Assembly: GCA_029007725.1 (NCBI GenBank)
Contig: JAQXIJ010000059.1
Location: 1 to 64,000 of the forward strand
Source: Bacillota bacterium
Lineage (GTDB): Bacteria; Bacillota; Clostridia; UBA1381
Direction: 5' to 3'
DNA length: 64,000 bases
How positions within the stretch are numbered: the first letter of the stretch is position 1; every line of letters starts with the position of its first letter. The notes under the pieces are model-generated. The model did not search any database and had not been told where the DNA came from. It was given only the letters and a program-made list of their open reading frames with translations. This document shows positions 1 through 64,000 of this stretch, one piece after another. The position numbers and the translations under genes are program-made.

Positions 1-10
1 ATCGGTTTAA

Positions 11-316
11 TCATATGCACAAGGGCGTCAAGTCCTGCCACAGGGTGTTTTTCACGACTTTCTCTGCAAGCAGTTTGCAAAGTGAGCGAATTTCGGCTTC
101 AAGTTCACGCTGACGCTTGTCGCTGCGATTTTGCCTGTCGGTTGCGCTGGGTTGAAAGCCTGCGCGCTTTATCCAGGATTTAATGGTATTTATGCAGATA
201 CCAAGCTCTGAGGCAACCTCTTTGGAGGGGCGTCCTTGTTCGGTAACCATTTTAACAGCGCCAGCCTTGAATGCCTCATAATAACGAGGCGTTATTGTTC
301 CTTTTTTGATTGACAT
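11..316 (-). CDS. IS3-family transposase OrfA (helix-turn-helix subunit), element cut by window start
   Basis: This is a small DNA-binding protein of about 101 residues resembling the OrfA/Tnp_1 subunit of IS3-type elements. It begins MSIKKGTITPRYYEAFK and has a helix-turn-helix around GRPSKEVASELGICINTIKSW, followed by a short charged region (RELEAEIRSL) where IS3 OrfA proteins carry a leucine zipper. I chose the ATG at 316 because AGGAG lies at 325-329; an upstream in-frame ATG at 361 has no such site. The C-terminus (VVKNTLWQDLTPLCI) does not look like the usual OrfA ending, so it may be frameshifted or lead into OrfB, which would lie before base 1. OrfB and the far terminal repeat are not in the window. 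The family assignment is inferred from the HTH pattern. Confidence 0.7.
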   Translation of the reverse strand: MSIKKGTITPRYYEAFKAGAVKMVTEQGRPSKEVASELGICINTIKSWIKRAGFQPSATDRQNRSDKRQRELEAEIRSLCKLLAEKVVKNTLWQDLTPLCI

Positions 317-623
317 GAAAATTTCTCCTGTGATTTTGGATTTGTTTTTTGTCCGTTCCATTATATCACTCTTAGACAGGGTAATCTATTCGGGAGCAAG
401 CGAGGGCGATTTGAATTTGCCCGAAAGCTTAATGCGCACGCTTGTCATCAATGACCGGGCAGGGATGTATAGTGAAAAAAGAGGGGCGGTACATCCGCCA
501 CATAAATTGTATCACATGCATAAATAATTTTGACAACAGTTTGACAACATTGTGAACGCATATAACCTTGTAAAATGCCTCAAAATGCAGTAAAATGGCA
601 AGACTAAAAAGTGGAAGTGGAAT
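317..623. other. Non-coding flank between IS3-type gene and tRNA-Trp
   Basis: No convincing gene is present. A TATAAT on the minus strand (360-365) could be the -10 of the transposase gene, but its -35 is poor. A GGCGG/CCGCC hairpin lies at 485-499 without a T-run. A direct repeat of TTTGACAACA (529-538 and 540-549, period 11) lies further on. The end of the IS could not be located because only one side of the element is visible. Confidence 0.4.
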
Positions 624-662
624 AAAAAAGCCCCCAAACCCGCATTTTGGCTAAGTTTGAGG
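624..662 (-). terminator. Rho-independent terminator of tRNA-Trp
   Basis: Read on the minus strand, CCTCAAAC (655-662) pairs with GTTTGGGG (632-639) with one G-U pair, and a run of six T follows (624-629). It lies just downstream of the tRNA-Trp gene. Confidence 0.75.
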
Positions 663-673
663 ACAATTTCTAA

Positions 674-749
674 TGGCAGGGGTACAAGGACTCGAACCTT
701 GGGCACATGGTTTTGGAGACCATTGCTCTACCAACTGAGCTACACCCCT
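674..749 (-). tRNA. tRNA-Trp (anticodon CCA)
   Basis: The minus strand folds as a complete 76-nt cloverleaf. The acceptor AGGGGTG pairs with TACCCCT, the D-arm has AGTTGGTAGA, the anticodon stem ATGGT/ACCAT encloses loop CTCCAAA (anticodon CCA), and the T-arm has TTCGAGT. The 3' CCA is encoded (674-676). Confidence 0.97.
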
Positions 750-767
750 AAAATTAAATACTTAAAT

Positions 768-796
768 AGTTTAGCATATAAAACCAGATATGTCAA
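768..796 (-). promoter_or_regulatory. Sigma-A promoter of tRNA-Trp
   Basis: On the minus strand TTGACA (791-796) and TAAACT (768-773) are separated by 17 bp, placing the start just upstream of the tRNA 5' end. Confidence 0.8.
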
Positions 797-878
797 GCAA
801 AATTTTTAATTTAACGAAAAAAATATTGCAGGTTGAATTACGGAGAAAATATTGTTTTATACGATATTCGCTGATTCT

Positions 879-1718
879 TTAATTTAAAATTCCGGTTGCA
901 ACTCTGTCGTTGTTACACAAATCTTTGATAATTCGGACATCTGAAAAAGATTTTTTCATCAATTCGCTGACAGCCGATCCTTGATTATATCCTATTTCTA
1001 AAACGAGCATACCGCCCTTTACCAGAATTTTAGGAGCAATTTTGCAGATGCGTCTGAAAAACATAAGTCCATCACGGCCACCGTCAAGTGCAATATGTGG
1101 TTCAAAGTCTTTGACTTCCTTTTGCAACCCAGTAATAACATCACTTTCTATGTACGGCGGATTTGAAGTTATTATATCGTATTTTCCATGAGGAATTTCC
1201 GCAAGAATATCAATCTTTTCAAAAGCCGAACGATCTTCAAGACCAAGATGTTTGCGGTTTTTTTCAGCGACTGCAAGCGCTTTTTCACTTACGTCAATTC
1301 CTCGTACAAATGCGCGCGGATTAAAATGCGCTATACTTAGCGGAATACAACCCGTTCCCGTGCCGATATCAAGTAGCATAAAACCTTTGTTTTTCATCTT
1401 GCTGAGTACATATTCCACAAGTGTTTCGGTATCAGAACGGGGAATAAGAACATCGGGAGTTACAGCAAAGTCAAGAGACATAAATTCCTGAACTCCGAGA
1501 ATATATTGAAGAGGTTCGCCTGAGATTCGCCTGTTTAAAAGTGCGTCTACCGCCGAAATTTCGATTGCCGATACCGTGCGGTTGTGCTGAAGAACTAAAT
1601 CCATTGCGCTTAATTTAAGCACAAAACGGATAATGCTGTGTGCTTCAAATATAGGATTGTCGCTCCCGTTGTTCCGCAAAGTGACTATAGTTTGTTGTAT
1701 AAGCTCACGAATTACCAT
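879..1718 (-). CDS. prmC: Peptide chain release factor N5-glutamine methyltransferase PrmC (HemK)
   Basis: PrmC methylates the glutamine of the GGQ loop of release factors RF1 and RF2 using S-adenosylmethionine. The 279-residue protein has the family's N-terminal helical domain (about 1-75), the LIPRSDTE motif (about 91-98), SAM-binding LDIGTGTGCIPLS (about 116-128) and catalytic NPPY at 186-189. Length is normal for the family. Its ATG (1718) overlaps the last codons of the upstream DUF1385 gene, with AAGGA just before it, so the two are probably translated from one mRNA. The usual neighbour prfA is not downstream here. Confidence 0.95.
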   Translation of the reverse strand: MVIRELIQQTIVTLRNNGSDNPIFEAHSIIRFVLKLSAMDLVLQHNRTVSAIEISAVDALLNRRISGEPLQYILGVQEFMSLDFAVTPDVLIPRSDTETLVEYVLSKMKNKGFMLLDIGTGTGCIPLSIAHFNPRAFVRGIDVSEKALAVAEKNRKHLGLEDRSAFEKIDILAEIPHGKYDIITSNPPYIESDVITGLQKEVKDFEPHIALDGGRDGLMFFRRICKIAPKILVKGGMLVLEIGYNQGSAVSELMKKSFSDVRIIKDLCNNDRVATGILN

Positions 1719-2707
1719 TTGTCAGATTCCTTGTCCTCTGGTATAACCGCCTTTATCGATGTGATTGCCACTTCTATCTGTGAATCGTCAGGTTCGCGCG
1801 TCGTAAGTCTCTGAAGCCACAGTCCAGGTTTGGTAAGAAACTGTACACATTTCTTTTTGCTTCTTCCGGCAAGCTTAATGATTTCGTACGAAATCCCGGC
1901 AACCATTGGCAAAAGCAAAAGACGTGTTCCCATCCTGAGCAGCATTCGCTGCGCCGCGTTGTATTCCGCACCGTTAAACTTTGGAAGGAGTGCGTACAAA
2001 ATTATGCTGACAATCATAACGAACAGCAGGAAGCTGGTGCCGCATCGCGGGTGAAATCGTGTGTATTTTTTTACATTTTGGACATTGAGATCCTCACCGG
2101 CTTCGTAGCACGCAATCGTTTTGTGTTCTGCACCGTGATATTCAAAAACACGCCGTATGTCCTCCATTTTTGAAACCAGATACATATATGTCAAAAAAAT
2201 TGCCATTTTGACAACCCCTTCGGTAAGACTTATAAACGTTCCGGTATTTGCAGCCGAAGAAAGACCTATTTTTCGTAATATCCACTGCAACCCCTGTGTA
2301 ATTGCGGTAGGAAGAAGTATAAAAAGCGCTATGCTTAACACAAGCGAAAGTGCTATGGAAAAATAAATTACTATATCCTTGATTTTATCGCCAAATTTAT
2401 CTTCAAGCCATCTATCAAATTTGCTTTCCTTTTCATCTTCGGAATCTTCTTCTACATCTACGAAATTTGCTGAAAACATGAGTGCTTTCATACCAACAAC
2501 AAGGCTTTCTATAAAATTAACACAGCCGCGTACGATCGGAAGTCTAAAAAAAGCATTATGTTTTTTTGTCCCGTTATCAATAATTTCACATTCAATTCCC
2601 TTATCCGGCTTTCTGACAGACATTGCGGTTTTGAACGGACCACGCATCATTACACCTTCGATAATTGCCTGGCCGCCTATTGAAGTTATGTGTTTTTCTG
2701 TACTCAT
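1712..2707 (-). CDS. DUF1385 family membrane protein (YqhQ-like)
   Basis: This 331-residue integral membrane protein belongs to DUF1385, whose function is unknown. Seen in the sequence are the N-terminal GGQAIIEGVMMRGP signature, the central YHGAEHKTIACYE block, FHPRCGTSFLLF and several hydrophobic segments (about 110-135, 155-180, 220-240, 265-290). A strong GGAGGTG precedes the ATG at 2707. In Bacillota this family is commonly found next to prmC, as here, where it forms a two-gene unit with prmC. The pairing is suggestive of a shared transcript but does not reveal a role. Confidence 0.9.
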   Translation of the reverse strand: MSTEKHITSIGGQAIIEGVMMRGPFKTAMSVRKPDKGIECEIIDNGTKKHNAFFRLPIVRGCVNFIESLVVGMKALMFSANFVDVEEDSEDEKESKFDRWLEDKFGDKIKDIVIYFSIALSLVLSIALFILLPTAITQGLQWILRKIGLSSAANTGTFISLTEGVVKMAIFLTYMYLVSKMEDIRRVFEYHGAEHKTIACYEAGEDLNVQNVKKYTRFHPRCGTSFLLFVMIVSIILYALLPKFNGAEYNAAQRMLLRMGTRLLLLPMVAGISYEIIKLAGRSKKKCVQFLTKPGLWLQRLTTREPDDSQIEVAITSIKAVIPEDKESDKW

Positions 2708-2725
2708 TCAATTCACCTCCATTTT

Positions 2726-2753
2726 ATTATACAAGAATAACACTTTTTTTTCA
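2726..2753 (-). promoter_or_regulatory. Sigma-A promoter of DUF1385-prmC
   Basis: On the minus strand TTGAAA (2748-2753) and TATAAT (2726-2731) are separated by 16 bp, just upstream of the GGAGGTG site of the DUF1385 gene. Confidence 0.65.
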
Positions 2754-2790
2754 ATAGAAAACGAGAATAATTAAAAAAAGTATTTTCTTT

Positions 2791-2856
2791 TGTCGAACGA
2801 ATTGCAGAAAACAACAACTGTTTTTGACAAAAAATATGCAATGTATCTGCTATAAT
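2791..2856 (+). promoter_or_regulatory. spoIIG-type promoter with two Spo0A boxes
   Basis: TTGACA (2824-2829) and TATAAT (2851-2856) are both perfect hexamers but are 21 bp apart, too far for ordinary sigma-A use. A perfect 0A box TGTCGAA lies at 2791-2797. A second box, TGTCAAA on the minus strand, covers 2823-2829 and overlaps the -35. The Bacillus subtilis spoIIG promoter is known to have an over-long spacer and Spo0A~P sites over the -35. The match in sequence and in downstream genes makes Spo0A control a strong inference. Confidence 0.8.
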
Positions 2857-2890
2857 TGCAGTAAGAGGTTGCGGTGAGGTGGTTTTACTT

Positions 2891-3634
2891 ATGACGGTTT
2901 ACCCAGATGTCCTTTTTTTTATCAATTTTGTGTATGATGCCGAAATTATGCTGGTTATTCTGAAACTGTTCTCAAAAAAAATCCCATTACTGCGGCTCGT
3001 TTTATCCATTTGCCTCGGAGGTCTGTGGAGCACGTGTGTTTTTGTCCCTTATTTCAGACTGCTCTATCTGCCTCCGATGAGGTTGCTGGTGCCGCTTGCG
3101 ATGACGGCTGTAGTGTTTTTTCCATGTGAAAAGAGCGAGCTTTTTAAAGCTTGGGCGGCATTTTTAGCAATATCATTTGTTTTTGGCGGAGCAGTAAATT
3201 TTTTTAAGTTAAATGTCGCCGGCGGTGCGATGCTTCTTCTACCGCTGTATATATGTATTGTTATTTTAAGAGGCACTTTAAAAAAAAGACATTTTGAGAC
3301 CGTCATAGTATACAGAGGAAAGAGCGTTTCAGTAAAGGGTTTCTGGGACAGCGGAAACACTGCGTCATATATGGGACATCCACTCATTTTGGCTAGCTCA
3401 GACGTATTTTGCAGACTTTTTGGAGAACATTTTATGATAGAAAGCATCTCAGAATGGGTAGAGGCAAAGGATATACGTTTTGTTCCATACAAATCTCTTG
3501 GCGGTGCTGGAATAATAACCGGAATAAAAGCAGATTATGTAATTATCAATAAAAAAATTTATTATGATGTAATAGTGGGATGCTGCGGTGATAAGTTATC
3601 CGAAGAAGTTATCCTTAACGGAAGCATGATGTAG
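2891..3634 (+). CDS. spoIIGA: Sigma-E processing peptidase SpoIIGA
   Basis: SpoIIGA is the mother-cell septum aspartic protease that cleaves the pro-sequence of sigma-E during sporulation. The N-terminal half (to about residue 130) is a series of hydrophobic segments. The soluble C-terminal part carries the catalytic aspartate in FWDSGN (D at about residue 153). Length (about 247) is somewhat shorter than the Bacillus protein. I prefer the ATG at 2891, eight bases after GAGGTGG; a GTG at 2879 would overlap that ribosome binding site. It lies immediately before sigE, the conserved spoIIG operon order. Confidence 0.93.
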
Positions 3635-3650
3635 AAAGGAAATCTGTGCA

Positions 3651-4352
3651 ATGCTGACTCTGATTAACAACTTGAAGGAAAAAATTGCGAGTATCTGTAC
3701 CTCTGAGGAGGTGTTATACATCGGCGGTCAGGATGTGCTTCCGCCACCACTTGAAAAAGAAGAGGAAGAAAGGCTGTTGAAGCATATTTGTGACAGCTGT
3801 GAGGTCAGAACGACTCTGATTGAACATAATCTGCGCTTGGTTGTATATATTGCAAGAAAGTTTGAAAATACCGGAATAAATGTTGAGGATTTAATCTCAA
3901 TCGGCACAATTGGTCTTATAAAAGCTATAAACACCTTCAAACCTGATAAAAATATCAAGCTCGCTACATACGCTTCGCGATGCATCGAAAACGAAATTCT
4001 GATGTTTCTGCGAAAAAATCAAAATGCGCGTGCGGAGGTCTCAATTGATGAACCGCTTAATGTGGATTGGGATGGGAATGAACTTCTGCTTTCTGACATA
4101 CTGGGAACTGATAACGACGTTACATATCAAAATATTGAAAAAGAGGTCGACATCAAGCTGCTTTCAATTGCCATGCAGAAACTTACAAATCGCGAGAAGC
4201 AGATTATGGAACTTCGCTTCGGGCTTATGGGAAAAAAAGAAAAAACTCAAAAAGAGGTTGCCGATATGCTCGGAATATCTCAGTCATATATTTCAAGGCT
4301 CGAAAAAAGAATAATAAAAAGATTAAAAAAGGAAATAATGAGAATGAATTAG
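3651..4352 (+). CDS. sigE: RNA polymerase sporulation sigma factor SigE (pro-sigma-E)
   Basis: Sigma-E directs early mother-cell transcription after asymmetric division. The 233-residue protein has the N-terminal pro-sequence and the YIGG region (about 24-27) where SpoIIGA cleaves. Region 2 includes [14 protein letters not shown] and [28 protein letters not shown] follows, and region 4 ends with [20 protein letters not shown]. These blocks are near-identical to what I recall of Bacillus SigE. It starts 16 bp after spoIIGA with AAAGGA upstream. In many spore formers sigG follows directly; it does not here. Confidence 0.97.
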
Positions 4353-4393
4353 CAAAAATCTGATAAACTAAGCTTTGAAAGGAATGATTCATT

Positions 4394-4831
4394 TTGGACA
4401 AAAAAGACTATAAAAAGCTTGTTGACAGGAAAAGCCCTGCGTCGAAGCTTTTTACCGACTGCATAAAAGCGTTTTTGTTCGGAGGCGCAATCTGCACAAT
4501 AGGAGAACTGTTTCAAAAGCTATACGAGCCTTTGGGAATGACCAAGGAAATTACCGGTGGAGCTGTTTCGGCAACAATGGTGTTTTTAGGTGTGTTGCTT
4601 ACCGGGCTTAATATTTATCCCAAACTTGCAAAGCACGCAGGTGCAGGAACAATAGTTCCGATCACCGGTTTTGCAAATTCTGTCGCATCCCCGGCAATTG
4701 AGGCTAGAACCGAAGGATTGGTAATGGGAGTCGGAGCAAAGCTGTTTACGATAGCCGGTCCCGTAATAGTCTATGCTGTGGTTGCGTCTTTTGCAGCAGG
4801 ATTATGGTACTGGATGCTTTCACTCATGTGA
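4394..4831 (+). CDS. spoVAC: Stage V sporulation protein AC (SpoVAC)
   Basis: SpoVAC is an inner spore-membrane protein of the SpoVA channel involved in dipicolinic acid movement and germination. The 145-residue sequence has the family's SPASKLFTDCIKAFLFGGAIC start, hydrophobic segments at about 25-45, 55-75 and 115-140, and the central HAGAGTIVPITGFANS block. Translation starts at TTG 4394 behind AAAGGA; the nearby ATG at 4384 is out of frame. No spoVAD or spoVAE neighbour is present. The 3' end overlaps the convergent DUF4830 gene by 12 bp. Confidence 0.9.
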   Translation: MDKKDYKKLVDRKSPASKLFTDCIKAFLFGGAICTIGELFQKLYEPLGMTKEITGGAVSATMVFLGVLLTGLNIYPKLAKHAGAGTIVPITGFANSVASPAIEARTEGLVMGVGAKLFTIAGPVIVYAVVASFAAGLWYWMLSLM

Positions 4832-5236
4832 TTCGTCGGTTGCATTGAATATCAGCGACTGCATAAATCCGTCAAGCTCAACGCTCATTATATCTCCTGC
4901 AACCGGCATATCTTTGACGCAAATAACGTTTGCGCGTACACCGTAGCGGCGTCCGGGATAATTTAAAACAGTATATGTATAGCGTATACCGCGCTTGCCG
5001 CGGTACGGATCAAGGTCAAGACCTGCCTCTATCTGAAGCTTGTTGTAGTCTGAGTAAACGGCATCAAATTCGCGCGGAATCATTATAAATTCCGTTTCAA
5101 TCGCATCGGGACTCACACGCCAGCCATAGGATTCCAGAAATTTCTGATTTATGCTGTCGGAGCTGCTTGAAAACAGTATAAAACCTACAGCAATTATAAG
5201 AATTATCAGTAAAGTCAGCAAATACATTTTTTTCAT
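4820..5236 (-). CDS. DUF4830 domain protein, membrane-anchored
   Basis: This 138-residue protein has one N-terminal hydrophobic segment (about 4-22, MYLLTLLIILIIAVGFILF), suggesting a membrane anchor or uncleaved signal. The extracytoplasmic domain has the DUF4830 pattern: FLESYGWRVSP, then IPREFDAVYSDYNKLQ, LDPYRGKRGIRYTYTVLNYPG and a GDIMSVELDGFM end. The ATG at 5236 is chosen because GAGGTG precedes it. A longer frame to 5452 has no ribosome binding site and encodes an implausible AT-rich extension. Function is unknown. Confidence 0.85.
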   Translation of the reverse strand: MKKMYLLTLLIILIIAVGFILFSSSSDSINQKFLESYGWRVSPDAIETEFIMIPREFDAVYSDYNKLQIEAGLDLDPYRGKRGIRYTYTVLNYPGRRYGVRANVICVKDMPVAGDIMSVELDGFMQSLIFNATDESHE

Positions 5237-5341
5237 ATAACACCTCGTCAGATTATATTTAATTTTATTTATAAAACTGCGCAATATTACCGATATGAAA
5301 AAAATTATTAAAAAATTATTATAAGAAAGGATTGTAAAAAA

Positions 5342-5551
5342 ATGGACATAATAGACAATGTAGCGCTTACACTTCTTATTATAGGAGGAATAAACTGGGG
5401 GAGTGTAGGAATTTTTAAATTTGATATAGTATCCGCCATTTTCGGGGGACAAACATCAGTGCTCTCAAGAATAATATTTACGCTTGTAGGCATTGCGGCA
5501 CTTTGGAGCATCGGGATTTTGTTCAAGGATAAAAAGCCTACTGTGAACTGA
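5342..5551 (+). CDS. DUF378 family small membrane protein
   Basis: A 69-residue protein with two transmembrane segments (about 6-24 and 43-62). It has the DUF378 signature LTLLIIGGINWGSVGIFKFD and a second block around LSRIIFTLVGIAALW. The family is widespread in bacteria and its function is not known. GAAAGGA lies upstream of the ATG. A 14-bp terminator hairpin begins directly at the stop codon. Before the IS256 insertion this gene was convergent with smpB. Confidence 0.88.
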   Translation: MDIIDNVALTLLIIGGINWGSVGIFKFDIVSAIFGGQTSVLSRIIFTLVGIAALWSIGILFKDKKPTVN

Positions 5552-5583
5552 AAAAATCTATCCCATACAGGGATAGATTTTTT
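5551..5583. terminator. Bidirectional terminator after DUF378 gene
   Basis: AAAAAATCTATCCC (5551-5564) and GGGATAGATTTTTT (5570-5583) form a perfect 14-bp stem with loop ATACA and T-runs in both directions. It probably also terminated smpB before the IS256 element separated them. Confidence 0.92.
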
Positions 5584-5598
5584 GATAAGTTAATGTCT

Positions 5599-5607
5599 GC
5601 TGTTGTG
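5599..5607. repeat. Left target-site duplication of IS256-family element
   Basis: GCTGTTGTG directly abuts the left terminal repeat and is repeated exactly at 7093-7101 on the right. Eight or nine bases is the known duplication size for IS256 elements. Confidence 0.9.
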
Positions 5608-5679
5608 AGAGTGTGAGAAGAAGTCTGTAAAATTGATTCCTTCTATGATAGAATAAAAATATCATAGGAGGAATTTTTT

Positions 5680-6903
5680 ATGGCAAAAAGAAGAAGAGAA
5701 AAAATGAGCGAAGGGAAAAAGAATATCATAGCTAGTTTAATTCAGGAATATGACATTAAAACAGCAGAAGATATTCAGGAAGCGTTAAAGGATCTCCTTG
5801 GCGGAACTATCCAGGAAATGATGGAAGCTGAGCTTGACGAACATCTTGGTTACGAAGAATATGAGCGCAGCGATAATACCGATTACAGAAACGGAGTAAA
5901 ACACAAAACTTTACGCAGTTCCTATGGCGAAATACCTATTGATGTCCCTCAGGACCGCGACGGAGATTTTGAACCTCAAATCGTACCAAAACGCAAGAAA
6001 GACATATCAGCAATTGAACAGAAAATCATCGCAATGTCAGCAAAAGGTATGACAACAAGACAGATTTCAGATATTGTTGAGGATATTTATGGATTTGAGG
6101 TAAGTGAAAGTATGGTAACAGCAGTCACTAATAAAATACTTCCTCAAATCGAAGAATGGCAGCAAAGACCATTATCTGCTGTATATCCGATTGTTTTCAT
6201 AGATGCAATACATTTTTCGGTTCGTGATGAACACATCGTTAAAAAGATAGCAGCATACATAATTCTCGGGATAAACGACGAAGGTAAAAAAGAGGTTCTT
6301 AGCATAACAATCGGAGAAAATGAAAGTGCAAAATACTGGCTTGGAGTACTTAATGACCTGAAAAACCGTGGTGTGCAGGATATACTGATTTTATGTGCAG
6401 ATGGTCTTTCTGGCATAAAAGAATCCATAACTGCCGCATTTCCGAACACTGAATATCAGCGTTGTATTGTTCATCAGGTGAGAAATACCTTGAGATATGT
6501 TGCCGAAAAAGATAAAAAAGCGTTTGCAAATGACTTAAAAAGCATATATCACGCACCAAATGAAGAAATCGGATATGAACGTATGCAGGCTGTAACAGAA
6601 AAATGGCAGGACAGATATCCGAATGCCATGAAGCGTTGGGAAGAAAATTGGGATGTAATATCACCAATGTTCAAATTTTCAGCAGATGTGAGAAAGGTTA
6701 TGTACACCACCAATGCGATAGAAAGTCTTAATAGTGCGCTGCGCCGTTTAAACAGTCAACGAAGCGTATTTCCCAGCGACACAGCACTTTTAAAGGCACT
6801 GTATCTGGCATCTTTCGAAGCAACGAAAAAATGGACTATGCCGCTTCGTAACTGGGGTAAGGTGTATGGAGAACTGTCAATCATGTACGACGGCAGACTT
6901 TGA
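5680..6903 (+). CDS. IS256-family transposase (Mutator-like DDE)
   Basis: This full-length 407-residue transposase moves the surrounding element by a copy-out mechanism known for the family. The DDE residues are visible: D175 in VFIDAIHF, D241 in CADGLSG and E348 in TNAIESLN. The family motif CIVHQVRN lies at about 262-269. The N-terminal region has ELDEHLGYEEYER, typical of the DNA-binding part. AGGAGG (5666-5671) precedes the ATG. There are no internal stops or frameshifts, so the protein is probably active. Confidence 0.96.
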   Translation: MAKRRREKMSEGKKNIIASLIQEYDIKTAEDIQEALKDLLGGTIQEMMEAELDEHLGYEEYERSDNTDYRNGVKHKTLRSSYGEIPIDVPQDRDGDFEPQIVPKRKKDISAIEQKIIAMSAKGMTTRQISDIVEDIYGFEVSESMVTAVTNKILPQIEEWQQRPLSAVYPIVFIDAIHFSVRDEHIVKKIAAYIILGINDEGKKEVLSITIGENESAKYWLGVLNDLKNRGVQDILILCADGLSGIKESITAAFPNTEYQRCIVHQVRNTLRYVAEKDKKAFANDLKSIYHAPNEEIGYERMQAVTEKWQDRYPNAMKRWEENWDVISPMFKFSADVRKVMYTTNAIESLNSALRRLNSQRSVFPSDTALLKALYLASFEATKKWTMPLRNWGKVYGELSIMYDGRL

Positions 6904-6940
6904 TAGCACAAATTTTCTGCCAATTGCAAGGGTAAAATGA

Positions 6941-6961
6941 ACGCCCTCAAAACGAGGGCGT
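6941..6961 (+). repeat. Stem-loop after transposase gene
   Basis: ACGCCCTC (6941-6948) pairs with GAGGGCGT (6954-6961) around a five-base loop. No T-run follows, so it is only a possible processing or weak termination site. Confidence 0.5.
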
Positions 6962-6963
6962 CC

Positions 6964-6992
6964 TTGACATGGCAAAAAATCCGTGCTATATT
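6964..6992 (+). promoter_or_regulatory. Outward-facing promoter in IS256 right end
   Basis: TTGACA (6964-6969) and TATATT (6987-6992) are spaced by 17 bp and point out of the element toward the 3' end of smpB, antisense to it. This is a near-consensus sigma-A promoter; activity is inferred. Confidence 0.55.
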
Positions 6993-6999
6993 GCAGTTA

Positions 7000-7031
7000 G
7001 GCAGGAAAGCCTAAATATGGCTATTCCTGCC
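7000..7031 (+). repeat. Strong hairpin downstream of IS256 outward promoter
   Basis: GGCAGGAA plus AGCC (7000-7011) pairs with GGCT (7019-7022) and TTCCTGCC (7024-7031) with one bulged A. It would be the first structure in a transcript from the promoter at 6964-6992. No T-run follows. Confidence 0.55.
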
Positions 7032-7068
7032 CATAAAATTTGAATATTTTATCATAGAAAAATTGAAT

Positions 7069-7554
7069 TTACAGAAAATTTCTCACACTGCCGCTGTTGT
7101 GCTCCTTGAATGCTCGGTCCAAGTTTCGTTTTAAATCACGCTTCTGCAAATCGGCGCGCTTATCATAGAGTTTTTTGCCTTTGCACACGCCCAGCAAAAG
7201 CTTAACCTTTGATCCCTTTAGATAGACCGAGAGCGGTATCAAGGCATATCCTTCTTGCTGAACCTGACCTATGAGCTTTCTAATTTGGCTTTTGTGCAAC
7301 AGTAGCTTTTTGTATCGCAGCGGATCGCGGTTAAAAATGTTACCCTGCTCATAAGGGCTGATATTCATGCCCTTTACATAAACCTCGCTATTGTCAAGCG
7401 AAGCGTATGCGTCTGCGATGTTTACCTTTCCAAGACGTATGGACTTGACTTCCGTTCCGAAAAGCTCGATTCCACATTCTATAGTTTCAGTGACAAAATA
7501 GTCGTGCCTCGCTTTTTTGTTTTGTGCAAGTGTTTTTGTATTTTCCGAGGTCAA
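7069..7554 (-). CDS. smpB: SsrA-binding protein SmpB with IS-derived C-terminus
   Basis: SmpB binds tmRNA and brings it to stalled ribosomes for trans-translation. The 161-residue protein has the beta-barrel core with [28 protein letters not shown], then [12 protein letters not shown] and [24 protein letters not shown]. Start is TTG 7554, eight bases after GGAGG. The last seven codons (GSVRNFL) and the stop are supplied by the right terminal repeat of the IS256 element. Removing the element restores an ending of R-H-stop after ...EHNS (156 residues). The final residues are poorly conserved in the family, so activity may survive. No ssrA gene is adjacent. Confidence 0.95.
7093..7101. repeat. 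Right target-site duplication of IS256-family element
   Basis: GCTGTTGTG, an exact copy of 5599-5607; on the minus strand it encodes the H-N-S of SmpB. Confidence 0.9.
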
Positions 7555-7764
7555 AAAAATCGCCTCCTTAATATCTTATATAATTTGTAAAATGCCAAAT
7601 TGCATTAAAAATTCTTTTAAATCTCGAAGAGCCACTGCATATATTATAACATATATTTTGAACATTGCAAATGTTTTTAAAAATAAAAAAACGCAATAGT
7701 ATACATTATATTTTCTGAGAATACATAAAATATACAGCCATATTAATAAAAATATAAAAAAAAC

Positions 7765-7793
7765 TTGATTTATGGCACATTTTGTATTAAAAT
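7765..7793 (+). promoter_or_regulatory. Sigma-A promoter of pgi
   Basis: TTGATT (7765-7770) and TAAAAT (7788-7793) with a 17-bp spacer lie about 40 bp upstream of the pgi start. The rest of the gap 7555-7764 is very AT-rich with nothing recognisable. Confidence 0.7.
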
Positions 7794-7832
7794 ATGCTTA
7801 ATAAACTGTTTTTATAGTATCAGGAGGTTTTC

Positions 7833-9185
7833 ATGATGGAAAAATTAAAATTTGATTATAAAAAAGCAGCTCCATTTGTTTCAGAACATGAAATTGAGGG
7901 TATGAAAGAATATGTAAAAGCTGCACACGATATGATTCATAACAAGACCGGCGCCGGCAATGATTTTCTGGGATGGGTAAATCTTCCAACAGACTATGAC
8001 AAGGAAGAGTTTGCAAGAATTAAAAAGGCTGCCGAAAAAATCAGAAACGACTCCGACATTCTTATCGTAATAGGAATAGGCGGCTCATATCTTGGTGCAA
8101 GAGCGGCAATTGAAATGCTCAGCCATACATTCTATAATGTTCTTGATAAGGACAAGAGGAAAGGCCCTGCAATTTTATTTGCCGGAAACAGCATCAGTTC
8201 AACGTACCTTGCAGACCTTATCGAAGTTGTCGGGGACAAAGATTTTTCGGTAAATGTAATTTCAAAATCCGGAACGACAACTGAACCTGCAATAGCATTC
8301 AGAGTTTTTAGAGAAATGCTTGAGAAAAAATATGGAAGGGAAGAAGCAAGAAAAAGAATTTATGCAACAACCGACAAGTCGCGCGGTGTACTTAAAAATC
8401 TAGCGGACAAAGAAGGCTACGAAAGCTTCGTAATCAGTGATGATGTTGGCGGAAGATACTCCGTTTTAACAGCTGTCGGACTTCTGCCGATTGCGGTTGC
8501 CGGAATTGATATCGACGCAATCATGAAGGGTGCAAAAGATGCTCAGGAGCTTTATTCAAATCCCGATGTCATGTCAAACGAGTGCTATCAGTACGCAGTT
8601 GTAAGAAACGCTCTTTTGAGAAAGGGCAAAAACATCGAAATGATGGTTAATTTTGAGCCGGCGCTGCATTACTTTGGTGAATGGTGGAAGCAACTCTTCG
8701 GTGAGTCTGAGGGCAAGGACAACAAGGGCATTTTCCCGGCTGCGGCAGATTTTTCTACAGACCTTCACTCCATGGGACAGTATATTCAGGAAGGTCAGAG
8801 ACTTTTGTTTGAAACAGCGATTTTGGTTGACGAACCTACAAAGGATATAACCATAGAGGAAGATGCGGAAAATATAGATGGATTAAACTTTCTTGCAGGC
8901 AAAAAAATGAGCTTTGTAAACAAAAAGGCTTCAGATGGCGTTTGCCTTGCACATACCGATGGCGGAGTGCCTAATCTTGTTGTAACCGTGCCAAAACTTG
9001 ACGCATATAACTTCGGAATGATGGTTTACTTCTTTGAAAAGGCCTGCGGAATTTCAGGATACCTGCTTGGCGTAAATCCGTTTAATCAGCCGGGCGTTGA
9101 GGCATACAAAAAGAATATGTTTGCGCTTTTGGGCAAGCCAGGGTATGAATCGGAAAAGGCAGAGCTTGAAAAAAGACTTGGTTAA
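7833..9185 (+). CDS. pgi: Glucose-6-phosphate isomerase
   Basis: Pgi interconverts glucose-6-phosphate and fructose-6-phosphate in glycolysis. The 450-residue protein is the shorter Bacillota form. Visible are [17 protein letters not shown] (sugar-phosphate binding), [16 protein letters not shown], the [14 protein letters not shown] block and the C-terminal [16 protein letters not shown] signature. Two adjacent ATG codons (7833, 7836) follow AGGAGG (7822-7827); the second has the better spacing. Fructose-6-phosphate is also the product of the NagB pathway encoded nearby. Confidence 0.97.
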
Positions 9186-9235
9186 TTATGCGGCGGCAAG
9201 CCGATAAAATATAATTTATAAAGGAGGAAGCAGTT

Positions 9236-9649
9236 ATGGTAAAGCTTCTAATCGGAAAAAAAGGAACAGGTAAAACAAAGGTACTGCTGGACAACGTAAA
9301 CGAGGCGGCTCAGAGTGCTAACGGGAACGTTATCTTTATAAGCAATAATACATCACAAAATATGTATGACATCAGTTCAAAGGTACGAATGTCTGATACA
9401 TCTGAATTTGAAATTACATCATGGGATGAGTTTCTGGGATTTATCTGTGGAAACATTAGCGCAAACTTTGATATAACCAATATATTCATCGACGGAACAT
9501 TGAAAATTGTCAAGGATTCAATGGATGGTTTTGAGGACTTCCTTGCAAAGCTTGAAGAGATGAGCAAAAAGTTCAATATTGATTTTGAGCTTTCTGTATC
9601 TGTTGATGCTGAAACAGCACCGGATTATATTAAAAAATATACAAAGTAA
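9236..9649 (+). CDS. Small P-loop protein of unknown function
   Basis: A 137-residue protein beginning with a Walker A motif, IGKKGTGKTK (about residues 6-15). A possible Walker B-like stretch TNIFIDGT lies near residue 82. Relatives in Clostridia are sometimes labelled PilT-like, but there is no PilT domain here beyond the P-loop. AAGGAGG precedes the ATG. It lies between pgi and thrC, 50 bp and 24 bp away, and may be co-transcribed. The sequence does not reveal a substrate. It may be a nucleotide-binding regulator, but this is a guess. Confidence 0.8.
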   Translation: MVKLLIGKKGTGKTKVLLDNVNEAAQSANGNVIFISNNTSQNMYDISSKVRMSDTSEFEITSWDEFLGFICGNISANFDITNIFIDGTLKIVKDSMDGFEDFLAKLEEMSKKFNIDFELSVSVDAETAPDYIKKYTK

Positions 9650-9673
9650 TTATTTTCGAAAGGAACATTCGTA

Positions 9674-11176
9674 ATGCAGTATCAAAGTACAAGAAACAGC
9701 AGTATATCCATAACGTCTGCTGAAGCAATAAAGCAAGGTCTTTCGGAAGAAGGCGGATTGTTTGTACCGGAGAATATACCTTCGGTAAAGTTGGATGAAA
9801 TTGAAAAAATGGCGGATATGTCATATAAGCAGCGTGCCAGGTTTGTTCTGTCCAAATATCTGACGGATTTTACAGATGATGAACTGAAAAACTGTATTGA
9901 AAACGCATATACTAAAGAAAAATTCGGTACTGAAAATATAGCTCCGGTTTATAAGCTTAATGACGGAATGTATATTCTTGAACTTTGGCACGGACCGACG
10001 TGTGCGTTTAAGGATATGGCTCTTCAAATTCTGCCGCATCTGCTAACAACTTCAATGAAAAAGACAAAAGAAAACGACGAAGTGGTTATTCTTGTTGCCA
10101 CTTCCGGTGACACAGGAAAGGCTGCTCTTGAGGGCTTTCGCGATGTAAAAGGCACAAGGATTGTTGTTTTCTATCCCAATAACGGGGTTTCGGAAATTCA
10201 GAAGCTCCAAATGATAACACAAGAGGGCAACAATGTCGGAGTTGCGGCTGTTTCGGGTAATTTTGATGATGCGCAAAACGGTGTGAAAAAGATTTTTACT
10301 GACGAAGATTATAAAGATCTTTTGGCTAAAAATAACTTTAAGCTTTCGAGTGCCAATTCAATTAACTGGGGTAGACTGGTTCCACAGATTGTATACTATT
10401 TTTCAGCATATGCAGATATGTTAAAAGGAGAAGAAATTACTCTCGGCGAAAAAATTAACATTGTCGTTCCAACTGGTAATTTCGGGAATATTCTTGCTGC
10501 CTATTATGCTTATAAAATGGGTTTGCCGGTCAACAGATTTATCTGTGCTTCAAATGAAAACAATGTTTTGACGGATTTTATTAAAACCGGTGTATATGAT
10601 AAAAACAGGGCATTTCATACCACAATTTCTCCATCGATGGACATACTTATTTCAAGCAATCTTGAAAGATTTTTGTATGACCTTACGGGAAATGATGATT
10701 CTACGATATCTTGTTGGATGAACAGCCTTAATATAAAAGGCAAATATGAAGTTACACCCGATGTAAAGTCAAAAATTGCTGAGCTTTTCAGTGCCGACTG
10801 TGCAAATGATAAAGAAACTATGGAAACAATTAAGGCATGCAATGATAAATATGGTTATGTGGTTGATACACATACGGCGGTTGGCATTTCAGTATACGAA
10901 AAATACGCTGCCGAAACTAAGGATGAAACAAAGACGGTAATTGCTTCTACTGCAAGCCCATTTAAGTTTAATCAAAGTGTACTTATTGCCATAAACGGTC
11001 ATGGTGCGGTTGCCGGAAAAGACGAGTTTGCACTGCTTGATGATTTGGCCCAAAAGAGCGGAATGACCATTCCAAAGTCTCTTGCCGAACTTAAAGATAA
11101 GCCAAAACTCTTCAATACGGTTTGTGAAAAAGATCAGATGCTTCAAGTGGTAAGCGACTTTTTGCAAATAGGTTGA
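9674..11176 (+). CDS. thrC: Threonine synthase
   Basis: ThrC converts O-phosphohomoserine to threonine with pyridoxal phosphate. The 500-residue protein has the long-form N-terminus (YQSTRNSSISITSAEAIKQG, EEGGLFVPE). The PLP lysine is K113 in HGPTCAFKDMAL. ATSGDTGKAALEGF and VPTGNFGNILAAYYA are also present. It is separated from hom-thrB-lysC (28.9-32.2 kb) but completes that pathway. AAAGGA lies before the ATG, and a strong terminator follows the gene. Confidence 0.96.
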   Translation: MQYQSTRNSSISITSAEAIKQGLSEEGGLFVPENIPSVKLDEIEKMADMSYKQRARFVLSKYLTDFTDDELKNCIENAYTKEKFGTENIAPVYKLNDGMYILELWHGPTCAFKDMALQILPHLLTTSMKKTKENDEVVILVATSGDTGKAALEGFRDVKGTRIVVFYPNNGVSEIQKLQMITQEGNNVGVAAVSGNFDDAQNGVKKIFTDEDYKDLLAKNNFKLSSANSINWGRLVPQIVYYFSAYADMLKGEEITLGEKINIVVPTGNFGNILAAYYAYKMGLPVNRFICASNENNVLTDFIKTGVYDKNRAFHTTISPSMDILISSNLERFLYDLTGNDDSTISCWMNSLNIKGKYEVTPDVKSKIAELFSADCANDKETMETIKACNDKYGYVVDTHTAVGISVYEKYAAETKDETKTVIASTASPFKFNQSVLIAINGHGAVAGKDEFALLDDLAQKSGMTIPKSLAELKDKPKLFNTVCEKDQMLQVVSDFLQIG

Positions 11177-11190
11177 TTGTAAACAATATA

Positions 11191-11222
11191 AAAAGTTCCT
11201 GTCATGTGACAGGAACTTTTTT
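11191..11222 (+). terminator. Terminator after thrC
   Basis: AAAAGTTCCTGTC (11191-11203) pairs with GACAGGAACTTTT (11208-11220) around a four-base loop, followed by more T. Confidence 0.93.
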
Positions 11223-11513
11223 GCTGCTTAAGTAACTCTCTTTATCGGTGGTTTGAGACAACCCCAGCTTTTGTGTTAAATATTTATCATGAAATAAATA
11301 TACATAAAGAATTTTGATGAACTGAAAAATGAATTTGCGCCAAATAATTGCGTCTACATGTTCACTTTTTCATAATGTATATTTTGGCAACGTCTTTTTA
11401 ATAATCACATATTTTTCTGATTATTTTCCTTCTGCCTCAGTGCGATATTTTATTGAAAATATCTTTGAATAAAGTTATAGTTTTTTTCTATATCTTTTAA
11501 TAAAATATATGTA
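11223..11513. other. AT-rich gap upstream of metY promoter, nothing recognised
   Basis: About 290 bases without a credible gene. I looked for a SAM (S-box) riboswitch, a T-box and IS remnants and saw none of their core motifs. Confidence 0.5.
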
Positions 11514-11543
11514 TTGGACAAACCTGCAAGATAGTGTTACAAT
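11514..11543 (+). promoter_or_regulatory. Sigma-A promoter of metY with 140-nt leader
   Basis: TTGGAC (11514-11519) and TACAAT (11538-11543) are 18 bp apart. A start near 11550 gives an untranslated leader of about 140 nt containing a short ORF with its own strong ribosome binding site. Confidence 0.65.
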
Positions 11544-11590
11544 AAACATATAAAAAAGATAGGTTAAATAGTCTTTGGAGGGGGGTTAAA

Positions 11591-11647
11591 ATGCTATTGG
11601 TATTTATTTACACTAAAGACCGAAATGCTGAACGAATGCGTATATAG
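11591..11647 (+). CDS. Possible 18-residue leader peptide upstream of metY
   Basis: ATG 11591 opens a short frame encoding MLLVFIYTKDRNAERMRI and ending at TAG 11645-11647. GGAGGGGGG lies six bases upstream. A GTCTTT/AAAGAC pair (around 11572 and 11614) would close a stem around this start. It lies 44 bp before the metY ATG. It could be a regulatory leader peptide or a chance frame. I do not recognise the sequence, and no run of methionine or cysteine codons supports classical attenuation. Confidence 0.35.
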   Translation: MLLVFIYTKDRNAERMRI

Positions 11648-11691
11648 GAAATATATGAAACAAAAATAATATTTTTTTAGGAGGAAAAACA

Positions 11692-12984
11692 ATGGCAGAA
11701 AGAAAATACAGATTTGAAACATTACAGGTACAGGCAGGGCAGGAAGAACCCGATCCGGTGACTGATGCAAGAGCAGTTCCTATTTATGCGTCGACCTCTT
11801 ATGTATTTCACAATTCACAGCATGCGGCAGACAGATTCGGATTAAGAGATGCCGGAAATATTTACGGAAGACTTACAAATCCCACGCAAAGCGTTTTTGA
11901 AGAAAGAATAACGGCGCTTGAGGGTGGGACGGCGGCTTTGGGCGTATCATCAGGTGCAGCTGCAATTAATTACACAATTCAGGCGCTTGCAAAATCAGGC
12001 GAGCATATAGTAGCGTCAAAAACCATTTACGGCGGTACATATAATCTCTTGGCACATACGCTGCCGCTTACTTCCCAGATAAGCACAACATTTGTTAACC
12101 CTGATGAAGATGGTGCTTTTGAGGCCGCAATTCAGCCGAACACAAAGGCAATTTATATTGAAACACTAGGAAACCCTAATTCAAATATCATTGATATTGA
12201 AGATGTTGCAAAAATTGCGCACAGACACGGTATTCCTCTTGTCGTGGATTCTACCTTCGCGACACCATACCTTGTAAGACCGATTGAATACGGTGCAGAT
12301 ATCGTAGTTCACAGTGCAACAAAGTTTATAGGCGGTCACGGAACCGCAATTGGGGGAGTTATAATCGACGGTGGCACGTTCGATTGGAAGGCTTCGGGCA
12401 GATATCCGTGGATTTCGGAACCTAATCCATCATACCATGGCATAAGCTTTGCAGAAGCGGCAGGAAAAGCGGCATTTGCAACCTATATAAGAGCAATTCT
12501 TTTGCGTGACACAGGATCGACTGTTTCGCCGTTTCATGCGTTTATGTTTTTGCAGGGACTAGAAACACTGTCGCTCAGAGTAGAACGTCATGTTTCAAAT
12601 GCCCTCAAAATAGTGGAATATCTGAACAATCATCCGCAGGTAGAAGCTGTTCATCACCCATCGCTCGAAACTGAACCAAGTCACAAGCTGTACAAAAAGT
12701 ATTTCCCAAACGGCGGAGGCTCAATATTCACATTTGAAATTAAGGGTGATGACAAGACTGCTCAGAAGTTTATTGATAATCTCAGGATTTTTTCTCTGCT
12801 TGCCAATGTTGCCGACGTAAAATCACTGGTAATTCATCCTGCATCAACTACACATTCTCAGCTTTCGGAAGCGGAACTGGCAGAGCAGGGAATTAAGCCG
12901 AATACAATTAGGCTGTCAATTGGAATTGAAAATATAGAAGATCTTATAGAAGCGCTTGACGATGCTTTTGCGGCGGTTAAATAA
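11692..12984 (+). CDS. metY: O-acetylhomoserine sulfhydrylase (aminocarboxypropyltransferase)
   Basis: MetY makes homocysteine from O-acetylhomoserine and sulfide, and some members accept O-acetylserine. The 430-residue protein is of the long MetY type of the Cys/Met PLP family. The substrate-loop signature YGRLTNPTQ (about 59-67), ETLGNPNSNI (158-167) and PLP lysine K211 in SATKFIGGHGT are visible. AGGAGG precedes the ATG. It faces the convergent AraC gene with only 6 bp between stop codons and no obvious terminator. Confidence 0.95.
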   Translation: MAERKYRFETLQVQAGQEEPDPVTDARAVPIYASTSYVFHNSQHAADRFGLRDAGNIYGRLTNPTQSVFEERITALEGGTAALGVSSGAAAINYTIQALAKSGEHIVASKTIYGGTYNLLAHTLPLTSQISTTFVNPDEDGAFEAAIQPNTKAIYIETLGNPNSNIIDIEDVAKIAHRHGIPLVVDSTFATPYLVRPIEYGADIVVHSATKFIGGHGTAIGGVIIDGGTFDWKASGRYPWISEPNPSYHGISFAEAAGKAAFATYIRAILLRDTGSTVSPFHAFMFLQGLETLSLRVERHVSNALKIVEYLNNHPQVEAVHHPSLETEPSHKLYKKYFPNGGGSIFTFEIKGDDKTAQKFIDNLRIFSLLANVADVKSLVIHPASTTHSQLSEAELAEQGIKPNTIRLSIGIENIEDLIEALDDAFAAVK

Positions 12985-12990
12985 ATTTTT

Positions 12991-13941
12991 TCAGGTTTGT
13001 GGCTGTTCATGCTGCAAGCCTGATTTTTTCTTCTCATTGTCTGAAAACAGACCGGCGGCTTCATCGGTGAGAGCGCGAATTGAGTTGGCATATTCGGTCG
13101 GCGACATATTGACATACTGCTTGAACTGACGCGAAAAATAGTGTATGCTGTCGTATCCCAAAAGCTCTGCAATCTGGGTAAAGTTGTAGCTGTTTTCACG
13201 TATATATGTTTTTGCGCGGTCAATTTTCATTCTGATAAAATATTCGCACGCGCCGCAGCCGGCTTGTTCCTTAAAAAGCTGCTTTACGGCTGTTTTGCTG
13301 ATTCCCGAATGTCTTGCTATTTCAGAAAGTGTAAGGGATCTGCCGAGATGTGACGACATGAATTCTACAATTTCACCGAAAAGTCCGCTGTCGAGATTGC
13401 GTTTTAATGAAGTAACAGCAGGAGAAGCCTCGTTTCGCAGAAATATTATCAAAAGCTCACATAGACATAGTTTTACCATTTGCTCCGATCCGAAGAGCGC
13501 ATTTTTTCTGCGGTGAAGTTTTGGCGTTACAAGTCCCGAAAGCGGAGTGTCAAATGCCGCAGATGCTTCACTGATTATTTTTGAAATCAGTGCGCGCTGA
13601 ACACTGCCGGTTTTTAATACTTTTCCGTAAAAGCCGCTCATGACCTCGGAGTGTGACTTAAAGCTTATCACCGCGACTGAGGAAGCGGCTATACCGTTTC
13701 CTATCAGAGTATGCCATTCGTCAGGTTTGTGAAAAATTATATCACCGCTTTTCAGTGTACGAGCACAGTTTCCCGAATATGCAGTGATTTCGCCTTTGTC
13801 GACATAGACAAATTCCCAAAAATCATGCTGTTCTCCTGGAAATTTATAGTCCTTTGCAAGCTCAAAGTAATGTACAGAAACAAGCTCGGTTATGTTGATG
13901 ACTTCCTTTAGTCTTGTTCCAGAGTATATTTTTGTATCCAT
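12991..13941 (-). CDS. AraC-family transcriptional regulator (N-acetylhexosamine operon)
   Basis: This 316-residue regulator has an N-terminal cupin-like sensor region (about 20-100, with HDFWEFVYVDKGEITAYSG and FHKPDEWHTL). The C-terminal double helix-turn-helix (about 205-295) includes LSEIARHSGISKTAVKQLFKEQ and the ARAC signature around FTQIAELLGYDSIHYFSRQFKQYVNMSP. GGAG precedes its ATG. It is divergent from the kinase/NagB-ROK/NagA operon with overlapping promoters between them. A role as its sugar-responsive activator is inferred from position. Confidence 0.9.
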   Translation of the reverse strand: MDTKIYSGTRLKEVINITELVSVHYFELAKDYKFPGEQHDFWEFVYVDKGEITAYSGNCARTLKSGDIIFHKPDEWHTLIGNGIAASSVAVISFKSHSEVMSGFYGKVLKTGSVQRALISKIISEASAAFDTPLSGLVTPKLHRRKNALFGSEQMVKLCLCELLIIFLRNEASPAVTSLKRNLDSGLFGEIVEFMSSHLGRSLTLSEIARHSGISKTAVKQLFKEQAGCGACEYFIRMKIDRAKTYIRENSYNFTQIAELLGYDSIHYFSRQFKQYVNMSPTEYANSIRALTDEAAGLFSDNEKKKSGLQHEQPQT

Positions 13942-13975
13942 AGCAGTTTCTCCTGGCGCAATAATTAATAAACCA

Positions 13976-14020
13976 AGTATATCACGCCCGGCTGATTTTG
14001 TAAATATATAAGCCTATAAT
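13976..14020. promoter_or_regulatory. Overlapping divergent promoters of araC-type gene and nah/nag operon
   Basis: On the minus strand TTTACA (13999-14004) and TATACT (13976-13981) are 17 bp apart and drive the regulator. On the plus strand a perfect TATAAT (14015-14020) has a poor -35, CTGATT (13992-13997), as expected of an activator-dependent promoter. A second TATAAT at 14046-14051 is an alternative. Confidence 0.55.
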
Positions 14021-14089
14021 GCAAATAAAAAAAATAATTATATATTATAATAAGGCATGAAGAAAAAACAAGGAAAGGATAAGGCGGAA

Positions 14090-15163
14090 ATGAATTATAA
14101 TTTATCAGATATTATACGCAATTTTGAAATTAACGTGGAAATCGAACCTTACGGAAACGGACATATAAACGATACATATATCGCCCAAAGCGACCCCAAG
14201 TACATATTGCAAAGGATAAACAGTGCAGTGTTTAAAAATCCAGAGCAGGTAATGAGCAATATTATGGGTGTTACGGAGCACCTGCGCAGAAAAATTATTG
14301 AAAACGGCGGAAATCCAGAGCGTGAAACACTTAATCTGGTAAAAACCAGAGATGGAAAAAGCTACTATAAAGCTGACAGTGACAATTATTTCAGAATGTA
14401 TAAGTTTATTGAGGATGCAGTAAGCTATGATAAGGCAGAAAATCTGCGGCAGTTTTGCGAAGCAGCGAAGGCATTCGGACGTTTTCAGAATATGCTTTCT
14501 GATTATCCAGTAGAAAAGCTGTATGAAACAATTCCGGATTTTCATGATACGCGCAAGCGCTTTGAGAATTTTGAAACCGCGGTTACGGAGGATAGGATGC
14601 ACAGACTTGCAGGAGTAAAAAAAGAGGTTGATTTTGCATTTGCACGAAAGGAAGATACCGGGATTATTGTAGACGCTATTGCAGACGGACGTGTGCCGAT
14701 ACGTGTGACGCACAACGACACAAAGCTGAACAACGTTATGCTCGATAAACAAACCGGTGAGGGTGTTTGTGTGATTGACCTCGATACCGTAATGCCCGGA
14801 TCACTTTTATATGATTACGGTGATGCACTGCGTTTCGGTGCTTCAAGCGGAGCCGAGGATGAGCGTGATCTTAATAAAATTTGGTTTGACCTTGACCTTT
14901 TTGAAGTATTTACACAAGGTTTTTTATCGGAGGTCGGTGGCGCGCTTAACGAAGAGGAAGTACGTCTTCTGCCTTTTTCGGCAAAGATTATGACATATGA
15001 ATGCGGAATACGATTTCTTGGTGACTATTTAAACGGAGACACATATTTTAAAATTCACCGCCATGGACAAAACCTCGACCGCGCAAGAACGCAGTTCAAA
15101 TTGGTTGCCGATATAGAAACAAAACTAGGCATTATGGCAGATATAGTGAACAAATATCTTTAA
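14090..15163 (+). CDS. nahK: N-acetylhexosamine 1-kinase-like phosphotransferase
   Basis: This 357-residue APH-fold kinase resembles NahK, which phosphorylates GlcNAc/GalNAc at C1 after phosphorolytic or hydrolytic breakdown of host glycans. The glycine-rich N-terminus EPYGNGHINDTY is followed by the catalytic loop THNDTKLNNVMLD and the metal-binding VIDLDTVMPGSLLYDYGD. Length matches the roughly 360 residues of NahK. An in-frame ATG at 14057 would add 11 residues. I prefer 14090 because AAAGGATAAGGCGG lies before it and the protein then begins where NahK does. The exact sugar specificity cannot be told. Confidence 0.82.
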   Translation: MNYNLSDIIRNFEINVEIEPYGNGHINDTYIAQSDPKYILQRINSAVFKNPEQVMSNIMGVTEHLRRKIIENGGNPERETLNLVKTRDGKSYYKADSDNYFRMYKFIEDAVSYDKAENLRQFCEAAKAFGRFQNMLSDYPVEKLYETIPDFHDTRKRFENFETAVTEDRMHRLAGVKKEVDFAFARKEDTGIIVDAIADGRVPIRVTHNDTKLNNVMLDKQTGEGVCVIDLDTVMPGSLLYDYGDALRFGASSGAEDERDLNKIWFDLDLFEVFTQGFLSEVGGALNEEEVRLLPFSAKIMTYECGIRFLGDYLNGDTYFKIHRHGQNLDRARTQFKLVADIETKLGIMADIVNKYL

Positions 15164-15176
15164 TCGCAAAAGAGGT

Positions 15177-16808
15177 ATGAACATGAGAGTAATAGTATGC
15201 AATGATTACGATGAAATGTCAAAGCGTGCGGCAAAAATTGTGGCAAGTCAGATTACATTGAAGCCAAATTGTGTTCTGGGCCTTGCAACAGGCTCTACGC
15301 CTATAGGGCTTTATGACAATCTTGCTGAAATGAACAAACTCGGTGAAATAGATTTTTCGGATGTCACTACATTTAATTTGGACGAATACTATCCTATAAA
15401 CCTGGATAATGACCAAAGCTACCACTATTTTATGAATGAGCATCTGTTCACTAGGGTGAACATAGACATAAATAGTACTCATCTGCCAAATGGTCAGACA
15501 GATGATCCTGAAACAGAGTGCGAGAACTATGAAAAGATGATAAATGATGCCGGCGGAATAGATTTGCAAATACTCGGCATAGGTCAGAACGGACATATAG
15601 GTTTCAATGAGCCGGATAACAATTTGAATACGGTAACGCATCTTACGGGACTTACGCAAAGCACAATTGAAGCAAACTCCCGATTTTTTGAAAAAAAAGA
15701 GGATGTTCCGACTCGGGCACTTACAATGGGAATTGCAAGTATTCTCAAATCACGCAAAATTGTTCTGCTTGCCAGCGGAAGGACGAAGTATAAGGTTGTC
15801 AGCGAGCTTTTGAACGAGGGAATAAATACGTCTGTTCCGGCAACCATGCTTAAGGTTCATCCTGACGTGGTTCTGATCTGTGATAAGGAAGCTTATGCAA
15901 GCATGTATCTCGGCGTTGACATTGGCGGAACAAGCATAAAGTTCGGTGTTGTTGATGGATTTAATAATATTGTTTATAAGGACAGTCTGCCAACGCAAAA
16001 GGATAAGCCGGCACGTGCAATTATCGATAATATAGCAAAGGCGTGCAAAGATATAACTTCGCGTTTCCCGGTTACGGCGGTTGGAGTCGGCACACCCGGA
16101 ATAATCGATTTTGCTAAAAAGACAGTAACTGCTGCAAACCTGCCGTTTGACAATACCCCTATATTCGATTGGCTGAAGGAAAGCATAAATCTACCGGTAT
16201 ATATCAATAATGACGCGAACTGCGCGGCTTTAGGCGAAGCAGTTGCGGGAGAGGGGGCCGGCGAAAAGGATATGCTTATGATTACGCTTGGCACAGGAAT
16301 CGGCGGTGGAATTATAATCGATAAAAAGATTTATATGGGCGCAAAGGGAGATGCCGGTGAAATAGGACATATGTGTATTGAAACGAACGGAAAGCCATGC
16401 TCTTGTGGGAACCGTGGCTGCTGGGAAAAATATGCTTCAGTATCGGCACTTATAGAGCAGACGGAGGAAGCAGTATTGAAAAACCCCAACAGCATTCTTG
16501 CAAATGTGATTGCAAAAAACCACGTCGTTGACGGAAAAACCGTTTTTGAAGCAAAGCAGAAGGGATGTACGGTTGCTGATGCGGTATTTGAACAATACAT
16601 TGAATATCTTGCGGTTGGAATACGCAATATAATTAACATTTTTAGACCGGGAGCGGTGGTTATAGCAGGAGGGATTTCAGAAGCAGGACAAGCTCTGTTG
16701 GATCCATTGGTTAAAAAGGTTGATTCAAGCGTGCCAATAAAGATTTCACGTTTGCAAAATGATGCCGGAATTATAGGTGCAGCACTTCTGGGTGAAAAGA
16801 ACAGGTGA
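15177..16808 (+). CDS. nagB: Fused glucosamine-6-phosphate deaminase (NagB) and ROK-family sugar kinase
   Basis: One 543-residue frame joins two enzymes. Residues 1-240 are NagB (GlcN6P to Fru6P plus ammonia), with LATGSTPIGLYDNL, NLDEYYPI and ILGIGQNGHIGFNEP. Residues 243-543 are a ROK kinase: LGVDIGGTSIKFGVV, NNDANCAALGEA, TLGTGIGGGIII and the zinc motif CSCGNRGCWEKYAS. A GlcNAc or related amino-sugar kinase is likely. The junction has almost no linker; an internal ATG (15903) sits exactly where a free ROK protein would begin. AAGGA lies 13 bases upstream of that ATG, so internal initiation is possible but weak. It is 13 bp after nahK and overlaps nagA. Confidence 0.93.
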   Translation: MNMRVIVCNDYDEMSKRAAKIVASQITLKPNCVLGLATGSTPIGLYDNLAEMNKLGEIDFSDVTTFNLDEYYPINLDNDQSYHYFMNEHLFTRVNIDINSTHLPNGQTDDPETECENYEKMINDAGGIDLQILGIGQNGHIGFNEPDNNLNTVTHLTGLTQSTIEANSRFFEKKEDVPTRALTMGIASILKSRKIVLLASGRTKYKVVSELLNEGINTSVPATMLKVHPDVVLICDKEAYASMYLGVDIGGTSIKFGVVDGFNNIVYKDSLPTQKDKPARAIIDNIAKACKDITSRFPVTAVGVGTPGIIDFAKKTVTAANLPFDNTPIFDWLKESINLPVYINNDANCAALGEAVAGEGAGEKDMLMITLGTGIGGGIIIDKKIYMGAKGDAGEIGHMCIETNGKPCSCGNRGCWEKYASVSALIEQTEEAVLKNPNSILANVIAKNHVVDGKTVFEAKQKGCTVADAVFEQYIEYLAVGIRNIINIFRPGAVVIAGGISEAGQALLDPLVKKVDSSVPIKISRLQNDAGIIGAALLGEKNR

Positions 16809-16813
16809 TTGAT

Positions 16814-17935
16814 ATGCTGTTTAAAAATGTAACGGTTTTGGGAGAGGATTTCAAGTTTCGCAAAGACAATGTTGCGGTTGAAAACGGATGTTTTTGCAAA
16901 ATTTCTCAAAGTGGTGTTGAAATGGATTGCAGCGGAATGCTTATGTTGCCCGGATTGGTTGATATTCATACTCACGGTGCTGCAGGCTACGATAATATGG
17001 ATTTTGGGTTTGAGGCTATAGATATGATTTCGCGCTTTATAGGCGAAAACGGAGTTACGACATATTTGCCGACACTAATAACACAAAGCCACGAAAATAT
17101 GCGTGCTGCGGCAGAAAATATAGCAAACGCCCAAAAACGCGGTGTGAGAGGCGCAAAAATTGGCGGAATCTACATGGAGGGACCGTATTTTTCGGTTAAA
17201 TATAAAGGCGCGCAGAATGAGGAATATATACGCGACCCCGACGCCGAAGAATTTTTTGATATTGATGCGGCTTGCGGAAATATTATCAGGATAATAAGCA
17301 TTGCACCGGAAAGAAACGGCGCGCCTGAATTTTTACAGACGGTTTCGGGAAAGGTTAAGGTTGCAATCGGACATACCGACTCGGACTATGATACAGCCGT
17401 AAACGCAATACGGCTCGGAGCATCGCATATGACGCATACATACAACGCAATGCGTGGACTGCATCACCGTAGTCCTAACGCAATCTGCGCAGCTATTGAC
17501 AGCAATGTAACCTGTGAATGCATTTGTGACGGAATACATATTCATCCTGCTATGATAAGGCTGTTATATAAGGCGGTAGGACGTGAGAGGCTGGTATTAA
17601 TATCCGATTCGCTGCGTGCGACCGGTATGCCGGACGGCGAGTATGACCTAGGCGGTCAGCGCACTATTCTCAAAAATGGGCGAGCAACACTGCCTGACGG
17701 AACTATTGCCGGAAGTACGGCGACACTGTTATACTGTGTAAAAAAGGCCGTTGAAATCGGACTTCCGATAGAAGATGCAGTTCGCGCGGCAAGCTATAAT
17801 CCGTCAAAAGCCGCAGGAATTGCGGATGTTGCCGGCGTTATTGCAGAAGGAAGAGATGCAGATTTTATACTTACAGACAGTGAACTTAATCTAAAATACG
17901 TTTATATAAACGGAAACCAATATAAGAGGAAATGA
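16814..17935 (+). CDS. nagA: N-acetylglucosamine-6-phosphate deacetylase
   Basis: NagA removes the acetyl group from GlcNAc-6-phosphate, giving the substrate of NagB. The 373-residue amidohydrolase shows the metal site DIHTHG, MEGPYFS, AIGHTDSDYDTA, HTYNAMRGLHHRSPN, CDGIHIHP and LISDSLRATGMPDG. I prefer ATG 16814, six bases after AGGTG; a GTG at 16805 overlapping the previous stop codon is possible. It is the last gene of the operon, so the order kinase, deaminase-kinase, deacetylase gives a complete route to fructose-6-phosphate. Confidence 0.94.
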   Translation: MLFKNVTVLGEDFKFRKDNVAVENGCFCKISQSGVEMDCSGMLMLPGLVDIHTHGAAGYDNMDFGFEAIDMISRFIGENGVTTYLPTLITQSHENMRAAAENIANAQKRGVRGAKIGGIYMEGPYFSVKYKGAQNEEYIRDPDAEEFFDIDAACGNIIRIISIAPERNGAPEFLQTVSGKVKVAIGHTDSDYDTAVNAIRLGASHMTHTYNAMRGLHHRSPNAICAAIDSNVTCECICDGIHIHPAMIRLLYKAVGRERLVLISDSLRATGMPDGEYDLGGQRTILKNGRATLPDGTIAGSTATLLYCVKKAVEIGLPIEDAVRAASYNPSKAAGIADVAGVIAEGRDADFILTDSELNLKYVYINGNQYKRK

Positions 17936-18234
17936 AAAAAGCATACAACAATGCGCCTCTAAAAAATGTCCATATTTTTTTGGAGGTGAATATTAACATC
18001 CGCGAGTTTTTTTATTTTTTCAAATACTTAAAAAGCAGAAAAAATTTGAGAGATTTTCATACAGTGATTACACTGCAATAGCTAACTCATTCAGAATCAA
18101 TTTAATATTTAATTTTATATAACAATTCTGTTATAGCTTTTTTCAATTTTGCATTTACTGCATCGTAGATTGTTCATTTATGTGTATATAAGTATTAATA
18201 TTTAGTATTCTAAAAATGATGCTGAGTTTTTTGT
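17936..18234. other. AT-rich gap after nagA, weak hairpin only
   Basis: CCTCTAAAAAA (17956-17966) can pair with TTTTTTGGAGG (17976-17986). This may end the nag transcript, although the T-rich stretch comes only about 20 bases later (18006 on). No gene was seen in the remainder. Confidence 0.4.
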
Positions 18235-18263
18235 TTGACTTAAATAACCCGATGTGCTATAAT
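18235..18263 (+). promoter_or_regulatory. Sigma-A promoter of acyltransferase gene
   Basis: TTGACT (18235-18240) and TATAAT (18258-18263) with a 17-bp spacer lie 31 bp before the start codon. Confidence 0.8.
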
Positions 18264-18294
18264 TATAAAAAAATACGGTTTTATGGAGTAAAAA

Positions 18295-19347
18295 ATGACA
18301 AAGAAATCCGAAATTTCCTTTTTGAATACACTGTTCTGTCTGCTGGTGATTTTTATTCATGTCGCATCCGAACCGGTTTCAAAATTGTCTCGGGACAGCT
18401 TTTCCTATGCGGCGGTGTTTTTTTTCTGGAGAATTTCGGCATTTGTGGTGCAGGGCTTTATATTTTTGAGTGGACTTAAAATGTTTTTGTCAGTCAGAAC
18501 AAAAAGGACGGACTATGTGAAATATTGTGCGGCACGCTTTAAAAAAATTGTAGAGCCTTATGTGTTCTTTGTTTGCGTGTTTTACGGATATTTTCTGCAC
18601 AAGGGAGGATATTTCGATTTCAGCCTTGCTGAGCTGGGAAAATATATATTAAACGGAACACTCGCCGCACATTTCTATTTTGTCATCGTAATTGTTCAGT
18701 TTTATCTGTTAAAACCGCTATGGGAAAAGATGACGGGGAACGTAAGACCTATTTACGCAATTTTACTTTCGCTTGCGGTGAATGTACTTTGCGTAAGATT
18801 TTTGCCACAGCTTATTTTTGTGATTTCAGGAAAAGAATTTGCTTACAACGACAGAATTTTTTCAACCTATCTTATTTACTGGACAATGGGCTGCTATGCC
18901 GGAATGAATTATAATTATTTTACGGAAAGAATAAAAAAATATAACTTGAAAATTTGTGCCTTGTTTGCTTTAGCAGCTGCAGCGGAGGCTGTCGTGTCCT
19001 ATCTCCAGTTTACGCAAAGAATAAGTTTTAAATACATTGACGAGTTGCATATGCTTTATTGCTGTATGGCAATTATCTTCTGCTATGCCATTGCTTTAAA
19101 GTTCGGCGTAAAATTAATGAACAGCCGGATTTTAAAAGAAATAAACGGTGCAAGCTACTATATTTATCTGCTGCACCCACTTTTGATTTTTATTGCTAAT
19201 GACAAGATTGCAGAGAATGAAGTGATTTCTCAGGGAAAAGCAATGCTTATCCGCGCCGCAGCAGCTTATTTTGGATCTATCTTGCTGTGCATCGGGTATC
19301 TGAAAATAAAAAGTAAACTTGCTTCGGGCATGAGTAAATTCAAATAA
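18295..19347 (+). CDS. Acyltransferase family 3 membrane protein (OafA/YrhL-like)
   Basis: This 350-residue polytopic membrane protein has about ten hydrophobic segments. The family-3 features are the N-terminal FLNTLFCLLVIFIHV (with the conserved His near residue 22), FVVQGFIFLSGLKMF and a late SYYIYLLHPLL segment. Such enzymes transfer acyl groups to cell-surface sugars or lipids; the substrate here is unknown. It has its own promoter and stands alone. The stop overlaps the end of the convergent tmcAL gene by 8 bp. Confidence 0.88.
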   Translation: MTKKSEISFLNTLFCLLVIFIHVASEPVSKLSRDSFSYAAVFFFWRISAFVVQGFIFLSGLKMFLSVRTKRTDYVKYCAARFKKIVEPYVFFVCVFYGYFLHKGGYFDFSLAELGKYILNGTLAAHFYFVIVIVQFYLLKPLWEKMTGNVRPIYAILLSLAVNVLCVRFLPQLIFVISGKEFAYNDRIFSTYLIYWTMGCYAGMNYNYFTERIKKYNLKICALFALAAAAEAVVSYLQFTQRISFKYIDELHMLYCCMAIIFCYAIALKFGVKLMNSRILKEINGASYYIYLLHPLLIFIANDKIAENEVISQGKAMLIRAAAAYFGSILLCIGYLKIKSKLASGMSKFK

Positions 19348-20470
19348 TCACGGGCGATGTTGTGAAGTCCCTGCCGAAAGGAACAGGTGAGTCTGCACAA
19401 AGCGCCGCAAGGTCGGTTGCCAGAATATCAGTTTTTATATTGCTGCCTCGGTAATCGGCTACCTTGTTTATTATTGGAAATGACGCTTTTTTCTTCATTT
19501 CGGCAAGAATTTTTTTCCCGTTTTCGTTCATTCCTAGAACACGTATATAATCGGGGCGTTCGGTGCATTGTCCAAGACTAAGCAGTACCGACGCGGTGAT
19601 GCGCCTGATACGTGTCATCGTGTATCGCTTTGTTTTGACAGAGGCATTTATTTCCGAAATCGTTCTTCTGTCAATTGCCTTTAAAAATCTATCGTCCAGA
19701 CCTTTTTCTATGTCAGCTATGCCGGAAAAAGCGCTTTTTCCGCAAGACAGCAGCTTATAGCGGAAAATGTCCGACAGTCTATCTATATCATATGTGATAC
19801 AACCGGAATAATCAAACGGGCTGTAATCTGAAATGTCCGCGCTGTTTTTCAGTTTGTCCCGCAAAAGAGTTGCAGAAGCATATTTTCCATTTGTGGTCAT
19901 GGAGTGAAATCCCACAAAGCTGCGCTTTAAGGTGGTTGGTACTATTTTGCTGTTAAGCTTTTTCAGAGCAAGAATGTATTCGAGTGCAAGAATGTTGTTC
20001 GGCTGAGCGAGAATATTATCGTCGATAATGCCAGAATATGCCTTTTGACGCGCTTTGGGATAGCTCATGCCAAGCGCGGTGTTTTCCTTTATTTTAACCG
20101 AAATTCTGCGTGGCTCGTTAAGTAAAATCTCTGCAGCTTTTTCCAATGTGGCTGTGTCACCGCATTCGCTCCCAAAATTTATATCGTCAATTATACCCAT
20201 TGAATCAAGAAGCAAAACAGCACCTTGTGCAAAGCCCGGCGCAGATGACAGGGAATAAGCAGCAGGAAGCTCAATAACAAGATCGGCGCCGTTTTTAAGT
20301 GCCGCGCGTGCGCGTGTCCATTTATCAAAAACCGCGACATCTCCGCGCTGAACAAAGCTTCCGCTCATGATGCATACAACAGCGTCCGATTCTTTTTTTA
20401 CCTCGTCAAGCTGATATTTATGCCCATAATGAAAAGGATTATATTCACATATAATGCCGCTGATTTTCAA
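19340..20470 (-). CDS. tmcAL: tRNA(Met) cytidine acetate ligase TmcAL
   Basis: TmcAL (YlbM family) makes acetyl-AMP from acetate and ATP and acetylates the wobble C34 of elongator tRNA-Met. The 377-residue protein begins with the nucleotidyltransferase site GIICEYNPFHYGHKYQLDEV, whose HYGH is the HxGH motif. It continues with IMSGSFVQRGDVAVFDKW and GADLVIELP. TTG 20470 is chosen: AGGCGG lies seven bases upstream and the protein then starts as its relatives do. A frame extension to 20497 lacks such a site. Confidence 0.9.
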   Translation of the reverse strand: MKISGIICEYNPFHYGHKYQLDEVKKESDAVVCIMSGSFVQRGDVAVFDKWTRARAALKNGADLVIELPAAYSLSSAPGFAQGAVLLLDSMGIIDDINFGSECGDTATLEKAAEILLNEPRRISVKIKENTALGMSYPKARQKAYSGIIDDNILAQPNNILALEYILALKKLNSKIVPTTLKRSFVGFHSMTTNGKYASATLLRDKLKNSADISDYSPFDYSGCITYDIDRLSDIFRYKLLSCGKSAFSGIADIEKGLDDRFLKAIDRRTISEINASVKTKRYTMTRIRRITASVLLSLGQCTERPDYIRVLGMNENGKKILAEMKKKASFPIINKVADYRGSNIKTDILATDLAALCADSPVPFGRDFTTSPVII

Positions 20471-20590
20471 AATAACACCGCCTTTGCTTTTTTGCACTAA
20501 AATTCTTCTTTTTTATATTATATCTCAATATTTGCGATTTGTATAGGGTAATTTTATGTAAAATGTTATATAATATATGAAGAAATAGAG

Positions 20591-20634
20591 TTGACAAAAA
20601 TATTTAAATGACTTATAATATGAATAGATGTTCA
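20591..20634 (+). promoter_or_regulatory. Consensus promoter and short palindrome upstream of iscS
   Basis: TTGACA (20591-20596) and TATAAT (20614-20619) are perfect hexamers 17 bp apart. Just after the -10, ATGAA and TTCAT (about 20619-20634) form an inverted repeat with a 6-bp centre, positioned where a repressor would block initiation. No Rrf2/IscR gene is adjacent. Confidence 0.7.
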
Positions 20635-20677
20635 TTTGTTTATATTTGAATAATTAAAATAAAACGGAGATGTTAAA

Positions 20678-21862
20678 ATGAAAGCATACATGGACAACAA
20701 TGCGACCACTTCTCTAAAGAAGGAAGTTCTTGAGGCTATGCTGCCTTATTATACAGAAGTTTACGGCAACGCATCATCTAAATTTTATGAGGTGGGCAGA
20801 GTTGCCGAAAAGGCTAATGCCGATCTGCATAAGGCTGTTGCGGATCAGATCGGCGCAAAACCTAACGAAATATATTTCACTGCTTCAGGCTGCGAGGCGG
20901 ACAACTGGGCAATCAAGGGTGTTGCATTTGCAAACAAGAATAAGGGAAATCACATAATAACGACTTCCATCGAGCATCACGCAGTTTTAGGTGCATGCGA
21001 ATTCCTTGAAAAAAACGGCTTTGAGGTTACCTATTTGCCGGTAGATGAATTTGGACGCGTTTCGCCTGAAGAGGTTGAAAATGCGATAACTGACAAGACA
21101 ATTCTAGTTTCAATTATGACCGCAAATAACGAAATCGGAACAGTTGAGCCTATTTCAGAGATTGCAAAAGTCTGCAAGGCACATAAAGTAATTTTTCATA
21201 CCGACAGTGTTCAGGCAATCGGACATATGAAGATAGACGTAAACGAGATGGGTGTAGATATGCTTTCAATGTCTGCACATAAATTCCACGGACCGAAGGG
21301 TGTTGGTGTGCTCTATATAAAAAGCGGCGTAAAAATTGACAACCTTATTCATGGAGGAGGTCAGGAAAGAGGAAAACGTGCCGCAACGGAAAATCTCGCC
21401 GGCATGGCAGGTCTTGCAAAAGCGCTTGAGCTTGCAAATACCGACCTTGACAAAAAAATCGCTCACATGAAATATCTGCGTGACAAGCTCATCAAGGGAA
21501 TAAGCGAAAAAATCCCATACAGCCGCCTGAACGGTCCTGCGGATGACACAAGACTTTGCAACAATGTCAATTTTTCCTTTAAGTATGTTGAGGGAGAATC
21601 AATATTGATGTTGCTTGACATGAAGGGTGTTGCTGCATCAAGCGGAAGCGCCTGCGCATCAGGTTCGCTTGATCCGTCACATGTGCTTTTGGCAATCGGA
21701 CTACCACACGAAATTGCGCATGGATCACTTCGCCTTAGTGTCGGCGACGAAACCACCGAAGAAGAGGTTGATTATGTAATAGAGGTTCTGCCTCCTATAA
21801 TAGAAAGACTCAGAATGATGTCACCGCTTTATGAAGAAGTACTTAGAAAGGAAGTAAAATAA
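20678..21862 (+). CDS. iscS: Cysteine desulfurase (IscS/NifS)
   Basis: The enzyme takes sulfur from cysteine for Fe-S cluster assembly. The 394-residue protein is group I: YMDNNATT start, PLP lysine K202 in SAHKFHGPKGVG, and the catalytic cysteine C326 in SSGSACASGS with the flexible loop. HITTSIEHHAVL and GGGQERGKRAATEN also match. It is followed two bases later by its scaffold partner. The typical upstream regulator iscR is missing. Confidence 0.96.
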   Translation: MKAYMDNNATTSLKKEVLEAMLPYYTEVYGNASSKFYEVGRVAEKANADLHKAVADQIGAKPNEIYFTASGCEADNWAIKGVAFANKNKGNHIITTSIEHHAVLGACEFLEKNGFEVTYLPVDEFGRVSPEEVENAITDKTILVSIMTANNEIGTVEPISEIAKVCKAHKVIFHTDSVQAIGHMKIDVNEMGVDMLSMSAHKFHGPKGVGVLYIKSGVKIDNLIHGGGQERGKRAATENLAGMAGLAKALELANTDLDKKIAHMKYLRDKLIKGISEKIPYSRLNGPADDTRLCNNVNFSFKYVEGESILMLLDMKGVAASSGSACASGSLDPSHVLLAIGLPHEIAHGSLRLSVGDETTEEEVDYVIEVLPPIIERLRMMSPLYEEVLRKEVK

Positions 21863-21864
21863 TT

Positions 21865-22290
21865 ATGTATTCAGAAAAAGTAATGGATCATTTTGCAAAT
21901 CCGCGTAATGTCGGAGAAATCAAAAATGCAAATGCTGTCGGAGAGGTTGGCAACGCAAAGTGCGGCGATATAATGAAAATTTATATGGATATCGAGGACG
22001 ACGTTATAAAAGATGTTAAGTTCAAGACATTTGGCTGCGGTGCCGCAATCGCAACAAGCTCAATGGCAACCGAAATGGTAAAGGGAAAGTCTGTTGATGA
22101 GGCTCTTAAGCTAAGCAACAAAGCAGTTATGGAAGCTCTTGACGGACTTCCGCCAGAAAAAATACATTGTTCTGTTCTTGCAGAACAGGCAATCAGAGCC
22201 GCTATCGACAATTACCATGGCAAAGAAAACACGAATGTACATCACAACTGCACATCTGATTGTGAATCATGCCCTCATGTAGAAAAATAA
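21865..22290 (+). CDS. iscU: Fe-S cluster scaffold protein IscU/NifU
   Basis: IscU assembles Fe-S clusters on three cysteines. In this 141-residue protein they are C33 (NAKCGD), C58 (FGCGAAIA) and C102 (HCSVLAEQAI), with D35 also conserved. The C-terminal tail has further cysteines (NCTSDCESCPH), a feature of the Clostridia-type NifU-like proteins rather than the proteobacterial ones. It forms a two-gene operon with iscS and ends at a terminator. Confidence 0.95.
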   Translation: MYSEKVMDHFANPRNVGEIKNANAVGEVGNAKCGDIMKIYMDIEDDVIKDVKFKTFGCGAAIATSSMATEMVKGKSVDEALKLSNKAVMEALDGLPPEKIHCSVLAEQAIRAAIDNYHGKENTNVHHNCTSDCESCPHVEK

Positions 22291-22299
22291 CATTTTGCA

Positions 22300-22333
22300 A
22301 ATAGCACTTTAGCGTTATTATGGTGCTATTTTT
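22300..22333 (+). terminator. Terminator after iscU
   Basis: AATAGCAC (22300-22307) pairs with GTGCTATT (22323-22330), followed by TTT. Confidence 0.8.
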
Positions 22334-22363
22334 GCGTTAAGGAAATATTTTGATAAAAAGGTA

Positions 22364-22392
22364 TTGCAAAACCTTTTTTGCTGTTATATAAT
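22364..22392 (+). promoter_or_regulatory. Sigma-A promoter of acpP operon
   Basis: TTGCAA (22364-22369) and TATAAT (22387-22392) are spaced by 17 bp, 46 bp upstream of the acpP ATG. Confidence 0.75.
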
Positions 22393-22438
22393 TAATAATG
22401 GTTATTTATGCAGAAATTGTTAATTATGGAGGATTATT

Positions 22439-22672
22439 ATGGAATTTGAGAAGATTAAAAAGGTAATTATGGAACAGCTCGGTGTCAACGAAAAGGATAT
22501 AACGCCTGATGCTTCTTTTGTGGAGGATCTCGGTGCGGACTCTTTGGACGTTGTTGAACTTATTATGGCATTTGAAAATGAATTTGATATTGAAATTCCT
22601 GACGAAGACGTCGAAAGTATTGCAACCGTAGGCGATGCTGTAAATTACGTGAAGGAACATTATGACAATTAA
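22439..22672 (+). CDS. acpP: Acyl carrier protein
   Basis: A 77-residue acidic protein that carries acyl chains on a phosphopantetheine arm during fatty-acid synthesis. The attachment serine is S35 in [19 protein letters not shown]. Length and charge are typical. TGGAGG precedes the ATG. As in many Bacillota it stands directly upstream of rnc and smc, here with a 19-bp gap. Confidence 0.96.
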
Positions 22673-22691
22673 CTAATTTCGGAGACTTGAA

Positions 22692-23366
22692 ATGACTGAA
22701 TTTGAAGAAAAGATAGGATATGTATTTAAAAACCCAGCATACCTTGAAAATGCATTGACTCACAGCTCGTATGCTAACGAAAAAGGTTGCCGCGATAACG
22801 AGCGGCTTGAATTTTTGGGAGATTCGGTGCTGAGCATAATCGTGAGTGAATATCTTTACAAGGCATTGAGGGATGACAGTGAGGGTGACCTCAGCAAAAT
22901 CCGTGCATCGCTTGTATGTGAGCACGGATTGTTTGAATTGTCAAAAAAAATACAGCTTTCAAAGTATATTCATCTGGGCAAAGGCGAGGAACACACTGGT
23001 GGGAGAACGCGGCCATCGGTAGTTTCCGATGCATTTGAAGCTTTGCTTGCCGCGATTTTTCTCGATTCAGATTTTGTGACAGCCAAAAAGTGGCTTTTGT
23101 CGCTTATGCATGACGAACTTATTGCTGCATCGCATCAAAAAAATCTCGGTGACTACAAAACGATGCTTCAGGAGCACACCCAAAAAGGGAACAGAGGCAG
23201 GGTTACTTATTCGCTGATTGCCGAAAACGGCCCCGACCATAACAAGCGCTTTGAATGTGCTGTTCTTATTGACGGAAAAGCGGTTGCAAATGGTGTTGGT
23301 TCAAGTAAAAAAGACGCGGAACAAAACGCAGCAAAGAATGCACTTTCAGCTTATGAAAAATTATAA
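22692..23366 (+). CDS. rnc: Ribonuclease III
   Basis: RNase III cuts double-stranded RNA, including rRNA precursors. The 224-residue protein has the catalytic signature NERLEFLGDSVLSIIVSEYL (about 36-55), the acidic VVSDAFEALLAAIFLD block (about 112-127) and a C-terminal double-stranded RNA-binding domain from about 152 (DYKTMLQEHTQ to SKKDAEQNAAKNAL). Its last 14 bases overlap the next gene, suggesting translational coupling. Confidence 0.96.
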   Translation: MTEFEEKIGYVFKNPAYLENALTHSSYANEKGCRDNERLEFLGDSVLSIIVSEYLYKALRDDSEGDLSKIRASLVCEHGLFELSKKIQLSKYIHLGKGEEHTGGRTRPSVVSDAFEALLAAIFLDSDFVTAKKWLLSLMHDELIAASHQKNLGDYKTMLQEHTQKGNRGRVTYSLIAENGPDHNKRFECAVLIDGKAVANGVGSSKKDAEQNAAKNALSAYEKL

Positions 23367-24357
23367 TATTCCTATTTTTGTGCCGCACGAAGGCTGTCCG
23401 TTTAACTGCAGCTTTTGCAATCAGAAAAAGATAACCGGCGCAGATACTTCAATTACAACAGATAAAATCAGAGAAATCATAGAAAATCATCTTAAAACTC
23501 TGCCAAAAACCGCTTGTCATGTTGAGGCCGCGTTTTTCGGCGGAAGTTTTACCGGTATTCCGATTGAAAAGCAGCGTGAATTTTTGAGTGTTGCATATGA
23601 ATATGTTAAAAGCGGAGATATAGATGGAGTTCGTCTTTCTACAAGACCAGACTATATTTCCGAGGAAATATTGAAGCAGCTTTTGCGCTTTGGAGTGACT
23701 ACGATTGAGCTCGGTGTACAGTCGCTTGACAACGAAGTTCTTGAAAAATCCATGCGAGGTCATACCGAGCAGGATGTGTATGATGCCGTGTCGCTCATTC
23801 ATAAATATCCGTTTTCTCTCGGATTGCAAATGATGACTGGACTTCCTGGTGATACTGATGAAAAATCAATAGCTACCGCAGGAAAAATCATAGCTTTAAA
23901 GCCGGACTGCGTGCGCATCTATCCAACATTGGTTGTAAAGGATACCTTACTTGAAATTATGTATAAAAATGGGGAGTATGTCCCTCAGACACTTGAAAAA
24001 TCTGTAAGATTATGCAAAAAACTGCTGATAATGTTTGAAAAAAACAATATTTCGGTAATACGTATGGCACTTGTAACAACCGATGAAATTTCTCCAAACG
24101 GTGCAGTTGTTGCAGGGCCGTTTCACAGCTCGTTCCGCGAATTGGTAGAGGGAGAGATTTTTTTCGATGATATATGCGCGGCTTTGGACGGAGGAGAAAC
24201 CGGGAAAACTGTATCGGTAAATCCAAAGGATATTTCCAAGGCAATAGGCAATCGAAAAATAAATTTAAAGCGAATAAAAGAAAAATATGGTATAGATTTA
24301 AAAATAACACCGGATGAAAAGGTAGAAAAGGGCAAAATAAAATTCAGAAAGGAATGA
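23353..24357 (+). CDS. Radical SAM protein (short Elp3-like)
   Basis: A 334-residue radical SAM protein with the cluster motif C15-x3-C19-x2-C22 (GCPFNCSFCNQ). GGSFTGIP follows, then an ELGVQSLDNEVLEKSMRGH block as in Elp3/HemN relatives. It lacks the GNAT acetyltransferase domain of true Elp3. This gene is often found between rnc and smc in Clostridia, labelled radical SAM or elongator-like, with unproven function. The ATG at 23353 inside the end of rnc is chosen because the longer frame (to 23218) lies wholly within rnc and adds unrelated sequence. Confidence 0.87.
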   Translation: MKNYNIPIFVPHEGCPFNCSFCNQKKITGADTSITTDKIREIIENHLKTLPKTACHVEAAFFGGSFTGIPIEKQREFLSVAYEYVKSGDIDGVRLSTRPDYISEEILKQLLRFGVTTIELGVQSLDNEVLEKSMRGHTEQDVYDAVSLIHKYPFSLGLQMMTGLPGDTDEKSIATAGKIIALKPDCVRIYPTLVVKDTLLEIMYKNGEYVPQTLEKSVRLCKKLLIMFEKNNISVIRMALVTTDEISPNGAVVAGPFHSSFRELVEGEIFFDDICAALDGGETGKTVSVNPKDISKAIGNRKINLKRIKEKYGIDLKITPDEKVEKGKIKFRKE

Positions 24358-24364
24358 GCTTCTA

Positions 24365-27300
24365 TTGTACCTTAAAAGAATAGAAATACAGGGTTTCAAA
24401 TCCTTTGCGGACAAAACCGTTCTAACGTTCGAGCAGGGAATAACTGGAATTGTAGGACCTAACGGAAGCGGGAAGAGCAATATTTCCGACGCAATACGCT
24501 GGGTAATGGGCGAAATAAGCGCAAAAACTCTGCGCGGATCCAATATGCAGGACGTAATTTTTAACGGTACTCAGACGCGCAAACCTCTGAATTTTGCCGA
24601 GGTAAGCTTGGTACTCGATAATCAGGATAGACTTTTTCCAATAGAATTTGATGAAGTGGTGGTAACTCGGCGCGTTTTTCGTTCAGGAGAAAGTGTATAC
24701 CAAATAAACAATGCAAATTGCCGATTAAAGGATATTCAGGAGCTATTTATGGATACAGGACTGGGACGCGACGGATATTCAATGATCGGTCAGGGCAATG
24801 TTGCGCAGATTCTGTCGACTAAGGCTGACGACAGAAGAAGCTTTTTTGAGGGAGCAGCCGGAGTATTAAAATATAAGCACAGAAAAGAAGAGGCAGAACG
24901 AAAAATTGCTTCGGTTAATGAGAATCTTGTGCGGATTAACGATATTGCCGCCGAACTTGAAGCACAGCTTAAGCCGCTTGAAAATCAATCAAAAAAGGCG
25001 CGCGAGTATCTTGTTTTATATGAGGAATACAAGGGACTCGATGTAAGTCTTATTTTGCGCACGGTAAAAAACGGCGCTGTACAGATTAAAGAGGTACGCC
25101 AAAACCTTGAAAATGTAAACTCGGAAATACATGAACTAAAATCCATGGCAGACGACTTTGAAATCCGAATTGCCGACATTTATACCGAAAATGAGAAAAA
25201 GGACGCAGAGCAGGCCGAAACCAACAATGCACTTATTGAAAATGAAAATACTATTTCTAAAAATGAAAATGAAATAACTCTTGCAAACAATAATATTGCC
25301 AACAACAGAGCACTCGCGGAGCGCTTTGAAAAGGAAACTGCGCTGATTTTTGAAAAAAACAAGAAGGCAGAAGTACAGATTGAAGAAATTAAAGCGCTGA
25401 TTTTACAGCAGGAGAAAGAAAGTAAACTGCTTCTTGCGCAGTTTGACGATATTCACAAAGATAATGCTTTAATATATGAAAGCATAAATGAATATAAAGA
25501 AGAAATTGATAAAATTAAGCAGGAAATTCTCGAAAAAAAGCAGGAAATTTCTGCCAATAAGGCTAATATAGAGGGGCTTGAAAATCTGCGCCAAACTTAT
25601 CTTGAAAGAAAAGCAACGGTTGAAACGGAAAAAAATGCTCATGAATCCGGAATTGAGAATACAAAAAAAGAAATTGCGGAAAATGAAAAAAAGGCGGCAG
25701 AGCTTAAAGTAAAATCGAGAAAAATGAATGATCGCATAAACAACCGACGAAAGCATTGCGAAGAACTTGAAAACAAAATATCCGATTTGCAGAAAAAGCT
25801 CTCTGAAAACCGAGTGGAGATAAATTCAAAGTTGTCAAAAAAGCGAATGCTTGAGGCTATGGAAAATGATTATGACGGCTATGCAAAAAGCGTTAAGTCG
25901 GTTCTTAAGGCACAGGAACTTAAAAAGCTTTCAATCTACGGAACACTGTCCGGTCTTATTTCGGTAGAACAAAAGACCGTAACAGCCATAGAAATTGCAT
26001 TAGGTGCTACTCTTCAAAACATAGTTGTCGAAACGGAAGATGACGCTAAAACCGCAATTTCTTATTTAAGAGAAAACAGACTTGGAAGAGCAACGTTTCT
26101 TCCTGTATCTTCTGTAAAGGGCAAAAGGCTTGACAACGAAAACGAGATAAAAAAAGCCCGTGGATTTGTCGGCATTGCAAGTGATATTGTTAAATTTGAC
26201 AGAAAGTATACCGGAATTATTGAAAGCTTGTTGGGCCGCGTAGTCATTGTAGAAAATATTGATGATGGAATACAACTTGCACGTAAATTCGGATACAGAT
26301 TTAAAATTGTAACACTTTCTGGAGAGGTTTTGAATGCCGGCGGTTCGATAAGCGGTGGAAGCGTAAATAAGGCGACCGGCTTTTTGTCGCGTGTGAATGA
26401 AATAAAAACACTTGCCAATGAAATTTCTGCGCTCACAAAGCAGACGGATGCGCTGTCTGAGGAACTGGTTGGCAAAAAAAATGACGCGGCAAACGTCAAA
26501 ATGCAGCTTTCGTCATATCTTCCTCTGGCCAGAGAGTATGAAAACGATATTCTTGTGCTTGAAAATTCGGCAAAGCATATGCGGCAGTCGATAGAAAGCA
26601 GCGGAAATACCGAAAAATCTTATACCGGCGAGCTTGCCTCGATAGAAGCACAGCTTGAAAAATCGGCTGTAGACATTGCAGAACTTATAAACAGCGTAAG
26701 AGCCACCGAAAATAGTGTAGCAGAGCTCGAAAAGAAGTCACAGGAGCTTAATGAAAAATATGAATCAACACAGATAGAACGTGAAAAGAAGTCAAACGAG
26801 CTTATGGATTATACCGTAAAGCTGCGCTCAATCGAAAAGGATATTGAAGCAGAAAAAGCTAATATTGAGGAAATTAAGCGAAATATAGATGAAAACATAG
26901 TATCAGTAAAGGAAAAGCTTGATGATAAAGAACGAATGCATTCGGAAATTGAGGAGTTGAAAAAGCAAATCAACGAAAAAACGGTTGAAATCAAGGAAAG
27001 ACGACTCGTTTCGGTAAAAATAAAGGAGCGCATTTCTGAAATAGAAAAGGAGAAGGCGCGGACGATAGAAAAGCTTAAAGGAATACAAAATTCCAATAAG
27101 GAAATAACAGACCGTCTTATAAAACTTCAGCAAGAGCTTTCACGGCTGGAAAACAAGGAAACACGCTATACGATGGAGCATGACAATCTTATTTCTCGCC
27201 TTTGGGACGACTATGAGCTTACGCTTCAGACCGCAGAGGAATCAGCGGCAGACATCACCGATGAAAAAGATGTTGTAAAACGAGTTTCCGAGCTTCGTTC

Positions 27301-27931
27301 AAAAATTAAATCGCTCGGAAATGTCAATGTCGGTGCGATTGACGAGTACAACAATGTTAAAGAACGCTTTGAGTTCCTGTCAACGCAGAAAAATGATCTC
27401 GAAAAATCGCGCGATGATTTGAACAAGGTTATCAAATCAATGCAAGAGCTTATGGAGGAGCGATTTGAGAGTCAGTTTGCCGAAATCAACAAGAGCTTTT
27501 CTTCAGTGTTTAAGGAATTGTTCAGCGGAGGTAGCGGCAAGCTTTCACTTTCCGAACCGGACAATGTTCTTGAGAGCGGAATTGAAATTGAGGTTCAGCT
27601 ACCGGGAAAAAGCCTGCAGAACATAAATCTTTATTCGGGCGGCGAAAAATCATTTATTGCAATAGCTCTGCTGTTTGCAATACTGCAGGTTAAGCCAACA
27701 CCGTTTTGTATCCTCGATGAGATAGACGCAGCACTTGACGATGTCAACGTATCGAGGTTTGCTACCTATATTAATAACAATCTTTCGGAGTCGCAGTTTA
27801 TCATAATTACTCATAGACGCGGAACAATGGAGGCGGCAAGCACACTATACGGTGTAACCATGCAGGAAAAGGGTGTAACCAAGATGCTCAGACTTGCGAT
27901 TGATGAAGTTGATGAAAATTTGATTAAATAA
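24365..27931 (+). CDS. smc: Chromosome partition protein Smc
   Basis: Smc is the ATPase of the bacterial condensin. The 1188-residue protein has the N-terminal head with Walker A GPNGSGKSN (about 32-40) and a long coiled coil. The hinge lies near 510-650 (SGLISVEQKTVTAIEIALGATLQNIVVE). A second coiled coil is followed by the C-terminal head with the signature LYSGGEKSFIAIALLFAI and Walker B CILDEIDAALDD. Start is TTG 24365 behind AAAGGA, giving the usual YLKRIEIQGFKSF. Its kleisin partners scpA/scpB are not in the window. Confidence 0.97.
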   Translation: MYLKRIEIQGFKSFADKTVLTFEQGITGIVGPNGSGKSNISDAIRWVMGEISAKTLRGSNMQDVIFNGTQTRKPLNFAEVSLVLDNQDRLFPIEFDEVVVTRRVFRSGESVYQINNANCRLKDIQELFMDTGLGRDGYSMIGQGNVAQILSTKADDRRSFFEGAAGVLKYKHRKEEAERKIASVNENLVRINDIAAELEAQLKPLENQSKKAREYLVLYEEYKGLDVSLILRTVKNGAVQIKEVRQNLENVNSEIHELKSMADDFEIRIADIYTENEKKDAEQAETNNALIENENTISKNENEITLANNNIANNRALAERFEKETALIFEKNKKAEVQIEEIKALILQQEKESKLLLAQFDDIHKDNALIYESINEYKEEIDKIKQEILEKKQEISANKANIEGLENLRQTYLERKATVETEKNAHESGIENTKKEIAENEKKAAELKVKSRKMNDRINNRRKHCEELENKISDLQKKLSENRVEINSKLSKKRMLEAMENDYDGYAKSVKSVLKAQELKKLSIYGTLSGLISVEQKTVTAIEIALGATLQNIVVETEDDAKTAISYLRENRLGRATFLPVSSVKGKRLDNENEIKKARGFVGIASDIVKFDRKYTGIIESLLGRVVIVENIDDGIQLARKFGYRFKIVTLSGEVLNAGGSISGGSVNKATGFLSRVNEIKTLANEISALTKQTDALSEELVGKKNDAANVKMQLSSYLPLAREYENDILVLENSAKHMRQSIESSGNTEKSYTGELASIEAQLEKSAVDIAELINSVRATENSVAELEKKSQELNEKYESTQIEREKKSNELMDYTVKLRSIEKDIEAEKANIEEIKRNIDENIVSVKEKLDDKERMHSEIEELKKQINEKTVEIKERRLVSVKIKERISEIEKEKARTIEKLKGIQNSNKEITDRLIKLQQELSRLENKETRYTMEHDNLISRLWDDYELTLQTAEESAADITDEKDVVKRVSELRSKIKSLGNVNVGAIDEYNNVKERFEFLSTQKNDLEKSRDDLNKVIKSMQELMEERFESQFAEINKSFSSVFKELFSGGSGKLSLSEPDNVLESGIEIEVQLPGKSLQNINLYSGGEKSFIAIALLFAILQVKPTPFCILDEIDAALDDVNVSRFATYINNNLSESQFIIITHRRGTMEAASTLYGVTMQEKGVTKMLRLAIDEVDENLIK

Positions 27932-27942
27932 AGGGGCAGAAA

Positions 27943-28857
27943 ATGGGATTTTTTGATAAATTGAAAAGTGGACTAGTAAAAACGCGAGAATCCTTTTCGG
28001 ATAAAGTGAACAGTGTTTTTAAGGTATTCGTAAAGGTTGACGAGGAATTTTTTGATGAGCTTGAAGAAGCGCTTATAATGTCGGATTTGGGTGTTGAAAC
28101 ATCAACATATATTATAGAACAGCTTCGCGAAACGGTAAAACGCAAAAGAATTTCTGATGCGGAGGACTTAAAAGAGGAGCTGAAAAAGGTTATCAGCGCA
28201 ATTCTTACAGCAAACGACTGCTCCATGAAGCTTGATACAAAACCATCGGTCATTCTTGTGATAGGCGTCAACGGTGTGGGCAAAACTACAAGCATTGGTA
28301 AACTTGCGGCGCACTACAAGGAGCAGGGAAAAAATGTTCTTTTGGCAGCAGCAGACACATTTCGTGCGGCAGCGATTGATCAGCTTTATGTGTGGGCAAA
28401 GCGCAGCGGCTGCGATATAATAAAGCATCAGGAAAATTCTGACCCGGCGGCTGTCATATTTGACGCCTGCAAGGCGGCTGTGGCACGAAGAAGCGATATT
28501 CTGATATGCGATACTGCAGGAAGACTACACAACAAGGCAAATCTTATGGCAGAGCTTAATAAAATCGGCAGGGTTATAGAAAGAGAAATTCCTAATGCCG
28601 ATAAAGAAATACTGATTGTGCTTGACGCCGCAACAGGACAGAACGCAATTTCACAGGCAAAAATGTTTGCTGAAACCACAGATATCACGGGTATTATTCT
28701 CACAAAGCTTGATGGAACCGCAAAAGGTGGGGTTGTTGTCGCAATTTCAAGAGAACAGAACATACCGGTTAAATTTATCGGCGTAGGCGAAGGCATTGAC
28801 GATTTGCAGGAATTTAATGCAGACGACTTTGCAAAGGCGCTTTTTGCCGAAGTATAA
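27943..28857 (+). CDS. ftsY: Signal recognition particle receptor FtsY
   Basis: FtsY docks SRP-ribosome complexes at the membrane. The 304-residue protein has a short N domain and the GTPase G domain: GVNGVGKTTSIGKLA (G1), DTFRAAAIDQL, DTAGRLHNK (G3) and TKLDGTAKGGV (G4). The acidic A domain found in proteobacteria is absent, as usual in Bacillota. It follows smc by 11 bp, the conserved rnc-smc-ftsY order. Confidence 0.97.
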   Translation: MGFFDKLKSGLVKTRESFSDKVNSVFKVFVKVDEEFFDELEEALIMSDLGVETSTYIIEQLRETVKRKRISDAEDLKEELKKVISAILTANDCSMKLDTKPSVILVIGVNGVGKTTSIGKLAAHYKEQGKNVLLAAADTFRAAAIDQLYVWAKRSGCDIIKHQENSDPAAVIFDACKAAVARRSDILICDTAGRLHNKANLMAELNKIGRVIEREIPNADKEILIVLDAATGQNAISQAKMFAETTDITGIILTKLDGTAKGGVVVAISREQNIPVKFIGVGEGIDDLQEFNADDFAKALFAEV

Positions 28858-28863
28858 AAGTGT

Positions 28864-28892
28864 TTGACTTTATATAAAATTTATGGTAAAAT
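28864..28892 (+). promoter_or_regulatory. Sigma-A promoter of hom-thrB-lysC
   Basis: TTGACT (28864-28869) and TAAAAT (28887-28892) with a 17-bp spacer lie 34 bp before the hom start, leaving little room for a leader attenuator. Confidence 0.75.
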
Positions 28893-28926
28893 ATTTTTTA
28901 ATTATATTACATTTAGGAGGAATTTG

Positions 28927-30126
28927 ATGGTTAAAGTTGCAATTTTGGGATACGGAACTGTTGGCAGCGGCGTTTATGAAATTATTCACGACAATGATTT
29001 TACCGAGCAGGCTTTAAATCCCATCAAAATTACACATATTCTTGATATACGCGATTTCCCCGAGCATCCGGAAAAAGATATTTTCACAAAAAACTTTGAC
29101 GATATATTGAACGATGACGAGGTTTATTGCGTTGCCGAAACCATGGGCGGGTTACACCCCGCGTATGAATTTACAAAATCACTTTTGGAAAAGGGTAAAA
29201 ATGTCGTTACATCTAACAAAGAGCTTGTTGCAACCTATGGTCCGGAACTTCTTGCAATCGCTAAGGATAAAAATGTAAACTACCTGTTTGAAGCAAGCGT
29301 TGGCGGTGGAATTCCTATTATTAAGCCAATGTGTTCAAGCCTTATGTCAAACAAGATTGACAAAATTGTCGGAATTTTAAACGGAACAACAAATTTTATT
29401 CTTACTGAAATGATAAACAAAAACAAGGATTTTGATGAAGCGCTTAAAAATGCGCAGGAAAACGGCTATGCCGAACGAAATCCTTCTGCTGATATTGAAG
29501 GGCACGACGCATGCCGGAAGTTGGCCATTCTATCCTCTATTGCATGGGGAAATTTTGTTGACTATAGAGATATAGTAACAGAAGGAATAACTGCAATTTC
29601 GCTTGAAGACGTAAAATACGCTGACAAACTTGGTTATGTGATAAAGCTGATAGGCTTTGCGGAGAAAAAGCAAAAGATATTTGCGAGAGTTTCCCCAATG
29701 TTTGTATCAAAAAAATATCCACTTGCAGGTGTCGAAAGTGTTTTCAACGCTATCGTGGTAAAGGGAAATTATCTTGGAACATCAATGTTCTACGGCAGGG
29801 GGGCCGGAAAGTTCCCGACAGCAAGCGCTGTTGTTGCGGACATAATTGAATCAGTCCGTCATATTAATGCAAAGAAGGCATATATCGAGTGGAAGCCATC
29901 GGAGCCGGGATATATGCTTGACATAAATGAAAGTGTATGTAAGTATTTTGTAAAATGCACAAATTCACGAGAGCAGATAGACAGTCTGTTTGATAATGCG
30001 GAGTTTGCTGACGGAGTTGTCGAAAATGAAACCGGATTTATTACTACGCAAATGACAGAAGGCGACTTTAAAGAAAAAATCAAGTCGCTTAATGTTACAG
30101 GCTTTATTAGAGTACTGGAGGCATAA
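28927..30126 (+). CDS. hom: Homoserine dehydrogenase
   Basis: Hom reduces aspartate semialdehyde to homoserine with NAD(P)H. The 399-residue protein has the nucleotide-binding GYGTVGSGVYEI, ASVGGGIPIIKPM and the family signature YAERNPSADIEGHDACRKLAIL. A C-terminal region of about 75 residues is compatible with an ACT regulatory domain. ATG 28927 is chosen because AGGAGG lies at 28915-28920; a frame extension to 28864 runs through the promoter. Stop and next start overlap by one base. Confidence 0.96.
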   Translation: MVKVAILGYGTVGSGVYEIIHDNDFTEQALNPIKITHILDIRDFPEHPEKDIFTKNFDDILNDDEVYCVAETMGGLHPAYEFTKSLLEKGKNVVTSNKELVATYGPELLAIAKDKNVNYLFEASVGGGIPIIKPMCSSLMSNKIDKIVGILNGTTNFILTEMINKNKDFDEALKNAQENGYAERNPSADIEGHDACRKLAILSSIAWGNFVDYRDIVTEGITAISLEDVKYADKLGYVIKLIGFAEKKQKIFARVSPMFVSKKYPLAGVESVFNAIVVKGNYLGTSMFYGRGAGKFPTASAVVADIIESVRHINAKKAYIEWKPSEPGYMLDINESVCKYFVKCTNSREQIDSLFDNAEFADGVVENETGFITTQMTEGDFKEKIKSLNVTGFIRVLEA

Positions 30127-31019
30127 TGATAAAAGTAAGAGTACCGGCAACAAGTGCGAACATGGGTGCTGGCTTCGATTCGCTCGGAATTGCCTTGGGA
30201 CTGTACAACACTTTGAAGATTTCGGAAACAGAAAAAGGGCTCACTGTATACAATAACAGCAGTGACTTTATACCAACCGGTGAAAATAATTTGGTTTATA
30301 AGTCTATGTGTCGGCTTTTTGATGAAGTTGGATACCAAAAAAAGGGTATCAAAATAGTGCAGAACAGTGAAATTCCGATAACACGCGGGCTCGGCAGCAG
30401 CAGTGCCTGTGTTATCGGCGGACTTTTGGCGGCAAACGCCATTTCCGGAAGACAGCTGAGTTATAAAGAAATACTTGATATCGCTGTTTCTATCGAGGGA
30501 CACCCAGATAATGTTACACCGGCATTGTTCGGCGGTTTTTGCGTTTCCGCAACAGAAAACGGTCATACTGTTTTTTTGAGCAGCAAAATTGAACCAAATC
30601 TTCGGTTTGTTATTATGGTGCCTAATTTTTATGTTTCAACAAAAAATTCGCGCGGCATATTGCCAGAAATGGTAACGTTAAAGGATGCTTCGTACAATAT
30701 TTCGCGCGCCGCGCTTTTGACATCGCTGCTGATTTCGGGAAAGTATGAAGATTTGCGTTTTGCCGTCGAGGACAGACTGCATCAGAAATACAGAAAAAAC
30801 AACATCGATAACTTTGACGAAATTTTTGAAAAATCTTATGAATACGGCGCAAAAGCCACTTATTTGAGCGGTTCCGGCCCGACTATCGTCTCCGTGACCG
30901 ACAGTGACGGCAGCAGCTTTTATAGAAAAATGTGCCAATATCTTGACGGACTTGGGGCAGACTGGAAATGCCGTATGCTGACAATAGACAACGTAGGTGC
31001 AATTTTAAAGGAATTTTAG
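30126..31019 (+). CDS. thrB: Homoserine kinase
   Basis: ThrB phosphorylates homoserine for threonine synthesis. The 297-residue GHMP kinase shows the N-terminal VPATSANMGAGFDSLGIALGL, the ATP loop PITRGLGSSSACVIGGLLAAN and the C-terminal YLSGSGPTIVSV. The ATG overlaps the hom stop codon (TAATG), indicating coupled translation. Confidence 0.97.
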   Translation: MIKVRVPATSANMGAGFDSLGIALGLYNTLKISETEKGLTVYNNSSDFIPTGENNLVYKSMCRLFDEVGYQKKGIKIVQNSEIPITRGLGSSSACVIGGLLAANAISGRQLSYKEILDIAVSIEGHPDNVTPALFGGFCVSATENGHTVFLSSKIEPNLRFVIMVPNFYVSTKNSRGILPEMVTLKDASYNISRAALLTSLLISGKYEDLRFAVEDRLHQKYRKNNIDNFDEIFEKSYEYGAKATYLSGSGPTIVSVTDSDGSSFYRKMCQYLDGLGADWKCRMLTIDNVGAILKEF

Positions 31020-31032
31020 GAGGTTATATAAA

Positions 31033-32241
31033 ATGGGATTGATAGTTCAGAAATACGGCGGAACATCCGTAAGAGATGCCGAGCGTGTAATGAATGTCGC
31101 AAACCGCATCGTTGAGGCATACGATGCCGGAAATAATGTCGTAGTTGCGGTTTCCGCTCAGGGTGATACCACCGACAATCTTATAGAAAAAGCAATGGAA
31201 ATAAATTCGAACGCCTCAAAACGCGAAATGGATGTGCTGCTTTCGACAGGAGAGCAGATTTCAATTTCTCTTCTGGCAATGGCCATTGAAAAGATTGGAC
31301 GTCCGGTTATTTCTCTTACCGGCTGGCAGGCAGGATTCAAAACAGACGCCGCATATTCAAATGCCAGAATCGACCGAATTGACACGGAAAGGCTGCAAAA
31401 CGAGATTGACAAACGCAGAATTGTTATTGTTGCGGGATTTCAGGGTATAAATAAATACGGCGATATTACAACTCTCGGTCGCGGCGGAAGCGACACATCC
31501 GCGGTTGCACTTGCGGCGGCACTGAATGCGGATATTTGCGAAATATATACAGATGTTGACGGAGTTTATACCGCCGATCCAAGAATAGTTAAAAATGCAA
31601 AAAAATTAGACGATATTTCATACGACGAAATGCTTGAGCTTGCGTCACTCGGCGCCAATGTTCTGCATAACCGTTCTGTTGAAATGGCAAAAAAGTATCA
31701 TGTCAAGCTTGCAGTTAAATCAAGCTTGAATAAAGTTGAAGGTACGCTTGTTAAGGAGGTAAATAAAGTGGAGAAGATGTTGGTCAGAGGCGTTACGAGA
31801 GATAACGATGTTGCAAGAATTTCGCTATGCGGCGTTGAGGATACACCTGGTAAGGCATTTACGGTATTTTCTCTTATTTCAAAGGAGAATATCGGTGTAG
31901 ACCTGATTTTGCAGTCAATAGGCAACAACGGCAAAAAGGATATTAGCTTCACTGTAAAAGAAAGCGACCTGGACAGGGTTATTGAAATTCTTGAAGAAAA
32001 CAAGGAAATTATTAATGCACAGGAAATTAAGTTTGCAAAAGACGTGTCAAAGGTTTCCATTGTCGGAGCAGGTATGGTAAACAATGCGGGTGTTGCAACG
32101 AAAATGTTTGAGGCACTTTATAATGCTCATATAAATATTAACATGATTGCCACTTCGGAAATCAAAATTTCGGTTCTCGTACCCAGGAAAGATGCCGAAA
32201 GGGCAGTAGTTGCCATTCATGACAAGTTCATGCTTGCATAA
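31033..32241 (+). CDS. lysC: Aspartate kinase
   Basis: LysC makes aspartyl phosphate, the first step to lysine, threonine and methionine. The 402-residue protein has KYGGTSV near the start, TTLGRGGSDTSAVALAAAL and a C-terminal pair of ACT domains (about 255-402), which usually bind lysine and/or threonine. Its place with hom and thrB suggests a role in threonine supply. GGAGG precedes the ATG, and a perfect hairpin follows the gene. Confidence 0.96.
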   Translation: MGLIVQKYGGTSVRDAERVMNVANRIVEAYDAGNNVVVAVSAQGDTTDNLIEKAMEINSNASKREMDVLLSTGEQISISLLAMAIEKIGRPVISLTGWQAGFKTDAAYSNARIDRIDTERLQNEIDKRRIVIVAGFQGINKYGDITTLGRGGSDTSAVALAAALNADICEIYTDVDGVYTADPRIVKNAKKLDDISYDEMLELASLGANVLHNRSVEMAKKYHVKLAVKSSLNKVEGTLVKEVNKVEKMLVRGVTRDNDVARISLCGVEDTPGKAFTVFSLISKENIGVDLILQSIGNNGKKDISFTVKESDLDRVIEILEENKEIINAQEIKFAKDVSKVSIVGAGMVNNAGVATKMFEALYNAHININMIATSEIKISVLVPRKDAERAVVAIHDKFMLA

Positions 32242-32250
32242 TAAATGATG

Positions 32251-32287
32251 TATTAGGGTTTGAATTTTCAAACCCTAATACATTTTT
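32251..32287 (+). terminator. Terminator after lysC
   Basis: TATTAGGGTTTGAA (32251-32264) and TTCAAACCCTAATA (32267-32280) form a perfect stem, followed by CATTTTT. Confidence 0.85.
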
Positions 32288-32312
32288 ATGGAAAATTAAG
32301 GGGGTATGAGAT

Positions 32313-33062
32313 ATGAATGATAAAATTATAGGGAGAAATACGGTCGCAGAAGCGATTAAGGCAGGACGTGAAATAGATAAGCTGCTTATTAAAAAAGGCG
32401 AAATTGAGGGTTCGCTTCTGCCTATTATTAAAAAGGCAAAGTCTGCCGGCATACCTGTAATCGAATGTGACCGACAAAAGCTCGATCAGCTTGCGGAAGG
32501 CGGAAATCATCAGGGGATTGTTGCTTATACCGCAGTGCACAGTTATGCAAGCGTTTCGGATATTTTGTCTGCAGCAGAAAAAAAGGGGCATGAGCCATTT
32601 ATAATAATTCTTGACAAAATAACCGATCCGCATAATTTGGGTTCCATTTTAAGAACGGCAAACTGTGTAGGTGCAGATGGGGTTATCATACCTAAGCGCA
32701 ACAGCGTAAACCTCAACTCTGTCGTTGCAAAGACATCTGCCGGCGCAATAGAATATACACCGGTGGCAAAGGTCACAAATATCGCTAAAACCATAGATGA
32801 GTTAAAGAAAAAAGGAATGTGGATTGCAGGCGCAGAAGCGGGCGGAACAAATATGTACGAAACCGATTTGAGCGGTTCGGTGGCGCTTTTAATAGGAAGT
32901 GAGGGCGAGGGTATATCTCGGCTAGTGCGTGAAAAATGTGATTTTATTGTTGAAATACCTATGTACGGAGATATTAACTCTCTTAATGCTTCAGTTGCGG
33001 CAGCTGTTCTTATGTATGAAGTGTCTCGTCAAAGAGACGTTAAAATTTTAACAAAAAATTAG
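32313..33062 (+). CDS. rlmB: 23S rRNA 2'-O-ribose methyltransferase RlmB (SpoU/TrmH family)
   Basis: The protein belongs to the SPOUT RNA 2'-O-methyltransferases; the closest annotated type methylates G2251 of 23S rRNA. The 249-residue protein has an N-terminal substrate-binding domain (about 1-80). Motif 1 is DKITDPHNLGSILRTANCVGADG, motif 2 is LLIGSEGEGISRLVREKCD, and motif 3 is IPMYGDINSLNASVAAAVLMYE. AAGGGGG lies upstream of the ATG. It stands alone between the lysC terminator and the next promoter. Confidence 0.9.
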   Translation: MNDKIIGRNTVAEAIKAGREIDKLLIKKGEIEGSLLPIIKKAKSAGIPVIECDRQKLDQLAEGGNHQGIVAYTAVHSYASVSDILSAAEKKGHEPFIIILDKITDPHNLGSILRTANCVGADGVIIPKRNSVNLNSVVAKTSAGAIEYTPVAKVTNIAKTIDELKKKGMWIAGAEAGGTNMYETDLSGSVALLIGSEGEGISRLVREKCDFIVEIPMYGDINSLNASVAAAVLMYEVSRQRDVKILTKN

Positions 33063-33112
33063 TCTGATTTAATCAAAATATATTAAAAAATTACAATTTA
33101 AACAAAATAATA

Positions 33113-33141
33113 TTGATTTTAATTTTTATTAGTATTATTAT
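33113..33141 (+). promoter_or_regulatory. Candidate promoter of ACT-PFL-V-ATPase unit
   Basis: TTGATT (33113-33118) and TATTAT (33136-33141) are 17 bp apart. No terminator is seen between here and the end of the V-ATPase genes, so a single 10-kb transcript is possible. Confidence 0.55.
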
Positions 33142-33206
33142 AACAATATCAAAAAAAGATTCATACGAATCATATACAGTTTTTTTTGGTACACGGGAGG
33201 AAAAAC

Positions 33207-33470
33207 ATGAAAGCAGTAATAACGGTAATCGGAAAGGATACGGTGGGCATAATTGCTAATATCAGTTCTCTTTTATATAAGCATAATATAAATATTTTGG
33301 ATATTTCGCAGACAATCATGCAGGATTTGTTTACCATGATCATGCTGGTTGATATGCAAAACAGTTCTGTCGGAGATATTTCTGACGGAATTAAGCAGAT
33401 TGAAAAGGATATGAACCTTTCAATTCATATTCAAAATCAAGATATTTTTCAATCAATGCACAGAATATAA
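33207..33470 (+). CDS. ACT domain protein (UPF0237 family)
   Basis: An 87-residue stand-alone ACT domain starting MKAVITVIGKDTVGIIANIS, the UPF0237 pattern. ACT domains bind amino acids or other small ligands; the ligand here is unknown. ATG 33207 is preferred because GGGAGG lies just upstream; a TTG at 33186 would overlap that site. It precedes the PFL-family gene by 15 bp, a pairing common in Bacillota and suggesting a joint function. Confidence 0.9.
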   Translation: MKAVITVIGKDTVGIIANISSLLYKHNINILDISQTIMQDLFTMIMLVDMQNSSVGDISDGIKQIEKDMNLSIHIQNQDIFQSMHRI

Positions 33471-33485
33471 GGAGAATGAATAAAT

Positions 33486-34853
33486 ATGTTGAATCCTTTT
33501 GAAATTCTTGAAACAATCAATATGATTGATAAAGAAAATCTCGATATACGAACCATAACCATGGGCATTTCGCTGAAGGACTGTGCAGACCCGGACGCAG
33601 ACAAGGCTTGTGAAAAAGTTTATAAAAAGATAACTGAATATGCAAAAGATCTTGTAACTGTCGGTTGCAATATTGAAAAACAGTACGGTATTCCGATAAT
33701 AAACAAGCGTGTGTCGGTTACTCCTATATCAAATCTTATCGATGCTCTCGATGATAAATCTGAAGAAAACTGTATCAAGTTTGCAAAGACTCTTGACATA
33801 GCTGCAAAGAAGATAGGTGTCAACTTTATCGGCGGTTACAGCGCACTTGTGCATAAGGGCTTTACTGAGGGTGAAAAAGCGCTGATTAATTCAATTCCGC
33901 GCGCACTTGCGGAAACTGATATTGTGTGTTCAAGCGTAAATGTTGGAACAACAAAAGCCGGAATTAACATGGATGCCGTTGCACTTATGGGCAAAATAAT
34001 CAAAAAAGCTGCCGAACTTACTAAAGATAACGGCGGTTTCGCATGCGCAAAGCTTGTTGTTTTCACCAATGCTGTTGAAGATAATCCGTTTATGGCGGGC
34101 GCATTCCACGGCGAGGGCGAGGGCGAAGCGGTCATTAATGTAGGTGTAAGCGGACCTGGTGTTGTAAAGTGCGCTCTTGAAAAGGTAAAAGGCGAGCCGT
34201 TCGGAGTGGTTGCTGAAACCATTAAAAAGACAGCGTTTAAGATTACAAGAATGGGACAATTGGTTGCACAGGAAGCTTCGAAGCGTCTGGGAGTCCCGTT
34301 CGGAATAGTAGATTTGTCTCTTGCGCCGACTCCGGCAATAGGTGACAGCGTTGCATATATTCTTGAAGAAATGGGACTTGAAAAATGCGGAACACATGGA
34401 ACTACCGCTGCACTTGCTCTTCTTAACGACGCTGTTAAAAAGGGTGGAGTCATGGCTTCCTCATATGTCGGTGGATTGTCAGGTGCATTTATACCAGTCA
34501 GTGAGGATGCCGGCATGATTGCCTCGGCAAAATGCGGTGCGCTTACTCTCGAAAAACTTGAAGCTATGACCTGTGTATGTTCTGTTGGGCTTGATATGAT
34601 TGCTGTTCCAGGTACTGCTTCTGCCGAAACCATTTCTGCGATTATTGCAGATGAGTCTGCAATAGGAATGGTAAATACAAAGACTACTGCCGTAAGGATT
34701 ATACCTGCTCCAGGCAAAAATGTCGGAGATGTGGTCGAATTCGGCGGACTTTTGGGCAGCTGTCCGGTTATGCAGGTAAAGGAATATTCCAGTGCGGAAT
34801 TTATTGCACGCGGAGGAAGAATACCCGCTCCGCTTCAGGCACTTAAAAATTAG
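33486..34853 (+). CDS. PFL family protein (DUF711/UPF0210)
   Basis: A 455-residue protein of the DUF711/UPF0210 family, distantly related in fold to pyruvate formate-lyase but without its radical chemistry shown. Visible blocks are [15 protein letters not shown] near the start, [49 protein letters not shown] and GLDMIAVPG. Length is typical. AAGGAG precedes its ATG. It follows the ACT gene and ends 11 bp before the first V-ATPase gene. Function is unknown. Confidence 0.92.
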
Positions 34854-34864
34854 GAGGGATTTTA

Positions 34865-35173
34865 ATGGAGGACATGATTGCTAAAATTCTTAAAGTTGAG
34901 GACAGGGCGCAGGAAATTGTTGCTTCTGCCAAGCGCGATCAAGAAAATCTGCAAAAGGATTTGGATAAAGAGATAGAAAATCTTTATTCCGATATACATA
35001 ACAAGGAAGAGTCAAAAATAAAATATCTGACCGATTTTGAAAATAAGGAGTCGGAAAAAAAACTTCTTGAGATTTCTGAAAATCTAAAACGTCAGAAAAA
35101 AGAGATTAAAGAAAAATACAATGCCAACAGGGAAGCATGGATTAGCCGGATATTTGAAAATACCGTAAAATAA
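34865..35173 (+). CDS. V-type ATPase peripheral stalk subunit G/H-like
   Basis: A 102-residue, highly charged protein that is almost entirely predicted coiled coil (KILKVEDRAQEIVASAKRDQ and EKKLLEISENLKRQKKEIKE). Size, position as first gene of the V-ATPase cluster and composition fit the G/H stalk subunit that pairs with subunit E. Sequence alone gives only moderate support because such coils diverge quickly. AGGAGG lies upstream of the ATG. Confidence 0.75.
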   Translation: MEDMIAKILKVEDRAQEIVASAKRDQENLQKDLDKEIENLYSDIHNKEESKIKYLTDFENKESEKKLLEISENLKRQKKEIKEKYNANREAWISRIFENTVK

Positions 35174-35195
35174 TTCATGAAAGGTTTTGCTTACA

Positions 35196-36236
35196 ATGAA
35201 AGTTGAATATTCCGCAATAGCGGCAAAAATTAAGGCTATCAAGAGCAGCTGTCTTTCTGATGAGGATTATGATGAGCTTCTGTCAAAAAATTCTGTGCCT
35301 GAGGTGTATTCATATTTGATTTCCTCTACGGGGTATAAGAATGTTTTGTCTGAGCTGGATAAGGATAGTATTCACAGAGGAGAAATTGAAAAGAAGCTGC
35401 GTCTTGAAATGATAAATGAATATAACAGAATTTACAGCTTTATGAATCTTGAACAGAGAAAAATTTTTGATTTTTGGTTCGCACGGCGCGAGATTGAGTA
35501 TTTAAAACGCGGACTTAGGTACTTATACAACCATGAGGCTTTGCACGAGACAGATGACGATGACTTTTTTGAAGAGTTTTTCAGCAAGCATACCAAACTT
35601 GACTGCGAAATAATTAAAACCGCGTCAACTCTCGATCAGTTTATCGAAGCGTGCAGTAAAACGCCGTATGCGGCTGTACTTGAGCGTTCACAAAATATAA
35701 GTGCTGATTTCTTTTCAATTTCAATGATGCTTGACAGCTGTTACTACAGAAATATCTGGAAAGCAAAAGACAAACATTTGAAGGGCAGCGATAGAAAAAC
35801 TTTTGAAAAAATTATAGGTGTGGAAATAGATATGCACAATATAATATGGATATACCGCAGCAAAAAATATTTTAATATGTCACCTGAAATTACCGTAACA
35901 TATCTTATGCCTATTAGGTACAGACTGTCGGCAGAAACGGTTAAAATGCTCGTTTCTGCACCAAATGCCGATGACGTTGTGCATATTGTGTCAGGTACGT
36001 CATATAAAGAGCTGTTTTCAAATATTGAAAACGATATTTTCCCGGAAGAAAATATGTCGCGGATTGACACGCGGATAGCAAAATCGGTCTTGCGTACTGA
36101 ACCGCAGTCAATGGCTGCTGTATACGCATACTTTGATTTAAAGGATTACGAAATATTTAATATTACGACCATACTCGAGAGCATTCGATATGGCCTTGAC
36201 AGGCAGACCATAAGGCGCCATATCAATGTACGATAG
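35196..36236 (+). CDS. ntpC: V-type ATPase subunit C
   Basis: Subunit C (archaeal/bacterial type, d in eukaryotes) links the central stalk to the membrane ring. The 346-residue, mostly helical protein begins MKVEYSAIAAKIKAIKSSCL and contains WFARREIEYLKRGLRYLYN and MLDSCYYRNIWKA segments typical of the family. ATG 35196 is preferred to TTG 35187 because the AAAGG site is too close to the latter. Confidence 0.88.
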   Translation: MKVEYSAIAAKIKAIKSSCLSDEDYDELLSKNSVPEVYSYLISSTGYKNVLSELDKDSIHRGEIEKKLRLEMINEYNRIYSFMNLEQRKIFDFWFARREIEYLKRGLRYLYNHEALHETDDDDFFEEFFSKHTKLDCEIIKTASTLDQFIEACSKTPYAAVLERSQNISADFFSISMMLDSCYYRNIWKAKDKHLKGSDRKTFEKIIGVEIDMHNIIWIYRSKKYFNMSPEITVTYLMPIRYRLSAETVKMLVSAPNADDVVHIVSGTSYKELFSNIENDIFPEENMSRIDTRIAKSVLRTEPQSMAAVYAYFDLKDYEIFNITTILESIRYGLDRQTIRRHINVR

Positions 36237-36247
36237 GAGGGATATGT

Positions 36248-38137
36248 GTGGCAATAACTAAAATGGTGGCAGTGACAATTGCCGGAAAAGTCGAAGAATT
36301 TGAAAATGTTGTTGACAAATATGTCTATAACCGGAGTATTCACCTTGAAAATGCAATGTCGGTTTTAGGTGATTATAAAAGACTTTCGGTTTTTGACGAA
36401 AGCACACAGTATGATGACGTGGTTAAAACAGCTGAGGATATTTTGAAACTGGCAAATATTCCTCTTGAAATAGACAAAAATTCCAATAACAACATCTCAA
36501 TTCATCAGATGAAAGAGGAGCTTGAGAGTATATCTTCTCAGGTCGCGGCAGAAAAGGAAAAACGCGATGAACTGATGCAACGCAGAGTTTCTAATGATGA
36601 GGCTATAGGAAAGCTTGCCCTTATGAAAAGCATTGATGATGATGTTTCAAAGGTGTTTAAAATGGAGTACATCAAAGCCAGATTCGGGCACATTCCACGC
36701 GGCGGCTACAAGATGCTGAACACATACTTAAATGAGCTTGAATGTGTATTCGTCGAAACCTTTTCAGATGAAAACGATGTCTGGGGCTTTTATTTTGCAC
36801 CGGCGTCACGAATACAAAAGGTTGATGAAATTTTCACTTCGCTCTACTTTGAAAGAATAACCATTCCGGGCGATGTAGACGGAAATCCGCAGGAAATGCA
36901 GGCTGAACTGATACTGAACAACAAGGAAATAACCAAACAGATTGATGAGCTTGCACAGCAGACAAAAAAGTTGCTTTCCGATTCGAAGGAAAAGCTTATA
37001 CAGATATACTCGGTTGCGCGTAAAAGACAGCAATTTGCTGATGTGCGCAGCAGTGCGGCTCATTCAAAGGATTTCTTCTATATAGTAGGCTGGATGTCCG
37101 AAAAGGACGCAAAGGCGTTGCAAAAACAAGTCGATGCGGATAATAGCATTGTTCTTTTCTACACCGAAAGCGCGGAAAATATGAAAAATATCATAACTCC
37201 GCCGACAAAGCTTAAAAACAATCCGATTTTTAGACCGTTTGAGTTCTTCGTCAAGATGTACGGTATGCCCGGATATACCGAATTTGACCCGACACCGCTT
37301 CTTGCTATAACATATATACTATTTTTCGGAATGATGTTTGGTGATGTGGGTCAAAGCGCAGTGCTGGCGATACTCGGATTTTTAGTATATAAATTTAAAA
37401 AGATTGACCTTGCGAACATAATAGGTGTCTGCGGACTTTCGGGAATCATATTCGGATTTCTGTACGGAAGTATTTTCGGACGAGAGGATATAATTAAAGG
37501 TGTTCTGACGCCTATGGACAATATTCAAACTATGCTTATAGGAACAATCGCCATAGGTATTGTAATAATTATCATAGGAATGTGTTTGAATGTGCGTAAC
37601 TGCTTTGATAAAAAAGATTACGGCGAAATGATTTTCGGTCATAACGGAATCGCCGGAATAATTTTCTACGTAAGCGTAATTTTGTTTGCACTGAGCAAGT
37701 TGACCGGTTTTATAAAGCTTTCGGTAATGCCTATGATAGTTCTTATGGTAATATCACTGCTGATGATATTTATGAGCGAACCGCTTTCAAATCTTGTAAA
37801 CGGCAAAAAAGATTGGATGCCAAAGGGCGGAATGTTCTATGTCCAGAGTTTTTTTGAACTGTTTGAAGTACTTCTGAGCTATTTTTCAAACACAATATCA
37901 TTCCTGCGTATAGGTGCTTTTGCAATAGTGCACGTTGGCATGATGATGGCGGTTGAACTTCTTGCGCAGGGCGGACCTTTAAAGGTTATTATAGTTTCAA
38001 TTATCGGTAATATTCTTGTTATGGTAATGGAAGGTTTGGTTGTAGGAATACAGGTTCTGAGACTTGAATATTACGAAATGTTTTCACGTTACTTTACCGG
38101 AAATGGCAAGCCATTCCGTTCACTCAAGATTAAATGA
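36248..38137 (+). CDS. ntpI: V-type ATPase subunit I (a subunit)
   Basis: Subunit I forms the static half of the ion channel. In this 629-residue protein the first half (to about 340) is a soluble stalk-like region with coiled coils. The second half has seven or eight membrane spans starting near FDPTPLLAITYILFFGMMFGDVGQ (355-378). SNTISFLRIGAFAIVHVGMM near 553 carries the essential arginine. Start is GTG 36248, six bases after AGGAGG. Confidence 0.95.
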   Translation: MAITKMVAVTIAGKVEEFENVVDKYVYNRSIHLENAMSVLGDYKRLSVFDESTQYDDVVKTAEDILKLANIPLEIDKNSNNNISIHQMKEELESISSQVAAEKEKRDELMQRRVSNDEAIGKLALMKSIDDDVSKVFKMEYIKARFGHIPRGGYKMLNTYLNELECVFVETFSDENDVWGFYFAPASRIQKVDEIFTSLYFERITIPGDVDGNPQEMQAELILNNKEITKQIDELAQQTKKLLSDSKEKLIQIYSVARKRQQFADVRSSAAHSKDFFYIVGWMSEKDAKALQKQVDADNSIVLFYTESAENMKNIITPPTKLKNNPIFRPFEFFVKMYGMPGYTEFDPTPLLAITYILFFGMMFGDVGQSAVLAILGFLVYKFKKIDLANIIGVCGLSGIIFGFLYGSIFGREDIIKGVLTPMDNIQTMLIGTIAIGIVIIIIGMCLNVRNCFDKKDYGEMIFGHNGIAGIIFYVSVILFALSKLTGFIKLSVMPMIVLMVISLLMIFMSEPLSNLVNGKKDWMPKGGMFYVQSFFELFEVLLSYFSNTISFLRIGAFAIVHVGMMMAVELLAQGGPLKVIIVSIIGNILVMVMEGLVVGIQVLRLEYYEMFSRYFTGNGKPFRSLKIK

Positions 38138-38158
38138 ATTTTTTTGGAGGTATTAAAA

Positions 38159-38581
38159 ATGATGTTAAAGGTATTATTAATTTTGGCTGTAGCTTCTGTA
38201 GTTATTCCGTTTGCCGCTTTTAGGGCAACCGGTTCTAAAAAAGGCAAGGAATGTCTTTTGATGAATGTAATTTCATTCTTCAGTATTTTGGCGGTAGGCG
38301 TTATGTATTCCATAGGCTGTGCAGTTCCGGCATTTGCCGAGGCTGCTTCGGGCAGTGCGGGACTTTCTGTCGGAGAAGGTCTTAAGTTTATAGGCGCGGC
38401 ACTTTCAACAGGTCTTTCAGGCATTGGCGGCGGTATCGCGGTGTCATCATCAGCAGCTGCAGCTATCGGAGCAATGAGCGAAAACGAAAAGATTATGGGT
38501 AAGACATTAATTTTCGTTGCACTGGCAGAAGGTATAGCACTTTATGGTTTGGTAATTTCTATCATGATTATTAGCCAGTAA
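38159..38581 (+). CDS. ntpK: V-type ATPase subunit K (proteolipid, c ring)
   Basis: This 140-residue membrane protein forms the rotor ring. The C-terminal hairpin (about 74-140) is the canonical proteolipid pair of helices: GLKFIGAALSTGLSGIGGG and FVALAEGIALYGLVISIM, with the ion-binding carboxylate E124. The N-terminal part has two hydrophobic stretches (about 1-20 and 34-62) without the glycine-rich pattern. Only one carboxylate hairpin is therefore present, unlike the duplicated 16-kDa type. ATG 38159 follows GGAGG by eight bases. Coupling ion (H+ or Na+) cannot be decided. Confidence 0.88.
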   Translation: MMLKVLLILAVASVVIPFAAFRATGSKKGKECLLMNVISFFSILAVGVMYSIGCAVPAFAEAASGSAGLSVGEGLKFIGAALSTGLSGIGGGIAVSSSAAAAIGAMSENEKIMGKTLIFVALAEGIALYGLVISIMIISQ

Positions 38582-38596
38582 AAATAAGGTGATATA

Positions 38597-38905
38597 ATGA
38601 AAATGTATTTAATAAGTGACAATATTGATACACTTATCGGCATGCGTCTTGCCGGTATTGACGGTGTAGTTGTGCACGAAAAGGAGCTGTTGGAAGACAC
38701 GGTTAACAAAATTGTTGCGGATAAGGATGTAGGAATACTGATGTTTACCGAAAAAGCTGCCGGACTCAGTAAGGAGTTTGTGAGCAACTTGAAAATCACG
38801 CTTCATCAGCCGCTTATAGTGGAGATTCCGGACAGACACGGCAGCCGTGATATTGCAGACAGCATAAACAACTTAGTTCATGAATCAATAGGGCTAAAGC
38901 TATAG
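38597..38905 (+). CDS. ntpF: V-type ATPase subunit F
   Basis: A 102-residue central-stalk protein with the Rossmann-like N-terminus YLISDNIDTLIGMRLAGIDG. GILMFTEKAAGLS and LIVEIPDRHG follow, the usual subunit F pattern. It lies between K and E in the operon, 15 bp after K. Confidence 0.9.
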   Translation: MKMYLISDNIDTLIGMRLAGIDGVVVHEKELLEDTVNKIVADKDVGILMFTEKAAGLSKEFVSNLKITLHQPLIVEIPDRHGSRDIADSINNLVHESIGLKL

Positions 38906-38918
38906 CGGAGGTGCAGTT

Positions 38919-39497
38919 ATGGATGCAAATATGGAACAAAGCTTCAATAAATTCAAAAGCCTTGTGCTTGACGATGCACAGAAACAGAGAGAAGAAATTT
39001 TTTCTGATATAGAACAGACTAAAAAGGAAGAACTTGAGCAGAAGCATAATGAATTTCTCGGAGAGGCATACAAGACCATTCAGGATAATATTTCAAAAAT
39101 ACAAAAAGCAAATAAGGAAAAGATTTTGCAAAGCGAGCTCAGCGCAAAAAAAGAGCTTATACTCTACCGTGAGCAGCTTGTCGAAAAAATTTTCAATGAT
39201 GTAAAAGAAAAACTTTTGGAATATATGAATACTCCTGAATATGCACAATGGTTGAACATGAAAATTAAATCAGCGCTTGATGAAAGCGGCGACGGAGACA
39301 AAATTGTGTATCTCAGAAGCGCCGATGAGGATAGGGTTGAAAAATGCGGAGCCGAGATAAAAACGGCTGAGCTGTTCGGCGGCGTTAAGGTTTCAAACGA
39401 AACGCGCGGAATTATAATTAATTATTCGATTGAAGAACTGCTGGAAGAGCAAAAGAATGATTTTCTTAAAAACAGCGGACTTACCATTGAAATTTGA
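38919..39497 (+). CDS. ntpE: V-type ATPase subunit E
   Basis: A 192-residue peripheral-stalk subunit. The first 110 residues are coiled coil (QREEIFSDIEQTKKEELEQK). The C-terminal globular domain ends with GGVKVSNETRGIIINYSIEELL, which matches the subunit E family. It probably pairs with the G/H-like coil encoded at the start of the operon. Confidence 0.88.
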   Translation: MDANMEQSFNKFKSLVLDDAQKQREEIFSDIEQTKKEELEQKHNEFLGEAYKTIQDNISKIQKANKEKILQSELSAKKELILYREQLVEKIFNDVKEKLLEYMNTPEYAQWLNMKIKSALDESGDGDKIVYLRSADEDRVEKCGAEIKTAELFGGVKVSNETRGIIINYSIEELLEEQKNDFLKNSGLTIEI

Positions 39498-39507
39498 GGT
39501 GAGATAG

Positions 39508-41277
39508 ATGGAAGAGAGAAAAGGTGTTATTTACGGCATAAACGGTCCTGTTGTGCGGTCAAAAGGTTCCAATGCGTTTGAAATGCAGGAAATGGTGTAT
39601 GTCGGAAATGAACAGCTTATAGGTGAGGTTATCGGCGTAACGGAGGATGCGACAGTTATACAGGTATATGAGGAAACAACGGGACTGAAGCTTGGCGAGC
39701 CGGTTATCGGCACTGGCAGTCCGATTTGTGTTACTCTTGCACCGGGCATTTTGTCAAATATTTTTGACGGAATACAGCGTCCGCTTCGTGATATTCGCGA
39801 CAAATTCGGCGCATTTATCGGAAGAGGAGTGGATGTTGATGCTCTTGAAACCGATAAGCTGTGGCAAGTTACGATGAAGGTAAAACTCGGTGATAAGCTC
39901 AAGCCGGCAGACATCATTGCCGAAACCCCCGAAACTGATCTTATTATGCATAAAGTTATGCTTCCGCCCTATGTAAGCGGCGAGGTAACCTGGGTTGCTC
40001 CGGACGGCAAATATACAATTTGCGATACGATAATGAAAATTAAAACATCTGACGGTGAAAAAGAAATTTCTATGATGCAAAAATGGCCTATCAAAAAAGA
40101 AAGACCGTATAAACAACGGTATCCTATTTCAAAACCGCTGATTACCGGTCAGAGAATTATGGATACAATGTATCCACTGGCAAAGGGCGGAGCTGCGGCA
40201 ATTCCTGGTGGATTCGGAACCGGAAAAACAATGAACCAGCACCAGATTGCAAAGTGGTGCGATGCGGATATAATTGTATATATAGGCTGCGGTGAGCGCG
40301 GTAACGAGATGACACAGGTACTTGAAGAGTTTTCGGAACTTATTGACCCAAAGTCGCAAAAACCTCTGCTTGCAAGAACAGTACTTATAGCAAATACTTC
40401 AAATATGCCGGTTGCGGCGCGTGAAGCAAGCATATACACCGGCGTTACACTCGCGGAGTATTATCGCGATATGGGTTATCATGTAGCGCTGATGGCGGAC
40501 TCGACATCACGGTGGGCCGAGGCGCTTCGTGAAATTTCTGGACGACTTGAAGAAATGCCCGCCGAAGAAGGCTTTCCTGCATATCTTGCTTCAAGACTTT
40601 CGGCTTTTTATGAAAGAGCAGGCTATGTTCAAAACCTTAATGGAACAGAAGGCTCGGTTACGCTTATAGGTGCAGTTTCGCCACAGGGAGGTGACTTTTC
40701 GGAGCCTGTAACGCAGAATACAAAGCGCTTTATTAGAACGTTCTGGGCACTTGATAAATCTCTCGCATATGCACGACACTATCCCGCAATCAACTGGCTT
40801 AACAGCTATTCGGAATACGTTATAGACCTTGAGGACTGGTATTCTGAAAACGTCTCTGCCGATTTTGCAAAAAGCAGATCAAAAATACTTTCTATTTTGC
40901 AGGAAGAAGCCAACCTGATGGAGATAGTAAAGCTGATCGGAAGTGATGTTCTTCCAGAAAGCCAGAAAGCTACTCTTGAAGTTGCAAAGGTAATCAGACA
41001 GGGTTTTTTGCAGCAGAATGCATTTCACAAAGAGGATACATATGTTCCTCTTGAAAAACAGTATAATATGATGACGCTTATTTTGCATCTGAATGACAAA
41101 ATGCGCGAACTGGTAGACAGAAATATTCCTGTTTCCCTCATGCACGAAAGCGGGATTATTGATGAAATCATCAGAATGAAGTACACAATTCCAAATGATG
41201 ATTTGTCACAGTTTGTAATTTTGCGCACAAAGATTGATGATGCATTCAATAAAATTATCGATAAATATAACGGTTAA
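39508..41277 (+). CDS. ntpA: V-type ATPase catalytic subunit A
   Basis: The 589-residue catalytic subunit hydrolyses or makes ATP. Walker A GGFGTGKT is at 234-241, followed by [20 protein letters not shown] and the [27 protein letters not shown] block (ATP site and arginine). The N-terminal beta domain and the non-homologous insertion (about 115-190) typical of A subunits are present. No inteins or truncations are seen. Confidence 0.98.
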
Positions 41278-41289
41278 AGGAGGATAATT

Positions 41290-42681
41290 ATGGCAGTAGA
41301 ATATGTTGGACTAAATAATATCCAGGGCCCTTTGGCTGTAATCGACGGAATAAGCGGCGCATCATATGAGGAAATGGTAACGGTAACGCTTGACGACGGC
41401 ACAAAGCGCATAGGCAGAATAATAGAAATGCTCGGCAGCAAAGCCGTAATACAAGTATTTGAAGGAACATCAGGACTTTCTCTTGAAAATACGCGTACAA
41501 GACTTTCAGGTGAGCCGATGCGTATTTCACTTTCAAAGGAAATGCTTGGCAGAACCTTCGACGGAGTCGGAAGACCTATAGACGGCCTTGGAGAGTACTT
41601 TGCCGATGAGATAAGGGATGTAAACGGTATGCCGATAAATCCGGTTTCACGTGTTTATCCGAACAACTTTATTCAAACCGGCATTTCTTCAATCGATTGC
41701 CTTGCAACGCTTATCCGCGGCCAAAAGCTTCCTATATTTTCCGGGGACGGTATGCCACACGACAATCTTGCGGTTCAGATTGCAAGACAGGCCAAGGTCG
41801 TGGATTCTGAAAACGATAAAGATGGCAAATTTGCTATAGTTTTTGCCGCGATGGGAGTAAAACACGATGTTGCGAACTACTTCAAACGCTCGTTTGAAGA
41901 GAGCGGTGTTTTGAATAAGGTTGTTATGTTTTTAAATCTTTCAAATGACCCAGTTGTTGAAAGAATTATCACGCCGAGGTGTGCGCTTACAGCGGCGGAA
42001 TACCTGGCATTTAAGCACGATATGCATGTTCTGGTTATTCTGACCGATATGACAAGCTATGCTGAAGCTCTGCGTGAGGTTTCATCTGCAAAGGGCGAAA
42101 TTCCTTCACGAAAGGGATTTCCGGGGTATCTTTATTCAGACCTTGCTTCGCTGTATGAAAGAGCAGGTATCATAAAAGATGCAAAAGGATCGGTAACTCA
42201 AGTTCCGATACTGACTATGCCGAATGATGATATTACACATCCTGTACCAGATTTGACAGGATATATTACCGAGGGTCAGATAGTTCTCGGAAGAGATTTG
42301 TCACTTACCGGCGTATATCCTCCTGTTTCAATCCTGCCGTCGTTGTCACGACTTATGAAGGACGGTATCGGCGAGGGTTATACAAGAGAGGATCATCCGG
42401 CGCTTGCAAACCAGTTGTTTGCGGCATATTCAAGGGTTGAGGATGCAAAAAGCCTTGCTTCTGTTATAGGCGAGGACGAACTTTCGGATATAGATAAAAA
42501 ATATCTTGCTTTTGGAAAGGCTTTTGAAGCACAGTTCTTGAATCAGGGAATCTACGAAAACCGCAGTATTGAAGAAACTCTGGACCTTGGCTGGAAATTG
42601 CTTGGAATGCTGCCGAGAACAGAGCTTGGCCGAGTTACGGATGATATTCTTGATAAATATTACGCTCCTACGGAGGGATAG
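41290..42681 (+). CDS. ntpB: V-type ATPase regulatory subunit B
   Basis: A 463-residue non-catalytic nucleotide-site subunit. It has [30 protein letters not shown] in place of the P-loop, then [19 protein letters not shown] and the [26 protein letters not shown] block that supplies the arginine to the A site. It follows A by 12 bp. Length is standard. Confidence 0.98.
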
Positions 42682-42683
42682 TT

Positions 42684-43292
42684 ATGGCAAAAACAATGGC
42701 GCCTACAAAAGGTAATCTTATGGCTGCGAAAAATACACTGAGATTATCAAAACAGGGCTATGAAATGCTTGATAAAAAAAGAAATATCCTCATACGCGAA
42801 ATGATGCAGCTCATCGAGGACGCAAAGGACGTTGAAGTGAAGATAGAAAGTACATTTAAATCGGCGTATAATGCGCTTGAATATGCCAACATTATGTCGG
42901 GCATGGATGAGGTACAAAACCTTGCACATACCAGTGTTATTGATGAAAGCGTTACGGTAAATCTCAGAAGTGTTATGGGCGTTGAGCTTCCGATTGTGTC
43001 TATCGATAAGCTGGTTGACAAGCCGATGTACAGCTTTTATTCTACTAACTCCGCACTTGATGAAGCGCTGGTTAAATTTAATGAGGTAAAAGAGCTCACA
43101 GTAAGGCTGACTGAAATAGAAAATTCAGTATATCGTTTGGCGCTTAGCATCAAAAAGACTCAGAAGCGTGCAAACGCACTTCAAAATATAACAATACCGA
43201 TGTATGAAGGTATTACAAAGGATATTCAGAATGCCCTTGAGGAAAAGGATAGAGAAGAGCACAGTCGATTGAAGCTTATTAAAAACAAATAG
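42684..43292 (+). CDS. ntpD: V-type ATPase subunit D
   Basis: A 202-residue rotor-axle protein, largely two long helices. It begins APTKGNLMAAKNTLRLSKQGYEMLDKKRNILI and ends with KKTQKRANALQNITIPMYEGITKDIQNALEEKDREE, both family hallmarks. The ATG lies two bases after the subunit B stop. It is the last gene of the cluster, giving order G/H-C-I-K-F-E-A-B-D. Confidence 0.96.
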   Translation: MAKTMAPTKGNLMAAKNTLRLSKQGYEMLDKKRNILIREMMQLIEDAKDVEVKIESTFKSAYNALEYANIMSGMDEVQNLAHTSVIDESVTVNLRSVMGVELPIVSIDKLVDKPMYSFYSTNSALDEALVKFNEVKELTVRLTEIENSVYRLALSIKKTQKRANALQNITIPMYEGITKDIQNALEEKDREEHSRLKLIKNK

Positions 43293-43298
43293 AACAAA

Positions 43299-43342
43299 TT
43301 GACATACACACTAAAAGTTAGACACTTTAGTGTGTATGTCAA
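43299..43342. repeat. 17-bp perfect inverted repeat after V-ATPase operon
   Basis: TTGACATACACACTAAA (43299-43315) and TTTAGTGTGTATGTCAA (43326-43342) are exact reverse complements around a 10-base loop. There is no T-run on either side, so it is not a standard terminator. It may still end the V-ATPase transcript or be a small mobile-element remnant. Confidence 0.7.
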
Positions 43343-43363
43343 AGTGAGAGGCTGATTTAATAT

Positions 43364-43394
43364 AAAAAAAGCGGAGCAAGCATAGCTGACTCCG
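43364..43394 (-). terminator. Terminator of tRNA-Ser
   Basis: On the minus strand CGGAG (43390-43394) pairs with CTCCG (43372-43376) across a partly paired loop, followed by seven T (43364-43370). Confidence 0.75.
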
Positions 43395-43397
43395 ACA

Positions 43398-43485
43398 TGG
43401 AGGAGAGGATGAGATTCGAACTCACGGAGGTGTTACCCTCACAACATTTCCAATGTTGCGCCTTCGACCACTCGGCCACCTCTCC
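43398..43485 (-). tRNA. tRNA-Ser (anticodon GGA)
   Basis: The minus strand forms an 88-nt type II tRNA. Acceptor GGAGAGG pairs with CCTCTCC, the anticodon stem CAACA/TGTTG encloses TTGGAAA (anticodon GGA), a long variable arm (GAGGGTAACACCTC) follows, and the T-loop is TTCGAAT. CCA is encoded (43398-43400). The discriminator base reads T (U73), whereas bacterial tRNA-Ser normally has G. Confidence 0.95.
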
Positions 43486-43500
43486 GAAAATAACTATTTC

Positions 43501-43529
43501 ATTATATCACAATTTTTTTTGTTTTGCAA
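43501..43529 (-). promoter_or_regulatory. Sigma-A promoter of tRNA-Ser
   Basis: On the minus strand TTGCAA (43524-43529) and TATAAT (43501-43506) are separated by 17 bp. Confidence 0.8.
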
Positions 43530-43560
43530 GTATTTAAACTCAATTTTTATCTCTTTCTTA

Positions 43561-43599
43561 AAAAAACCTATGCTATATTAAATATAGCATAGGTTTTTT
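43561..43599 (-). terminator. Terminator of AraC-type fuc regulator
   Basis: AAAAAACCTATGCTATATT (43561-43579) and its exact complement (43581-43599) form a long stem with T-runs in both directions. It ends the regulator gene and insulates the tRNA-Ser promoter. Confidence 0.9.
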
Positions 43600-44446
43600 A
43601 TATTAAAGGAATACGGTATGCCTTACGAAATGTATTTGGTGTTACGCCTTTTATATTTTTAAAAGTTTTAATGAAATAGCTTAAATCGTTAAAGCCTGTC
43701 GAAAGCGCAATGTCTGTTACTGGGTCATCGGTATTGATAAGACGTCGTGAAGCGCGCTCAATTCTATACGTGACAAGATAATCAATAGGAGTCTTTCCGG
43801 TTAGGCGTTTGAAATATGTGCAAAAGTATTTTGGAGAAAGTCCGGCGATTTGTGACATATCATAAAGCGTTATCGGATTCTCATAGGCCTCTCGTATGTA
43901 TTTAAGTACTATTTTCAGTTTTTGCGAAGCCTCGGATATTTCTCCGCAGCTTTCGATGTACAAGCTGTCTTTAAGAATAACGCCGTAAAAACCGCATAGC
44001 ATTGAAATAACTCTGTAGTATTTTCCGTCGTCTTTTGCTTTCATTTCATCAAAAATGCCGTCCGAAAATCTATGGAGATCATCGTTTTCCGCAGGGAAAT
44101 ATTCATTAACTTGTATCTGTCCTGATGCTGTAACCTCTGAGAAACTGCGCCCTCTGACATAAAGATTAGGAACAAACAAGCCATCATAAACAACACATTC
44201 ATATATGCAGTTTTCAGGATATGCGCCGTGAATTATTTCACTGTTAACAAAAATCAAATCACCGGTTTTTGCAGTGTATTTGCGATTATCAAGAAAAATC
44301 GTCATGCTGCCTTTTAAAACCCTGATCAATTCAATATTGTGATGCCAATGAAATGCCATTTCATATTTGGGGTGTGATTCTTCTATATGATAAAGCTCCA
44401 ACGGAAAATCATGCGTTCCGTGAACCTTAAGCTCCTGAAAACTCAT
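43598..44446 (-). CDS. AraC-family transcriptional regulator of fucose operon
   Basis: A 282-residue regulator. The N-terminal cupin (about 15-100) has FHWHHNIELIRVLKGSMTIF and the metal or ligand-type GDLIFVNSEIIHGAYP. The C-terminal double helix-turn-helix (about 185-280) has LYDMSQIAGLSPKYFCTYFKRLTGKTP and DIALSTGFNDLSYFIKTFKNIKGVTP. It is divergent from fucI. The intergenic region has repeated CAAGTATA sites, so control of the fuc/rha operon and of itself is likely. The inducer is unknown, though fucose or fuculose-phosphate are candidates. Confidence 0.92.
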   Translation of the reverse strand: MSFQELKVHGTHDFPLELYHIEESHPKYEMAFHWHHNIELIRVLKGSMTIFLDNRKYTAKTGDLIFVNSEIIHGAYPENCIYECVVYDGLFVPNLYVRGRSFSEVTASGQIQVNEYFPAENDDLHRFSDGIFDEMKAKDDGKYYRVISMLCGFYGVILKDSLYIESCGEISEASQKLKIVLKYIREAYENPITLYDMSQIAGLSPKYFCTYFKRLTGKTPIDYLVTYRIERASRRLINTDDPVTDIALSTGFNDLSYFIKTFKNIKGVTPNTFRKAYRIPLI

Positions 44447-44483
44447 ACTACAACCTCACAGTACTATTTTTATACTTTTTAAT

Positions 44484-44541
44484 ATTATACTACAAGTATA
44501 AGGCGGTTTTCAAGTATATAATTATATTATATACTTGAAAA
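44484..44541. promoter_or_regulatory. fuc control region: palindrome with three CAAGTATA elements
   Basis: TTTTCAAGTATATAAT (44507-44522) and ATTATATACTTGAAAA (44526-44541) form a perfect palindrome with a 3-bp centre. CAAGTATA occurs at 44493-44500 and 44511-44518 in direct orientation and at 44530-44537 inverted. The regulator's own promoter (minus strand TTGAAA 44508-44513, TATAAT 44484-44489, 18 bp) overlaps the left arm. A plus-strand TATAAT at 44517-44522 without a -35 could serve fucI. Binding by the adjacent AraC protein is inferred. Confidence 0.65.
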
Positions 44542-44561
44542 TAATTTAAGGAGGAATAAAA

Positions 44562-46349
44562 ATGAGTAAACCGAAAATAGGAATACGTCCGGTCATAGAC
44601 GGACGATGGGGCGGAGTAAGAGAAAGTCTCGAAAATCAGACTATGAGCATGGCAGAGGCTGCCGCAAAACTGATAAGCGAAAATGTTTTTTATCAGGACG
44701 GAACGCCTGCAGAGTGTGTAATCGGCTGCACTACAATCGGAGGCGGAGCGGAGGCAGCAAAGGTCGCCGAGCAGTTCTCGATGGAAAATGTTGTTGCAAC
44801 GCTGTCAGTTACTCCGTGCTGGTGCTACGGATCGGAAACCATGGATCTTGATCCGAAAACAATTAAGGCGGTTTGGGGATTTAACGGTACAGAAAGACCG
44901 GGTGCGGTATATTTGGCTGCCGCTATGGCAGCTCATGCCCAAAGAGGACTTCCGGCTTTTTCAATTTACGGTCACGATGTTCAGGATATAAGCGACAGTT
45001 CAATTCCAGATGATGTTGTGGAAAAAATACTGCGTTTTGCTCGCTGTGCGGTTGCTGTAGGCCAAATGAAAAACAAAGCATATGTTAATCTCGGCGGTGT
45101 GGCAATGGGAATTGCAGGTTCATACTGTGACGCCGATTTTATGCAGAAATATTTGGGACTGCGTGCGGAATGGGTAGACCTTACAGAGCTTCTGCGCAGA
45201 ATTAATCTTGAAATTTATGATCATGACGAGTACGAAAAGGCTTTAAAATGGATAAAGGCGAACTGTCGAGAAGGATTTGATAAAAATTCCGGCAAGAATT
45301 TCCCCGAAATCATCAAGAAATCAAAGTTTGTGCCGGCTGACAAAGATTGGGAATTTATTACAAAGTTTACTATAGTAATAAAGGATATTTTGTTTGGCAA
45401 TCCAAAGCTTAAAGAAATGGGTTGGAGCGAAGAATCTCTCGGCAGAAACGCTATAGTATGTGGTTTCCAGGGTCAGAGAATGTGGACAGACTGGCTGCCG
45501 AACGGTGACTTCACTGAAGCGATTATGGCGTCGAGCTTTGACTGGAACGGAAAGAAAACTCCGTTTGCGTTTGCAACCGAAAACGATACTTTAAACGGCA
45601 TTGCAATGCTTTTTGCAACGCTTCTTACAGGCAAAGCGCCGTGTTTCCATGACGTGCGTACATACTGGAGCCCCGAATCTGTAAAGCGCGTAACCTACAA
45701 AGAACTAAGCGGCAGAGCCAAGGACGGAATTATGCATCTTATAAATTCCGGTGCTACGGCTCTTGACTGCACAGGCGCGGCAAAGGACGAAAACGGCAAC
45801 GGAACGGTTAAGCAGTGGTGGAAGATGACAGACAGCGATATAAAGGCTTGCCTTGATGCAACCGACTGGTGCAGAGCCGATTATGAATATTTCCGCGGCG
45901 GGGGTTTTTCAAGCCATTTTAAAACCGAAGTGGAAATGCCCGTAACGATGCTTCGCGTAAATATTATAGACGGCGTGGGACCTACAATCCAGATTGCGGA
46001 AGGATATACCGTGACGCTTCCTGACGAAATACACAATGCTTTGGACAATAGAACCGACCCGACTTGGCCAACCACATGGTTTGCACCAAAGTTGACCGGT
46101 AAGGGCGCATTTACCGACGTATATACTGTAATGGCTAACTGGGGTGCAAACCACGGCGTAACCGTTCACGGTCACATAGGCGCCGATGTTATTACACTTG
46201 CATCAATGCTTAGAATACCGGTATCACTGCATAATGTTGATGACAAAAAGATTTACAGACCGCACAGTTGGTCAGGTTTCGGCGCAGGATTGGATACAAC
46301 CGCGACCGATTACAAAGCTTGCAAAGCATACGGACCACTGTTCGGATAA
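44562..46349 (+). CDS. fucI: L-fucose isomerase
   Basis: FucI converts L-fucose to L-fuculose (some also act on D-arabinose). The 595-residue length is exactly that expected. Recognisable stretches are [23 protein letters not shown] at the start, the central [22 protein letters not shown] and [15 protein letters not shown]. The C-terminal region around [21 protein letters not shown] also matches. AAGGAGG precedes the ATG. It is the first gene of a four-gene operon facing its AraC regulator. Confidence 0.95.
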
Positions 46350-46358
46350 GGAGTTACC

Positions 46359-46781
46359 ATGCTTAAAAATATACCTAAAATCATACCGCCCGACCTGTTA
46401 AAAATCCTTTGTGAAATGGGTCACGGCGATGAAATAGTAATTGCGGACGGGAATTTCCCATCTGCAAGCATGGAACAAAGGGTAGTCTATCTCAGCGGAA
46501 ACGGCGCTGCGGAGCTCTTTGACGCCATACTGAAGATTTTCCCGCTCGACACTTATGAAAAAGCTCTCTACCTGATGGAAAGTGTAAGGGGCGATAATGT
46601 TGAAACTCCAATATGGGATGAGTACAAGACTATTGCAAAAAAACATTCAGATGCCGAATTTGAACATATCGAGCGCTATGAATTCTATGAACGTGCCAAA
46701 AAAGCATATGCGGTTATCGCAACCGGTGAAACTGCGCTCTACGCTAACATACTTTTGAAAAAAGGCGTTGTGACGGATTAA
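46359..46781 (+). CDS. fucU: L-fucose mutarotase (RbsD/FucU family)
   Basis: FucU interconverts the anomers of L-fucose so the isomerase gets its preferred form. The 140-residue protein has MLKNIPKIIPPDLLKILCEMGHGDEIVIADGNFPS at its start (H22 and D30 are the expected catalytic types) and a C-terminal RYEFYERAKKAYAVIATGETALYANILLKKGV. It lies 9 bp after fucI. Confidence 0.95.
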   Translation: MLKNIPKIIPPDLLKILCEMGHGDEIVIADGNFPSASMEQRVVYLSGNGAAELFDAILKIFPLDTYEKALYLMESVRGDNVETPIWDEYKTIAKKHSDAEFEHIERYEFYERAKKAYAVIATGETALYANILLKKGVVTD

Positions 46782-46793
46782 GAGGAGAAAAAA

Positions 46794-48209
46794 ATGAAAT
46801 ATTATCTTGCAGTGGATTTCGGTGCATCGAGCGGACGGCATATACTTTGTCACGCAGAAAACGAACGGCTTGTTACCGAAGAAATTTACCGTTTTGAAAA
46901 CGGCGCGGCAGCGAACATCCATGGTACGCTTTGCTGGGATATTGATAGACTGTTTGGTGAAATTAAAACGGGCATGAAGCGCTGTGCCGATGCGAAAAAA
47001 ATTCCGGTCAGCGTGGGAATTGATACTTGGGGGGTAGATTTTGTTCTGGTTGACAAAAATGGAAGGCAAATCGGCGATGCAGTCAGCTACCGCGACAAAC
47101 GTACCGAAAAATCAATGCCGTATGTTGAAAAAATTATTTCGGGCAGCGAGCTTTATATGCGTACCGGAATACAGAAAGCAGCATATAATACTATTTATCA
47201 GCTTGCATCATACCTCGAAAGCGACAACGCTAAGCAGCTCGAAGAAGCAAAGGATCTACTTATGCTACCGGATTACTTCAACTATCTGCTGACGGGTGTG
47301 AAGATGTCTGAGTATACCGAAGCGACCACAAGCGGGCTTGTTAATGCTGCTACGCATACATGGGATGTAGAAATTATTTCAAAGCTCGGTCTGCCGCACG
47401 GCATTTTCGGTGAAATTCACCGTCCTGCAAGAATCGTGGGCATGCTTAAAAAGTCCGTTTCGGAAGAAGTCGGTTTTGAATGCAAAGTTGTCATGACTGC
47501 TTCGCACGATACCGCCTCGGCAATTATGGCAATACCGAGCGACACCGAAAATGATATATACATTAGTTCCGGAACATGGTCGCTTATGGGAATTGAAGCG
47601 GAAAAAGCCGCGCTTTCCGAAAAATGTATGCATTCGGGGCTTAGCAATGAGGGCGGATATAATAGAATAAACTGCCTTAAAAATATCATGGGGCTTTGGA
47701 TGATTCAGCAGGTTCGGCATGAATATGATGACCGATATTCCTTCGCAGAACTTTGTGATTTGGCGGAAAAATCACAGATTGACAGCATTGTGGACTGCAA
47801 TGACAATGCATTTTTATCACCAAAATCCATGCGCAGTGCAATAGATAAATACTGCGAAGCACGCAGCCTGCAAAAGCCGGATACCGTCGGTGATTATGCA
47901 AGAATAATTTACCGGAGCCTTGCGAAATGCTATGCGGAATGTGCAAAGCAGATAGAGTCACTCACAGGCAAAAACTACGGCGCGATACATATAATCGGCG
48001 GAGGCTCAAACGCCGGATATTTAAACCGGCTTACGGCAGAGGCAAGCGGCAAAACAGTTTATGCAGGGCCGGCAGAGGCAACTGCGCTCGGAAATATCGC
48101 AGCACAGATGATAGCATGCGGTGACGTAAAAAATTTGTCAGAATTTAAACAGCTTGTCGCAAATACGTTTGAAATTAGGATAATAAAATCGGAAAGGATG
48201 AACAAATGA
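46794..48209 (+). CDS. rhaB: FGGY-family sugar kinase, rhamnulokinase type
   Basis: A 471-residue FGGY kinase. The start YYLAVDFGASSGRHIL, GIDTWGVDFVLVD and ISSGTWSLMGIE blocks are those of RhaB (rhamnulokinase) rather than E. coli FucK, with the ATP site IHIIGGGSNAGYLNRLTAEASG near the C-terminus. In this operon the substrate is probably L-fuculose made by FucI, because no rhamnose isomerase is present. A broad ketose specificity is possible. The last codons overlap the next ATG (ATGA). Confidence 0.88.
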   Translation: MKYYLAVDFGASSGRHILCHAENERLVTEEIYRFENGAAANIHGTLCWDIDRLFGEIKTGMKRCADAKKIPVSVGIDTWGVDFVLVDKNGRQIGDAVSYRDKRTEKSMPYVEKIISGSELYMRTGIQKAAYNTIYQLASYLESDNAKQLEEAKDLLMLPDYFNYLLTGVKMSEYTEATTSGLVNAATHTWDVEIISKLGLPHGIFGEIHRPARIVGMLKKSVSEEVGFECKVVMTASHDTASAIMAIPSDTENDIYISSGTWSLMGIEAEKAALSEKCMHSGLSNEGGYNRINCLKNIMGLWMIQQVRHEYDDRYSFAELCDLAEKSQIDSIVDCNDNAFLSPKSMRSAIDKYCEARSLQKPDTVGDYARIIYRSLAKCYAECAKQIESLTGKNYGAIHIIGGGSNAGYLNRLTAEASGKTVYAGPAEATALGNIAAQMIACGDVKNLSEFKQLVANTFEIRIIKSERMNK

Positions 48210-49042
48210 AAGTTTTAGAATCAAAAGCAGTCAGATCGTTTATAAAAGTAGCCGACATGGGCTGGCAGATGGGTTGGCACGAAATTAACGGCGGAAATAT
48301 GTCATACAGAATGACCTCAGAAGAGGTAAAAGAAATTGAGGAGAATTTTTCGCATGACGGCGAATGGGAGGATATCGGAACAAGCGTATCCGTTCCGGAT
48401 TTTGCGGGATACTATTTTATTGTGACAGGCAGCGGAAAGTACTTCCAGAATATAAAAGATTACCCGTCGGAATCCTTCTGTATTATCAAAATTGACAAAA
48501 CCGGCGAAAAATACCGTATAGTATGGGGACTTACAAAAGGTGACAGACCGACAAGCGAGCTCACAACACATCTTCTTACACACAGTGTAAAGTCGCGTGC
48601 AACAGGCGGAAAATATAGAGTGGTGTATCATTCTCACCCAAAATACACCAACATACTGACATATATTCTGCCACTGAAATCAGAGGTATTCACACGAGAA
48701 CTTTGGGAAATGATGACCGAGTGCTTTATAGTATTTCCGAACGGTGTCGGTGTCTTGGACTGGATGGTTCCGTGCTGCGCTGAAATAGGTATTGCAACAG
48801 GAAAAATGATGGAATGTTACGACGCGGTTATATGGCCGCATCATGGGATAGTGTGTTCGGGCGAAACGCTTGATATGGCGTTCGGTGTTATGCATACTAT
48901 TGAAAAGGCGGCAGAAATGTTGGTAAATGTCCTTCAGATAACAGGAGGCAAAAAGAACCATACCATTACTCCGGATAATTTCAAAAAGATTGCGCAAGAC
49001 TTCAATCTTAATTTTTCAGACGAATTTCTTTACAAGAAATAA
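48206..49042 (+). CDS. rhaD: Rhamnulose-1-phosphate aldolase-type class II aldolase
   Basis: A 278-residue zinc-dependent class II aldolase. RhaD-like features are GWHEINGGNMSYRM near the start, YFIVTGSGKYFQNI, the metal site VVYHSHPKYTN and the C-terminal WPHHGIVCSGETLDMAFGVMHTIEKAAEM. It would cleave a 6-deoxyketose-1-phosphate to DHAP and L-lactaldehyde. It is longer than FucA (about 215) and of RhaD length. It is translationally coupled to rhaB. Whether it prefers fuculose- or rhamnulose-1-phosphate cannot be read from sequence. Confidence 0.88.
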   Translation: MKVLESKAVRSFIKVADMGWQMGWHEINGGNMSYRMTSEEVKEIEENFSHDGEWEDIGTSVSVPDFAGYYFIVTGSGKYFQNIKDYPSESFCIIKIDKTGEKYRIVWGLTKGDRPTSELTTHLLTHSVKSRATGGKYRVVYHSHPKYTNILTYILPLKSEVFTRELWEMMTECFIVFPNGVGVLDWMVPCCAEIGIATGKMMECYDAVIWPHHGIVCSGETLDMAFGVMHTIEKAAEMLVNVLQITGGKKNHTITPDNFKKIAQDFNLNFSDEFLYKK

Positions 49043-49081
49043 AAAACAAACGGATTTCATTGAGAAATCCGTTTGTTTTTT
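49041..49081. terminator. Bidirectional terminator between rhaD and DMT permease gene
   Basis: AAAAAACAAACGGATTTC (49041-49058) and GAAATCCGTTTGTTTTTT (49064-49081) form a perfect 18-bp stem with a five-base loop and T-runs both ways. The DMT permease stop codon lies at its edge. Confidence 0.95.
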
Positions 49082-49964
49082 ATAAGCACAATAATGCAAT
49101 AGCAGCGCAGCCTATGATAATACCAATCCATTTTGTAAGAGACAGCTTTTCTTTAAATAAAACAGAAGAAGCAAAAATTAAAATAAACAGGTTTGCTCCA
49201 TTCAGAATGGGGAAGAAGATGATGCTGTTCATAACGCCGGATAGGTATAGGTTTATAAGATTTGAAACAGCAATTAAAAAACCGCTTAAAACAGTAAGCC
49301 AGAAAACCGGTGAAAAAATCTTATGAGGTTTAGCGGTGAACTTTTTGTTTTTTTCAAAAAATAAAAGACATATAAAAGAATATACGGCTGAAAAAACGAA
49401 TGCAATAATAAGAAAATATAAAAGCTCTCCTCTGTGAACAGAACTTTGATGTATTTTTTGCATAATGCCGATTGAGCCGTTGCAAATCATTGTAAGTATA
49501 CTGAAGACAAACCATTTTTTGTTTGCCTTTTTCTCATTGCCATTTTTATTATATACAGACAAAAACAACGAGAAAAGCATTATTATCATACCGGTGATTT
49601 TGAATGTTCCGAGACTTTCGCTAAAAAAGAAATATCCCGAAAGTGCAGGAAAAATCATTGCCGCGGTCATTATCAGCGAAGTGTATGACATTGGTCCGCA
49701 TTCGAGAGCATACATATTGAAAATCGTGACCAGTGCGGTAAGTACACCAAAAAGCAATCCCATAACAACGGTATATGCAGACGGTAGTGACGCCTTTGTA
49801 ACAGCTGCTACTATTACAAGTGCAATAGTAGACACAATACTGAATATAGTATTTAAATAATAAAAATCCGATTTATTGCGAACACATTTTTTGCTTAAAT
49901 AGTTTCTGATTATATAATATGACGGTGTTGCAATAATAGTAAGACAAAGTAAAATATAGTTCAT
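49080..49964 (-). CDS. DMT/EamA-family transporter
   Basis: A 294-residue membrane protein with about ten hydrophobic segments in two repeats, the drug/metabolite transporter pattern. EamA-like stretches include ALECGPMSYTSLIMTAAMIFPALSGY and FFSESLGTFKITGMIIMLFSLFL in the first half and ILIFASSVLFKEKLSLTKWIGIIIG in the second. ATG 49964 is chosen because AAGGAG lies at 49971-49976; the frame upstream runs through the promoter. Substrate is unknown. Confidence 0.88.
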   Translation of the reverse strand: MNYILLCLTIIATPSYYIIRNYLSKKCVRNKSDFYYLNTIFSIVSTIALVIVAAVTKASLPSAYTVVMGLLFGVLTALVTIFNMYALECGPMSYTSLIMTAAMIFPALSGYFFFSESLGTFKITGMIIMLFSLFLSVYNKNGNEKKANKKWFVFSILTMICNGSIGIMQKIHQSSVHRGELLYFLIIAFVFSAVYSFICLLFFEKNKKFTAKPHKIFSPVFWLTVLSGFLIAVSNLINLYLSGVMNSIIFFPILNGANLFILIFASSVLFKEKLSLTKWIGIIIGCAAIALLCL

Positions 49965-50001
49965 GTTTTTCTCCTTAGTGGTACCATTTATACAAAAACG
50001 A

Positions 50002-50070
50002 ATTATATCACTCAAAACTTCGATTGTCAAGAAAATTATGATTGACATTTTCAATAAAATGGTATATAAT
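50002..50070. promoter_or_regulatory. Divergent consensus promoters of DMT permease and ABC exporter
   Basis: Minus strand: TTGACA (50025-50030) and TATAAT (50002-50007), 17 bp apart. Plus strand: TTGACA (50042-50047) and TATAAT (50065-50070), 17 bp apart. AAATGGTA occurs in both transcripts' promoter regions, in the plus spacer (50057-50064) and near the minus start (49983-49990), and may be a shared operator. Confidence 0.8.
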
Positions 50071-50178
50071 ACTTAAATAGGTTGGTTGGTATTTAATAGT
50101 TATTTGTGCATATATAGACAGTTGCAGCTGTATAATATATGTGTTTTTTTTTCTGTATTGTATGTGGAGGTTATGTAT

Positions 50179-51930
50179 ATGAATAATGTAAAAGAGCTGA
50201 AAAAATGCATAGCAGGATACAAGCTGGTATCAGTGCTTTCTCCGCTGTTTGTCACGCTTGAAGTAATCATGGAGGTTATAATACCGCTGCTTATGGCAGA
50301 AATGATTGACAAAGGAATCAATCAAAGCAATATGCATGTTGTTTTAAAGGTGGGAATTTTGCTTGTTATAGCTGCACTTATGTCACTTACATTTGGAACC
50401 TTGTCCGGGATCTTTGCAGCAAGGGCATCAAGCGGCTTTGCAAAAAATATGAGAAAAAAGATGTTCTACAGAATACAGAACTATTCATTTTACAACATTG
50501 ACCGCTTTTCAACAGCGAGCCTTGTAACAAGGCTGACAACCGATGTAACAAATGTTCAGAACGCATATCAGATGATAATACGTATAGCGGTAAGGTGTCC
50601 TGCTATGCTGATTTTCTCACTGGTAATGGCATTTAAGCTTAATCGTCGTCTGTCGCTTGTGTTTTTGGTAATGGCACCAATACTGATTGTCGGTCTTACG
50701 CTTATAATACGCAATGCGCATCCTATATTTGAAAAAGTTTTCAGAACCTATGACAAGTTGAATGCAGTTGTACAGGAAAATCTGCGTGGGATACGCGTTG
50801 TTAAATCATTTGTTCGTGAGGATTTTGAAGAGAACAAGTTCAACACGATTTCTGACAGAATATACCAACTATTCTCAAAAGCCGAAAAAATCCTTGCAAT
50901 TAATAATCCGCTTATGCAATTTTCGGTATATACCTCAATTATACTTATTTCTTGGTTCGGTGCAAAATTTATTGTCGGCGGAACAATGACAACCGGTAAG
51001 TTGACAAGTATGTTTACTTATACATCGCAGATTCTTATGAGTCTAATGATGCTGTCGATGGTTTTTGTTATGATAACAATGTCCAAGGCTTCGGCAGAAA
51101 GAATTGCAGAAGTAATCACCGAAGAAAGTGACATAAAAAACTGCGAAAATGCATCTGAGGATGTCAGGGACGGTTCGATTGATTTTGATGATGTATGCTT
51201 CAGCTATACAAAGGATATGAATAGACCTTGTCTTCAAAATATTAATCTGCATATTGATTCCGGAGAAACGGTGGGGATTATAGGAGGAACTGGAAGTGCA
51301 AAAAGTACTCTCGTGCAGCTTATTCCAAGACTTTATGATGTTACTTCCGGAAGCGTTAAAGTAGGAGGTAAAGACGTCAGAGATTATGATATCGAAGCAT
51401 TGCGAAGCACTGTTGCGATGGTTCTGCAAAAAAATGAATTGTTTTCCGGAACAATCAGCGACAATCTTCGCTGGGGCGACAAAAACGCTACGGACGATGA
51501 AATTGTTGCAGCGTCTAAGCTTGCACAGGCGGACAGCTTTGTAGAAGCATTTCCGGATAAATACAATACTCATATTGAACAGGGCGGAACAAACATTTCG
51601 GGCGGACAAAAGCAAAGATTGTGCATTGCACGAGCTATTTTGAAAAATCCGAAAATACTAATTCTTGACGATTCTACAAGCGCAGTGGATACAAAAACCG
51701 ATGCGCTTATACGTCAATCATTTGCCAAGAAAATCCCTGAAACTACAAAAATAATCATTGCTCAGAGAATTTCTTCTGTTCAGGACGCAGATAAAATAAT
51801 CGTTCTTGATAACGGAAAAATAAGCGGAATCGGCACTCACGATGAGTTGCTTAAATCAAACAGCATTTACCGCGAAGTATATTATTCGCAGATAAAAGGA
51901 GGTGACAGTGATGCCTGTACCAATGAATAA
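50179..51930 (+). CDS. ABC exporter half-transporter with degenerate ATP site
   Basis: A 583-residue membrane-plus-ATPase protein with six predicted spans (to about 300) and a C-terminal nucleotide-binding domain. Its Walker A reads GGTGSAKST, and the signature is intact as NISGGQKQR. The Walker B end is DDSTSAVD with Asp in place of the catalytic Glu, and the H-loop is AQRISS with Gln for His. These changes mark the non-catalytic member of a heterodimeric exporter. ATG 50179 follows GGAGG by eight bases. Its 3' end overlaps the next gene by 20 bp. Confidence 0.93.
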   Translation: MNNVKELKKCIAGYKLVSVLSPLFVTLEVIMEVIIPLLMAEMIDKGINQSNMHVVLKVGILLVIAALMSLTFGTLSGIFAARASSGFAKNMRKKMFYRIQNYSFYNIDRFSTASLVTRLTTDVTNVQNAYQMIIRIAVRCPAMLIFSLVMAFKLNRRLSLVFLVMAPILIVGLTLIIRNAHPIFEKVFRTYDKLNAVVQENLRGIRVVKSFVREDFEENKFNTISDRIYQLFSKAEKILAINNPLMQFSVYTSIILISWFGAKFIVGGTMTTGKLTSMFTYTSQILMSLMMLSMVFVMITMSKASAERIAEVITEESDIKNCENASEDVRDGSIDFDDVCFSYTKDMNRPCLQNINLHIDSGETVGIIGGTGSAKSTLVQLIPRLYDVTSGSVKVGGKDVRDYDIEALRSTVAMVLQKNELFSGTISDNLRWGDKNATDDEIVAASKLAQADSFVEAFPDKYNTHIEQGGTNISGGQKQRLCIARAILKNPKILILDDSTSAVDTKTDALIRQSFAKKIPETTKIIIAQRISSVQDADKIIVLDNGKISGIGTHDELLKSNSIYREVYYSQIKGGDSDACTNE

Positions 51931-53815
51931 CAAACGTTTTGCATCAGGCGGACCCAAGCCAAAAAATCAAGCGAAAACATTAAAAAGGCTGCTGTCATAT
52001 CTTTCGGGAAAGTATAAGATTTTGCTTGTGCTGGTAATTATATGCATAATTATAGGAACAATAGCCCAGGTTGCAGGGTCGCTGTTTTTAAAAAAGCTTA
52101 TAGACGATTATATAGAGCCGCTTATTGGCAGCCTGAATCCGGTATTTACCGAACTATTTCATGCAATAGTTGTAATGTCCTTTATATACCTTGCCGGAAT
52201 TGTGTCAACATGGTTCTATTGCCGAATGATGGTTATAATTTCCCAGGGAATATTAAAGCAGATTCGTGACGAAATGTTTGCACATATGCAGAAGCTGCCT
52301 ATACGTTATTTTGATACGCACACGCACGGAGATATCATGAGCCGTTATACAAACGATACCGATTCACTGCGTCAAATGATGTCACAGAGTATTCCGCAGT
52401 GTTTTTCGTCAGTAATTACTATTGTCAGTGTTTTTATTGCCATGCTGTCCAGCAGCATCAATTTAACGCTTTTTGTGATACTGTCGCTATGTGTTATGAT
52501 GTTAGCTGTTAAAAAAATCGGCGGAAGCAGTGGAAAATATTTTCAGCTTCAGCAAAAATCTCTCGGTGAGCTTAACGGCTTTATTGAAGAGATGATTAAC
52601 GGTCAAAAGGTGATAAAGGTTTTCTGCCATGAGGAAGAAGCAAAAAAGGATTTTGATGCGCTGAATGAGGAATTGTGCACGGATGCCACAAAGGCTAACA
52701 CCTATGCAAATACTCTTATGCCTATTATGGCAAACCTTGGGAATCTTCAATATGTTTTGATTGCTGTATTTGGCGGTGTTCTTATGACGAACGGAATAGG
52801 AGGACTGACAATAGGAACAATCACTTCTTTTTTGCAGCTGAGCCGCAACTTTACAGGTCCGATTTCACAGGTTTCGCAGCAGGTAAACGCTATTGTCATG
52901 GCTCTTGCCGGCGCGGAACGTATTTTCGAGCTGATGGACGAAGATATTGAACAAGATAACGGATACGTTACCCTTGTGAACGCAAAATACGAAAACGGTG
53001 TTATTACCGAATGCAAGGACAGAACAGGTACATGGGCGTGGAAACACCCGCACGGAGACGGATCGACAACCTATACCGAGCTTAAAGGCGATGTTAAGCT
53101 GCTTGATGTTGATTTCGGATATACTCCAAACAAAATAGTCCTTCATAATATTTCGCTTTATGCTGAGCCGGGGCAAAAGGTTGCATTTGTCGGTGCAACA
53201 GGCGCCGGAAAAACGACAATAACAAATCTTATAAACAGATTTTATGATATTGCCGATGGAAAAATCAGATATGATGATATAAACATCAATAAAATCCGCA
53301 AGGAAGATTTGCGCCGTTCTTTGGGTATTGTTTTGCAGGATGTAAATTTGTTTACCGGAACGGTTATGGATAATATACGCTACGGAAAGCTTGATGCTAC
53401 TGACGAAGAAGTTTACGCTGCTGCGCGGCTCGTTAATGCAGACGGCTTTATACAAATGCTGCCGAACGGCTATGACACGATGTTGAGCGGCGATGGTGCG
53501 GGCTTGTCACAGGGGCAGCGCCAGCTTATTTCTATTGCGAGAGCCGCAGTTGCGGATCCACCTGTTATGATTCTTGATGAAGCAACGTCAAGCATAGATA
53601 CCCGAACCGAATCAATCGTTCAAAAAGGAATGGATCAGCTTATGAAAGGAAGAACGGTTTTTGTTATTGCACACAGACTATCTACCGTTCAGAACTCCGA
53701 TGTTATAATGGTTCTTGAAAACGGCAGAATAATAGAACGCGGAACGCACGAAAAGCTTATCGAAGAAAAAGGAAAGTATTATCAGCTTTATACAGGCGCA
53801 TTTGAGCTTGAATAG
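51911..53815 (+). CDS. ABC exporter half-transporter, partner with active ATP site
   Basis: A 634-residue partner. Six membrane spans are followed by an insertion-like stretch (GTWAWKHPHGDGSTTYTELKG) before the nucleotide-binding domain. Here Walker A is GATGAGKTT, Walker B ends LDEATSSID with the catalytic Glu, and the H-loop His is present (IAHRLST), but the signature is altered to LSQGQRQ. Together the two genes give one good and one degenerate site, as in known heterodimeric multidrug or lipid exporters. ATG 51911 lies eight bases after GGAGG. Substrate is unknown. Confidence 0.93.
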   Translation: MPVPMNNKRFASGGPKPKNQAKTLKRLLSYLSGKYKILLVLVIICIIIGTIAQVAGSLFLKKLIDDYIEPLIGSLNPVFTELFHAIVVMSFIYLAGIVSTWFYCRMMVIISQGILKQIRDEMFAHMQKLPIRYFDTHTHGDIMSRYTNDTDSLRQMMSQSIPQCFSSVITIVSVFIAMLSSSINLTLFVILSLCVMMLAVKKIGGSSGKYFQLQQKSLGELNGFIEEMINGQKVIKVFCHEEEAKKDFDALNEELCTDATKANTYANTLMPIMANLGNLQYVLIAVFGGVLMTNGIGGLTIGTITSFLQLSRNFTGPISQVSQQVNAIVMALAGAERIFELMDEDIEQDNGYVTLVNAKYENGVITECKDRTGTWAWKHPHGDGSTTYTELKGDVKLLDVDFGYTPNKIVLHNISLYAEPGQKVAFVGATGAGKTTITNLINRFYDIADGKIRYDDININKIRKEDLRRSLGIVLQDVNLFTGTVMDNIRYGKLDATDEEVYAAARLVNADGFIQMLPNGYDTMLSGDGAGLSQGQRQLISIARAAVADPPVMILDEATSSIDTRTESIVQKGMDQLMKGRTVFVIAHRLSTVQNSDVIMVLENGRIIERGTHEKLIEEKGKYYQLYTGAFELE

Positions 53816-53842
53816 TATAAGTGGGACTTCAATCGGATAAAC

Positions 53843-53884
53843 AAAAAAGCCGCACTGCCGAATTTTCGGCGGTACGGCTATTTT
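53843..53884. terminator. Terminator between ABC exporter and small membrane protein
   Basis: AGCCG (53848-53852) with inner TGCCG pairs with CGGC and CGGCT (53875-53879). A-run and T-run on either side suggest use in both directions; the stem has an internal mismatch. Confidence 0.65.
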
Positions 53885-53891
53885 ACTTATT

Positions 53892-54140
53892 TTAGGAATT
53901 ATCATCTCTGCAGCAAACACGGATAATACACACCACGACAATTATAATTAATAAAATTATTGCTGCGGTAATTAGAATTGCAAGCAGCTGCCATAGTATA
54001 TGGGCAGCAACAGTACCAACTATTAGTCCTATTGCAAACAGAAAAATCCCGAGAAGAAGAGCTATTGCTCTGTTATATGCACGGCAGCATCTGTTACTGC
54101 GGCATTCACAGGTTTCATGATCTTCGATTGGACAATACAT
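53892..54140 (-). CDS. Small Cys-rich two-span membrane protein, unknown function
   Basis: An 82-residue protein with a cysteine-rich N-terminal tail (C3, C11, C13, C18, C19 in ETCECRSNRCCR). Two hydrophobic spans follow (about 25-47 and 50-72), then a short tail with another cysteine pair (RVCCRDDNS). AGGAGGTG precedes the ATG, arguing for real expression. A longer frame to 54404 has no ribosome binding site. I do not recognise a family. Spore-envelope or metal-related roles are conceivable, but nothing here proves one. Confidence 0.75.
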   Translation of the reverse strand: MYCPIEDHETCECRSNRCCRAYNRAIALLLGIFLFAIGLIVGTVAAHILWQLLAILITAAIILLIIIVVVCIIRVCCRDDNS

Positions 54141-54238
54141 AAAATTCACCTCCTCGTATGTAAAAAAAGAACCGTCTTGATACCATAATATGAGACAGAG
54201 ACAGCATGGGTGACAGCGGCAAATTAAATATTTTTTTG

Positions 54239-54267
54239 TTGCCAATCTATAATAAATATGGTATACT
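54239..54267 (+). promoter_or_regulatory. Sigma-A promoter of fhs
   Basis: TTGCCA (54239-54244) and TATACT (54262-54267) are spaced by 17 bp, 41 bp upstream of the fhs ATG. Confidence 0.7.
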
Positions 54268-54308
54268 GTAAACAATATAATTATATAAAAGAATCTATGG
54301 AGGAGCAA

Positions 54309-55976
54309 ATGAAAACTGATATAGAGATTGCGCAAAGCATCAAAGCCGAAAATATAAATATAATTGCCGAAAGAGCAGGTATTGAAAAAAAATACATCGA
54401 GCAATACGGAAATTATAAGGCAAAGATAGACCTTTCTATTTTTAAGGAAAACAAAAATACAGACGGAAAGCTTGTGCTTGTGACCGCAATAACGCCTACA
54501 CCTGCCGGTGAGGGCAAAACCACAACAACAATAGGGCTTGCCGACGGAATGAAAAAAATTGGCAAAAATGCCGTTGTTGCACTTCGCGAACCGTCCCTAG
54601 GGCCGGTTTTCGGCATAAAGGGCGGCGCCGCCGGCGGAGGATATGCACAGGTTATTCCTATGGAAGACATCAATCTGCATTTTACCGGAGATTTTCATGC
54701 AATCGGCGCAGCTAACAATCTGCTTGCCGCAATGCTTGACAATCATATTCATCAAGGGAATTTACTAGGAATTGACACAAGAAATATAACATGGAAGCGC
54801 TGTGTTGATATGAATGACAGGCAACTGAGAAACATTGTCGACGGCTTGGGCGGCAGATTAAACGGAGTTCCGCGTGAAGATGGATATGATATAATAGTAG
54901 CATCAGAGATTATGGCGGTTTTATGTCTTGCAAGCTCGATTTCCGACTTAAAGGAAAGACTTTCAAAAATTGTTGTTGCCTATAATTATAATGACGAACC
55001 GATAACTGCAGGGCAACTTAAAGCCGTCGGCGCAATGACAGCGCTGTTAAAGGATGCATTGAAGCCTAACCTTGTACAGACTCTTGAGGGTAATCCTGCG
55101 CTGGTACACGGAGGACCGTTTGCCAATATCGCGCACGGCTGCAACTCTGTGCTTGCAACAAAGCTTGCCATGAAACTCGGAGACTATGCAATAACAGAAG
55201 CGGGTTTCGGTGCTGATCTCGGCGCGGAAAAGTTTTTTGATATAAAATGTCGCTATGCCGGATTAAAGCCGTCAGCTGTCGTTCTTGTAGCAACCGTGCG
55301 TGCCCTTAAAATGCACGGAGGAGTATCAAAGACCAATCTTGCAGCGGAAAATATTGATGCGCTTGAAAAGGGAGTGCCAAATCTTTTAAAGCATTTGTCA
55401 AATATCACCAATGTATATAAGCTACCGTGCGTTGTCGCGCTGAACAAATTCCCAACTGATACAGACAAGGAAATTGAATTTATTATTTCGAAATGTCGTG
55501 AAATCGGCGTTAATGTGGTTTTGTCGGAGGTTTGGGAAAAAGGCGGTGAAGGCGGAACAGCTCTTGCTCAAGAGGTTGTGCGCCTTTGTGAACAGGAAAA
55601 TGATTTTTCTTTTTGCTATGATGTAAAAGACAGCATTGAGGACAAAATTGATGCAGTTGTAAAAAAGGTGTACGGTGGCAAAGGAGTACTATTTACGCCG
55701 AATGCACAAAAAGAGATTGAACGGCTTGAACGTCTCGGATTTGGGAATCTACCAATATGCATTGCAAAAACACAATACAGCTTTTCGGATGACGCATCAA
55801 AACTCGGCGCGCCGTCAGGATTTTATGTGACAGTTCGCAATATAAAAGTTGCAGCAGGAGCAGGCTTTGTAGTTGCATTGGCAGGAAACATACTAACTAT
55901 GCCCGGTCTGCCAAAAGTGCCTGCGGCAGAAAAAATAGATGTTGATGAAAACGGTGTTATCACAGGTCTGTTCTAA
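54309..55976 (+). CDS. fhs: Formate-tetrahydrofolate ligase
   Basis: Fhs makes 10-formyl-THF from formate, ATP and THF, feeding one-carbon and, in acetogens, acetyl-CoA metabolism. The 555-residue length fits. Visible are [20 protein letters not shown] (ATP loop), [22 protein letters not shown] and [21 protein letters not shown] 54309 is preferred because the earlier ATG (54297) lies in the GGAGG ribosome site. Its stop codon overlaps that of the convergent DUF1836 gene. Other Wood-Ljungdahl genes are not in the window. Confidence 0.97.
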
Positions 55977-56533
55977 TTTTTGGGCATCAGACCTATGACA
56001 TTCTCGGTAATGCATTTTAAAATATTTGCAGAAGCCGCAACCTGCATTACAATACTGTTGATTTTTTCGGAATCTTCAGAGTTTGATTCAAAAACAGGTT
56101 TTGCGGCTTTTTCTACCTCTTGCAAAACGTATGCAAATGCCTTGTATTGATTTTTTACAAAGGAATCGTATGTTTTTTTGGCTTCTTCCTCAGTTACATC
56201 ACACGGAAGAAGCTTTTGTATTGTAGAAATATTCAGTGTTTGCTTTAAAACACATATCATTATTATATATGCCAGATGAATTTTGGAATATTTCTTTTTT
56301 GCCGGGGCCGGCATAATTTTGTGTTTGACGTAATTATTTATCATCGTTGGGGTTATGGTTGCAGAATCATTGAAATTTTTGAAAACACTGATATAATCGT
56401 TTATAATTTCAATAACCTGATCCATATACAGATCTATTTTCGGCAGCTCGTCCCAAAGAGGAATGCGGCTCGTAGAAAGAAAATCCCGGTAATTTATAAA
56501 ACATTTCTGCAGTTCGTCTTTGTTATAATCCAA
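55973..56533 (-). CDS. DUF1836 domain protein
   Basis: A 186-residue protein matching DUF1836, a family with a MerR-like N-terminal fold. Supporting stretches are [60 protein letters not shown], which resembles a helix-turn-helix with wing. The C-terminal half is helical. Members are presumed DNA-binding regulators without known targets. GAGGAG precedes the ATG. Confidence 0.88.
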
Positions 56534-56636
56534 GATTTACAGCTCCTCTCATCTTACATAACCGATTATAACACCAAATGATAAAATAATCAAGAAAAAG
56601 CATCTGAAAATCATGATCATTTGTTAAAATAAACCA

Positions 56637-56665
56637 TTGACAAGGTATTAAACATTTGATAATAT
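56637..56665 (+). promoter_or_regulatory. Sigma-A promoter of hemolysin III family gene
   Basis: TTGACA (56637-56642) and TAATAT (56660-56665) with a 17-bp spacer. Confidence 0.65.
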
Positions 56666-56714
56666 AGTATTGGATACAAGATAATGTAATCATTGTGACA
56701 AGAGGTGTTTTTTT

Positions 56715-57365
56715 ATGACAATACAAAGCAAAACCAAGCAGACAGTGGGTGAGGAAATCGCAAATAGTATTTCACACGGTCTCGGTTTCGGACTTTCTAT
56801 TGCGGGCATGGTTGTACTTATTGTGACCGCATGTGTGAATAAGCTCGGAGCAATGTCTGTAGTAAGTGCGTCATTGTACGGTGCAAGCCTTATAATACTG
56901 TATTCGTGTTCTTCGCTATATCATTCGCTTACAAACAAAACCGCAAAAAAGGTTTTTAGAGTGTTTGACCATTGCTCGATTTTTCTGCTTATTCTCGGTA
57001 CTTATATACCGATTTCGCTGGTCATTATAGGCGGCGCCATGGGCTGGGTCCTTTTCGGAATAAATGCTTTCTGCACACTGGTCGGAATAGTGTTTAATTC
57101 AATAAACCTTGAACGCTGGGACAAAATTTCTCAGGCACTTTATATAATAATGGGCTGGTCGGTTGTTATGAGCATATATCCGCTCTTCAAATCTGTTACG
57201 CTTAGCGAATTTCTATTTCTTCTTGCTGGCGGACTTGCTTATACAATAGGAATAATTTTTTACCGGAACAGAAAAATTAAATATATGCATTTTGTATGGC
57301 ACATTTTTGTGCTCGCCGGAAGTATTCTGCACTATTTCTTTATTTTAAACTATTATTTGGGATAA
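56715..57365 (+). CDS. trhA: Hemolysin III family (TrhA/PAQR-like) membrane protein
   Basis: A 216-residue seven-span protein of the hemolysin III/TrhA branch of PAQR receptors, linked in E. coli to membrane energy homeostasis. Metal-site type histidines are seen in NSISHGLGFGL, SSLYHSLTNKTAKKVFRVFDHCSIFLLI and MHFVWHIFVLAGSILHYF. Length is standard. Despite the family name there is no good reason to call it a toxin. It has its own promoter. Confidence 0.92.
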   Translation: MTIQSKTKQTVGEEIANSISHGLGFGLSIAGMVVLIVTACVNKLGAMSVVSASLYGASLIILYSCSSLYHSLTNKTAKKVFRVFDHCSIFLLILGTYIPISLVIIGGAMGWVLFGINAFCTLVGIVFNSINLERWDKISQALYIIMGWSVVMSIYPLFKSVTLSEFLFLLAGGLAYTIGIIFYRNRKIKYMHFVWHIFVLAGSILHYFFILNYYLG

Positions 57366-57379
57366 CATAATTATAATAT

Positions 57380-57630
57380 GGGAAAAATTTTCAAGGACAC
57401 TTTAAAGAAGACAACTGCATTTGCGCACAGATTTATCCTGATTTTGCAGACATCAGGATCATTTACGGTGAGTTTACCGATGAAGAACTGCGCGGCATTA
57501 TCGGCATCGAAATCAAAAAAATTAACTCCCAATTCCTCATTATAAAGTAATTACCCGTTTTAAAATAAGGAATGATGAATTTGTCAAAACAACTACAAAA
57601 AAGATTAAAAGATATGAAAATATGCAATAA
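57380..57630 (+). pseudogene. Frameshifted C-terminal remnant of an acyl-CoA synthetase (AMP-binding family)
   Basis: This stretch has no start codon but encodes a recognisable enzyme end. The first frame (57380-57550) reads through CAQIYPDFADIRIIYGEF and TDEELRGIIGIEIKKINSQ. A one-base loss near 57530 shifts to a second frame reading PHYKVITRFKIRNDEF, then VKTTTKKIKRYENMQ and TAA 57628-57630. The KTTTxKIKR element is the A10-type catalytic-lysine motif of long-chain acyl-CoA synthetases. About 80 residues of an original of several hundred remain. Confidence 0.78.
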
Positions 57631-57656
57631 TCAGACGATAATTATTGCATATTTTT
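57620..57656 (+). terminator. Terminator at end of acyl-CoA synthetase remnant
   Basis: ATATGCAATAAT (57620-57631) and ATTATTGCATAT (57641-57652) form a perfect 12-bp stem followed by TTTT. Its right arm contains the -35 of the next promoter. Confidence 0.8.
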
Positions 57657-57673
57657 CACATATATAGTATAAT
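57645..57673 (+). promoter_or_regulatory. Sigma-A promoter of citrate synthase gene
   Basis: TTGCAT (57645-57650) and TATAAT (57668-57673) are 17 bp apart. AAGGAGG and the ATG follow at about 57700. Confidence 0.7.
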
Positions 57674-57707
57674 AAACATATTACACTGATAAGAAGGAGG
57701 AAATTGC

Positions 57708-59072
57708 ATGAACGCTTCAGGTTATTCTGCAATAACACAGAAGATATACTCATTGGCGGATATCTGCGTAAAAAACACAAGAATAGATCCGCAGCTTTAT
57801 ACTGTTCATAAAGTTAAGCGTGGTCTGAGGGATCTTGACGGAAAGGGAGTTTTGACCGGATTAACAGAAATTTCAACGGTTAATTCATCAAAAACGGTTG
57901 ACGGAAACAGTGTACCGTGCGCGGGTGAGCTTTATTACAGGGGATATAATATAAACGATCTCGTCGGCGGATTTTTAAAGGATAACCGCTTTGGTTTTGA
58001 AGAAACGGTTTATCTTTTGTTGTTCGGTATTTTGCCGGACAGAGCAGAGCTGACCGAGTTTTATAAGCTTCTTGCGAAATACCGCTCGCTGCCGACTAAT
58101 TTCGTGCGAGATGTCATAATGAAAGCACCTAACCGCGACATAATGAATTCGCTTGCGAGAAGCGTCCTGACTCTGTATTCCTATGACAAGAATGCGAATG
58201 ACCTCAGCATACCGAACGTTTTGCGGCAGTGTATTCAGCTTATTGCAAATTTTCCGCTCTTGTCAGTATATGCATATCATGCGTACAACCACTATGTAAA
58301 ATATAAAGGACTCTATATTCACAGACCGGATGCAAAGATGTCGACCGCCGAAAATATTCTGCGTCTTTTGCGCCCGGATAAAAAATACACTCCGCTTGAG
58401 GCTCACCTTTTAGACCTTTCTCTTGTACTTCACGCAGAGCACGGCGGCGGAAACAATTCCACCTTTACCACCCATGTCGTAACCTCCTCGGGTACTGATA
58501 CCTATTCATCAATAGCGGCATCGCTTTGCTCGCTTAAAGGCCCTAAGCACGGTGGAGCTAACATAAAGGTTAAGCACATGTTTGATGACATAAAAGCTAA
58601 CATAAAGGACTGGAACGATGATGACGAAATTACCGCATATCTTCAGAAGATACTTGCCAAAGAAGCCTTTGACAAAAGCGGATTGATTTACGGAATGGGA
58701 CATGCGGTATATTCTATTTCCGATCCGAGAGCAGAGGTATTCAAACAATTTGTCGGTAAGCTTTCAGAGGAAAAGGGTAGATATGACGAATATCTTTTGT
58801 ATACAAAGGTAGCTGGGCTTGCAACAAAGGTTATTTCGGAAAAACGCAAAATATATAAGGGGGTAAGTCCCAATATTGACTTCTACAGCGGCTTTGCGTA
58901 TTCAATGCTTGAACTGCCGGAGGAACTGTATACACCGATGTTTGCTACCGCACGTATTGCCGGTTGGAGCGCGCACCGCATTGAAGAACTCATAAACGCG
59001 GGAAAGATAATACGACCGGCATACAAGTCCGTTGCAGAAAATGTGGAATATGTACCGCTTGACAAAAGATAA
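57708..59072 (+). CDS. gltA: Citrate synthase
   Basis: The enzyme condenses acetyl-CoA and oxaloacetate. The 454-residue protein is of the longer type found in anaerobic Bacillota. Active-site regions are LVLHAEHGGGNNSTFT, SLKGPKHGGANIKV, and GMGHAVYSISDPRAEVF (second His and Asp region). The C-terminal ARIAGWSAHRIEEL is also conserved. No aconitase or isocitrate dehydrogenase is near, so it probably supplies 2-oxoglutarate for glutamate. Confidence 0.95.
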   Translation: MNASGYSAITQKIYSLADICVKNTRIDPQLYTVHKVKRGLRDLDGKGVLTGLTEISTVNSSKTVDGNSVPCAGELYYRGYNINDLVGGFLKDNRFGFEETVYLLLFGILPDRAELTEFYKLLAKYRSLPTNFVRDVIMKAPNRDIMNSLARSVLTLYSYDKNANDLSIPNVLRQCIQLIANFPLLSVYAYHAYNHYVKYKGLYIHRPDAKMSTAENILRLLRPDKKYTPLEAHLLDLSLVLHAEHGGGNNSTFTTHVVTSSGTDTYSSIAASLCSLKGPKHGGANIKVKHMFDDIKANIKDWNDDDEITAYLQKILAKEAFDKSGLIYGMGHAVYSISDPRAEVFKQFVGKLSEEKGRYDEYLLYTKVAGLATKVISEKRKIYKGVSPNIDFYSGFAYSMLELPEELYTPMFATARIAGWSAHRIEELINAGKIIRPAYKSVAENVEYVPLDKR

Positions 59073-59092
59073 GTCAGAAAGGGTAAAAGCAC

Positions 59093-59950
59093 ATGATTAA
59101 ATTAAAAACAGCTGCCGCGCTTGCAGTTTTAGCTATATTTTCGGTCATTCCGGCAAATGCGGAATATAACGAATATAATAATGCGGACTACGTAAATGTT
59201 TCAAACAGAACCCTGGCGGAAGTTGCGGATGACTTGGGGATGACAGTCGTGGAATTTTTAGAGGTGTACGGGCTTCCATCCGATATGGCATCTGATACCA
59301 ACGAAACGGCTGCGTACTATTATCTGACTATGGGTTCACTGGCTTCGCTTTATGATCTTTCATTTGACGACCTTAAAAAGCAGCTGTCGCTTGATGATTC
59401 CGTGACTGCGGATATGTGTTGGGGCGATGTTGAGGCGGAAATTCCAATTAAGAACTACAGCGGAGGAAATGACTTTGAGGATTTAAAGGCGGCCTTCGGA
59501 CTTGACGAATCGGTTACGGAGGATTCACAATACGGTGAAATTCGTATTCCTGTAGAAAGAGCGGCGCTGTATTACGGGCAAAAGCTGTCATACTTCAAAC
59601 CGGATTCAATTCTTGTCATGCTAAACGGAAAATATCTTGATTTAGATACAGAACCACTGATTATAAATGAACGCATAATGCTTCCTATGCGTACTATTTT
59701 TGAAGCGCTCGGTGCAGAGGTGAAATGGGACGGAGATACAAAAAGTATTACCGCTGTTTCGGATAGAGGTACAATAAAAATGCAAATAGGCAAAATTTCG
59801 TTCACTTTAAACAGCGAGGATATTTTTCTAGATACTCCTCCGATAATCGAAAAAAACAGAACTCTTGTTCCTGTCCGTGCGATTTCGGAGGCGCTTGATG
59901 CAACAGTAAAATGGAATGATAAAACAAAAACGGCAGTGATTCATAAATAG
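59093..59950 (+). CDS. Secreted stalk-domain protein (copper amine oxidase N-terminal-like)
   Basis: A 285-residue exported protein. Residues 1-23 form a signal peptide ending in PANA before E24. Residues about 30-150 hold two copies of a short helical motif (NRTLAEVADDLGMTVVEF and ASLYDLSFDDLKKQLSLDD). The C-terminal 105 residues are a stalk domain with the repeated IINERIMLPMRTIFEALGAEVKWD and IIEKNRTLVPVRAISEALDATVKW. Such domains are found on Clostridia cell-surface proteins. Despite the domain name there is no amine oxidase part. It follows citrate synthase by 20 bp. Confidence 0.88.
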   Translation: MIKLKTAAALAVLAIFSVIPANAEYNEYNNADYVNVSNRTLAEVADDLGMTVVEFLEVYGLPSDMASDTNETAAYYYLTMGSLASLYDLSFDDLKKQLSLDDSVTADMCWGDVEAEIPIKNYSGGNDFEDLKAAFGLDESVTEDSQYGEIRIPVERAALYYGQKLSYFKPDSILVMLNGKYLDLDTEPLIINERIMLPMRTIFEALGAEVKWDGDTKSITAVSDRGTIKMQIGKISFTLNSEDIFLDTPPIIEKNRTLVPVRAISEALDATVKWNDKTKTAVIHK

Positions 59951-59981
59951 AAAAGGCAAGGGTTAAATCTCCTTGCCTTTT
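59951..59981. terminator. Bidirectional terminator between stalk protein gene and rqcH
   Basis: AAAAGGCAAGG (59951-59961) and CCTTGCCTTTT (59971-59981) form an 11-bp stem. The rqcH stop codon lies in the loop. Confidence 0.88.
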
Positions 59982-61705
59982 ATGGTATGAGGCGTTACAT
60001 AAACTGTGTTGTATCCGTCATAAATTACCATGCCTGGTTTTGCACCGTTTGGTTTTTTCACATTTTTTATTACCGTATAGTCAACAGGGACCTGCGATGA
60101 TTCACGTGCCTGCGAATAATATGCCGCAAGCTGTGCCGCCTCAAGCATTGTTCTGCGTGGAACATCTTTATTGACACCGAGCTTTATTATCGTGTGTGAA
60201 CCGTGAATGTTCTTTGTATGAAACCATATATCCTGAGAATTTGCAAATTTAAGCGTAAGAAAATCATTTTGTGTATTGTTTTTTCCGACATAAATATCGA
60301 ATCCGTCGCTTGACACAAAGTGCATAGGTTTTGGTTGTGAAACTGTTTTTCTCTTAGCTTTTTTCTGCTTTTTTATATATCCCTGCTCCGAAAGCTCTGA
60401 GCGTATAGCATTAAGATCGGCTTCGCTTGTCGAATTTTTTACAATCGCGAGCGTGCTTTCGAGGTATTCAAGATCGGCAATGGTATTTTCAATTTGCTTT
60501 TTCACCTCAACCTCAGCATTTTTCAGCTTATTGTAAAGCTTGTAATATCTTTGAGCATTTTTTGACGGTGACAGCATAGGGGATAGCTCTATTGTGATTT
60601 CTGGACAGCTCTCTTCATAATAATTTTCAACTGTTACTGATTTTCTGCCGCTTTCTATTTTGTAAAGATTCGATGTAATAAGATCACCAAACATTTTGTA
60701 CTTTTCTTTGTTTTCGGCTTCCCTGAGCGTTTTGCGCTGAATTTCGAGCTTTTTTGCACAGCGTTCAATATTGTTGTGCAAAAGCTTTGTTATGTCCGAC
60801 GATTTTTGTTGCATACGCTCACGCGAGTCTCGATCTCTATAAAATCTTGACACAGCCTCACTCATATTGCCGTAATGCTCAACACGGAAGCTTGTGCCAT
60901 ACTGATTGATGTCAGTTGCAGAAAAATCCACCGGATTATTCTTGTCATCATAAATAATGCATGGGGCAAAGAGTATGTTTTCCGCAAACTCCGCAAGTGC
61001 GCGCGCAATGCCGCTTTTCTTTTCCTCTGAAAGCTCGCCGCATACAACGCTGCTGTCGCCGCACACAGAATAGACAATTTCGCGCGCTGTAACCGGGCTT
61101 ATGCCCGAAACTGCAGCCATGACGGCTTTATCAGCACGTATTCCGTCTTTTGAAAAATCTATGTTAGCATTTTTTATATCCTCCGACAAAACCGGAATTT
61201 TGTCCTGCTTCGGCGGACTCACATACAAAAGTCCCGGAAGAATCTGACGAAAAGAGCTTTGCGTAAAATCAACGTGCTTTGCCGAATCGATAATTTTATA
61301 GTTTTCGTCGCAAAGAATTATGTTTGAATTTCTGCCTGTAAGCTCCGCAATAAGGTGTTTTGTAGTAAGGTCGCCGAACTCGTTGTAAGATTCCACGTCA
61401 AAGCGTATAATCCTTTCAAAATCCGGCTGTAAAACCGCTGTGATTTTTCCACTGGATATGTGTTTTCGCAAAAGCATGCAAAACATCGGCGGAGTCTTAG
61501 GATTTTCCTTTGAAGCATCGGTAAAGTGTATCCGCGCATTGTTGGCGCTTGCGCTTATCACCAGTTTGTAATTTCCGGAAAGCGTTCTGATGGCTATAAG
61601 CAGCTCGTCCTTTTCCGGCTGATAAATTTTATCTATTCTTCCTCCGGTAAGCTTTGTATCCAGCTCGCCTACAATTTTTTTAACGCATATTGTATCAAAA
61701 GCCAT
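59963..61705 (-). CDS. rqcH: Ribosome quality control protein RqcH (NFACT/fibronectin-binding-like)
   Basis: RqcH binds split 50S subunits carrying stalled nascent chains and adds C-terminal alanine tails. The 580-residue protein has the NFACT-N domain (TICVKKIVGELDTKLTGGRIDKIYQPEKDEL), a helix-hairpin-helix region near 200 (AAVSGISPVTAREIVYSV) and a central coiled coil. NFACT-R follows with FANSQDIWFHTKNIHGSHTIIK. The older label is fibronectin-binding protein. GGAGG precedes the ATG. It complements the SmpB trans-translation route encoded at 7 kb. Confidence 0.94.
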   Translation of the reverse strand: MAFDTICVKKIVGELDTKLTGGRIDKIYQPEKDELLIAIRTLSGNYKLVISASANNARIHFTDASKENPKTPPMFCMLLRKHISSGKITAVLQPDFERIIRFDVESYNEFGDLTTKHLIAELTGRNSNIILCDENYKIIDSAKHVDFTQSSFRQILPGLLYVSPPKQDKIPVLSEDIKNANIDFSKDGIRADKAVMAAVSGISPVTAREIVYSVCGDSSVVCGELSEEKKSGIARALAEFAENILFAPCIIYDDKNNPVDFSATDINQYGTSFRVEHYGNMSEAVSRFYRDRDSRERMQQKSSDITKLLHNNIERCAKKLEIQRKTLREAENKEKYKMFGDLITSNLYKIESGRKSVTVENYYEESCPEITIELSPMLSPSKNAQRYYKLYNKLKNAEVEVKKQIENTIADLEYLESTLAIVKNSTSEADLNAIRSELSEQGYIKKQKKAKRKTVSQPKPMHFVSSDGFDIYVGKNNTQNDFLTLKFANSQDIWFHTKNIHGSHTIIKLGVNKDVPRRTMLEAAQLAAYYSQARESSQVPVDYTVIKNVKKPNGAKPGMVIYDGYNTVYVTPHTIKGKEI

Positions 61706-61818
61706 AAATTTTCCTCCGTTTGCACAGCTTTTTATATATTATACCATATAAAAGCAATAAAATCAAAAAAAGAAGAGAAATTTTTCAAAAAAGTATGTTA
61801 TTTTTGCAGAATATGTGA

Positions 61819-61828
61819 TATAATACTT
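61819..61828 (+). promoter_or_regulatory. Extended -10 promoter of yicC operon
   Basis: The -10 reads TGATATAAT (TG-n-TATAAT, about 61818-61828) in an AT-rich region; no good -35 is seen. It lies about 30 bp upstream of the yicC GTG start. Confidence 0.5.
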
Positions 61829-61856
61829 AGAATAATGGTAAAGTGGGTGAATTTTT

Positions 61857-62735
61857 GTGTTAAAAAGTATGACGGGCTATGGCAGAAATGAAGCCATGTC
61901 AGGGGGCAAAAAGATTTTGTGTGAAATAAAATCGGTAAATCACCGCTATTCTGACTATACAATCAAAGTTCCGAGATATTATGGTTTTTTGGAGGATAAA
62001 GTCAGAGCGTTTATTTCTGAATACATATCGCGTGGAAAAGTAGATGTGTATGTTGCTGTCGAAAGCTTTGCGGACTCTGATAAGGAAATTGTTCTGAATA
62101 CAGAGCTTGCAAAAAGCTATGTTGAAGCCTTAAAAAGTATTCGCTGCACATTCGGACTGACAGACGAAATTAAGTCAATCGATATTGCCCGTTTTCCCGA
62201 TGTGATTGTCCAGGAAAGAAAGGATGAGGATGAAGAAGAAGTCTGGTCTGCGGTCAAAGACGTGCTTGCTCCTGCCGCGGCGGCATTTGTCGCAATGCGC
62301 GAACGTGAGGGCGAAAGGATTCAGAAAGATATTGAAAACAGAATTGAATATATGAAGACTTTGGTTTCCAAAATCGAACAGCGCTCTCCCCAAACGGTCT
62401 GCGAATACCAAGACAGGCTTTATGCCAAAATTAAAGACCTGCTCCGTGATAAAGAAATTGATGATGCCAGGGTTCTTACCGAAGTGGCTATTTTTGCGGA
62501 CAAGGTTGCAGTGAATGAAGAAACTGTAAGACTGGCAAGCCATTTTGAAGAGTTTTACCGGATTATCGGCATAAATGAGCCTGCTGGAAGAAAGCTCGAT
62601 TTTCTCATTCAGGAAATTAATCGCGAAATCAACACCACAGGTTCTAAGGCAAATGATATTGAAATTGCAAAGCTTGTAGTTGATTTGAAGGCTGAAACGG
62701 AAAAACTGAGAGAACAGATTCAGAACATTGAATAA
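61857..62735 (+). CDS. yicC: YicC/YloC family endoribonuclease
   Basis: A 292-residue member of the YicC family, recently shown in some bacteria to be an RNase acting on small RNAs or mRNAs. It starts LKSMTGYGRNE and has IKSVNHRYSDYTIKVPRYYGFLED. The C-terminal DUF1732 part contains RKLDFLIQEINREINTTGSKANDIEIAKLVVDLKAETEKLREQIQNIE. Start is GTG 61857 behind GTGGGTG. It heads the conserved yicC-remA-gmk-rpoZ-priA order. Confidence 0.94.
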   Translation: MLKSMTGYGRNEAMSGGKKILCEIKSVNHRYSDYTIKVPRYYGFLEDKVRAFISEYISRGKVDVYVAVESFADSDKEIVLNTELAKSYVEALKSIRCTFGLTDEIKSIDIARFPDVIVQERKDEDEEEVWSAVKDVLAPAAAAFVAMREREGERIQKDIENRIEYMKTLVSKIEQRSPQTVCEYQDRLYAKIKDLLRDKEIDDARVLTEVAIFADKVAVNEETVRLASHFEEFYRIIGINEPAGRKLDFLIQEINREINTTGSKANDIEIAKLVVDLKAETEKLREQIQNIE

Positions 62736-62747
62736 GGGGGCAAACTT

Positions 62748-63005
62748 ATGCGACTGATTAATATAGGATTTGGCAATATTGTTCTTGCAAACAGGGTTAT
62801 AGCAATCATAAGTCCGGAATCAGCACCGATAAAACGTATTATACGTGAAGCTGACGAACGTGGAAAGCTCATAAACGCAACCTACGGCAGAAAGACAAGA
62901 GCTGTCATAATTACAGATTCAGATCATATAATACTTTCGGCTCTACAGCCTGAAACGGTTTCAAACAGATTGAATCAGGAAGAGGAGGAATCGGAGGATG
63001 AGTAA
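62748..63005 (+). CDS. remA: RemA/DUF370 DNA-binding regulator
   Basis: An 85-residue protein matching RemA, which in Bacillus subtilis activates biofilm-matrix and osmoprotection genes as a ring-shaped DNA-binding oligomer. [31 protein letters not shown] and [25 protein letters not shown] are the two family blocks. The acidic tail (EEEESEDE) overlaps the gmk start by 8 bp. Matrix genes are not seen here, so its target in this organism is open. Confidence 0.93.
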
Positions 63006-63591
63006 GGGTTCGCTTTTCATAATTTCGGGACCGTCTGGTACAGGCAAGGGCACCGTCTGCGAAAAGCTTATTGAGAATGAAAACATTTTTTTGTCAGTTT
63101 CGGCAACAACGCGGAACAAGCGCCTTGGTGAAACAGATGGTGTTACATATTTTTACACCGACGTTGACAGCTTTAAGAATATGATTCAAAACGGTCAGAT
63201 GCTTGAATATGCCATCTATAACGGAAATTATTACGGAACACCGAAGAAAGCTGTTGAAGATATGCTTGAGCATGGCAAAAACGTAATACTGGAAATAGAG
63301 CCGCAGGGCGCCCTCAAGGTGAAAAAGCTTATGCCTGAGGCGGTTATGATTTTTGTTTTGCCACCGTCAATTTCGGAGCTTAGAAATCGACTAACACAGC
63401 GCGGACGTGAGAATAGTGAAGAAATAGAAAAGCGCATAGCCGCGGCAAAATGGGAGATTTCACAGTCGCCGAAATACAATTTTGTAATTATAAACGATGA
63501 TCTTGCAAGATGCGTTGGCGAAACACTGGAAATTATTAAATCAACAAATAAAAAGCAGCAGCTTATTGAAAGTCTGCTTAAAGAAATATAA
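62998..63591 (+). CDS. gmk: Guanylate kinase
   Basis: Gmk phosphorylates GMP and dGMP. The 197-residue protein has the P-loop [16 protein letters not shown] (9-24), [21 protein letters not shown] for GMP binding, [19 protein letters not shown] and [13 protein letters not shown]. The latter has E-P-Q where most members read D-V-Q. Length is normal. GGAGG lies upstream within remA. Confidence 0.96.
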
Positions 63592-63606
63592 AGGAGATAT
63601 GCTATT

Positions 63607-63828
63607 ATGATGATTAAGCCTGGAATCAGTACTTTGGAGAAATGTGTAGAGGATGGATGCAGATACATCCTTGTCACTATGGCTGCAAAACGCGCGAGAA
63701 TGCTCGGCGCAGAGGGTGACGAAGCGGAATGTCTTGTCCCGTGCGATTCACATAATCCTGTTTCGATGGCAGTTACTGAAATAGCATCCGGCAAAGTGGG
63801 ATACAAACCTATCGAGATGAATAAATAA
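63607..63828 (+). CDS. rpoZ: RNA polymerase omega subunit
   Basis: Omega helps assemble the RNA polymerase beta' subunit. The 73-residue protein has the conserved core CRYILVTMAAKRARML and a late VSMAVTEIASGKVGYK. It lies between gmk and priA, its usual place in Bacillota. AAAGGAG precedes the start. Confidence 0.93.
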   Translation: MMIKPGISTLEKCVEDGCRYILVTMAAKRARMLGAEGDEAECLVPCDSHNPVSMAVTEIASGKVGYKPIEMNK

Positions 63829-63845
63829 TTTCGGAGGTAGAATCC

Positions 63846-64000
63846 TTGATTGCAGAGGTTGTGGTTAATTATAAATCTAAAAGCGTCGACAGCGTTTTTG
63901 ATTATACTGTGCCGGAGGATATGGAGAATACAATACAAATAGGCTCCTGCGTAACTGTTCCGTTTGGAAATGGAAACAGAGTTTTGGAAGCGTATGTCAC
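63846..64000 (+). CDS. priA: Primosomal protein N' (PriA), 5' part only
   Basis: The frame starts at TTG 63846, eight bases after GGAGG, and runs off the window. The 51 visible residues read IAEVVVNYKSKSVDSVFDY, then TVPEDMENTIQIGSCVTVPF and GNGNRVLEAYV, the 3'-DNA-binding domain of the PriA restart helicase. The FDYTVP and VPFG elements and the position after rpoZ support the call. The helicase motifs lie outside the window. Confidence 0.9.
   Translation, partial: MIAEVVVNYKSKSVDSVFDYTVPEDMENTIQIGSCVTVPFGNGNRVLEAYV

Follow-up and report, generated by a model that had tools for sequence, protein, structure and literature searches.

Why would a promoter keep two perfect hexamers and hold them 21 bp apart? 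The DNA ahead of spoIIGA and sigE in this Clostridia genome raises the question of whether its TTGACA serves the polymerase as a -35 element or Spo0A as a binding site. By the window we mean the whole stretch of 64,000 nucleotides that was analysed; positions follow its numbering, and columns in relatives are counted relative to the -35 hexamer. We consider it very probable, judging from sequence comparison, that this is a Spo0A-dependent sigma-A promoter of spoIIGA-sigE, where Spo0A~P would occupy a distal 0A box and the box over the -35 and aid opening by the sigma-A polymerase.

Promoter elements and genes at the locus

The distal 0A box, TGTCGAA, lies on the forward strand at 2791–2797 (columns -33 to -27) with no mismatch. 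A promoter-proximal box on the reverse strand at 2823–2829, TGTCAAA (TTTGACA on the top strand), has one mismatch to TGTCGAA and overlaps the -35-like hexamer TTGACA (2824–2829), an exact match on the forward strand. The 21-bp spacer (2830–2850) ends in the extended -10 triplet TGC (2848–2850) and is followed by TATAAT (2851–2856), an exact -10 hexamer conserved in relatives; all three are on the forward strand, and the distance from the -10 predicts a transcription start at 2863 on that strand. A sequence-only reading of this DNA had described perfect -35 and -10 hexamers 21 bp apart together with two 0A boxes, and each is present where it was placed. Between the two boxes, both on the reverse strand, are a decayed middle 0A box (2810–2816), which reads AACAACA with three mismatches to the order pattern TTCGACA, and a possible weak tandem half-site (2813–2819), 10 bp 5′ of the -35 box, in which C2818 alone is kept of the conserved CA. 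A -35 element at 17 bp was also looked for within the spacer and rejected, the sequence there being CAAAAA.

The identification as a spoIIG promoter is borne out by the genes directly downstream. spoIIGA, encoding the pro-sigma-E processing protease (2891–3634, forward strand), was called by Pfam profile search (PF03419, 130.9 bits, E 7.7e-38); it also matched NCBIfam TIGR02854 with 83.5 bits (E 1.6e-23), under the model cut-off of 209.55. sigE, the sporulation sigma factor gene (3651–4352, forward strand), matched TIGR02835 with 387 bits, above the cut-off. With the ribosome-binding site GAGGTGG ahead of it (2876–2882, forward strand, 8 bp 5′), ATG 2891 is the more likely start of spoIIGA on sequence grounds, and is favoured over GTG 2879.

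The next gene after sigE is spoVAC (4394–4831; TIGR02838, 169.4 bits), which takes the usual sigG slot; sigG itself lies on a separate contig of the source genome (1.65 Mb, 97.6% complete) and scores above its model cut-off. A motif check of 80 named loci found a sigG-like gene 3′ of sigE in 66 and none in 11, and 3 loci were too short. A little downstream of the sigE region the window carries an IS256-family transposase (5680–6903, 415 bits). Double-length SpoIIGA frames of 521–523 and 655 amino acids occur in three class genomes of family f156 (G502, G528 and G570) and in G341, and would appear to be fusions or long extensions. Of the nearest named relatives, several are MAGs from rumen or rabbit, which agrees with the earlier guess of a probable gut Clostridium, the word gut being partly inferred from names.

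Spacer length and 0A boxes in relatives

Upstream regions of SpoIIGA were compared in three circles: 83 from the order, 69 from the rest of the class and 70 from the rest of the phylum, 222 in total. The order circle consists of 86 SpoIIGA places minus G053 and G048, in which the match starts late in the protein, and the weak G022:C14. For the class circle 70 non-order upstreams were chosen of 114 and one, of 64 bases only, was removed; the phylum circle holds 70 upstreams from 343 genomes with a match, namely the best 30 plus 40, mostly one per family, among the places listed. Being related, these sequences are not independent of each other.

Allowing TTGACA and TATAAT no more than a single mismatch between them, we found a spacing of 21 bp in 52 of 83 order, 29 of 69 class and 44 of 70 phylum upstreams, and each of the other spacings tried (12 to 30 bp) in 0 to 4. 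When two mismatches were allowed, 21 bp rose to 76/83, 51/69 and 54/70, the top spacing other than 21 bp reaching 18, 14 and 10, respectively. Alignment in relatives, which the sequence-only reading had proposed as a check, thus came out in its favor: both the long spacer and the 0A box that covers the -35 have been kept well beyond close kin. A set of 80 named loci, of which 78 could be placed and 2 were dropped, was also compared. The 21-bp spacing was the better fit in 48 (Paenibacillus, Alicyclobacillus, Brevibacillus, Sutcliffiella and most Clostridia) and the 22-bp spacing in 22 (mostly Bacillus, Neobacillus, Rossellomorea and kin), and 8 fitted neither. The B. subtilis spoIIG spacer of 22 bp is the textbook case; since the named loci mostly fit 21 bp, it looks like the minority. 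On these sequences, 21 bp looks like the common state and 22 bp like a minority variant, mainly of Bacillaceae. The Bacillus promoter had been called unusual; the spacer here is indeed long, but 21 bp is what most relatives have.

The spoIIE promoters of the same order resemble this one in their 21-bp spacing and in having 0A boxes in similar places; they differ in the gene served and in a -35 hexamer that is often ATGACA or TTTACA. Among 31 spoIIE upstreams (the best 30 of the order and the one from the source genome), 26 show 21 bp with at most one mismatch, including the genome’s own, and other spacings occur 0 to 2 times. The own spoIIE promoter reads TTTACA-21-TATAAT, with ACGACA upstream. 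The exact pattern TTGACA-N21-TATAAT was searched in 95 order genomes, and among 150 sites listed at least 40 stand before spoIIGA and at least 17 before spoIIE, lower bounds both, as the assignment used 73 SpoIIGA and 41 SpoIIE places among those listed. The genome’s own SpoIIE (L241, L240) matched the family model in two parts only, 9–458 and 558–763, both under the cut-off; the SpoIIE proteins of genus members resemble it in having a divergent or shortened middle.

Expectation-maximisation on the 222 upstreams, seeded from the -10 only, recovered a TGTCGAA-like element at -33, a TTCGACA-like element at -14, CA at -6/-5, TTTGACA from -1 to 5, a T run at 8–12 and TATAAT. Twenty-six upstreams score below 8 on the resulting matrix and have no convincing site; these were probably misplaced or are built differently, which makes the design common and not universal. 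Boxes were then counted, with at most two mismatches, in the 196 sites scoring at least 8. The reverse box at -1, over the -35, is present in 69 of 74 order sequences outside the genus, 50 of 57 in the class and 32 of 58 in the phylum. The forward box at -33 (55/74, 11/57 and under 15% of 58) and the reverse box at -14 (58/74, 16/57 and 3/58) are distributed differently. Judged by these counts, all three circles have the box over the -35 as their core, and the two boxes farther upstream are a trait of this order and its neighbors. The forward -33 box, being so rare across the phylum, is not the Bacillus arrangement. The close match to Bacillus spoIIG that had been claimed is therefore kept in part: the two promoters have in common a long spacer and a box over the -35, but not the upstream forward box seen here or the 22-bp spacing seen in Bacillus. 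Named Paenibacillus carry a reverse box near the -33 position.

Within the window’s own genus (n = 7), all seven sequences retain an intact distal forward box and -35 box, at 0–1 mismatch, and the middle box is found in two at up to two mismatches. Since most order relatives have the middle box and it is degenerate here, the window represents a reduced form. A tandem forward TGTCAAA 11 bp after the distal box is present in five of the seven genus members, and one member has it with two mismatches; in the window the corresponding second forward box has four and was rejected. Tandem 0A boxes are spaced by 10 bp, and the CA at -6/-5 sits exactly 10 bp 5′ of the CA at 4/5. Over the 222 upstreams column -6 is C in 74% and column -5 is A in 50%; the phylum set gives 79% for both.

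The -35-like hexamer and its readings

When the hexamer columns were masked during site placement, the consensus-base frequencies at hexamer positions 1–6 in the 222 upstreams are 0.57, 0.60, 0.74, 0.86, 0.87 and 0.90, and the ACA end of the 0A box overlapping the -35 is its most conserved part. As a control, every exact TATAAT in 1.14 Mb of sequence was checked for an accompanying hexamer with five or more of six matches, and the hits were thinned to unlike sites. Sites with 17-bp spacing (n = 42) gave 0.98, 0.95, 0.95, 0.98, 0.74 and 0.81 per position, and those with 21 bp (n = 96) gave 0.67, 0.95, 0.92, 0.99, 0.97 and 0.99. The hexamer is thus conserved in a manner that suggests a 0A box (TGTCG on the other strand, i.e., CGACA or TGACA), unlike the -35 of 17-bp promoters. 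Bases G2, C4 and G5 of the 0A box are known contacts, according to the available portion of the C. difficile study (PMC3485338).

Would these data also fit a true -35, with a polymerase that spans 21 bp and a Spo0A that merely assists or blocks nearby? The hexamer is exact in the window, the order upstreams counted above often match both consensus hexamers, and T is still the commonest base at positions 1–2. However, mismatches at positions 1–2 versus 4–6 number 3 versus 20 at 17 bp and 37 versus 5 at 21 bp in the thinned sets (Fisher p 2e-9), and 30 versus 117 and 86 versus 48 when four of six matches suffice (p 6e-14), p values that treat related sequences as more independent than they are. 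Named Bacilli, moreover, often have TAGACA, GTGACA or CCGACA at this place. The flanking TT at +9,+10 speaks in the same direction: in promoters with 22-bp spacing it stays with the hexamer (95% and 95%, n = 22) and does not follow the -10, and it is therefore part of the box block. We regard the true -35 as unlikely. The hexamer had been described as perfect, but one conserved position by position as a 0A box is no evidence of a strong -35. In the window the TT columns correspond to 2833–2834; TT is kept in 45 of 58 phylum sequences and absent from all seven of the window’s genus.

A somewhat less probable alternative still is an extended -10 promoter, in which TGC TATAAT would give basal sigma-A activity and the boxes would be modulators only. 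It draws on the TGn found in all seven genus members and on the rarity with which TGn and the middle box occur together in spoIIG promoters of the order (TGn in 24 of 81, middle box in 60, both in 5). TGn is found, however, in just 17 of 74 sequences from the rest of the order, 6 of 57 from the class and 7 of 58 from the phylum; the genus has retained its distal and -35 boxes nearly unchanged; and in spoIIE the association is the opposite, with both in 11 of 30. A trade-off between TGn and the middle box was considered as a rule and rejected: it is concentrated in a few genera (TGn in 10/10 of g24, 7/7 of g1 and 4/5 of g6) and reversed in spoIIE, so no rule is claimed. The extended -10 of the window could nevertheless allow some Spo0A-independent basal transcription. 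That the whole resemblance is fortuitous, the operon being driven from elsewhere, we hold to be scarcely credible. Taken singly, the pieces would be expected by chance in 64 kb (TGTCGAA occurs 9 times against 9.6 expected, and TTGACA-N21-TATAAT with at most one mismatch twice against 0.76), and conservation was taken as the evidence instead. Against chance stand that conservation, the 66-bp composite, which has one exact match in the window and was matched at up to three mismatches in 2 of 100 shuffles, and the matrix score. With the window’s genus left out (189 sites, i.e., the 196 minus 7), the matrix gives the promoter 28.1 bits and the runner-up in the 64 kb 8.3.

The preferred reading, a Spo0A-dependent promoter, may be extended, and here we are tentative, putting the extension slightly below an even chance. 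Phylum-wide, selection on the -35-like element of spoIIG and spoIIE would act on its role as a Spo0A site and hardly on any -35 function. A rigid CA-N6-GACA-N3-TT block (-6 to +10) would serve as a ruler, kept at 21 bp from the -10, with Spo0A replacing the -35; the 22 bp of Bacillaceae would be the exception, and lineages would swap upstream boxes and the extended -10 around a fixed core.

Proposed mechanism and known systems

The source genome carries Spo0A, whose residues 145–257 (113) align without gaps to the DNA-binding domain structures 1FC3 and 1LQ1; the recognition stretch is almost identical to the solved domain, with SRVERAIRH intact, and the same 0A box is therefore expected to be read. 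A 359-amino-acid frame of the genome is presumably RpoD/SigA, the primary sigma factor. In the proposed mechanism, Spo0A~P would bind the distal forward box as well as the one over the -35 and, from the latter, contact the sigma-A RNA polymerase. A hexamer at 21 bp from the -10 would be out of ordinary reach for this polymerase, and the contact would drive the open complex at TATAAT. As a result of such Spo0A-driven opening, pro-sigma-E and its protease would be made only at high Spo0A~P. Spo0A binding, sigma-A use, activation and the start site are what we infer for this promoter; the degenerate middle box and tandem half-site are points that weaken the reading. In the B. subtilis model, Spo0A repositions the polymerase relative to the -35.

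This is an ordinary, well-conserved spoIIG promoter of a known kind. It lies upstream of spoIIGA-sigE, and the spoIIG/spoIIE features of Spo0A-activated, long-spacer promoters were found: a spacer within 21–22 bp, a 0A box over the -35, and, in the genome, Spo0A together with a presumed primary sigma factor. Any novelty would lie in the comparison: a 21-bp spacing as the usual state, and a hexamer conserved as a Spo0A site. A search of open-licence papers gave no direct report of polymerase repositioning or of spoIIG promoter conservation across the phylum; this speaks only weakly for novelty. The comparison extends the textbook Bacillus sporulation switch to uncultured gut Clostridia and identifies three parts that evolution holds fixed, namely the -10, the Spo0A box that covers the -35 and the 21 bp separating them. 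Predictions for mutants follow directly from it (changes in TT against changes in ACA of the hexamer; spacers of 17, 21 or 22 bp), and it supplies a pattern with which Spo0A-activated sigma-A promoters can be sought in genomes where no experiments exist.

Among known systems, the C. difficile spoIIGA promoter, likened here by its published description, shares a promoter assigned to SigA in the portion available of PMC7438776, and upstream DNA bound by Spo0A. It differs in low affinity: as far as the available portion of PMC3485338 goes, the Spo0A DNA-binding domain bound that DNA weakly in vitro, only above 200 nM. Named Bacilli have the CA at -6,-5, ten bp 5′ of the box’s own CA, but their -10 is TATACT. 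B. subtilis spoIIG, to which B. safensis and B. altitudinis are the nearest named examples here, has the same sigE operon, long spacer and 0A box over the -35; it differs from the window in its 22 bp and in the place and orientation of its distal box. The proposed mode, the best reading of our analysis, is the known B. subtilis mode, and no finding here favors another.

Follow-up and report, generated by a model that had tools for sequence, protein, structure and literature searches.

A single open reading frame joining a glucosamine-6-phosphate deaminase (NagB) to a ROK sugar kinase was found at positions 15177-16808 (+ strand) of the window, the whole 64,000-nucleotide stretch of DNA analysed here. 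The frame runs for 543 aa without interruption, with NagB at the N-terminus, the ROK kinase at the C-terminus and zero added linker. Judged from sequence and gene context, the product is rather likely to be a bifunctional N-acetylglucosamine (GlcNAc) 6-kinase/glucosamine-6-phosphate (GlcN-6-P) deaminase, both activities and the substrate being predicted, while NagA performs the intervening step. The original prediction of one protein carrying both domains at full length and nearly without linker agrees well with our results: the two-domain frame is open from end to end, the NagB match ends at residue 241 and the ROK match begins at residue 244. When the architecture was sought elsewhere, as had been proposed, 28 further loci with the same fusion and identical junction spacing were obtained. 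Translation probably starts at 15183 (Met3), giving 541 aa, rather than at 15177, because Met3 is kept in 28/28 orthologues and the sequence AAGAGG at 15170-15175 lies 7 bases ahead of the ATG at 15183, compared with 1 base ahead of 15177.

The NagB domain occupies 15183-15899 (+). Residues 3-241 score 281.7 bits against TIGR00502 (nagB), above the cutoff of 236.9 and covering profile positions 1-245 of 259, and the match to the monomeric NagB of B. subtilis (PDB 2bkv) has E=1e-66. Asp69 and His140 are invariant and Glu145 is present in nearly all members, the window's protein included; these correspond to Asp72, His143 and Glu148 of E. coli NagB. Such conservation is consistent with a predicted GlcN-6-P deaminase activity. 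A family search showed that the fusion is the only PF01182 protein in the window's genome. In two fused loci (L121 and L122, genomes G358 and G440, fused frame 6995-8602), FNNP stands in place of FNEP at the position of E. coli Glu148; in the tree of NagB domains these proteins sit on a long branch, both genomes hold additional PF01182 genes, and the deaminase half there may be altered or inactive.

The ROK domain, a putative GlcNAc 6-kinase, extends over 15903-16805 (+). Residues 244-539 match PF00480 with 240.9 bits over profile positions 1-291 of 294, and an ATP-binding motif, the catalytic Asp, ExGH and the zinc motif CxCGxxGC can all be observed. Asp248, Asn345, Asp346, Thr373, Glu395 and His398, together with the zinc ligands Cys408, Cys410 and Cys415, are invariant among the fused proteins. 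A role as a NagC/Mlc-type repressor was considered and rejected, the N-terminal domain being NagB rather than a DNA-binding domain. None of the curated NagK models reached its cutoff for the fusion (PRK13310, 130.1 bits, cutoff 380), and the best ROK model, TIGR00744 (ROK_glcA, a broad glucokinase family), gave 231.9 bits, also under its cutoff of 260.35. The catalytic residues identified by mutation in P. shigelloides NagK, namely D6, N104, D105, T132, E154 and H157 (PMC10031466), align with residues that are invariant across all fused proteins, and the pocket segment AAN-L-P of the window's protein is closer to AAN-V-P of E. coli NagK than to that of most glucokinases. These features point only weakly to GlcNAc, because most such catalytic residues are common to ROK kinases, while residue 320, at the position of Ser78 in the P. 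shigelloides enzyme, varies among the fused proteins and Ser78 itself is not essential (PMC10031466). AlphaFold2 applied to 28 fused orthologues gave a mean pLDDT of 88.4, and the model has structural matches in 3vgk, a ROK glucokinase, and in 2bkv, the NagB of B. subtilis; the pTM of 0.66 makes the relative placing of the NagB and ROK halves unreliable. A sequence search of the PDB returned no chain spanning both.

The fusion lies within an operon of the order nahK–[nagB::rok]–nagA. Upstream, nahK (14057-15163, +) encodes an N-acetylhexosamine 1-kinase matching PDB 4ocj (E=3.4e-98 over residues 11-359 of 368) and 4wh1 (E=6e-98). Downstream, nagA (16805-17935, +) encodes an N-acetylglucosamine-6-phosphate deacetylase with 308.3 bits against TIGR00221 (cutoff 225.65); its GTG at 16805 overlaps the stop of the fusion by 4 bases, and ATG 16814 is an alternative start. 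A divergent AraC-family regulator (12991-13941, - strand; PF00165/PF12833/PF02311) probably controls the operon, and several orthologous operons are likewise adjoined by AraC-type genes. With some loci cut by contig ends, nagA is present at 21/29 fused loci (the window and 20 of the other 28), at 18 of them directly adjacent on the same strand, and nahK at 17/29, the window counted. The examined stretch holds no nagA at the remaining 8, of which 4 are on contigs ending within about 1.3 kb downstream.

Further genes were observed around related operons. A nucleotidyltransferase of about 280 aa, located ahead of nahK, occurs in or beside several of them (L107:5080-5919, L111:4544-5386, L124:2258-3100; PF00483 shown for L107), which suggests a salvage branch from HexNAc-1-P to UDP-HexNAc. 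In family f47 a 443-aa protein precedes nagB, located between nahK and nagB (L125:3775-5106, L131:3059-4390, L132:4657-5988); the L125 copy has no Pfam or NCBIfam match, displays by eye a kinase-like GFDAGGSDMK segment, and is possibly an undescribed amino-sugar kinase. In G269 (L123, 4706-9688) the order is nahK-nagB-rok-nagA-AraC with a ROK of the glucokinase clade; here a kinase was apparently recruited independently to the equivalent operon position. On the Parabacteroides distasonis plasmid NZ_OY725758.1 (L175:8001-9665), a SusC/SusD locus contains an AgaI-like isomerase and a ROK as adjacent but separate genes, their order matching that of the fused domains.

Analysis of the operons and of the ROK tree indicates GlcNAc as the likeliest substrate of the kinase half. 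In the tree, the fused ROK clade is separated from the glucokinases, and ROKs of this clade are also found in operons that lack nagB and are ordered nahK-rok-nagA or nahK-nagA-rok (L146, L147), in genomes whose NagB-type genes are at other sites. A kinase accompanied by nagA and nahK in this way should act on an N-acetylated sugar, and it is this context, together with the frequency of nagA at the fused loci, that favors GlcNAc. Furthermore, family searches of the window's genome gave a single PF01182 protein, one other full ROK, grouped with the glucokinases in the tree, and one PTS IIBC, whose score is nearer to the model for glucose than to that for GlcNAc, with both under cutoff; on this gene set a kinase for GlcNAc would be required. 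A ROK annotated as glucokinase can act on GlcNAc and ManNAc, as was shown for TTE2418 of Thermoanaerobacter tengcongensis (PMC3766608). The operon context does not support the earlier suggestion that the ROK part may phosphorylate another amino sugar.

It is quite unlikely that the ROK half is a broad HexNAc/hexose kinase that takes GlcNAc, ManNAc, GalNAc or glucose and has its main substrate in a sugar other than GlcNAc, although ROK_glcA is the top family model, a GH109-type gene lies upstream in L103 and L105, and TTE2418 accepts, besides GlcNAc and ManNAc, also glucose, less well (PMC3766608). A separate glucokinase-clade ROK is already available in the genome, and an unsystematic look beside the operon revealed neither sialic-acid nor GalNAc-6-P genes. 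A glucosamine 6-kinase, by which the adjacent steps GlcN -> GlcN-6-P -> Fru-6-P would be joined and NagA bypassed, would account for the pairing of kinase with deaminase, and the stretch seen of the Bacteroidota plasmid described above has no annotated deacetylase; this reading is nevertheless improbable, since nagA adjoins the fusion at most loci and ROKs of the same clade accompany nagA and nahK where nagB is missing.

The junction comprises codons 242-245 (S-M-Y-L, 15900-15911, +), and the distance from the NagB tail (CDxxAY) to the ROK core (LGVDIGG) is identical in 29/29 fused proteins. Codon 243 is the ATG at 15903 that had been pointed out at the junction; in the alignment it coincides with the start Met of free-standing ROK genes in two related genomes, G036 and G034 (MRFGVDIGG). 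Two proteins might accordingly be supposed to arise from the frame, through processing of NagB or through an internal start at 15903 that also gives a free ROK, and AAGGA is present 13 bases upstream. A ribosome site would normally lie closer, the junction Met is found in 8/29 fused proteins, chiefly those closely related to the window's, and 18/29 have no ATG, GTG or TTG within the 12 codons ahead of the ROK core, so that a separate ROK protein cannot begin there in these. Production of two proteins is thus regarded as very improbable.

The fusion is distributed well beyond a single assembly. Within the window's own family, a near-whole-protein match was obtained in 26/70 genomes and 10/17 genera, full-length, in frame and with 50-85% identity, while in a 27th genome (G051) the match is truncated where contigs stop. 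Sampling across the class added five genomes from three other families (G205, G290; G103; G358, G440), G103 holding two copies, while among 398 genomes across the phylum no fusion beyond the window's own genome was found at E<=1e-105; the whole-genome searches were confined to Bacillota. Apparent split copies in G047 (L129, L140) were set aside, both halves stopping at contig ends. The window's genome is fragmented (89 contigs), yet the same in-frame junction at 28 other loci in other assemblies in practice rules out an assembly artefact, and the chance that a sequencing or assembly error merged two genes is negligible. No description of a NagB-ROK or NagB-NagK fusion was found in the open-access literature, subscription papers and domain-architecture databases being outside the scope of the search, and the text of the bifidobacterial study PMC5583593 contains neither "fusion" nor "fused". 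Both halves are known enzyme types; their combination is a new domain architecture with respect to the open-access literature, with prior listing in a database possible.

The origin of the fusion can be considered through G036 and G034, the sole clean split pair nested among fused forms. In these genomes nagB ends ...AYGI or ...AYAL and overlaps rok as ATGA, the two genes being in different frames. Between AY and the ROK core there are 11 bases before TTC in G036 and 12 before CTT in the fused sister L107, implying that a one-base net indel separates the split and fused states. Derivation from two adjacent genes, as the original prediction supposed, is plausible because the junction ATG aligns with the separate ROK starts, but loss of a stop alone does not describe the difference, as a change of frame also lies between the two states. 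In both the ROK and NagB trees, G036 and G034 are placed beside L107 with 100% bootstrap, within larger fused groups, and their split therefore looks derived from a fused ancestor; fusion and fission appear to be interconvertible. A single clade of all fused forms was rejected by the AU test (p 0.001 for ROK, 1.4e-6 for NagB), because split or nagB-less relatives nest within them. Several rows of the NagB tree have long branches, so the trees do not fix how often the fusion was gained or lost.

As to the process in which the protein would take part, the C-terminal ROK half would phosphorylate GlcNAc at O6 with ATP, NagA from the next gene would deacetylate GlcNAc-6-P, and the N-terminal NagB half would convert GlcN-6-P to fructose-6-phosphate and ammonia, while NahK from the upstream gene would direct part of the HexNAc to HexNAc-1-phosphate. 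Many metabolic fusions pair consecutive steps. If GlcNAc is the substrate, steps one and three of the textbook pathway are joined here, as first proposed, and the middle enzyme stays apart as a separate neighbour. The first and last enzymes would then be supplied at 1:1 and co-located, NagA is probably translated from the transcript that encodes them, and a benefit may lie in this co-location. A scaffold on which NagA docks, so that GlcNAc passes to Fru-6-P in a three-step assembly leak-proof for GlcNAc-6-P and GlcN-6-P, is a speculative and fairly unlikely extension. The occurrence of a conserved family in one Clostridia group together with a natural split pair allows co-location and fixed stoichiometry to be compared cleanly as drivers of enzyme fusion. 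Annotation is affected as well: NagB or glucokinase models give the top scores for genes of this kind, so that the GlcNAc kinase can be overlooked.

Comparison with known systems places each half close to familiar enzymes. The NagB of B. subtilis (PDB 2bkv/2bkx, monomeric) shares 44% identity with the NagB half over the structural alignment, with a TM-score of 0.94 by target and a similarly short C-terminus, but it is a stand-alone protein of 242 aa without a kinase domain. In the long protein described by PRK02122/NF002557, NagB is likewise one part of a larger whole; the NagB half matches only profile positions 30-273 of 653 (233/384 bits), the remainder of the profile is unmatched in the fusion, and the second domain there is presumably not a ROK kinase. 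NagK (E. coli b1119; P. shigelloides 7p7i) resembles the ROK half in fold, catalytic and zinc residues and AAN-[VL]-P, whereas it is stand-alone, about 29% identical, and its proteobacterial model is not reached. The ROK glucokinases of S. griseus (3vgk) and E. faecalis (2qm1) give the top sequence and structure scores; these too are stand-alone, and in the tree the glucokinase-like ROK encoded elsewhere in the window's genome branches apart from the fused ROKs. In animals, consecutive steps of sialic acid synthesis are joined in one protein, with a partner different from NagB. That protein, too, is a ROK kinase in fusion with another amino-sugar enzyme (PMC2742894). In bifidobacteria, a ROK nagK, nagB, nagA and an N-acetylhexosamine 1-kinase serve one sugar (PMC9599254, PMC5583593). 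The bifidobacterial nahK and nagK/nagB/nagA loci thus resemble the window's operon in enzyme set, but there the genes are separate and accompanied by the ROK-type regulator NagR, whereas here nagB and rok are fused and an AraC-family gene stands beside them.
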